27,913 nt of DNA from Bacteroidales bacterium (GTDB taxonomy: Bacteria; Bacteroidota; Bacteroidia; Bacteroidales; UBA932): positions 1 through 27,913 of the forward strand of contig JAFXUS010000020.1 of assembly GCA_017535125.1 (NCBI GenBank), in the 5' to 3' direction. Of this stretch, positions 1 through 27,913 are shown one piece after another. A model generated the notes under the pieces. That model made no database searches. It saw only the letters and a program-made list of their open reading frames with translations, and was not told the DNA's origin. The stretch's first letter is position 1; every line of letters starts with the position of its first letter. A program made the translations under genes and the position numbers.

Positions 1-102
1 AACGCTGTATTTGCCGTCTTCGAGGGCTTTGATGGTCTGCGCGGAGGCCGCGGCTGCGGCGAGCGTCAGGACGGTTGTCATGCAGAGAAGGAATCTTTTC
101 AT
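1..102 (-). CDS. Secreted protein, N-terminal fragment only
   Basis: The minus strand from 102 down to the window edge reads an uninterrupted 34 codons starting MKRFLLCMTT. The first 22 residues form a classical type I signal peptide: Lys-Arg, a hydrophobic Leu/Ala-rich core and a likely cleavage after Ala-Ser-Ala. The mature protein begins QTIKALEDGKYSV. The '..L.DG.YS' start resembles the N-terminus of Bacteroidetes S9 (DPP IV-like) peptidases, but 12 mature residues are too few to assign a family. It is the same strand as hisS and lies downstream of it, with a 111-bp gap holding its own promoter-like box. Confidence 0.7.
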   Translation of the reverse strand, partial: MKRFLLCMTTVLTLAAAAASAQTIKALEDGKYSV

Positions 103-124
103 GGTTTTGCCTTATTAGTTTATG

Positions 125-132
125 CAAAAATA
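125..132 (-). promoter_or_regulatory. -7 promoter box (TATTTTTG) for the secreted protein at 1-102
   Basis: On the minus strand TATTTTTG matches the Bacteroidetes TAnnTTTG box exactly and lies 22 nt upstream of the ATG at 102. No TTG is seen at the usual spacing upstream. A 10-nt direct repeat (minus strand AAGGAATTGG) occurs at 133-142, touching the box, and again at 167-176, 34 bp away, possibly an operator pair. Confidence 0.5.
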
Positions 133-213
133 CCAATTCCTTCCGGTTCGGGGTGGTATCTGTGTGCCAATTCCTTTCACTTATCCGTCATTTGCCCGCC
201 GGCGGAGGCGAAG

Positions 214-1569
214 CTACGCGTTCGCGAGGAAGGCGATGATGCCGGCGACGTCGTCCTTCGGGAAGGAGCGCTGCTCGCCCGAAGTGAGGTTCTTGAGGTT
301 CACGACGCCCTGCTCCATCTCGGAAGCGCCGGTGATGGAGAGGAAGGGGATGGCCTTGCGGTCGGCGTAGTCGAACTGCTTCTTGAGCTTGGCGGCGTCG
401 GGGTAGAGCTCCACGGCGATACCGTTTGCGCGGAGCGCGGCGGCCACGGGCAGCAGGTAGCGGACCTCGTCCGGCCCCATGTTGGCGAGCAGCAGGCGCG
501 TGGCGCTGCACAGGCCTTTCGGGAACTTGTCCAGCCCCTTGAGTACGTCGTAGATGCGGTCGGCGCCGAAGCTGACGCCCACGCCCGACATGTCGGGCAG
601 GCCGAAGATGCCGGTCAGGTTGTCGTAGCGGCCGCCGCCGCAGATGCTGCCGATCTGCCAGTCGAGCGCCTTGACTTCGAAGATGGCGCCCGTATAATAA
701 TTGAGGCCGCGCGCCAGTGAGAGGTCGATTTCGGTGGGGGTCTTGATGCCCGCGGCTTCGATGAATCCGAAGAGCTCTTTGAGCTCGTCCAGGCCCTTCA
801 GGCCCGTCTCGGAGGCGCCCATGATGGCGCGCATCTTGGCGAGCTTCTCGGCGTTGGAGCCGCTCAGGGTCAGCACCGGCTCGAGCACGGCGATGGCCGC
901 GTCGGTGAGGCCTTTTTCGCGCATCTCGTCCTTGACGGCGTCGAGGCCGATCTTGTCCAGCTTGTCGATGGCCACGGTGATGTCCACCACCTTGTCGGGG
1001 AAGCCGCAGATCTCCGCGAGGCCGGTCAGGACCTTGCGGTTGTTGATCTTGACCAGCACGCGCACGCCCAGCTGCTCGAAGACCTTGTCCACGATCTGCA
1101 CCAGCTCCAGCTCGCACAGCTGGCTGCGGGACCCGATGGCGTCCACGTCGCACTGGTAGAATTCGCGGTAGCGGCCTTTCTGCGGGCGGTCCGCCCGCCA
1201 GACCGGCTGGATCTGGAAACGCTTGAAGGGGAAGGACAGCTCGCCCTGGTGCTGCACCACGAAGCGGGCGAAGGGCACCGTGAGGTCGTAGCGCAGGCCC
1301 TTCTCGCACACCTGCGGCGTGAGCGGCTTCTGCATGTCCACGTCCGCGAAGGCGTCGCCGGAGTTCAGGATGCGGTACAGGAGCTTGTCGCCCTCCTCGC
1401 CGTATTTTCCGAGCAGGGTGGAGAGGTTCTCCATCGCGGGCGTCTCGATCTGGGAGTAGCCGAACGTCTTGAACACCGAGCGTATCGTGTCGAATATGTA
1501 GTTGCGCTCGGCCGTCTCCTGCGGGCCGAAATCGCGCGTCCCCTTGGGTATGGAAGGTTTCTGTGCCAT
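214..1569 (-). CDS. hisS: Histidyl-tRNA synthetase
   Basis: Class II aminoacyl-tRNA synthetase that charges tRNA-His in the cytoplasm. The 451-residue product has all family signatures: the N-terminal KGTRDFGP segment (9-16), the [17 protein letters not shown] region with motif 2 (125-141), the histidine-specific [13 protein letters not shown] segment (287-299), GGGRYDNL (311-318) and motif 3 [12 protein letters not shown] (328-339), followed by an anticodon-binding domain. Length is normal for the Bacteroidetes form. The ATG at 1569 directly precedes [13 protein letters not shown]; the longer overlapping frame from 1591 is a shadow. It is divergent from sppA, with overlapping promoters in the 57-bp gap. 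Confidence 0.98.
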
Positions 1570-1574
1570 CGGTC

Positions 1575-1606
1575 TTTGAATTATTCTGCAAATTTACCTA
1601 CTTTTG
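1575..1606 (+). promoter_or_regulatory. Bacteroidetes-type promoter for sppA
   Basis: TTTG at 1575-1578, a 20-bp spacer, then TACTTTTG at 1599-1606 match the TTTG / TAnnTTTG pattern. The expected transcription start near 1612 gives a leader of about 15 nt before the ATG at 1627. Confidence 0.65.
1589..1596 (-). promoter_or_regulatory. -7 promoter box (TAAATTTG) for hisS
   Basis: On the minus strand TAAATTTG fits TAnnTTTG and ends 19 nt before the hisS ATG. A TTG lies about 26 bp upstream, longer than ideal. It overlaps the sppA promoter on the other strand, so the two transcription starts must compete for the same DNA. Confidence 0.55.
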
Positions 1607-1626
1607 TCAAATTTTCAGTTTTCAAT

Positions 1627-3396
1627 ATGAAAGATTTTGTCAAAATGGTTCTGGCCGTCCTGTGCGGTCTTATCCTCATGGGGATTATCTGCTTCATCCT
1701 GACCTTCGGGCTGATTGGCTCGATGGCCGCCGCCGGCAACAGCAAGCCTGTTCTGCCCAAGTCCGGCGTGCTCAAGATCGATCTGGGCAAGATCGCGATC
1801 GGCGAGCAGACCCAGGAAGACAACCCCTTCGGTAACCTGGATCCGACCTCCCTGCTCATGGGCGGCGGTATCGACACGAAGGCCGTCCTCGGCATCTGGG
1901 ATGCCGTGCAGGCCGTGAACGCCGCCGCGGAGGATCCCGCCGTCAAGTTCATTTACCTGCGCACCGACGACAATACTTCGGGCGTGACCGCCCTGGAAGA
2001 GCTGCGCGGGGCGCTGGAGCGCTTTCGCACCACCAGCGGCAAGGCCGTCGTGACCTATATGGAGAATCCCGGCGCGGCCACCTACTACCTGGCCTCCGTG
2101 TCCGACAAGATCTATATGTCATCCTACCTGGGCCTGACGCCCCAGTTCACCGGCGTCGGCACGCAGATGTTCTTCCTGGGTGACCTGCTGAAGCGCCTCG
2201 GCGTCAACATACAGCTCATCCGTCACGGAAAATATAAATCCGCCGGCGAGATGTACACCCGCGGCAGCGCCAGCCCCGAGAATCGCGAGCAGTACCAGCG
2301 CATGATCGACTCGATGTGGGAAACGCTCGGCAGCGCCATCGCCGAGGCGCGTGGCATCAGCGTGGAGCAGCTGGACGACGCGATTTCCGGCCTCAAGCTG
2401 CGTCTGCCGGAGGACTTCGTGACCTGCGGCCTCGCGGACGAACTCCTTGACCGGGACGGCCTGGAGGCCAAGCTTGCCACCCTCGCCGTCGAGGATGAAT
2501 ACGACGACATCAAGTGGATGAGCCTGTCCGACTATGCGGCTGCCAAGCTCGTTCCGTCCAAGGCCAGGCAGAAGATTGCCGTCATCTACGCCGACGGCGA
2601 GATCATCGACGGCAACGGCAAGTCCGACATCGCCGGCGACCGCTTCGCCACCATCATCAACAAGGTGCGCGCCGACTCCACCGTCAAGGCCGTGGTGCTC
2701 CGCGTCAACTCCCCGGGCGGTTCCGTGACCGCTTCCGAGAAGATCAAGAACGCCCTCGACAAGCTCCAGGAAGTCAAGCCCGTGGTCGCTTCCTATGGCG
2801 GATATGCCGCTTCCGGCGGCTACTGGATTTCCAACAACTGCGAGAAGATCTACACCGACGCCGCCACCCTCACCGGCTCCATCGGCGTGTTCGGCCTCGT
2901 GCCCGACTTCTCCAAGGCGGCCAAGGACATCGCCCACGTGGGCGTGGAGAGCGTCACCTCCCACAAGCACGGCGACATGCTGGGGCTGATGCGCCCGTTC
3001 GACCAGGACGAATATGACTTCATGCTGACCGGCATCGAGGCCGTCTATGACCGCTTCACCACCATCGTGTCCGAAGGCCGCGGCATCCCCAAGACCACCG
3101 TGGACGCCATCGGCCAGGGTCGTGTGTGGACGGGCGCTGACGCGCTGAAAATCAATCTGGTGGATGAGATTGGCACCCTCGAGGACGCCATCCATTACGC
3201 GGCCGTCGCAGCCGGTGAGCCCGACCTCGCCCAGTGGAAGATCAAGGGCTATCCCGCCCCGCCGTCCACGATGGAGCAGATGATGGAGATGATCGGCGGC
3301 GGCAAGGGCGGCGACGACGCCCTGATCTCTGCGCTGCGCGGTATCACGCGTCCGCAGGTCCTCGCCCGCATGGACAACGAAATCGAAATCCGGTAA
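1627..3396 (+). CDS. sppA: Signal peptide peptidase SppA, 67-kDa (two-domain) type
   Basis: Membrane-bound serine protease (family S49) that degrades cleaved signal peptides in the cell envelope. The 589-residue protein has an N-terminal membrane segment (about residues 6-34) and two crotonase-like domains, as in E. coli SppA. The Ser/Lys dyad is visible: Lys204 in GKYKSAGE of the first half and Ser366 in NSPGGSVTASE of the second, matching E. coli Lys209 and Ser409. The open frame extends upstream to 1249, but that part is antisense to hisS. The ATG at 1627 gives the hydrophobic N-terminus and follows a promoter. The gene ends 3 nt from the convergent GH2 gene. Confidence 0.96.
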   Translation: MKDFVKMVLAVLCGLILMGIICFILTFGLIGSMAAAGNSKPVLPKSGVLKIDLGKIAIGEQTQEDNPFGNLDPTSLLMGGGIDTKAVLGIWDAVQAVNAAAEDPAVKFIYLRTDDNTSGVTALEELRGALERFRTTSGKAVVTYMENPGAATYYLASVSDKIYMSSYLGLTPQFTGVGTQMFFLGDLLKRLGVNIQLIRHGKYKSAGEMYTRGSASPENREQYQRMIDSMWETLGSAIAEARGISVEQLDDAISGLKLRLPEDFVTCGLADELLDRDGLEAKLATLAVEDEYDDIKWMSLSDYAAAKLVPSKARQKIAVIYADGEIIDGNGKSDIAGDRFATIINKVRADSTVKAVVLRVNSPGGSVTASEKIKNALDKLQEVKPVVASYGGYAASGGYWISNNCEKIYTDAATLTGSIGVFGLVPDFSKAAKDIAHVGVESVTSHKHGDMLGLMRPFDQDEYDFMLTGIEAVYDRFTTIVSEGRGIPKTTVDAIGQGRVWTGADALKINLVDEIGTLEDAIHYAAVAAGEPDLAQWKIKGYPAPPSTMEQMMEMIGGGKGGDDALISALRGITRPQVLARMDNEIEIR

Positions 3397-3399
3397 ACC

Positions 3400-5463
3400 T
3401 TACAAAGGCAGATAGCTGACGCTGTCGCGGATGCCGCTGTCGGAGACGACTTCGAACGTCGTCTCCGCGGCGCCCATCTCCAGGCCTTCGAATTTCCAGA
3501 TCACGCCTGAGCTCTCGCCGGAGCCCTCCAGGGTCCGGACGGGAACGCCGTCGCGCAGCAGCGTGAGCGTGCCGGCGTTGGAATACACCGTGAGGGTGAA
3601 CGTCGATCCGGCAGGGCGCTTGTGAAGCCGCCGCTCGGTGATATAGACCGTCTCTTCGGCGGCGTTCCACCAGGATTTGTAGAGATAGAAGACGTCTTTC
3701 TTCGTCTGGCGGTCGCGCGTCACGAGGCCCTTGTCGTTGGTGTAGAGCCGCGCGGGATTCTCCGTGTAGTTGACGCCGTCGTCCGAGTCCAGGAAACCCT
3801 CCTTGCGGTCCGCTACCGGGAAGTCGAACAGGATCCACAAAGAGGTGAAATTCAGCCAGGGCATGGCGCAGATCTGCTGGACCGCCGCCTCGTGCGCCCG
3901 GTTGCCGTATGCTTCCATGTGGCGCCGGTCGTCCCGGTATCGGCGGATGTCCTCTTCCTTCCAGCTGTGGCAGTAGGGATTGATGCCGACGCCGTACTCG
4001 GACAGGTTGGTGACGCCCATGTGGTCGTGGATCCACGTCATGGACTGCGTCAGCCCGTCGAAACGGTCATACTCGTAGTACCAGCCGTGATAGCGGTTTT
4101 CGGAATAGTAGTCGGCCTTGAGTTCCGTATAGTAGTCCCGCGCGAAGACGCTGTCGTCCGTCAGGCCCACCGCGCGGGAGGGATCCAGCGATTTGGCGTA
4201 ATCGTAGAGCCGGGCTGTCTCATCCACCGCCCGCCGGGCATCCAGCGTGCCCTGGAACTGATTCGTGTTGCCCCAGCTGTCCAGCTCGTTCCACATGCCC
4301 CAGAAGCAGATGGACGGATGGTTGTAGAGGCTCGTGATCATCTCCCGCATCTGGTCGTGGATGTTGTCGAAATAGGCGTCCGTCACGCGTTCGCCGCAGA
4401 TGTTGACCCAGGGGATCTCCGTCTGCACCACGATACCCATGCGGTCGCAGAGCCGGAAGGCATACTCGTTGTGGGGATAATGCGCCAGGCGCAGGAAATT
4501 GCAGCCGAGCTCCCGGACGATGGCATAGTCGCGGTCGAAGTCCTCCTCCGTCAGGGCCGAGGCCCTGCCTTCCGCGTCCTGGTGCATGCTCACCCCGCGC
4601 AGCGGATAGGGATGCCCGTTCAAATAGAATCCACCATCCTTGTCCAGGCGGAAGTAGCGGAAGCCGATCTCCTTTTCCGAAAAGTCATTCTCTACCCGCA
4701 GCTCGACCTTATACAGGTACGGATCCGCCACGCCGTCCCAGAGATGCGGCCGTTTCAGGCGGATTTCCGCCGCATAGGGGTACGCGCCCCCCGCGGGGAT
4801 CTTCACGCGGCGGCGTTTCTTCCAGACCGCCTTGCCATCCGCATTCCGAAGCACCAGCGACACCTTCACGCGTTTTGCCTTGTGGCCGGTGTTCTCCAGC
4901 CTGGCCTTTACCTCCGCGAGGGCCTTCGCGTCCGACACTTCCGTCTGGATGAGATGGAAGCGGTCCGGCCCGTACTCGATCGGGCAGAGGAATACCCCCT
5001 CGTATTCCAGCAGCGACACCGGGTTATGCAGACCGTTGTTCTTGTTGAAGTCGGAGGAAATGGGGATCATCTCCAGATCGACGCTATTGTCGCACACCAC
5101 CTCCACTACGTTCTTTTCCGGCCGGAGCAACCACTTCAACGGGACGACGAATGGCGTGTAACCACCTTTGTGCGCATAGGCGAGCTCGCCGTTTACATAG
5201 ACCCGGGAAGCCTGCGCCGCCCCTTCGAAAAGGAGGAAAGAAGTTTTGGTCTGATCCGGGGAGATCTCGCAACGGTAATGCGTCTTGCCGCGGTAATACG
5301 CCGCGGTGCGGCCGTCAATGGCATTCGTGCTGTGTGGAACCGTGACCGTTTCCCAATGCTCTCCGTCGCGGGAGAACTCCCAGCGCTCCAGCCGGGTGGT
5401 CCCAGCCTGCAGCGATATGGAAAAGATGAAAGAAAAGATAATGGAGGGGAGAATAGCTTTCAT
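3400..5463 (-). CDS. Secreted glycoside hydrolase family 2 protein (beta-galactosidase-like)
   Basis: The 687-residue protein begins with a signal peptide (MKAILPSIIFSFIFSISLQA), so it acts in the periplasm or outside. The GH2 order is clear: N-terminal sugar-binding jelly roll (about 22-165, with ASRVYVNGELAYAHKGGYTPF), Ig-like domain (about 166-275), then the catalytic TIM barrel with YPLRGVSMHQD (286-296) and NFLRLAHYP (322-330). The acid/base is probably Glu393 in WGMWNELDSWG and the nucleophile Glu489 in NLSEYG. GH2 enzymes hydrolyse beta-galactosides, beta-mannosides or beta-glucuronides; substrate cannot be told here. No SusC/SusD pair or other carbohydrate gene is adjacent, so it appears to be a single gene. 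A -7 box lies only 5 nt before the ATG. Confidence 0.92.
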   Translation of the reverse strand: MKAILPSIIFSFIFSISLQAGTTRLERWEFSRDGEHWETVTVPHSTNAIDGRTAAYYRGKTHYRCEISPDQTKTSFLLFEGAAQASRVYVNGELAYAHKGGYTPFVVPLKWLLRPEKNVVEVVCDNSVDLEMIPISSDFNKNNGLHNPVSLLEYEGVFLCPIEYGPDRFHLIQTEVSDAKALAEVKARLENTGHKAKRVKVSLVLRNADGKAVWKKRRRVKIPAGGAYPYAAEIRLKRPHLWDGVADPYLYKVELRVENDFSEKEIGFRYFRLDKDGGFYLNGHPYPLRGVSMHQDAEGRASALTEEDFDRDYAIVRELGCNFLRLAHYPHNEYAFRLCDRMGIVVQTEIPWVNICGERVTDAYFDNIHDQMREMITSLYNHPSICFWGMWNELDSWGNTNQFQGTLDARRAVDETARLYDYAKSLDPSRAVGLTDDSVFARDYYTELKADYYSENRYHGWYYEYDRFDGLTQSMTWIHDHMGVTNLSEYGVGINPYCHSWKEEDIRRYRDDRRHMEAYGNRAHEAAVQQICAMPWLNFTSLWILFDFPVADRKEGFLDSDDGVNYTENPARLYTNDKGLVTRDRQTKKDVFYLYKSWWNAAEETVYITERRLHKRPAGSTFTLTVYSNAGTLTLLRDGVPVRTLEGSGESSGVIWKFEGLEMGAAETTFEVVSDSGIRDSVSYLPL

Positions 5464-5468
5464 ATTTC

Positions 5469-5476
5469 CAAAGATA
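5469..5476 (-). promoter_or_regulatory. -7 box (TATCTTTG) immediately upstream of the GH2 gene
   Basis: On the minus strand TATCTTTG is an exact TAnnTTTG match that ends 5 nt before the ATG at 5463, which would place transcription start at or next to the start codon. No clear TTG is seen at the -33 position. Confidence 0.5.
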
Positions 5477-5484
5477 CACTTTTT

Positions 5485-5514
5485 TTGGATATTTAAATTT
5501 TTTATCTACCTTTG
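5485..5514 (+). promoter_or_regulatory. Promoter of the initiator tRNA gene
   Basis: TTG at 5485-5487, a 19-bp spacer and TACCTTTG at 5507-5514 are a textbook Bacteroidetes promoter. The tRNA begins 13 nt after the -7 box. It overlaps the region used by the divergent GH2 promoter. Confidence 0.75.
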
Positions 5515-5527
5515 CAGTCCCAAATAC

Positions 5528-5583
<56 letters not shown>

Positions 5584-5600
<17 letters not shown>

Positions 5601-5655
5601 CGAATCGAAAACGGCAGCCAAACGGCTGCCGTTTTCCGTAGCGGGAGGCGGACTC
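5584..5655. repeat. 72-bp near-perfect palindrome formed by the tRNA 3' end, the terminator and an inverted tRNA fragment
   Basis: Bases 5584-5602 (T arm and acceptor 3' strand of the tRNA plus CG) recur as an exact 19-nt reverse complement at 5637-5655. Inside, 5607-5619 pairs with 5624-5636 (13 bp, the terminator). Only AATC (5603-5606) is unpaired besides the AAAC loop, giving 32 pairs in total. The inverted tRNA copy is incomplete and ends inside the T loop. Confidence 0.9.
5608..5635 (+). terminator. Intrinsic terminator of the tRNA transcript
   Basis: CGGCAGCC (5612-5619) and GGCTGCCG (5624-5631) form an 8-bp GC-rich stem with an AAAC loop. The stem is flanked by AAAA upstream and TTTT downstream, which can add four A-U pairs or serve as the U-run. 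It lies 8 nt after the tRNA. Confidence 0.85.
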
Positions 5656-5703
5656 CGTCTCCTAACCCCCTCCAGCGCTCCCGGATCTTCCGCTTTCGTC
5701 GCG

Positions 5704-5753
5704 CCCAAAGCAATTCTTTGGGGAAGGTCCCGGGGCTGGAATGAGACTTTCCC
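5704..5753. repeat. Two further small inverted repeats in the tRNA-downstream spacer
   Basis: CCCAAAG/CTTTGGG (5704-5710/5716-5722, 5-nt loop) is a perfect stem. It overlaps a second, looser one, GGGAAGGTC/GACTTTCCC (5721-5729/5745-5753, one G-T pair). Neither is followed by a T-run. The 226-bp spacer 5601-5826 shows no coding potential that I trust. Confidence 0.5.
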
Positions 5754-5762
5754 ATATCCTGC

Positions 5763-5793
5763 TTGGATAACTCCAGGCAAAAGCGTATCTTTA
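5763..5793 (+). promoter_or_regulatory. Candidate promoter of the transglutaminase-like gene
   Basis: TTG at 5763-5765, a 20-bp spacer and TATCTTTA at 5786-5793 match the Bacteroidetes promoter except for the last base of the -7 box. The ATG follows 33 nt later. Confidence 0.5.
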
Positions 5794-5826
5794 GAACGAC
5801 AAATCGAAATATACAAATTGTAGTGT

Positions 5827-6735
5827 ATGAAAAAGGTTCTGAAGGTTATCTGGGGCCTCTTCGCCGTGATTGGAATTCTGTTCACGTTGCGCCTCATTCC
5901 CGTCTTATGCGGAAATCAATCCATCTCCATCTATCGTTCCACCAAAGGACATTATAGTGATTATGTCGAGCTGCTCAGCACGTCCGGTGCATTTGGGAAA
6001 GACACGACCACCTTTGAGATGAAGATCCTGCAGGACACGGCCCGGGCGAAAGAGATCCGGGACTATTTCCAGCTGGACAAGTTATACGATGCTGAAGCAG
6101 ACTCCTGGACAAAGGCACTCGCCATCGGCAAGTTCGTCGCAACCAATATCCCGCACGACAATCAGAAAGAATGGCCGGAGCACGTCAATGCCATCGGCCT
6201 TTGGGAATACACGAAGGATGTCGCCCCTGCATTCAACTGCCGGCTACATGGTATTCTCACCTTTGAACTTATGCTTGCCGCTGGACTGGATGCGCGGTAT
6301 GTCACTTGTCTGCCGGAAGACAGGGACGACGAGGACTGCCACGTCGTCAACGAAGTATGGCTCCCCGAACTGGGCAAGTGGGCGATGATAGACACCGATA
6401 TGGATGGGAACTACGCTTCCGATCTGGAAGGTACTCCGCTTTCCCTCAAGGAGATCCGGGAGCATTATATTTCCGGAGAAAAGATGCAGTATCATCCGAG
6501 ATTCAAGAGGGCGACCACAAAGGTGAGCCAGCATTATGCATATATGGCCAAAAATACCTATTGGTTTATGTGCTGGGAGACGCTATCCTACTACCAGGAA
6601 GAATGGAAGGACAGAAAGCGCGAGACTGGCCGTGATATTGTTCTTGTTCCGTCAGGTTTTGAGCCATTCTACGTGAAAGACGGAGCTGTTGTCACAACAG
6701 ATGCCGACACCTTCTGGGCGGCACCGAAGAAATAA
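5827..6735 (+). CDS. Membrane-anchored transglutaminase-like (papain-fold) protein
   Basis: The 302-residue protein has an N-terminal hydrophobic anchor (about residues 5-28) and a transglutaminase-like core. The presumed triad is Cys138 in FNCRLHG, His172 in CHVVNEVWL and Asp189 in WAMIDTD, with the family pattern of Cys followed by a helix (ILTFELMLAAGL) and the H..NEVW..ELGKW strand pair. Bacterial members usually act as proteases or amidases on peptides or cell-wall material rather than as cross-linkers; the substrate here is unknown. Cys28 sits in PVLCGN, a poor lipobox, so a membrane anchor is more likely than a lipoprotein. The gene stands alone after the tRNA. Its third codon positions are visibly richer in A/T than those of its neighbours, which may indicate later acquisition. 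Confidence 0.8.
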   Translation: MKKVLKVIWGLFAVIGILFTLRLIPVLCGNQSISIYRSTKGHYSDYVELLSTSGAFGKDTTTFEMKILQDTARAKEIRDYFQLDKLYDAEADSWTKALAIGKFVATNIPHDNQKEWPEHVNAIGLWEYTKDVAPAFNCRLHGILTFELMLAAGLDARYVTCLPEDRDDEDCHVVNEVWLPELGKWAMIDTDMDGNYASDLEGTPLSLKEIREHYISGEKMQYHPRFKRATTKVSQHYAYMAKNTYWFMCWETLSYYQEEWKDRKRETGRDIVLVPSGFEPFYVKDGAVVTTDADTFWAAPKK

Positions 6736-6815
6736 TGCTATTTATCGGTCAAGCCCAAGCCCTTCGATGAACGCGAGGTTCGAGATCCGGAGCGTTTTCC
6801 GGCTCTTATGCGCGA

Positions 6816-6841
6816 CAGTTCTCGTGGACTTGCGAGAATTG
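6816..6841. repeat. 9-bp stem-loop downstream of the transglutaminase-like gene
   Basis: CAGTTCTCG (6816-6824) pairs with CGAGAATTG (6833-6841, one G-T pair) around an 8-nt loop. An A-rich tract with few T follows, so it is at best a weak terminator for the upstream gene. It lies between that gene and the sulP promoter. Confidence 0.4.
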
Positions 6842-6863
6842 TTAAAAAATTTAAAAACACCAC

Positions 6864-6894
6864 TTGTTAAAAAACTTTAAAAACTATACCTTTG
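6864..6894 (+). promoter_or_regulatory. Promoter of the SulP transporter gene
   Basis: TTG at 6864-6866, a 20-bp spacer and TACCTTTG at 6887-6894 match the Bacteroidetes consensus in an AT-rich stretch. The leader is about 22 nt. Part of it, AAAAAAC (6902-6908) and GTTTTTT (6915-6921), can pair into an A-T hairpin ending right before the ATG. Confidence 0.75.
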
Positions 6895-6922
6895 CGCCTT
6901 CAAAAAACGCAGAGGTTTTTTT

Positions 6923-8602
6923 ATGAGCATAAAAGGAGATTACAGACCTAAACTATTCATCACACTCAAGAACGGATACGACAAGAAAACACTGATACAG
7001 GACCTGCTGGCGGGCGTCATCGTGGGCATCGTGGCCCTGCCGCTCGCGATCGCCTTCGGCATCGCGTCGGGCGCTTCCCCGGAAGCGGGCATCCTGACCG
7101 CCATCGTGGCGGGATTCATCATTTCCTTCTTCGGCGGCAGCAAAGTCCAGATCGGCGGCCCCACCGGCGCGTTTATCGTCATCGTCTATGGCATCATCCA
7201 GGAATACGGCATGAGCGGCCTGATGATCGCCACCTTCATGGCCGGCGCCTTCCTGATCCTGATGGGCGTCCTGCACCTGGGCACCATCATCAAATACATC
7301 CCTTACCCGATCGTGGTCGGCTTTACCTCCGGTATCGCGCTCACCATTTTCGCCACGCAGATAAAGGACCTTTTCGGCTTGCAGATCGAGAGCGTGCCCG
7401 CCGATTTCCTCGGCAAATGGGGCGTCTATGCCCAGCACATCGACACCATCAACTGGTGGTCGCTGCTGGTGGGCGCCTGCAGCATCCTCATCATCGTCTT
7501 CACGCCGAAGGTGAGCCGTCGCATTCCCGGATCGCTGGCCGCCATCATCCTGATGACCCTCGCCACGCTCGGCCTGAAGGCCCTCGGCGTCGGGGGCATC
7601 GAGACCATCGGCGACCGCTTTTCCATTTCCTCGGCGCTGCCGCAGCCCGAGGTGCCCCAGATCAGCTGGGACAGCGTCCGCCGCCTGGCGCAGCCCGCCA
7701 TGGTCATCGCCATGCTGGGTGCCATCGAATCGCTGCTCTCCGCCGCCGTGGCCGACGGTGTGATCGGCGACCGCCACAACAGCAACCAGGAGCTCGTGGC
7801 CCAGGGCATCGCCAACATGGTGTCGCCGCTTGTCGGCGGCATTCCCGCCACCGGCGCCATCGCCCGCACCATGACCAACATCAACAACGGCGGCCGCACG
7901 CCCGTCGCGGGCATCGCCCACGCCGTCGTGCTGGCGCTCATCTATCTCTTCCTGATGCCGCTGGTGAAGTACATTCCGATGTCCTGCCTGGCCGGCATCC
8001 TGATGGTCGTCGCCTACAACATGAGCGAGTGGCGCAGCTTCCGGGCCATCCTCCGGAACCCCAAATCCGACATCATCGTGCTGCTGGTGACATTCTTCCT
8101 GACCGTCATCTTCGACCTGACCGTCGCCATCGAGGTGGGCGTGCTCATCGCCTGCCTGCTCTGCATGAAGCGCATGGCCGAGACCACCAACGTGTCCGTG
8201 CTCAGCGACGAGATCGACCCGACGGCCGACACCGACATCCAGGGCAATCTGGAGCACCTGATCATCCCCGAGGGCGTGAAGGTCTATGAAATCAACGGCC
8301 CCTATTTCTTCGGCATCGGCAACAAGTTCGAGGAAATGATGGGCGACATGGGCGGCCGCGCCAAGGTGCGCATCATCCGCATGCGCAAGGTGCCGTTCAT
8401 CGATTCCACGGGCGTACACAACCTTTCCAACATGTGCCGCATGTGCTCCCAGATGGGTGTGAAGGTGGTGCTGTCCGGCGTCAACCCGACCGTGATGAAG
8501 GTGCTGGAAAATGCCGGTATGGACGACGTGGTGGGCAAGGAGAACATCTGCAGCCACATCTCCCTGGCCCTCAAGCGCGCCGAGGAAATCCTCGCGGCGT
8601 AA
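6923..8602 (+). CDS. SulP-family inorganic anion transporter with STAS domain
   Basis: The 559-residue inner-membrane protein has the SLC26/SulP layout. The N-terminal signature DLLAGVIVGIVALPLAIAFG (27-46) is followed by many hydrophobic segments, including GGPTGAFIVIVYG in an early helix. A cytoplasmic STAS domain occupies about residues 440-559, with the conserved Ser495 in FIDSTGVHNL. SulP proteins move sulfate, bicarbonate or related anions, often with Na+ or H+; the substrate cannot be read from sequence. No carbonic anhydrase or sulfate-assimilation gene is adjacent. Start ATG 6923 follows a strong promoter. Confidence 0.95.
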   Translation: MSIKGDYRPKLFITLKNGYDKKTLIQDLLAGVIVGIVALPLAIAFGIASGASPEAGILTAIVAGFIISFFGGSKVQIGGPTGAFIVIVYGIIQEYGMSGLMIATFMAGAFLILMGVLHLGTIIKYIPYPIVVGFTSGIALTIFATQIKDLFGLQIESVPADFLGKWGVYAQHIDTINWWSLLVGACSILIIVFTPKVSRRIPGSLAAIILMTLATLGLKALGVGGIETIGDRFSISSALPQPEVPQISWDSVRRLAQPAMVIAMLGAIESLLSAAVADGVIGDRHNSNQELVAQGIANMVSPLVGGIPATGAIARTMTNINNGGRTPVAGIAHAVVLALIYLFLMPLVKYIPMSCLAGILMVVAYNMSEWRSFRAILRNPKSDIIVLLVTFFLTVIFDLTVAIEVGVLIACLLCMKRMAETTNVSVLSDEIDPTADTDIQGNLEHLIIPEGVKVYEINGPYFFGIGNKFEEMMGDMGGRAKVRIIRMRKVPFIDSTGVHNLSNMCRMCSQMGVKVVLSGVNPTVMKVLENAGMDDVVGKENICSHISLALKRAEEILAA

Positions 8603-8606
8603 GCTT

Positions 8607-8635
8607 TTGTATTTCCCGCAATTTCCTTATATTTG
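8607..8635 (+). promoter_or_regulatory. Promoter of the LolA/DUF4412-like gene
   Basis: TTG at 8607-8609, an 18-bp spacer and TATATTTG at 8628-8635 lie in the 57-bp gap after sulP. The start codon at 8660 is 24 nt downstream. It suggests a separate transcript rather than pure readthrough from sulP. Confidence 0.6.
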
Positions 8636-8659
8636 CTGAAACCACAAGAAATTGCGTCC

Positions 8660-9247
8660 ATGAAAAAGATCCTCTTACTCGCTGCGGCCCTGATGTTCTG
8701 CGCCGTTGCGCTCCACGCCCAGGGTACCAAGTTCGGCATCAAGTCCGGCCATCTGAAATATGAGACCAAGACCAGCGGCGGCATGCAGTACAACGAACTT
8801 TGGTTCGACGACTACGGCAAACTGCGGAAGCAGTATGACAAGACGCCGATGGAAGGCATGGGTCTCTATCAGACCGAGGTGCTGCTCCGCGACGGCAAAT
8901 CCTACACCAACGCCTGGTTCGACGACGCGAAGAAGGATGAAGCCAAGATGACTGAAAGCGGCGAAGGGCTCAATCTCCTGGATCCGACCGATGAATATCT
9001 GAAGGAGAACAAGGTCGATAAACTCGGCACCGAGGAGGTCTTCGGCAAGACCTGCACGATCTATACTTTCAAGGTCAAGTCGGTGCTCCGTACGGTCACC
9101 TACAAGGTATGGGTCTGGCAGGGCATCACCCTGAAGATGGAGACCAAGGGCGCCCTCGGCGCCAACAATTCCCAGATCGTCACCCTGCTTGAGGAGAACG
9201 TCAAGGTTCCGGCGTCCACCTTCGCCCTTCCGAAGGTAATCCAGTAG
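8660..9247 (+). CDS. Secreted protein of the LolA / DUF4412-like fold
   Basis: The 195-residue protein begins with a clear signal peptide (MKKILLLAAALMFCAVALHA, cleavage before QGTKFG). The mature part is rich in beta-strands. It includes a segment of the type GTEEVFGKTCTIYTFK, then YKVWVWQGITLKMET, a pattern typical of DUF4412 and LolA-like outer-membrane lipoprotein-carrier folds, and ends VPASTFALPKVIQ. No activity can be assigned; a periplasmic binding role is inferred from the fold. An in-frame start at 8633 would precede the signal peptide and overlap the promoter, so 8660 is chosen. It ends one base from the convergent S46 gene. Confidence 0.75.
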   Translation: MKKILLLAAALMFCAVALHAQGTKFGIKSGHLKYETKTSGGMQYNELWFDDYGKLRKQYDKTPMEGMGLYQTEVLLRDGKSYTNAWFDDAKKDEAKMTESGEGLNLLDPTDEYLKENKVDKLGTEEVFGKTCTIYTFKVKSVLRTVTYKVWVWQGITLKMETKGALGANNSQIVTLLEENVKVPASTFALPKVIQ

Positions 9248-9248
9248 C

Positions 9249-11303
9249 TCAGAGCTTCAGTTCCGTGAGGATGCGGTCGAAGTGCGCGTACTCGCGGAGA
9301 ATCCACACGACATAGCGGATGTCCACGTTCACGCTGCGGTTGTAGTCCGGCGTGAAGAGCATCTCGGACGCCAGCGACTCCTTGTTGCCGTCGAAGAGCA
9401 GGCCGATGATCTCGCCCCGGGCGTTGAGGACGGGGGAGCCGGAGTTGCCGCCGGTGCTGTCGTTGTCGGTGATGAAATTGAGGCGCATCGTGCCCGGGGC
9501 CTTCTGCAGGGCACCTAACATTTCAGCGGGAATACAGAAATCATAATCGTCCGGGTCGTGCTTGTCCAGCAGGCCGGCCGCGGTGCTGAAGTAGTCGCAG
9601 TGCACGGCGTCGCGCGGGTCCAGGCCCTTCACGCGGCCGTGGTTGACGCGCATCGTGGTGTTGGCGTCGGGGTAGGGGTTGCGCTTCGTGTCCGCCTGCA
9701 TCGCGTGCAGGGCGTGGGTGTAGTCGCGGGTGAGCGCCGTGATGTCCGGCTCGCCCTCGGCGGCCTCGATGGCCTGGTTGTAGCTCACGATCTTCACGTC
9801 CATGAAGAAGCGCACGAGCGGATCGTCCGCATGCGCATCCAGAAAGGCCTTCATGTCGGCCTCCGGGTCCAGGTAAACGGCGATCTGCGCCGGGTCGGCG
9901 AGCCAGCTGCCGTCCCAGAGGAAGGCGCACATGGCGTCGTACTGCTGGCCGAAGCGCGTCTTCATTTCCCGCTGGAAGGGCCCCAGCATTGCCTCGTCCA
10001 CGTGCTCGTAGAAGGCCTCCAGGGTGTAGCGGAACAGTTCCCGCTCGACGCGGAGGTCCACCTGCTCGTAGTTGCGCGCGGAGGAACGGCGCACGCCGTC
10101 CACCTTGCTGTCGGCGTAGTTGGACGCCAGCACGCTGGTGCGGGAGGCGACAGGCTCGAGCTGCGTGCCGCGGATGAGGCATTCGCGGAAATACTGGACG
10201 TTCTTTTCCGGCGCGGCGACGCGCGCATAGCGGTCTCGCAGGGCCCCCACGGGATCACCCCACTGCGCCCGCCGGGCGGGATCGGCGTCCAGCCAGGCGT
10301 CCAGTTCCGCCTCCAGCCGCCGCTTCTCGTCAGCCACGTGGAAGCGCTTGTAGCACTGCAGTTCGCCCAGATACAGCTCCTGTGCGTTGGAGAGGTTGAA
10401 GAAGTAGTTGGAATACTTGCGGCGCACCTCCGGGTCGCGTTCCATCCATTTCTTGATGATGTCCATGCGCGCCCCGCGGATTTCGGTCTGGACGGGCAGC
10501 TGGACGCCCGTCATGAAGTCCGCCTTGGCGGAGGAGGCGTAGCGGTCGGTGCTGCCCGGGAAGCCGATGATCGTCGTCTTGCTGCCCTCGCGGTAGCCCT
10601 TCAGGGAGATCTTCAGGTATTTGTCGGCGCGCAGCGGCACGTTCTCGGGCGCATATTTCGCGGCGCTGCCGTCGGGGGCGGTGTAGATGCGCAGCAGCGC
10701 GAAATCCCCCTTGTGCTGCGGCCATTCCCAGTTGTCGACGTCACCGCCGAAGGCTCCCACCTGGGCCGGCGGAGCGCCCACGAGACGGACGTCGTTGTAT
10801 TCCTCGTAGAGGGAAATATAGTAGCGGTCGCCCCGCCAGGCGCTGCTGAGCGATGCCACGTAGCCGGTTTTCTCCTCGTAGCGCTTCTCCATGATGCCGC
10901 TGAGGCGGCGCATCATCATCGCGCCGTTGCGCTTGACGGTGCCGTCCGCAAAGAGCTGCTCCACCTCGTCGGTCACATCGACGGTGCCGCGGAGGAACTG
11001 CACGCTGCGGCCCGGGATGGGAATCTCTTCCTCGAGGCTGCGGGCCCAGAATCCTTCTTCGAGGTAGTTGTGCTCTCCGTCGCCGAGCTCGAACACGTCC
11101 GCGTAGGCGACGTGGTGGTTGGTGATGACCAGCCCCTGGTCGGAAATCAGGCTGCCGGTGCCCATGAAGTCAATGGAAACCACATAGTTGGAGAGCTCCG
11201 CCGTCTTCTTGTCCACGGAGGGAATCATCCACATGCCTTCGTCCGCCAGCGCCGTTGCGCAGAGGACGGACATCATCAAAAATGAGGATATTAAGCGCTT
11301 CAT
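9249..11303 (-). CDS. S46-family dipeptidyl peptidase (DPP7/DPP11 type)
   Basis: Periplasmic serine exopeptidase that removes dipeptides from the N-terminus of peptides, part of amino-acid acquisition in Bacteroidetes. The 684-residue product has a signal peptide (cleavage probably after Ala-Leu-Ala, residue 20) and the diagnostic mature start DEGMWMIP. The chymotrypsin-like triad is visible: His64 in TNHHVAY, Asp200 in HKGDFALLR and Ser621 in GGNSGSPV. Spacings agree with characterised S46 enzymes, and a helical cap region lies between Asp and Ser. Whether it prefers hydrophobic (DPP7) or acidic (DPP11) residues cannot be decided; FDGNKESL follows the active site. It is divergent from the TonB/M16 operon across 58 bp, which suggests a shared peptide-use role. 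Confidence 0.95.
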   Translation of the reverse strand: MKRLISSFLMMSVLCATALADEGMWMIPSVDKKTAELSNYVVSIDFMGTGSLISDQGLVITNHHVAYADVFELGDGEHNYLEEGFWARSLEEEIPIPGRSVQFLRGTVDVTDEVEQLFADGTVKRNGAMMMRRLSGIMEKRYEEKTGYVASLSSAWRGDRYYISLYEEYNDVRLVGAPPAQVGAFGGDVDNWEWPQHKGDFALLRIYTAPDGSAAKYAPENVPLRADKYLKISLKGYREGSKTTIIGFPGSTDRYASSAKADFMTGVQLPVQTEIRGARMDIIKKWMERDPEVRRKYSNYFFNLSNAQELYLGELQCYKRFHVADEKRRLEAELDAWLDADPARRAQWGDPVGALRDRYARVAAPEKNVQYFRECLIRGTQLEPVASRTSVLASNYADSKVDGVRRSSARNYEQVDLRVERELFRYTLEAFYEHVDEAMLGPFQREMKTRFGQQYDAMCAFLWDGSWLADPAQIAVYLDPEADMKAFLDAHADDPLVRFFMDVKIVSYNQAIEAAEGEPDITALTRDYTHALHAMQADTKRNPYPDANTTMRVNHGRVKGLDPRDAVHCDYFSTAAGLLDKHDPDDYDFCIPAEMLGALQKAPGTMRLNFITDNDSTGGNSGSPVLNARGEIIGLLFDGNKESLASEMLFTPDYNRSVNVDIRYVVWILREYAHFDRILTELKL

Positions 11304-11308
11304 ACCCG

Positions 11309-11316
11309 TAAAGGTA
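11309..11316 (-). promoter_or_regulatory. -7-like box (TACCTTTA) next to the S46 start codon
   Basis: On the minus strand TACCTTTA differs from TAnnTTTG only in the last base and ends 5 nt before the ATG at 11303, as at the GH2 gene. No well-placed TTG is seen. I found no convincing promoter for the divergent TonB operon in this 58-bp gap. Confidence 0.35.
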
Positions 11317-11361
11317 GTACACTTTTTTCATTTTTTACTTATCTTGCAACGCCTTATAGAA

Positions 11362-14361
11362 GTGTTGACGCCGAAAGTGACCGGATTCAGATCCATATTG
11401 TTGGTGTTCGCATGCCTGTTTTTCTCTTTGGGCGTGCGCGCGCAGAGCGTAACTCTCAGCGGCACCGTGACCGAGCGGAGCAGCGGCGATCCCGTAGGCT
11501 TCGCCACCGTCGTCGTGGAGGCCAGCGAGCAGTGGGCCGTGGCCGACGCCAAGGGCCGTTTCGTCCTGCGCAACGTCACCGTGAGCGAGTCCGTCGTCAA
11601 GGTGGAGTGCCTGGGCTATGTGACCTGGACGAAGGACGTGAAGTTCGGCAAGGACGTCTCCGGCCTGCGCGTCGAGCTCGTCCCGGACAATCTTTCCCTC
11701 GAGAGCGCGGTCATCACCGCGCAGGAGAATGCCAACTCCGCCACCACCACCCGTACGATCGACCGCATGGCGCTGGACCACGTCCAGCTGATGAACGTCT
11801 CCGACATCACGAGCCTGCTGCCGGGCGGCGCCACGGTGGAGCCGAACCTGACGGGCGAGCGCCAGCTGAGCATCCGCGCCGGCAAGGCCGAGACGGACAA
11901 TTCCTCCTTCGGCACGGCCGTCGAGGTGGACGGCGTGCGCCTTTCCAACAACGCATCTTTCAACAACATGACGACGGGCGGTGATTACGTGGGCGTGTCC
12001 ACGCAGAGCATCGCCTCATCCAACGTCGAGTCGGTCGAGGTGATCACCGGCGTGCCCTCCGTGGAGTACGGCGACATGACCTCCGGCGTCATCAAGATCA
12101 ATACCCGCCGCGGCAAGACGCCGTGGTCCGTGACCCTGTCCACGAACCCGCGCACCAAGCAGGTGTCCGTGAGCAAGGGTTTTGACCTGGGCAGCACCGC
12201 CCGCGGCCGCAGCCGGGGCGTGCTGAACGCCAGCCTGGAGCGCACCCGCTCCATCTCCGACCCGATGTCCCCGTACACTTCCTACGACCGCAATCAGCTT
12301 TCGATGACCTGGAGCGGGCAGTTCACGGGTGAGATGCCGCTGCGCCTGTCTGTGGGCGTGACCGGGAACCTGGGCGGCCTGGACGACCGGGCGGATCCCG
12401 ACAAACTGACCGACACCTGGGTGACCCGCCGGGACAACAGCCTCCGCGCGAACCTGAACGCCAACTGGCTGCTGTCGAAATCCTGGATCACGAGCCTCGA
12501 GCTGAACGCTTCCGCGACCCTGTCCGACAACTTCCAGCGTCAGAAGAGCCAATACCATTCCGCGGTCAGCAGCACCTCGCTGCATGCCCTGGAGCGCGGC
12601 TACTATATGGCGGCTGACTACGTCGCGGGCGCCGGCAATCCGGCCGTGCGCATCGCGCCGGGCACGCGCTACAACGTCATGGACGTGGACGACCGGCCCC
12701 TGAGCGCCAAGGTGACGCTCAAGGCGAACTGGGCCAAGAACGTCGGCCGCGTGAACAGCAAGCTGAAGCTGGGCGCGGACTGGACGATCGACAAGAACTT
12801 CGGTACGGGGGCGCATTCCGAGGAGGAGGCCACGGCGCCGACCTACCGCGAATGGCGCTACTGCGACGTGCCCGCGATGACCAACCTGTCGGGTTACGCG
12901 GAAGAGAACCTGATGCTGCGCACGGGCGAGGATGCCCGCCTGAACCTCATCGCCGGCGTGCGCTGGGACAACACCATCATCCCGTCGTCCGCCTACGGCG
13001 TGACGTCGAGCCTGTCGCCGCGTTTCAACGCGAAATACACCTTCTTCACGGAGAAGAGCCGGGGCGGGGCGTTCCTGCGCGAACTGTCGCTGCGCGGCAG
13101 CTGGGGCGTGGCCGTCAAGCAGCCCTCGTTCTCCGTCCTGTACCCGACGCCGAGCTATCTGGATATCAACGTGTTCACCTCTACGGCCGACGCCAACAAC
13201 GTGGTGAACCGGGCCTATTTCGTGATGCCCCGCAGCATCGAATACAACCCGGCGCTGGTGTGGCAGCGCAACCGGCAGAGCGAGCTGGGCCTGGAGGCGA
13301 ATCTGGGCGGGACGAAAATCTCGCTCGCTGCCTTCTACAACCGCACGCTGTTCGCCTACAGCCAGGTCTCGGATTACGACCGCTTCCAGTACACCTATAC
13401 GCCCGTCGAGGCGGTGCAGGGCCTGTTCATCCCGGCGGAGAACCGCATCTTCTCCCTGGACCCGGCCACCGGCGCCGTGACGGTCTCCGACAAGCAGGGC
13501 GTCCTGCCGTCCGTGCAGGTGCCGGGCAAGCTTTATAAGCAGTTCGTGACCCGTTATACCGAAGACAATGACGACAACCCGGTGACGCGCTACGGCCTGG
13601 AGTGGGTGATCGATTTCGCGCGCATCCGGCCGCTCAATACGACCATCCGCCTGGACGGCACTTACTATTATTACCGTTCGCTCTATACCGACATGCGGGC
13701 GTCTTCGCCGACGACTACCGTGGCCAGCGACGGCGGCCCGTACCGGTATATCGGCTATTACTACGGCAACAATTTCCTGACGAACGGCAAGGAGACGCGC
13801 ACGCTGCGTACGAACGTGACCATCACCACCAACATCCCGCGGGCGCGCATGATCATCTCCCTGAAGCTGGAGAGCTGCCTGGTCAACTATTCCCGCAGCC
13901 TGAGCGAACGGGTGGACGGCAGCGCCCGGAGCTACGTCCTGGCCGACCGCACCGACCTCCTGTCGCTGACCGACGGCTCGGTTTACGACGAGAACGGCTG
14001 CTACACCGTCTTCTACCCGGATACATACTGCTCCTTCGACGATCCCACGCCGCGGCCCTTCCTGGAGGACCTCCAGCGGGCGCGCCGGGAGAATCCGGCG
14101 CTATACGCCGACCTGTCCCGCCTGGTCGAGGCCGGCACGACGTACAATTATACCTTCCTGAAGGACTGGGTCTCGCCCTACTTCAGCGTCAACTTCAGCG
14201 TGACCAAGGAGATCGGGGACCTCGCGTCCATCTCCTTCTACGCCAACAACTTCTTCAATAACATGGGGCAGGTGTACTCGACCCGTACGGGTACCTGGAG
14301 CTCCGTGACTTCCTACATCCCCCGTTTCCACTACGGGTTGACGGTCCGATTTAATTTTTAA
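11362..14361 (+). CDS. TonB-dependent outer-membrane receptor with carboxypeptidase-like N-domain
   Basis: The roughly 999-residue receptor has a signal peptide (FRSILLVFACLFFSLGVRAQ), then a carboxypeptidase-regulatory-like domain (about 30-115; TLSGTVTERSSGDPVGFATV), a plug domain (about 120-260; VEVDGVRL, VESVEVITGVPSVEYGD, SGVIKINTRRG) and a large beta-barrel ending FHYGLTVRFNF. Energised by TonB, it would import a bulky ligand into the periplasm. It is not followed by SusD, so it is not a standard SusC/RagA pair. The start is uncertain: the frame has no ATG after 11233, which lies inside the S46 gene, so GTG 11362, TTG 11365 or GTG 11377 must be used. It is first in a four-gene operon; the next gene starts 12 nt later. 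Confidence 0.93.
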   Translation: MLTPKVTGFRSILLVFACLFFSLGVRAQSVTLSGTVTERSSGDPVGFATVVVEASEQWAVADAKGRFVLRNVTVSESVVKVECLGYVTWTKDVKFGKDVSGLRVELVPDNLSLESAVITAQENANSATTTRTIDRMALDHVQLMNVSDITSLLPGGATVEPNLTGERQLSIRAGKAETDNSSFGTAVEVDGVRLSNNASFNNMTTGGDYVGVSTQSIASSNVESVEVITGVPSVEYGDMTSGVIKINTRRGKTPWSVTLSTNPRTKQVSVSKGFDLGSTARGRSRGVLNASLERTRSISDPMSPYTSYDRNQLSMTWSGQFTGEMPLRLSVGVTGNLGGLDDRADPDKLTDTWVTRRDNSLRANLNANWLLSKSWITSLELNASATLSDNFQRQKSQYHSAVSSTSLHALERGYYMAADYVAGAGNPAVRIAPGTRYNVMDVDDRPLSAKVTLKANWAKNVGRVNSKLKLGADWTIDKNFGTGAHSEEEATAPTYREWRYCDVPAMTNLSGYAEENLMLRTGEDARLNLIAGVRWDNTIIPSSAYGVTSSLSPRFNAKYTFFTEKSRGGAFLRELSLRGSWGVAVKQPSFSVLYPTPSYLDINVFTSTADANNVVNRAYFVMPRSIEYNPALVWQRNRQSELGLEANLGGTKISLAAFYNRTLFAYSQVSDYDRFQYTYTPVEAVQGLFIPAENRIFSLDPATGAVTVSDKQGVLPSVQVPGKLYKQFVTRYTEDNDDNPVTRYGLEWVIDFARIRPLNTTIRLDGTYYYYRSLYTDMRASSPTTTVASDGGPYRYIGYYYGNNFLTNGKETRTLRTNVTITTNIPRARMIISLKLESCLVNYSRSLSERVDGSARSYVLADRTDLLSLTDGSVYDENGCYTVFYPDTYCSFDDPTPRPFLEDLQRARRENPALYADLSRLVEAGTTYNYTFLKDWVSPYFSVNFSVTKEIGDLASISFYANNFFNNMGQVYSTRTGTWSSVTSYIPRFHYGLTVRFNF

Positions 14362-14373
14362 TCATAGTTCGAT

Positions 14374-15690
14374 ATGAAAAAGTTACTCATTCTCCTCTCC
14401 GCAGCGGTCCTGGCCCTGTCCTTCGCCGCTTGCGAACAGCTTCCCAAGCTGGTGTCCGTGACGGTCCAGCTGAAGTATCAGGGTGCCGCCCTCGCGGAGG
14501 CCGGCGTGCCCGTGTCCATCGTTTCGGACGCCGGCGTCCGCTATGAGTCGCCGACCGACGCCAGCGGTGTGGCCGCTTTCCAGCTGCCGCTGGGCACCTA
14601 TACCGCTTCCGTGACCTGGAAGATGGCTGCCGATGGTGTCTATGCCGTCTATAACGGCTCCACGTCCAACGTGGTCGCCGCTGCCGAGGGCGCGACGGCC
14701 TACACGATCGACCTGCAGCGCGTGGAGAGACAGCAGATCGTCATCAAGGAGCTCTATTTCGGCGGCTGCACCAACCCCGAGACCAGCAAGGGCTACACGA
14801 ACGACGCCTACGTGATCCTGTACAACAACTCCGACGTCGAGGCCGACGCCAGCGACATCGTGTTCTGCTTCTCGGCTCCGTACAACGGCAACGGTACCAA
14901 CAAGTACTATACGGACGGCAAGCTGAGCTATGAGAACGCCGACTGGATCCCTTCCTACGGCGCCATCTGGTGGTTCACTTCGTCGGTGAGGATCCCTGCG
15001 TACTCGCAGGTCGTCGTGGCCATCTTCGGCGCCATCGACCACACCCAGACGGTCTCCACCTCCGTGAACCTGGCCAACTCCGCCTACTACTGGATGTCCA
15101 ACAGCGCGATCAATCCGCCTTATACGAACGCCAAGTATGCCGCGGCGGACGTAATCCCTTCCGCCAACTACCTGACCTGCTCGCCGTTCACCAAGGGCAA
15201 CGCCTGGGCCATGAGCAACTCTTCGCCTGCCTTCTACATCGGCCGCATGAGTTCTTCCGAGGCGAAGGCCCTCAGCGAGAACAAGGACGCCTATGACCAG
15301 ACGCTCGGTACCACCGAGGCGATGTACGTGGTCAAGTTCCCGAAGGCCAAGGTGGTGGACGCCGTCGAGGTCTGGTCCACGGCCAACGTGGCCAAGAGCC
15401 AGGTCCGCTTCTCCGCCGACATCAATACCGGTTACGTGGCCGTGACCAACAACAAGGGCTACACCGTCTATCGCAACGTGGACAAGGAGGCGACCGAGGC
15501 GCTCGCCGAGAACGCCGGCAAGCTCGTCTATGACTACGCGGGCGGTACCACCGACGTGGAGGGTACCACCGATCCTTCCAACATCGACGCCGAGGCTTCG
15601 ATCGCGAGGGGCGCCCACATCATTTACTCCGAGACCAACGACACCGCCAAGGATTTCCACCAGCGGAAAGTCGCTTCCCTGAAGAAGTAA
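14374..15690 (+). CDS. DUF4876-type lipoprotein
   Basis: The 438-residue protein has a lipoprotein signal peptide with Cys20 in LSFAACEQ, so it is probably anchored in the outer membrane. Residues about 25-115 look like a prealbumin/carboxypeptidase-like beta-sandwich (TVQLKYQGAALAEAGVPVSI, LPLGTYTASVTWK). The DUF4876 core follows, beginning QQIVIKELYFGGCTNPETSK, with YVILYNNSD and later NKGYTVYRNVD. The core resembles a lamin-tail-like Ig fold; that is an inference. No enzymatic motif is seen. In this place, right after a TonB receptor where SusD would usually sit, a role as ligand-capturing surface partner is plausible but unproven. Confidence 0.82.
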   Translation: MKKLLILLSAAVLALSFAACEQLPKLVSVTVQLKYQGAALAEAGVPVSIVSDAGVRYESPTDASGVAAFQLPLGTYTASVTWKMAADGVYAVYNGSTSNVVAAAEGATAYTIDLQRVERQQIVIKELYFGGCTNPETSKGYTNDAYVILYNNSDVEADASDIVFCFSAPYNGNGTNKYYTDGKLSYENADWIPSYGAIWWFTSSVRIPAYSQVVVAIFGAIDHTQTVSTSVNLANSAYYWMSNSAINPPYTNAKYAAADVIPSANYLTCSPFTKGNAWAMSNSSPAFYIGRMSSSEAKALSENKDAYDQTLGTTEAMYVVKFPKAKVVDAVEVWSTANVAKSQVRFSADINTGYVAVTNNKGYTVYRNVDKEATEALAENAGKLVYDYAGGTTDVEGTTDPSNIDAEASIARGAHIIYSETNDTAKDFHQRKVASLKK

Positions 15691-15700
15691 ACCGTATCCC

Positions 15701-17284
15701 ATGCGCCTTCGCATCCTTTTGCTGACATGCTTTGTCCTGGCTTCCGCCTCCGTGGCGGGAGCCGGGGACAAGGATGTCCGTGACTTCCGCTACGTGAAAG
15801 ACACCACCCCTGCGCTGCAGCTCTCCAATCCGGCGGCGCTCTCCGGCTGGTCCGGCCGGCTGTCTTCCGTGGTGCTGGAGGGTACGAAAGGGAATGGCGC
15901 CGTCGTGCCCCTGAACGGTTCGCACGACGATTTCAGCCTGTCCGCTGGCACGGAGTCCTATTTCCGGATGAGCGAGAAACTCGCGTTCCGGGGCGCGCTC
16001 TCCTGGTCCCATATGCAGGGCCGCGACATGGGCGGTCCCGTCATGATGGACTGGGAGCGGCATCCGGTCAATTTCCTGGAGAGCGACCCGGCCACGGTGG
16101 GCACCAAGAAGCGGGAGAAATACGGCCTTGAAGGGGCCATGTCCCTGTCGCTGGGCCCGCGCTGGGCGCTGGGTCTGGGGCTGAAATATGCCTCCGGCGA
16201 CCAGACGAAAGTCAAGGACCCCCGCTTCTCGAACGTCCTGATGGACCTGGATTTCAGCGTCGGCGCGATCTTCCGCGCCTCCGACGCGCTGCTGCTGGGC
16301 TGGGCGCTGCACTACCGCGACCTGCTGGAACAGGTGCGCGGCGGCATCTACGGCACCGGCGACATCCAGTACTTCGTCCAGACGGACAAGGGTGGCTTCC
16401 TCGGCTCGGTGTCCGAACTGTCGGGAGATTATAACTATGTCCCCACGCAGGAGCACCGACCCATGGCGGACCGCTACTACGGTCTGTCCTTCCAGGCCCT
16501 GGTCGGGGAGCGCTTCGGCAACGAGTTGTCCGTCCGCTACCGGAGCGGCTATTATGGCAAGAAGGCGACTTCGTCCCCGGTCTTCTTCGAATCCATGGGG
16601 ATCGAGGCGTCCTACCGCGGCCTGCTGCTGCTTCCCGCCGGATCCAGCCTGCACCGCCTGGCGCTGGACCTGGATTTCGCGACCCTCGCCAACGATGAGA
16701 ATTCCCTGCGTTACGTGACCCCCACCGGGCAGTCCACGATTGTCGAATATACCGGCCGGAACCGCATCCTGGACCGGATGGACATGGGCGCAGCGCTGGA
16801 TTACCGCTGGTATGCGAAGGCCGACGGCCCCCGTCCGGGCGCCACCCTGGGCGTCCGCGTCGCGTATGCGGGCCGCATGCAGACGACCACGCTTTATCCG
16901 ACCTGGCGCAAACACGCCACCCATACGTTGAGCCTGGACCTGACCGGACAGAAAGTCTGGTCGGACGGGACCTGGTCCTGGATTCTCGATGCGGGCCTGT
17001 CCGCCCTGGCGGGCTTCGGCACGCCCATGCTGGACGGCAGCTATGATGCCGGCGCCAGCACCAGCCTGAAGAGTTTCAACTACTATCTGGACCGTCATTA
17101 CGAATACAAGACGCTCCCGCGTGCGGGGGCATCCCTCGGCTTCACGGCCGCCCGCCGTTTCGGAGCCGGTTTCGAAGCCTACCTGCGGGTTTCCGACGCT
17201 TTCACGATGCTGCTGGCGACGCCGCAGGCCCTGCCCGGACGCAGCCGCAACCTGGCCTGCATCATCCTGGGCTGCAATTTTTGA
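15701..17284 (+). CDS. DUF6850-type outer-membrane beta-barrel protein
   Basis: The 527-residue protein has a signal peptide (MRLRILLLTCFVLASASVAG) and alternating amphipathic strands throughout, with aromatic belts such as ALDYRWYAKAD and FNYYLDRHYEYK. It ends NLACIILGCNF, with a terminal Phe typical of outer-membrane barrels. I recognise it as the DUF6850 group that follows DUF4876 genes in Bacteroidetes, from memory of annotations; this was not checked. Function is unknown. It starts 10 nt after the DUF4876 stop and ends 11 nt before the M16 gene. It could form a second pore or a receptor-associated barrel. Confidence 0.78.
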   Translation: MRLRILLLTCFVLASASVAGAGDKDVRDFRYVKDTTPALQLSNPAALSGWSGRLSSVVLEGTKGNGAVVPLNGSHDDFSLSAGTESYFRMSEKLAFRGALSWSHMQGRDMGGPVMMDWERHPVNFLESDPATVGTKKREKYGLEGAMSLSLGPRWALGLGLKYASGDQTKVKDPRFSNVLMDLDFSVGAIFRASDALLLGWALHYRDLLEQVRGGIYGTGDIQYFVQTDKGGFLGSVSELSGDYNYVPTQEHRPMADRYYGLSFQALVGERFGNELSVRYRSGYYGKKATSSPVFFESMGIEASYRGLLLLPAGSSLHRLALDLDFATLANDENSLRYVTPTGQSTIVEYTGRNRILDRMDMGAALDYRWYAKADGPRPGATLGVRVAYAGRMQTTTLYPTWRKHATHTLSLDLTGQKVWSDGTWSWILDAGLSALAGFGTPMLDGSYDAGASTSLKSFNYYLDRHYEYKTLPRAGASLGFTAARRFGAGFEAYLRVSDAFTMLLATPQALPGRSRNLACIILGCNF

Positions 17285-17295
17285 CATAGCCTTTC

Positions 17296-20109
17296 ATGCG
17301 TAAACTCCTCTTCCTTCCGGCGCTGCTGCTCTGTACGCAGCTCGGCGCCCAGCCCGTCGCAGCCGATCCCGAATTCCGCGTCGGCCGGCTCGACAACGGC
17401 CTGACCTACTATCTCTGCCACAACGAACTGCCGGCAGGCTGCGCGGACTTCTATATCGCGCACAACGTGGGCGCCCTGCAGGAGGAGGACAACCAGAACG
17501 GCCTGGCGCATTTTCTGGAACACATGGCCTTCAATGGCACCCGCCATTATCCGGGGAAGGGGATCCTGGAATTCCTGGCCCGGGACGGTGTGCGCTTCGG
17601 CTACAACGTGAACGCGTACACCACGCGGAACGAGACGGTGTACAACATTTCCTCCGTGCCCCTGGTGCGCAGCTCCTTCGTGGATTCGGTGCTCCTGGTG
17701 CTGCACGACTGGTCCTGCGACATTTCCTGCGAACAGCAGGCGCTGGACGACGAGCGGGGCGTCATCAGCGAAGAGTGGCGCCTGCACGACGATGCGCGCA
17801 CCCGCATCAACAACCTGCAGAACGGACTCATCTACAAGGGCTCCAAGCAGCCGTTGCGGACGGTCATAGGCTCTTATGAGGTCATCAACGGCTTCAAGCG
17901 CGAGGAGATCCTGGATTTCTACCACAAGTGGTACCGTCCCGACCTGCAGGCGATCATCGTGGTCGGCGACTTCGACCTGGACGACATGGAGGCTCGGATC
18001 CGGACGCAGTTCTCCGACATCCCCAAGGCCGTCAACCCCGCGCCGAAAGAACGCTACATCCCGCCGAAGCTGACGGAACCGCTGATCGAGGACATGACCC
18101 ATCCGCTGCTTACGTTCAACGGGGTCAAGTTCATTTTCAAACAGCCGTATCCCGACCGCGAAGGCCGGATGACGGAAGAATATTACCGGGACGTGCTCAG
18201 CCGCCAGATCGTGACCGCGGTGCTGTCGGAGCGCCTTCGCCGGCGTGTCCAGGAGGCGTCCTGCCCGGCCCGCTCGGCCGTGGTGGTGCTGAATGAATAC
18301 GAACCGGACTACTACATCAGCCTCTTCACGGTCATGCCCAAGAGCAAGGACGGCATCGCGGCGTGCATGGAATTCACCGCCCGGGAGATCCGCCGGCTGG
18401 TCGAATTCGGCATCAGCGCCGACGAATTCGAAGCGGCGCGCATGAGCGTGTTGCAGCGCCTTCATCTGGACGACGAAGTCAGCCGTGACAACGTGAAGAG
18501 CGAGGCGCTGGTGAAGGCGGCGATCGAGCATTTCCTGCGCAACCATCCGTTGCTGGACCCGACGGAACTCCAGGAGCTTCAGGCCCGTGTGATTGCTGAA
18601 ATCACGCCGGAGAGCCTGCAGGACTATCCGGCCCGGATGTTCCGGGAGAGTGAGGCCATCTATTCCACCTGCTACAACAACGTGGAGGAGCCGGGCATCG
18701 CCCCGACCGTGGAAGAAGTGCGCGCCATCCTGGCCCGCGTGGAGGCGGAGCCGATGGAGGCGCAGTACCTGAGCTATCCCAGGCTGGACCTGAACGTGGA
18801 CGCGGAACCGGGCAGCATCGTCCGCCGTCGCACCGACAAGCGGCTGGGCGGCTTGGAGGAGTGGCTGCTGTCCAACGGCGTGAAGGTCTATTACAGGCAG
18901 ACGGCGCCCATGAAGACCAAATACCATGTGGCGACCAGTTGGCATTTCGATACCGGCTACCGGAGCTACCCGGCGGACCGTCTCACCCCCGCGCGCTTCG
19001 CCGCGGCTTACAACAACCGGACGGTCGGTTTCCGCGGCTGCGACAAGCAGGCGCTGAGGAATTGTCCGGAACTGTCCGGCGTGGACATGCTCTTTCACAG
19101 CCTCCAGAAGTTTTCTTCCCTGGACGTCCTGACCGGCCGCGACCGGGCGGAAACCGCCTTCAAGGCAGCCTGGCTGCTGCTTCAGGAGCCGTATTTCGGC
19201 ACGGAAGGCGGTCTGGAGAAAACCAAGGCGGACAACCTCAGGAGCCTGGGCCGGAAGAAGACCGCCCGCACGCTCTTCGGGGAGAAATATGACCGGCTGG
19301 TCTATGGCGACCATCCCTGGCTGCAACCCATCGACTCCGCCGCCGTGGAGGCGGTGGACATGGCCCTGCTCCGGGAGGTGTACAGCCGGGCCTTCTCCGA
19401 TCTGGGCCACCTGTCGGTCTTCATCACCAGCGACCTGGACCGTGCCGACATCGAGGCGTACGTCTGTAAGTACGTGGCTTCGCTGACGGGGGATTACACC
19501 TGGCAGAAGACCGCTACGGCTTATCCGAAACCTGTGCTGACGGGGGAGAAGCTGATCTCGGAAACCAATCCGGCCGAGTCCGAACCCTTCTCGCAGGTGG
19601 ATTACACCTACGTGGCGGGGGTGAAGACCACGACCCGCAACATCGTACTGTCCGATTTCCTGGACTATATCCTTTCCGCCCGATACCTGAACCTGATCCG
19701 CGAGGAGCGGGGTGGAACGTACCATGTGGGCTTCTCGACGGAAGTCTCGAATTACCGGGAGCTGCCCTGGCAGGGCGACGTGCATTTCCAGACCCGTCCG
19801 GAGATGACGGAGCTGCTGGTCGGCGACGTCCGCGACGTGATGGAGGAAATGGCGAAGAACGGCCCGACCGCCGAGGAGATGGACCTGGCGCGGAAGTACA
19901 TCCTCAAGCGCCACGGCGAGGTCGAGCGCCGGGCGGCATTGTCGCTCGGCGACCAGCACGACCGCCTGCAGGATACCGTGCTGTGGGGCCGTGACTACGA
20001 CTGCGACTACGACGCCCTGGTCCGCGGCATCAAGGCCAGGGACGTGCGGAATCTCGCCCGGAAGTTCCTCACGGGCGACCACATCGTGGAAATCTATACG
20101 GAAGAATAA
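17296..20109 (+). CDS. M16 family zinc peptidase, full-length periplasmic (PqqL-like)
   Basis: Metallopeptidase of the pitrilysin/insulinase family that degrades polypeptides enclosed in a two-half chamber. The 937-residue protein has a signal peptide (cleavage near Gly-Ala-Gln, residue 19). The inverted zinc motif is His72-Phe-Leu-Glu75-His76 in HFLEHMAFNGT, and a further Glu ligand lies in ERGVISEEW (probably Glu160). Motif FGYNVNAYTTRNETVY follows as in active members. The C-terminal half carries the substrate-holding region (REERGGTYHVGFSTEVSNY) and has no second HxxEH. Length matches E. coli PqqL (about 930) and Fus-system FusC. It is last in the TonB operon and ends 4 nt from the convergent BT_3928-type gene. 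Confidence 0.95.
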   Translation: MRKLLFLPALLLCTQLGAQPVAADPEFRVGRLDNGLTYYLCHNELPAGCADFYIAHNVGALQEEDNQNGLAHFLEHMAFNGTRHYPGKGILEFLARDGVRFGYNVNAYTTRNETVYNISSVPLVRSSFVDSVLLVLHDWSCDISCEQQALDDERGVISEEWRLHDDARTRINNLQNGLIYKGSKQPLRTVIGSYEVINGFKREEILDFYHKWYRPDLQAIIVVGDFDLDDMEARIRTQFSDIPKAVNPAPKERYIPPKLTEPLIEDMTHPLLTFNGVKFIFKQPYPDREGRMTEEYYRDVLSRQIVTAVLSERLRRRVQEASCPARSAVVVLNEYEPDYYISLFTVMPKSKDGIAACMEFTAREIRRLVEFGISADEFEAARMSVLQRLHLDDEVSRDNVKSEALVKAAIEHFLRNHPLLDPTELQELQARVIAEITPESLQDYPARMFRESEAIYSTCYNNVEEPGIAPTVEEVRAILARVEAEPMEAQYLSYPRLDLNVDAEPGSIVRRRTDKRLGGLEEWLLSNGVKVYYRQTAPMKTKYHVATSWHFDTGYRSYPADRLTPARFAAAYNNRTVGFRGCDKQALRNCPELSGVDMLFHSLQKFSSLDVLTGRDRAETAFKAAWLLLQEPYFGTEGGLEKTKADNLRSLGRKKTARTLFGEKYDRLVYGDHPWLQPIDSAAVEAVDMALLREVYSRAFSDLGHLSVFITSDLDRADIEAYVCKYVASLTGDYTWQKTATAYPKPVLTGEKLISETNPAESEPFSQVDYTYVAGVKTTTRNIVLSDFLDYILSARYLNLIREERGGTYHVGFSTEVSNYRELPWQGDVHFQTRPEMTELLVGDVRDVMEEMAKNGPTAEEMDLARKYILKRHGEVERRAALSLGDQHDRLQDTVLWGRDYDCDYDALVRGIKARDVRNLARKFLTGDHIVEIYTEE

Positions 20110-20113
20110 GCTG

Positions 20114-21175
20114 CTAAAGCAGCAGCATCACCGCGAAAATATAGAGCAGGAAGGCCTGCAGCTTGATCCGGTCGCTGTTGTTCTCGGACAGCAGCGATTC
20201 GGTCACGTCTTCGGCCGCGAGGGCGGAGAGCTCTTCCCGGTCCGGCAGGTGCCGGAAATGGCATTTCGTGACGACCATGCCATCCTGGAGGAAGGCGCCG
20301 CCGCCGTTGGAGCGGTTCAGCGTGATGAGCTTCTTGGGGTCGGCGTAATAGGTGGCGGCGATCATTTCGGGTGGGAGCCCGTACGATTCCATCATTTCCG
20401 GCGTGGCGGCGGCCAGGATCATGGGCGTGAAGCCCACGGCGGCCGCGTCCTGTATCAGCTGCCGCACCCGCTCCCATTGCGCTGCTTTCAACTTGTCGGG
20501 CTGATAGACGGACACGACGATCAGGTTGCCTTCGACCAGCCGCTCGTCCACGTATTCGCCCTCGGCGTCGCTGATGGACAGGGTGGGGGTGCGGTCGTCG
20601 GTGGGGTCGATGATGTCTTCCGGCAGCATGAGCTCGGCGCCCGGGCTGAAAGGCGTGAAGTCCACCAGCGGGATGTTGATGGACGAATAGAGCAGGAAGA
20701 AGCAGACGGACAACGCCGCGATCGGGAAACTGACGTATTTGACCTTGCGGGTAATCTCCAGCTTGCTGAACGGGAGGAAGGCCAGGGCCCAGAGCGCCAG
20801 CAGGATGAGGTTCTTGACCAGGCTCTGGAAATGGGTCAGGCGGATGGCCTCGCCGAAGCAGCCGCATTCGATGCGGGGATTCTTGATATAGAGCACGAGG
20901 GTCAGCGCGGTGAAGACGACGAGCATGGCGCCGCAGGTGATGGCGGCGATCTTGCGCCAGACGCCTGTGATGAGGGCGGCGCCGACCAGGGTCTCCAGCA
21001 GGGCCATGCCGGAACCGATCACCCCGGATGCGCCCGTCAGGAAATACAGGTGCAGGAATTTGAGGTATTCCTCGACGATGAGGCGCGCTCCCGTGGGATC
21101 CATGAGCTTGAGGATGCCCGCGAGGAAGAACACGAAGCCGATCAGGACGGCGCTAATCCTTCGGATAACTCTCAT
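20114..21175 (-). CDS. BT_3928-type DoxX/MauE-like membrane protein with thioredoxin-like tail
   Basis: The 353-residue protein has four to five membrane helices (about 8-24, 50-70, 76-97, 120-136, 145-163). A Cys-Gly-Cys-Phe-Gly motif (104-108) after the third helix is as in MauE/DoxX redox-associated proteins. The C-terminal part (about 200-345) is soluble and resembles a thioredoxin-like domain without a CxxC, ending in a final hydrophobic segment. It is common in Bacteroidetes and of unknown function; a link to disulfide or quinone redox chemistry is inference. The ATG at 21175 lies inside tmk and overlaps its end by 23 nt in another frame, so translation is probably coupled. The longer open frame upstream to 21619 is antisense to nothing but lies within tmk and is rejected. 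Confidence 0.88.
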   Translation of the reverse strand: MRVIRRISAVLIGFVFFLAGILKLMDPTGARLIVEEYLKFLHLYFLTGASGVIGSGMALLETLVGAALITGVWRKIAAITCGAMLVVFTALTLVLYIKNPRIECGCFGEAIRLTHFQSLVKNLILLALWALAFLPFSKLEITRKVKYVSFPIAALSVCFFLLYSSINIPLVDFTPFSPGAELMLPEDIIDPTDDRTPTLSISDAEGEYVDERLVEGNLIVVSVYQPDKLKAAQWERVRQLIQDAAAVGFTPMILAAATPEMMESYGLPPEMIAATYYADPKKLITLNRSNGGGAFLQDGMVVTKCHFRHLPDREELSALAAEDVTESLLSENNSDRIKLQAFLLYIFAVMLLL

Positions 21176-21836
21176 AGACGGCTTTGATCTTGTCGAAAAT
21201 GGCGTCGGGCGGCAGCATGCGCCCCTCGGCGTCGCTGCAGTCCATGACGATGAAATGCGGATCCAGCGCGGCCTGGCGGCGGTACATGTCGCGCACCCGG
21301 CGCTGGAAGTTGATGTCGGCCTCGTGGATGTCCTGACGGCCGTGGAGATAACCCCGGTCGTCGCCGCCGCGCTGGGCGGAGAGGCTCTGCTCAACGAAGC
21401 CGATGGGCACGTCGAGGAAGATGTTGAGGTCCGGGCGCGGCAGGTCGAACTGCCCGTACTCGGTGTTGTTGATCCACTCGCGCAGGTCCTCGGCCTCGCG
21501 GTCGGAAGGGAGCTTGGCGCACTGGTAGGCGATATTGGAATAGACGTAGCGGTCCAGCAGGACGGTGCCTCCTTCGCGCAGGGTGCGCCGGATGTCCGGT
21601 GCGGCGTCGTGCCGGTCACCCGCGAAGAGCAGGGCCACCAGCTGCGGGTGGACGCTCTCGATGGAGCCGAATCCGCCGCGCAGGAACTTGCCGATCAACC
21701 CGCCCCACAGGGGCGCGTCGTAGCGCGGAAAATGGATGTATTCCAGCTTCGGGCAGACGGTGGCGAGGTATTCGCGGAACAATCTGACCTGGGTGGATTT
21801 GCCGGCTCCGTCCAGGCCTTCGAGTACGATCAGCAT
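21153..21836 (-). CDS. tmk: Thymidylate kinase
   Basis: Phosphorylates dTMP to dTDP in the cytoplasm. The 227-residue protein has the P-loop GLDGAGKST (7-15), the DRY motif with LLDRYVYSNIAYQ (93-105), and the base-binding region around FPRYD (36-40). A LID-like region is present around residues 160-180, with Arg in AQRGGDDRG. Length is normal. The start is ATG 21836, giving the canonical MLIVLEGLDGAGKST; the open frame continuing up to 22274 runs antisense to folP and is not used. It is divergent from folP across 40 bp. Confidence 0.96.
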   Translation of the reverse strand: MLIVLEGLDGAGKSTQVRLFREYLATVCPKLEYIHFPRYDAPLWGGLIGKFLRGGFGSIESVHPQLVALLFAGDRHDAAPDIRRTLREGGTVLLDRYVYSNIAYQCAKLPSDREAEDLREWINNTEYGQFDLPRPDLNIFLDVPIGFVEQSLSAQRGGDDRGYLHGRQDIHEADINFQRRVRDMYRRQAALDPHFIVMDCSDAEGRMLPPDAIFDKIKAVYESYPKD

Positions 21837-21843
21837 AGTAAGA

Positions 21844-21851
21844 CAAAGATA
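21844..21851 (-). promoter_or_regulatory. -7 box (TATCTTTG) for tmk
   Basis: An exact TAnnTTTG match on the minus strand ends 7 nt before the tmk ATG. No TTG is seen at -33. With the folP box 14 bp away on the other strand, the 40-bp gap holds two back-to-back start sites. Confidence 0.5.
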
Positions 21852-21864
21852 TGGATTTTTTCCG

Positions 21865-21872
21865 TAATTTTG
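21865..21872 (+). promoter_or_regulatory. -7 box (TAATTTTG) for folP
   Basis: An exact TAnnTTTG match ends 4 nt before the folP ATG at 21877. The TAA of the box is also an in-frame stop, which blocks any upstream extension of folP. No clear -33 TTG. Confidence 0.5.
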
Positions 21873-21876
21873 TGCT

Positions 21877-22623
21877 ATGACAGAAATCATGGCCATCGTC
21901 AACCTGACGCCGGATTCGTTTTTCGCGCCCAGCCGCGTCCGTGCAGAGGAGGCGCAGGAGCGGATCCGCACGCTCCGTGCGGAAGGCGCCGACATCATCG
22001 ACCTGGGCGCCATCTCCACGCGTCCGGGCGCCGCGGACGTGTCCCTGCGGGAAGAATGGCGGCGGCTCGCCCCCGTCGTCCGCAACTGGGACGGCAGCAT
22101 CCCGCTGTCGGTCGATACCACGCGCGCGGAAATCGTGCGGCGCATCTTTGACTGCGCCGGTCCCTTTCTTGTCAACGACATCTCGGCCGGAGAGGACGAT
22201 CCCGACATGCTCGCGACCGTCGGCCGGCTGGGCCTCCCGTACGTCGCGATGCACAAGCGGGGCAACCCCCGCACGATGGACGCGCAGTGCGACTATCCCG
22301 ACGGCATCATGGCGGCGCTGAAGGCCTATTTTACGGATTTCGCCCGCCGGGCGGAAGAGCACGGCATCGCCGACTGGATCCTCGACCCGGGCCTGGGTTT
22401 CGCCAAGACGGCGGAGCAGAACTGGGAGATCCTGGAGCGGCTGGAGGAGCTGCAGGGCTTCGGCCGCAGGATCCTCATCGGCGCGGCCGACAAACGCTTC
22501 ACCGGCGGCGACACCGAAAAAGCGCATCGTCTTGCCTTACGGCACGGCGCGGACATCCTCCGCGTCCACGACGTTGCCGCAGCATTGCAGACGCTTAGAG
22601 ATTCCGGGTCAAGCCCGGAATGA
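21877..22623 (+). CDS. folP: Dihydropteroate synthase, short form
   Basis: Joins para-aminobenzoate to dihydropterin pyrophosphate in folate synthesis. The 248-residue protein has recognisable DHPS motifs: NLTPDSFF (9-16), ISTRPGA, SVDTTRAE, LVNDISAG, AMHKRGNPRTM, DPGLGFAKTAEQN and the C-terminal ILRVHDV. Two things are unusual. It starts almost at the first motif, without the usual 15-25 residues before it, and an in-frame TAA at 21865 rules out a longer N-terminus. The usual SRKS segment reads AADKRF, keeping the Lys but not the preceding Arg. The last residues (DSGSSPE) and the stop come from a palindromic repeat, so the natural 3' end may have been altered. Confidence 0.9.
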   Translation: MTEIMAIVNLTPDSFFAPSRVRAEEAQERIRTLRAEGADIIDLGAISTRPGAADVSLREEWRRLAPVVRNWDGSIPLSVDTTRAEIVRRIFDCAGPFLVNDISAGEDDPDMLATVGRLGLPYVAMHKRGNPRTMDAQCDYPDGIMAALKAYFTDFARRAEEHGIADWILDPGLGFAKTAEQNWEILERLEELQGFGRRILIGAADKRFTGGDTEKAHRLALRHGADILRVHDVAAALQTLRDSGSSPE

Positions 22624-22645
22624 CTATAAGGAGCCCGGAATGACT
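22601..22645. repeat. Palindromic repeat overlapping the folP 3' end, plus a half copy
   Basis: ATTCCGGG (22601-22608) and CCCGGAAT (22614-22621) form a perfect 8-bp inverted repeat with a 5-nt loop. AGCCCGGAATGACT (22612-22625) is then repeated exactly at 22632-22645, 20 bp further on. The first unit encodes the last folP codons and its TGA stop. The unit resembles short dispersed palindromes known from many bacterial genomes; copy number here cannot be judged from one window. Confidence 0.8.
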
Positions 22646-22652
22646 CGTTTGA

Positions 22653-22733
22653 GGCTCGGAACGGAACTGTCCCCCGAAAGCATTTTCCGCAAGGAGATTT
22701 TTCTGCTTTCGGGGGACAACTTCCTTCCGGGCC
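22653..22733. repeat. Large imperfect palindrome between convergent folP and CPBP genes
   Basis: GTCCCCCGAAAGCA (22669-22682) and its exact complement TGCTTTCGGGGGAC (22704-22717) make a 14-bp perfect stem with a 21-nt loop. Outside it, GGCTCGGAACGGAACT and AACTTCCTTCCGGGCC extend the symmetry with a few mismatches to about 30 nt per arm. There is no T-run on either side, so it is not a standard intrinsic terminator, although it could slow RNA polymerase from both directions. Confidence 0.75.
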
Positions 22734-22740
22734 GCTCCGG

Positions 22741-23628
22741 TTATTCTTCAAATAACGGTTTGACCGGATCGAGGTTGCCTTCGGGGTATTCGTTCGGGAT
22801 GCGGTTGAAGCTGCGGATGATCAGCACCAGCAGCAGGAGGCAGGCGAAGAAGATCACCCAGTAGCGTCCGCCCGGGAACACGTCCATGAAAGAATCGACG
22901 TCCTTCAGCGAATCGATGTTCGACATCACCAGCGAGAAGGTGTTGTTGGCGAAATGCATCAGCATCGTGAGCTTCAGGGATCCCGTCTTGTAGTAAACAT
23001 AGCCGAACAGGCAGCCGAGCAGGAAGGCAGGCACGGCCTGCCAGGGATTGAGGTGGATCACCGCGAAGAAGATCGCGGAGAACACGATGGCCCAGACGGG
23101 CTTCACCTTGTTGCCCAGCAGCCCGCGCAGCACCATGCCGCGGCAGAGCCACTCCTCAAAGAAAGGAGCGAAGAGGCTGACCATCAGGAAATTGATGAAG
23201 ATGTTGCCTTCGCTGGTCATGCCCTTGAGCATGTTTTCCAGCCAGGCCGGCATCTCGGGCAGGACCGCCAGGACGGCCTCCGAGCAGAAGGCCAGGGCGA
23301 GGGTGGCGGCAATCACCAGGACGGCGCAGAACAGGCCGCCCAGCGGGCTGAAATGGTTGCTGTCCAGCTTCCGGCCCCCGCGGACCATGCTGTTGTTGCG
23401 GCTCTTGACGCTGGCGTACAGCATCGGCGGAATGAACATCAGCGGATAGGCGATGAGCGTGCCGTATTCCATGCCCGCCTCCATGCCGAAGATGGCGACG
23501 GCAGGGAGGGTCACCAGGTTGCCCAGCAGGAAGAAGGCCAGCAGGATGAACAGCTCCGCCACGCCGGGGACGAAGTAATTGAATTTCTCGAAGAAGCCGT
23601 AGTTCCTCGGACGGATACCTTTTGTCAT
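22741..23628 (-). CDS. CPBP family intramembrane glutamic endopeptidase
   Basis: Multi-pass membrane protein of 295 residues in the CPBP/CAAX-protease (Abi) family. The signature is complete: Glu158-Glu159 and Arg163 in FFEEWLCRG, His192 in FAVIHLN, and His225 with Asn228/Asn229 in MHFANN. Helices are visible at about 23-48, 56-73, 99-123, 143-156, 178-192, 199-212 and 249-272. Bacterial members cleave membrane substrates or take part in immunity and bacteriocin handling; the target here is unknown. It starts 6 nt after the nucleotidyltransferase stop and is probably co-transcribed with it. Confidence 0.93.
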   Translation of the reverse strand: MTKGIRPRNYGFFEKFNYFVPGVAELFILLAFFLLGNLVTLPAVAIFGMEAGMEYGTLIAYPLMFIPPMLYASVKSRNNSMVRGGRKLDSNHFSPLGGLFCAVLVIAATLALAFCSEAVLAVLPEMPAWLENMLKGMTSEGNIFINFLMVSLFAPFFEEWLCRGMVLRGLLGNKVKPVWAIVFSAIFFAVIHLNPWQAVPAFLLGCLFGYVYYKTGSLKLTMLMHFANNTFSLVMSNIDSLKDVDSFMDVFPGGRYWVIFFACLLLLVLIIRSFNRIPNEYPEGNLDPVKPLFEE

Positions 23629-23634
23629 GAGCGT

Positions 23635-24570
23635 TTACTGATAAAGCGGGGTGGGATAGACGCCCTCGCGGGCGAGTTGTGCGAATTTCTCGACCACGGC
23701 GGGGCGGTCCTCCTTGTAGGTCACGCCGAACCAGCGGGCCGGGGTGGACAGGACGTCGCAGCGGGCGCTGCCGTCGCGGATCATGCAATCGACGGCGTAG
23801 GGGATGTAGAACTCCTTCTTGAGCTCCTGGCTGTTCTTCTCGAGGAACTCCTCGAAGAGGACGGCGCTCTTCGCGAAATAGTCGGGGGTGAAGCCCCACA
23901 TGTTCATGGAGCAGAGGTCCTTGCCGCGCAGGACGACGTGCTCGCCCGTGGCGGAATTGTCGCCCGTGACGACGCCGTCGGCGCCCTGGATGATGTTGAG
24001 GTGCTCCACGACGTCGGTCAGGTGCTGCTCGGCATCGTAGTGGCAGATGCCGCGGGACACGCCGCCGGACTCGCTCAGCGTGTGGTCCAGCTCGAAGCCC
24101 ACGATGGCATAGACGCCCTGCGTGTTCTCGTGCGCACGGCACCAGTCGGCCGCGATGCGGAAGGACTCCTTGCCGTAGTAGTCGTCGCCGTTGATCACGA
24201 GGAAGGGCTCGTGGATGACTTCGGCGGCCATCAGCATGGCGTGGGCGGTGCCCCAGGGCTTCTGGCGCTCGGGGTTGAGCGGCAGGAAGCGGGCGGGAAT
24301 CTTGTCCAGCTCCTGGGTCACGAAGACGAACTCCAGCGGGGAGCCGTCGGTGCACTTGACGTGGCTGTATTTGCGCGCGACGGTCTCCTTGAACTGCTCG
24401 AGGAAATACTCGCGGACGATGTAAACGACTTTGCCGAAACCGGCCTGTACGGCGTCGTAGATGGAATAGTCAATGATGGTTTCGCCGTTCGGACCGACGC
24501 CGTCCATCTGCTTGAGTCCGCCGTAGCGGCTGCCCATGCCGGCGGCGAGGACGAGAAGTGTGGGTTTCAT
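23635..24570 (-). CDS. Sugar-phosphate nucleotidyltransferase-like protein
   Basis: The 311-residue cytoplasmic protein has a Rossmann-like NTP-transferase fold. The nucleotide-binding N-terminus is LLVLAAGMGSRYGGLKQMDG (5-24), with a PNGETIIDYS segment (27-36), PWGTAHA (105-111) and a metal-binding NGDDYYG (127-133). It resembles enzymes that make NDP-sugars from sugar-1-phosphates, but the GGLKQ form replaces the usual KP-containing loop and the substrate is unknown. The first gene of a two-gene unit with the CPBP protease. The ATG at 24570 is preceded by a promoter-like box. Confidence 0.9.
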   Translation of the reverse strand: MKPTLLVLAAGMGSRYGGLKQMDGVGPNGETIIDYSIYDAVQAGFGKVVYIVREYFLEQFKETVARKYSHVKCTDGSPLEFVFVTQELDKIPARFLPLNPERQKPWGTAHAMLMAAEVIHEPFLVINGDDYYGKESFRIAADWCRAHENTQGVYAIVGFELDHTLSESGGVSRGICHYDAEQHLTDVVEHLNIIQGADGVVTGDNSATGEHVVLRGKDLCSMNMWGFTPDYFAKSAVLFEEFLEKNSQELKKEFYIPYAVDCMIRDGSARCDVLSTPARWFGVTYKEDRPAVVEKFAQLAREGVYPTPLYQ

Positions 24571-24598
24571 ATCGAAAAATAAGATTTAGATTCTTTCG

Positions 24599-24606
24599 CA
24601 AAAATA
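24599..24606 (-). promoter_or_regulatory. -7 box (TATTTTTG) for the nucleotidyltransferase-CPBP unit
   Basis: An exact TAnnTTTG match on the minus strand lies 28 nt upstream of the ATG at 24570. It is directly next to the opposing box at 24609-24616, so the 57-bp gap is a compact divergent promoter. Confidence 0.5.
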
Positions 24607-24608
24607 AC

Positions 24609-24616
24609 TATTTTTG
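24609..24616 (+). promoter_or_regulatory. -7 box (TATTTTTG) for the FtsB/DivIC-like gene
   Basis: An exact TAnnTTTG match ends 11 nt before the ATG at 24628. This argues against the in-frame GTG at 24616, which lies within the box, and implies a leader of only about 5 nt. Confidence 0.5.
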
Positions 24617-24627
24617 TGCAAATAATT

Positions 24628-24918
24628 ATGGCCAGGCACACCAAAGACATCGAACGTTCCTTCCTTCGCTACGCCATCGTGGCGACGGCGCTCTTCCTGC
24701 TGTTCCTGTTTCTGAAGAAGGACAGCATCGTGAGCTGGGTGCAGGCCGGCATCACGCTCCGCCGCCAGGAGCGGCAGATCGAGCAATATCAACAGGAGAA
24801 CGAGGAGCTCGACCGCCGGATCCGGATGATGACGGGAGACCGCGACACGCTCGAGCGCTATGCGCGGGAGCAGTTCTATTTCGCGGAGCCCGGCGATGAT
24901 GTCTATATTATTGAATAA
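24628..24918 (+). CDS. FtsB/DivIC-like septum formation initiator
   Basis: Small bitopic division protein of the DivIC/FtsB family, which acts with FtsL and FtsQ at the septum. The 96-residue product has a short cytoplasmic tail, one membrane helix (about 14-31, YAIVATALFLLFLFL), a coiled coil (about 43-70, RRQERQIEQYQQENEELDRR) and the family's C-terminal LERYAREQFYFAEPGDDVYII. The ATG at 24628 is preferred to GTG 24616, which falls in the promoter box. Its last 11 nt overlap the 3' end of tilS on the other strand. Confidence 0.9.
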   Translation: MARHTKDIERSFLRYAIVATALFLLFLFLKKDSIVSWVQAGITLRRQERQIEQYQQENEELDRRIRMMTGDRDTLERYAREQFYFAEPGDDVYIIE

Positions 24919-25810
24919 TAATTAATTCCTTCTCAATTGTCAGCACCGTTCCGTTGCCCTCGAAGGTCTTGCCCCCGATGGTGACGGTGCCCCGCGGTTC
25001 GTCCTTGTATCGGCGCAGCAGCGCGACCAGTTTGCCGAAGGTCGGCCCGCTGAGCCCGGCGCTCTCCAGCAGGCGCCAGAGGGCGTATTCCCAGTGCTCG
25101 AGGGCGAGCACGGCCGGGATGCGGACGGCGCCGTCCTCCGTGGTCAGTCCGTCGCGGACGGAGCGGAACCAGGCGTCGGCGATGTCGTCCACGCGGGCGA
25201 TGCGCTCCATGTCGTCGCCCAGCGTGCGGATGAAGGAAGGGTTGATCTTGGCGAAGACCGGGAAGACCTCGTTGCGGATGCGGTTGCGCTTGGGGGTGCT
25301 GTCGGCGTTGGTGCTGTCCTCGCGCCAGGCGCAGCCGTGGGCGCCCATCCAGTCGCGGATTTCGGCGCGGGTGGTGCCGAGCAGGGGACGCACGATGCCG
25401 TCGCGGTCGCCCATTCCCCGCAGTCCGCGGGTACCCGTGCCTCGCAAGAGGTTGAGAATCAGCGTCTCGGCGTTGTCGTCCGCGTTGTGTGCCACGGCCA
25501 CGGCGTCGAAGCCGCCTTCGCGGCGGAGCTCCTCGAACCAGGCATAACGCAGCTCGCGCGCCGCCATCTCGATGCTGACGCCATGGGCGGCGGCATACTC
25601 CGCCGTGTCGAAACGCCGCACGAAGCATTCCAGGCCGTGCCCGGCGCACCAGTCGCGCACGAAGGCCTCGTCGCCGTCGGATTCCGCGCCGCGCAGCGCG
25701 AAATTGCAGTGTGCGACGGCAAACCGGGCTCCCGGGAAAAGCTCCGGGGCCCGGTTTGCCAGGTACATCGAATCGATGCCCCCGCTGACGGCGAGCAGGA
25801 TGCGCTGCAT
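24908..25810 (-). CDS. tilS: tRNA(Ile)-lysidine synthetase, short form
   Basis: Converts C34 of the CAT-anticodon tRNA-Ile to lysidine, using ATP, so that it reads AUA. The 300-residue protein has the N-type ATP pyrophosphatase loop SGGIDS (9-14), the HCNFALRG segment, AHNADDNAETLILNLLRGTG and the PKRNRIRNEVFP segment, followed by a short helical substrate-binding region. It ends at about the point where the roughly 100-residue C-terminal TilS_C domain begins in the usual 430-450-residue enzymes. The start ATG overlaps the stop of the DUF3078 gene (TAATG at 25812-25808), showing coupled translation. It converges on the ftsB-like gene with an 11-nt overlap. Confidence 0.93.
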   Translation of the reverse strand: MQRILLAVSGGIDSMYLANRAPELFPGARFAVAHCNFALRGAESDGDEAFVRDWCAGHGLECFVRRFDTAEYAAAHGVSIEMAARELRYAWFEELRREGGFDAVAVAHNADDNAETLILNLLRGTGTRGLRGMGDRDGIVRPLLGTTRAEIRDWMGAHGCAWREDSTNADSTPKRNRIRNEVFPVFAKINPSFIRTLGDDMERIARVDDIADAWFRSVRDGLTTEDGAVRIPAVLALEHWEYALWRLLESAGLSGPTFGKLVALLRRYKDEPRGTVTIGGKTFEGNGTVLTIEKELIIIQ

Positions 25811-26826
25811 TATTTCTTGCCGAAGGTGTAGGTGAAGTTGAAGGAGAACATCTCCTTGAACTGCACGCGGGCCCGGGCGTTCAGGCCGTTGTTGTCGGGG
25901 ATCATCACGATCGGGTCGTAGATGAGCCAGGTGTCGAGGGCGAGCTTGATGTACTTGCCCACGAGGAAGCCGATCTTGTTGTCCCAGTTGACGCGGGTCC
26001 AGGCGAACGGATGGTTGAGGTAGTCCGTGAAGAGGACGAGCTGCGTCTCATAGGTGAGCACGTCGTTGAGGGAGGCTTTCAGGTTGGCCTTCACCTGGGC
26101 GCCGAGCTGGAAGAGGGCGCCGTGGTAGTTGGTCCCGACGGCGGGGTCCAGCGTCTCGTCGATGAGCTTCATGCCGTAGCGCTTGCGGAGCTCGGGGATG
26201 CTGCAGAAGGTATAGCCGCCCGTGACCGGGGAAATGTTCAGGCTGAACCAGGGGGCCGGATCCCACGACATACCGAGACCGAAGGTGAGGTAGCCGGGGG
26301 AGAAGAGTCCTGATTTGAGGGTGCCGTTCCAGATGCCCTTCTCGTCCTGCTTGTAGGAGTCGTAGCTGTCGGAGAACTGGGATTTGAAAGTGAGGTCGGC
26401 GGAGTATTTCCATTTGCTCGTCGCGGAGGTCTTGTAGCCGAAACGGCTCTCGAACTGCATGAGGTCGGCGCTCTTCTGGAGGAGGTTCTCCTTGTCGGCG
26501 GACCACAGGAAGCCGTACATCAGCTGCAGGCGGTTGGTCCAGTCGACCAGCTCGCGGTCATAGACGAGGTTGGCGTCGAGTCCGGCGCGCAGGGTGGCGG
26601 TGTTGTAGCCGCCGGAAGCCCAGCTCCACAGGCCGGTCTGGCTGAATCCCAGATCGAATGTGGCGTATTTCTTCCAGTAGTTCGGCTTCTGCACGGCCTC
26701 TTCCTCCTTGGGCGCCTCGGCAAAGGCGGCGGCGGCTTCGGCGGTGGCCTTCCGGACGTCGTCCTGGGCGCGGACGGCGGACATGGCGGCCAGCAGGGCC
26801 GCGGTCAGGATCAACAGTTTCTTCAT
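25810..26826 (-). CDS. DUF3078 protein, predicted outer-membrane beta-barrel
   Basis: The 338-residue Bacteroidetes protein has a signal peptide (MKKLLILTAALLAAMSAVRA), a charged Ala/Glu-rich linker (about 22-46) and then a barrel-like series of strands. These include YWKKYATFDLGFSQTGLWSW, with its conserved W..G..N repeat SWASGGYNTATLRAG, and the C-terminal FNFTYTFGKK. Members are annotated DUF3078 and have no known function; an outer-membrane location is inferred from signal peptide and strand pattern. It lies 18 nt downstream of proS and shares a TAATG junction with tilS, so the three genes form an operon. Confidence 0.88.
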   Translation of the reverse strand: MKKLLILTAALLAAMSAVRAQDDVRKATAEAAAAFAEAPKEEEAVQKPNYWKKYATFDLGFSQTGLWSWASGGYNTATLRAGLDANLVYDRELVDWTNRLQLMYGFLWSADKENLLQKSADLMQFESRFGYKTSATSKWKYSADLTFKSQFSDSYDSYKQDEKGIWNGTLKSGLFSPGYLTFGLGMSWDPAPWFSLNISPVTGGYTFCSIPELRKRYGMKLIDETLDPAVGTNYHGALFQLGAQVKANLKASLNDVLTYETQLVLFTDYLNHPFAWTRVNWDNKIGFLVGKYIKLALDTWLIYDPIVMIPDNNGLNARARVQFKEMFSFNFTYTFGKK

Positions 26827-26844
26827 CGCTTGGCGGTGTGACGG

Positions 26845-27913
26845 TTAATAGGAAATCGCAAACACGACGCGCCGCTTGGACGGCTTGCCGGAGAAGATGT
26901 CGCGGCCTTCCTCCTCGCAGACGAAGCTGTCGATGGGGATGCAGCGGATGGTGGCCTTGGTGGCGTCCTTGATGGCCTGTTCGGTCTCGACGGTGCCGTC
27001 CCAGTGGCAGAGCAGGAACTTGCCGGTCTGGATCTTGGTCTTGAATTCCTCCCAGTCGTCGCATTTCTCGACGTTGGCCTCGCGGAAGGCGAACGCCTTG
27101 TCGTAGATGTTCTGCTGGATGTCGTCGAGCAGCTGGGAAATATGCTTCTCAATGCCCTCGAGGGACATGGTTTCCTTGGTGAGGGTGTCGCGGCGGGCCA
27201 CTTCGACGGTGCCGGCGGCAAGGTCGCGGGCGCCCATTGCGAGGCGCACGGGCACGCCCTTGAGCTCCCATTCGGCGAACTTGAAGCCCGGGCGGACCGT
27301 GTCGCGGTCGTCGATCTTGACGCTGTGGCCGAGGGCCTCGAGGCCCTGCTTGAGGGCGGCCATCTTGTCGAGGACGGCTGCGCGCTCCTCGTCGGTCTTG
27401 TAGATCGGCACCATGACGATCTGGATGGGGGCGAGCTTCGGCGGCAGGACGAGGCCGTTGTCGTCGCCGTGTGCCATGATCAGGGCGCCCATCAGGCGGG
27501 TGCTGACGCCCCAGGACGTGGCCCAGACGTATTCCTGGGCGCCTTCCTTGTTGGTGAACTGCACGTCGAAGGACTTGGCGAAATTCTGCCCGAGGAAGTG
27601 GGACGTACCGGCCTGGAGGGCCTTGCCGTCCTGCATCATCGCCTCGATGGTGAGGGTGTCCAGCGCGCCGGCGAAACGCTCGTTGGGGCTCTTGTGGCCC
27701 ACGATGACCGGCAGGGCCATGACGTTGCGGGCGAAGTCGGCATAGACGTTCACCATTTCATAGGCCTTGGCCTCGGCCTCCCCGGCGGTGGCGTGGGCCG
27801 TGTGGCCCTCCTGCCAGAGGAACTCCGCGGTGCGCAGGAACAGGCGCGTGCGCATCTCCCAGCGGACGACGTTGCACCACTGGTTGCAGAGGATGGGGAG
27901 GTCGCGCCAGGAA
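26845..27913 (-). CDS. proS: Prolyl-tRNA synthetase, archaeal/eukaryote-like short type, C-terminal part
   Basis: Class II synthetase that charges tRNA-Pro. The minus-strand frame is open from the window edge (first full codon at 27912), giving 355 residues; the N-terminus lies outside. Seen are the motif 2 area [20 protein letters not shown] with HTAHAT, the [18 protein letters not shown] segment, and motif 3 [20 protein letters not shown]. An anticodon-binding domain and the C-terminal zinc-domain-like tail ending RRVVFAISY follow. The absence of an editing insertion and the C-terminal Tyr indicate the ProS type 3 form (about 490-500 residues) that Bacteroidetes carry. The apparent ATG at 27855 is internal, because conserved sequence ([12 protein letters not shown]) continues upstream of it. 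Confidence 0.96.

What the first reader, a model, noticed from the sequence alone, without database searches (positions are those of the whole stretch)
11362..20109. TonB receptor / DUF4876 lipoprotein / DUF6850 barrel / M16 peptidase operon: a possible protein-import-and-digest system
Seen: four same-strand genes with gaps of 12, 10 and 11 nt, all four products exported, and the last a full-length M16 peptidase with an intact HFLEH motif. Known: in Pectobacterium the TonB receptor FusA imports ferredoxin, which the periplasmic M16 peptidase FusC cleaves, and E. coli pairs YddB with PqqL. Inference: this operon is a Bacteroidales counterpart. The DUF4876 lipoprotein would take the place of SusD as ligand catcher, and a DUF6850 barrel of unknown role would be added. 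Two components are families without known function, and the ligand (iron protein, bacteriocin, host peptide) is open.
Basis: partly seen in the sequence, partly recalled or inferred. Interest (0 to 1): 0.75.

Follow-up and report, generated by a model that had tools for sequence, protein, structure and literature searches.

The report
Swappable bacterial uptake receptor with peptidases
In gut bacteria of plant-eating animals, a three-protein uptake receptor on the cell surface sits beside two protein-cutting enzymes; the receptor part has been exchanged as a block between lineages while the enzymes stayed, which suggests a modular system that takes in and digests a peptide- or protein-borne nutrient.

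Summary
The operon is real: TonB receptor, DUF4876 lipoprotein, DUF6850 barrel and full-length M16 peptidase, with a divergent S46 peptidase upstream. It is two modules, not one four-part system.

Core module: receptor-DUF4876-DUF6850, present at 30 of 31 DUF6850 genes of a 148-genome Bacteroidales sample. The gene behind it varies: ABC/DUF4857/PepSY, HEAT repeat, met-zincin, S46 or M16. Published B. thetaiotaomicron and P. gingivalis DUF4876-receptor loci are induced by iron starvation.

Peptidase module: M16 follows the core in 31 of 46 loci of the window's clade. In the genomes searched this M16 subfamily appears only there (28 of 29 shown; one at a contig edge). M16 and S46 diverge together (r 0.88), the core genes together (0.83-0.91), across modules 0.31-0.49. 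The core types conflict with the M16 tree (at least four forced changes); in two mapped cases the swapped block runs from the early receptor plug to the M16 signal peptide.

Most likely: an exchangeable outer-membrane receptor complex feeding polypeptide-borne, possibly iron-bearing, cargo to resident periplasmic peptidases. It works like Fus in outline; membership is not shown (PqqU cut-off failed). Ligand, protein import, and iron control in this lineage are unproven.

The parts
9249..11303 (-). S46-family peptidase with a signal peptide (by eye), divergent from the operon; co-diverges with the M16
   Evidence: PF10459 572.5 bits; S46 divergently within 3 kb upstream in 20 of 31 loci with room; S46-M16 identity correlation 0.88 over 153 locus pairs
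11304..11376 (.). short divergent intergenic region between S46 and the receptor
   Evidence: no match to the recalled 19-nt Fur consensus at up to 3 mismatches anywhere in the window
11377..14361 (+). TonB-dependent receptor with N-terminal CarboxypepD_reg-like domain and plug; GTG start 11377 preferred over 11362
   Evidence: PF13715, PF07715; upstream alignment
14374..15690 (+). DUF4876 lipoprotein; BT_1938-like fold
   Evidence: PF16215; best fold match 4q1z = BT_1938, E 7.2e-16, TM 0.55/0.61, rmsd 8.0; model pLDDT 71.8, C-terminal part weak
15701..17284 (+). DUF6850 outer-membrane beta-barrel, about 18 long strands, C-terminal Phe
   Evidence: PF21012; model pLDDT 86.1, pTM 0.84; generic porin/FadL/receptor-barrel fold matches
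17296..20109 (+). full-length M16 peptidase with a signal peptide (by eye), of a subfamily seen only beside the trio
   Evidence: PF00675/PF05193; PDB 9ldy E 2.3e-109, PqqL 6ofs E 5.8e-64, zinc protease 6b03 E 6.5e-36 (that 6b03 is FusC is recalled); other long M16 matches in the same genomes are 28-38% identical
17509..17523 (+). HFLEH zinc-binding and catalytic motif (third ligand Glu153 at 17752-17754)
11820..17360 (+). approximate window equivalent of the exchanged block: receptor from the early plug onward, lipoprotein, barrel and M16 signal peptide
   Evidence: breakpoints in L002 against L036/L037 and L003 against L043, transferred to the window; window against L036

Best explanation
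Two modules cooperate. Receptor, DUF4876 lipoprotein and DUF6850 barrel form one outer-membrane complex (inferred): the lipoprotein helps capture or hold the ligand, the TonB receptor pulls it in, and the second barrel is a structural partner or side channel. The cargo is, or carries, a polypeptide; in the periplasm the M16 endopeptidase and the S46 peptidase cut it into short peptides, releasing amino acids and possibly bound iron or heme. Shown here: gene order, co-divergence of the three core genes, their exchange as a block in two mapped cases, co-divergence of M16 with S46, and restriction of this M16 subfamily to the trio in the genomes searched. From print: iron-starvation induction of related DUF4876-receptor loci. 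Inferred: physical complex, polypeptide cargo, periplasmic digestion, and iron as the gain. Because the same peptidases are kept with two very different receptor types, they are probably general processors, while the trio sets the ligand or the surface face seen by phages and bacteriocins.
For: DUF4876 before DUF6850 in 44 of 44 and the receptor in 37 of 37 loci with room; trio at 30 of 31 DUF6850 genes over cut-off in 148 genomes (the G001 locus is L001). M16 directly downstream in 31 of 46 (cut by the contig end in L006, L014, L023 and nearly whole in L026). In 44 genomes (handles of 44 of the 47 loci; L006, L014, L023 not passed) 29 M16 matches exceed 1000 bits: 28 map to a trio locus; the 29th lies at a contig edge in a genome whose trio contig ends 16 nt after DUF6850. 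In 148 genomes only 2 M16 matches exceed 900 bits, both right after DUF6850; the 51 others are at most 450 bits and none is within 50 kb of a trio on the same contig (threshold E 1e-100, at most 5 candidates scored per genome). Other peptidases follow the barrel elsewhere: S46 (L040, L047), met-zincin (L125 next gene, L142 second gene). Identity correlations: receptor-barrel 0.91, lipoprotein-barrel 0.85, receptor-lipoprotein 0.83, M16-S46 0.88, between modules 0.31-0.49. Iron-depletion induction: PG1019-22 20.8-214.5-fold, BT3625-33 36.7-128-fold, BT1933-39 3.5-7.4-fold (PMC10434189, passages).
Against: 15 of 46 loci of the same clade have no M16, so the trio works without it. The measured relatives are listed with ABC/DUF4857/PepSY or HEAT genes and no M16. 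No ligand, complex or expression is shown for the window's lineage. No recalled Fur consensus in the window. Of the four relatives with a Fur-like palindrome at this promoter, two (G171, G178) gave no FUR-family match, and six feoB regions have no close copy of it (not all reach the feo promoter). Every one of the 44 genomes has S46 genes, often several, and M16 and S46 are common in Prevotella (PMC9045265, passages), so nutrition alone could place them here.
Confidence: 0.45

Rival explanations
1. The trio imports a small iron- or cofactor-bearing molecule (metallophore, heme, other cofactor). The M16 and S46 genes are neighbours under shared control but do not act on the ligand.
For: Related loci respond to iron in print, and the P. 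gingivalis DUF4876 gene moves with HmuY in two other transcriptome tables. Within the window's own 51-row DUF6850 clade L133 and L137 carry an ABC/DUF4857 module in place of M16, in L133 with PepSY_TM. 15 of 46 loci lack M16.
Against: This M16 subfamily was seen only beside the trio, and other peptidases recur behind the barrel.
Confidence: 0.3
2. A RagAB-like oligopeptide importer for amino-acid nutrition: peptides enter through the receptor, and M16 and S46 turn them into short peptides. Iron is not involved in this lineage.
For: S46 divergently upstream in 20 of 31 loci with room and co-directional in 4 other loci; M16 and S46 co-diverge; dipeptides are described as the main entry form of protein nutrients in P. 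gingivalis (PMC8048996, start of abstract in the listing).
Against: No SusD/RagB-type domain in the lipoprotein; related loci listed without these peptidases are iron-regulated.
Confidence: 0.2
3. The M16 is protective: it destroys peptide bacteriocins that parasitise the receptor, and the receptor block is exchanged to escape phages and bacteriocins.
For: Exchange of the surface parts while the peptidases are kept; parasitism of TonB receptors by phages and colicins is recalled general knowledge.
Against: No bacteriocin or phage evidence here; it does not explain the S46 or the loci without M16.
Confidence: 0.05

Closest known systems
Fus ferredoxin uptake (FusA/FusC) and the Ydd/PqqL cluster, 'protease-associated import systems' (PMC6793856, passages)
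   Same: TonB receptor with a linked exported full-length M16; the M16 is detectably related to PqqL and FusC-type structures; variable presence of the protease and other proteases in some clusters, as described there
   Different: receptor fails the PqqU cut-off and shows no detectable similarity to solved FusA/YddB-type chains; extra lipoprotein and extra barrel; S46 partner; Bacteroidales rather than Proteobacteria; no TonB homologue or inner-membrane transporter among the four genes; ligand unknown
BT_1933-1939, BT_3625-3633 and PG1019-1022 iron-responsive loci (PMC10434189, passages); BT_1938 structure 4q1z
   Same: TonB receptor plus DUF4876 protein; HEAT or ABC/DUF4857/PepSY genes as in the wider trio loci fetched here
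   Different: no M16/S46 named in the passages seen; Bacteroides-type trios are very divergent from the window's; iron control not shown for the window lineage
SusCD / RagAB nutrient importers
   Same: TonB receptor with a CarboxypepD_reg-like N-terminal domain beside a lipoprotein gene (the comparison is recalled)
   Different: lipoprotein is DUF4876, not SusD; an added outer-membrane barrel
Bacteroides TonB receptor-surface lipoprotein pairs such as BtuB1-BtuG1 (8blw, title seen)
   Same: receptor paired with a dedicated lipoprotein
   Different: different lipoprotein family and an extra barrel here; no peptidase in that pair (recalled)

Membership tests
Fus / protease-associated import systems | receptor is PqqU (E. 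coli type) by curated cut-off | tested here: not met
   23.5 bits against 1200
Fus / protease-associated import systems | receptor belongs to the wider FusA-related set | tested here: inconclusive
   no PDB chain at E <= 0.001 by phmmer, but that search found no TonB receptor of any kind; the receptor was not modelled
Fus / protease-associated import systems | full-length FusC/PqqL-like M16 with intact zinc site linked to the receptor | tested here: met
   9ldy, PqqL and FusC-type matches; HxxEH-x76-E; linked in 31 of 46 loci
Fus / protease-associated import systems | M16 periplasmic | not testable with these tools
   signal peptide read by eye only
Fus / protease-associated import systems | iron-regulated expression | tested here: inconclusive
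   no recalled Fur consensus in the window; a 13-nt palindrome at this promoter in 4 relatives of one clade only, two of which lack a FUR-family match
Fus / protease-associated import systems | imports and cleaves a protein ligand | not testable with these tools
   needs biochemistry
DUF4876-receptor iron-responsive loci (BT_1938 type) | DUF4876 lipoprotein next to a TonB receptor | tested here: met
   PF16215 over cut-off; 4q1z best fold match
DUF4876-receptor iron-responsive loci (BT_1938 type) | induced by iron depletion | not testable with these tools
   only relatives were measured, in print
SusCD / RagAB | SusD/RagB-family lipoprotein | tested here: not met
   only DUF4876 found by Pfam; only a weak match to a PG1828-lipoprotein model over residues 1-22 by NCBIfam
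S46 dipeptidyl-peptidase Dpp7 (upstream gene) | NCBIfam Dpp7 equivalog cut-off | tested here: not met
   462.7 bits against 1200; PF10459 itself met at 572.5 bits

The most novel reading that the evidence does not exclude
A Bacteroidales protein-import-and-digest system with a detachable head: a three-protein outer-membrane receptor (receptor from the plug onward, DUF4876 lipoprotein, DUF6850 barrel) is repeatedly replaced as one recombination block between lineages, while the dedicated M16/S46 digestive module stays. One peptidase set thereby serves receptors of different specificity, or one ligand is kept behind a face that changes to escape phages and bacteriocins.
Probability: 0.3. Interest if true: 0.78.

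Novelty: new variant of a known kind. Interest (0 to 1): 0.6.

Why it matters
Two families of unknown function (DUF4876, DUF6850) are tied to each other and to a TonB receptor as a nearly obligate trio, so a solved structure (BT_1938) and published iron-response data in a tractable laboratory commensal become handles on both. If the cargo is a protein, import plus digestion would extend beyond Proteobacteria to gut Bacteroidales of herbivores, where plant and microbial proteins are plentiful. The block exchange indicates which parts work together without any biochemistry and gives a natural swap experiment: same peptidases, two receptor types.

Full report
What is there. The four reported genes are present on the + strand with gaps of 12, 10 and 11 nt. 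Pfam gives CarboxypepD_reg-like + Plug, DUF4876, DUF6850 and Peptidase_M16/M16_C, each over its cut-off. The M16 keeps HFLEH and a glutamate 77 residues after the second histidine. The receptor probably starts at GTG 11377 rather than 11362, because many relatives have ATG there. Further out lie a sulfate permease upstream and MauE-domain and CAAX-protease genes downstream.

Relatives. A scan of genome contigs with a DUF6850 alignment gave 47 loci; the record titles name Bacteroidales or Bacteroidia (one Candidatus Equibacterium), and where a source is written it is mostly a ruminant stomach. Of loci with enough sequence, DUF4876 precedes DUF6850 in 44 of 44, the receptor in 37 of 37, the M16 follows in 31 of 46, and S46 lies divergently within 3 kb upstream in 20 of 31 (set aside for lack of room: 3, 10, 1 and 16 of 47). 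In L040 and L047 an S46 gene stands in the M16 slot (Pfam for L040). All 44 genomes searched carry S46 genes, one to six matches each, fragments included, so an S46 gene nearby is less specific than the M16.

Order-wide. In 148 Bacteroidales genomes DUF6850 is over cut-off in 25 and DUF4876 in 27. Of 31 DUF6850 genes over cut-off, 30 have DUF4876 beside them (exception G056:C88); of 35 DUF4876 genes, 4 have no DUF6850 beside them, one of those at a contig end (G044). Larger regions show the receptor upstream in 29 of the 29 re-fetched loci that have DUF4876 (split in L115); the 30th, G001, is L001. Downstream genes of the 30 re-fetched loci fall into an ABC-type module, complete or partial (12 loci), exported HEAT-repeat proteins (6), met-zincin (L125), M16 (L131), or none of these (10) (by clustering; representatives scanned). 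L142, outside the sample, has a met-zincin as second gene. The first two classes match the published make-up of BT3625-33 and BT1933-39, both induced by iron depletion (PMC10434189, passages). In two other P. gingivalis transcriptome tables the DUF4876 gene moves in the same direction as HmuY (PMC10470040, hemin availability, one passage; PMC10101095, one passage).

A trio-restricted M16. In 44 genomes behind 44 of these loci, 29 M16 matches exceed 1000 bits (49-90% identity); 28 map into the trio loci. The 29th (G184:C29) starts 182 nt from its contig end, and in the same genome the trio contig (L038) ends 16 nt after DUF6850, which fits one operon cut by assembly. The remaining longer matches are at most 412 bits and 28-38% identical. 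Three short pieces have 57-78% identity: one begins at base 2 of its contig, one has the position of the cut M16 of L023, and one stands beside an S46 gene. In 148 genomes only two matches exceed 900 bits (G001, G015), both right after DUF6850; the other 51 are 340-450 bits, none within 50 kb of a trio on its contig (E at most 1e-100, at most 5 candidates scored per genome). Below that threshold, M16-like genes of only 406-418 aa lie upstream of the receptor in L115, L124 and L127. So the full-length subfamily was seen only with the trio, while the trio is often without it. By sequence it is nearest to 9ldy (an M16 entry), then PqqL, then 6b03/6brs (FusC by recall).

Two modules that evolve apart. 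Pairwise identities across loci correlate at 0.91 (receptor-barrel), 0.85 (lipoprotein-barrel), 0.83 (receptor-lipoprotein) and 0.88 (M16-S46), but only 0.31-0.49 between the groups (locus pairs are not independent, and proteins under 75% of full length were left out). L002 and L036 share M16 at 94% and S46 at 93% but receptor 58%, lipoprotein 40%, barrel 40%; L003 and L043 share 91% and 92% against 65%, 41% and 42%. DNA identity between L002 and L036 or L037 is 100% up to about residue 127 of the mature receptor (early plug), falls to 60% within some 60 nt, stays low through DUF6850 and recovers around the end of the M16 signal peptide; in L003 against L043 the left step is similar in place (about residue 122) but less abrupt (90 to 73 to 67%). 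Downstream flanks stay mostly at 83-100% in the L002 pairs and at 81-93% in L003/L043 apart from one stretch without a match of about 1 kb; upstream of S46 the loci no longer align well. The DUF6850 tree puts L035-L038, L040, L041, L043 and L047 in one clade (100/100; 78 rows, truncated L045 and L046 left out). The M16 tree scatters the five of them with a usable M16: 5 label changes, 4 forced by well-supported branches, and holding them together is rejected (p-AU 1e-74; 29 rows). I had seen the identity conflict before running that test. The receptor from the plug onward, the lipoprotein and the barrel thus travelled as one block in the two mapped cases, the strongest evidence here that they form one complex; for the other changes the block is inferred from protein identities. 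The peptidases are compatible with both receptor types. Higher conservation of the receptor N-terminus alone does not explain the abrupt step in the L002 pairs.

Structures. DUF6850 is predicted with good confidence as an outer-membrane barrel of about 18 long strands with a short helical N-terminal stretch (pLDDT 86). Foldseek and VIA-align list FadL, TonB receptors, porins and CymA without a specific relative. DUF4876 matches 4q1z, BT_1938 of B. thetaiotaomicron; my model is only moderate.

Mechanism and doubt. The best-supported picture is an exchangeable receptor complex that feeds polypeptide-borne cargo to M16 and S46. Peptidases recur behind the barrel (M16, S46, met-zincin), which favours a polypeptide; iron-linked genes and published induction in the wider family favour iron. 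These can be one story (an iron- or heme-bearing protein, as for Fus) or two (small iron ligand in some lineages, peptides in this one). Iron control is not shown here: the window has no match to the recalled Fur consensus; the 13-nt palindrome at this promoter in L022, L031, L033 and L042 is confined to one clade and occurs nowhere else in those four genomes, two of which gave no FUR-family match.

Against the known. Grinter and colleagues describe FusA-FusC clusters in Proteobacteria, with FusC-type genes linked in 12 of 24 receptor clusters and other proteases in some (PMC6793856, passages). The present system resembles that pattern, but its receptor fails the PqqU cut-off, shows no match to solved receptors (a weak test), and is joined by two further proteins. 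It works like such a system at most; I do not file it as a member.

Noticed in passing
window 11362-11377: Receptor start: many relatives have ATG aligned with GTG at 11377, so the start at 11362 is probably 15 nt too early.
   Followed up: yes
L022, L031, L033, L042 upstream of the receptor: 13-nt palindrome AATGATAATCATT, once per genome and only at this promoter; looks like a Fur-box core (recalled), but two of the four genomes gave no FUR-family match.
   Followed up: partly
L125, L142: The barrel gene is followed by a DUF4953 met-zincin and leucine-rich-repeat proteins, in L125 also by an S46 gene.
   Followed up: partly
L115, L124, L127: A shorter M16-like gene (406-418 aa) lies divergently upstream of the receptor in these trio loci, which have no full-length M16 downstream.
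   Followed up: no
L116: After trio and HEAT gene come a papain-like protein with a weak HmuY match and a short HmuY-family protein.
   Followed up: no
L136: Two DUF4876 genes in tandem before DUF6850, as the paper lists for BT_3631-3632.
   Followed up: no
L010, L011, L034, L044: Where M16 is missing, the trio is followed by the same convergent genes (a lipoprotein-like gene, then genes that look like RseP and Dxr by recall), suggesting a shared M16-less site.
   Followed up: no
L131: Trio followed by M16 (47% identical to the window's), a 4Fe-4S-domain protein and S46 in one direction.
   Followed up: partly
G007:C25:9916-11280: A further DUF6850 gene of window-like score in the genome of L041, a possible second receptor copy.
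   Followed up: no
window 5528-5600: A tRNA gene upstream of the region.
   Followed up: no
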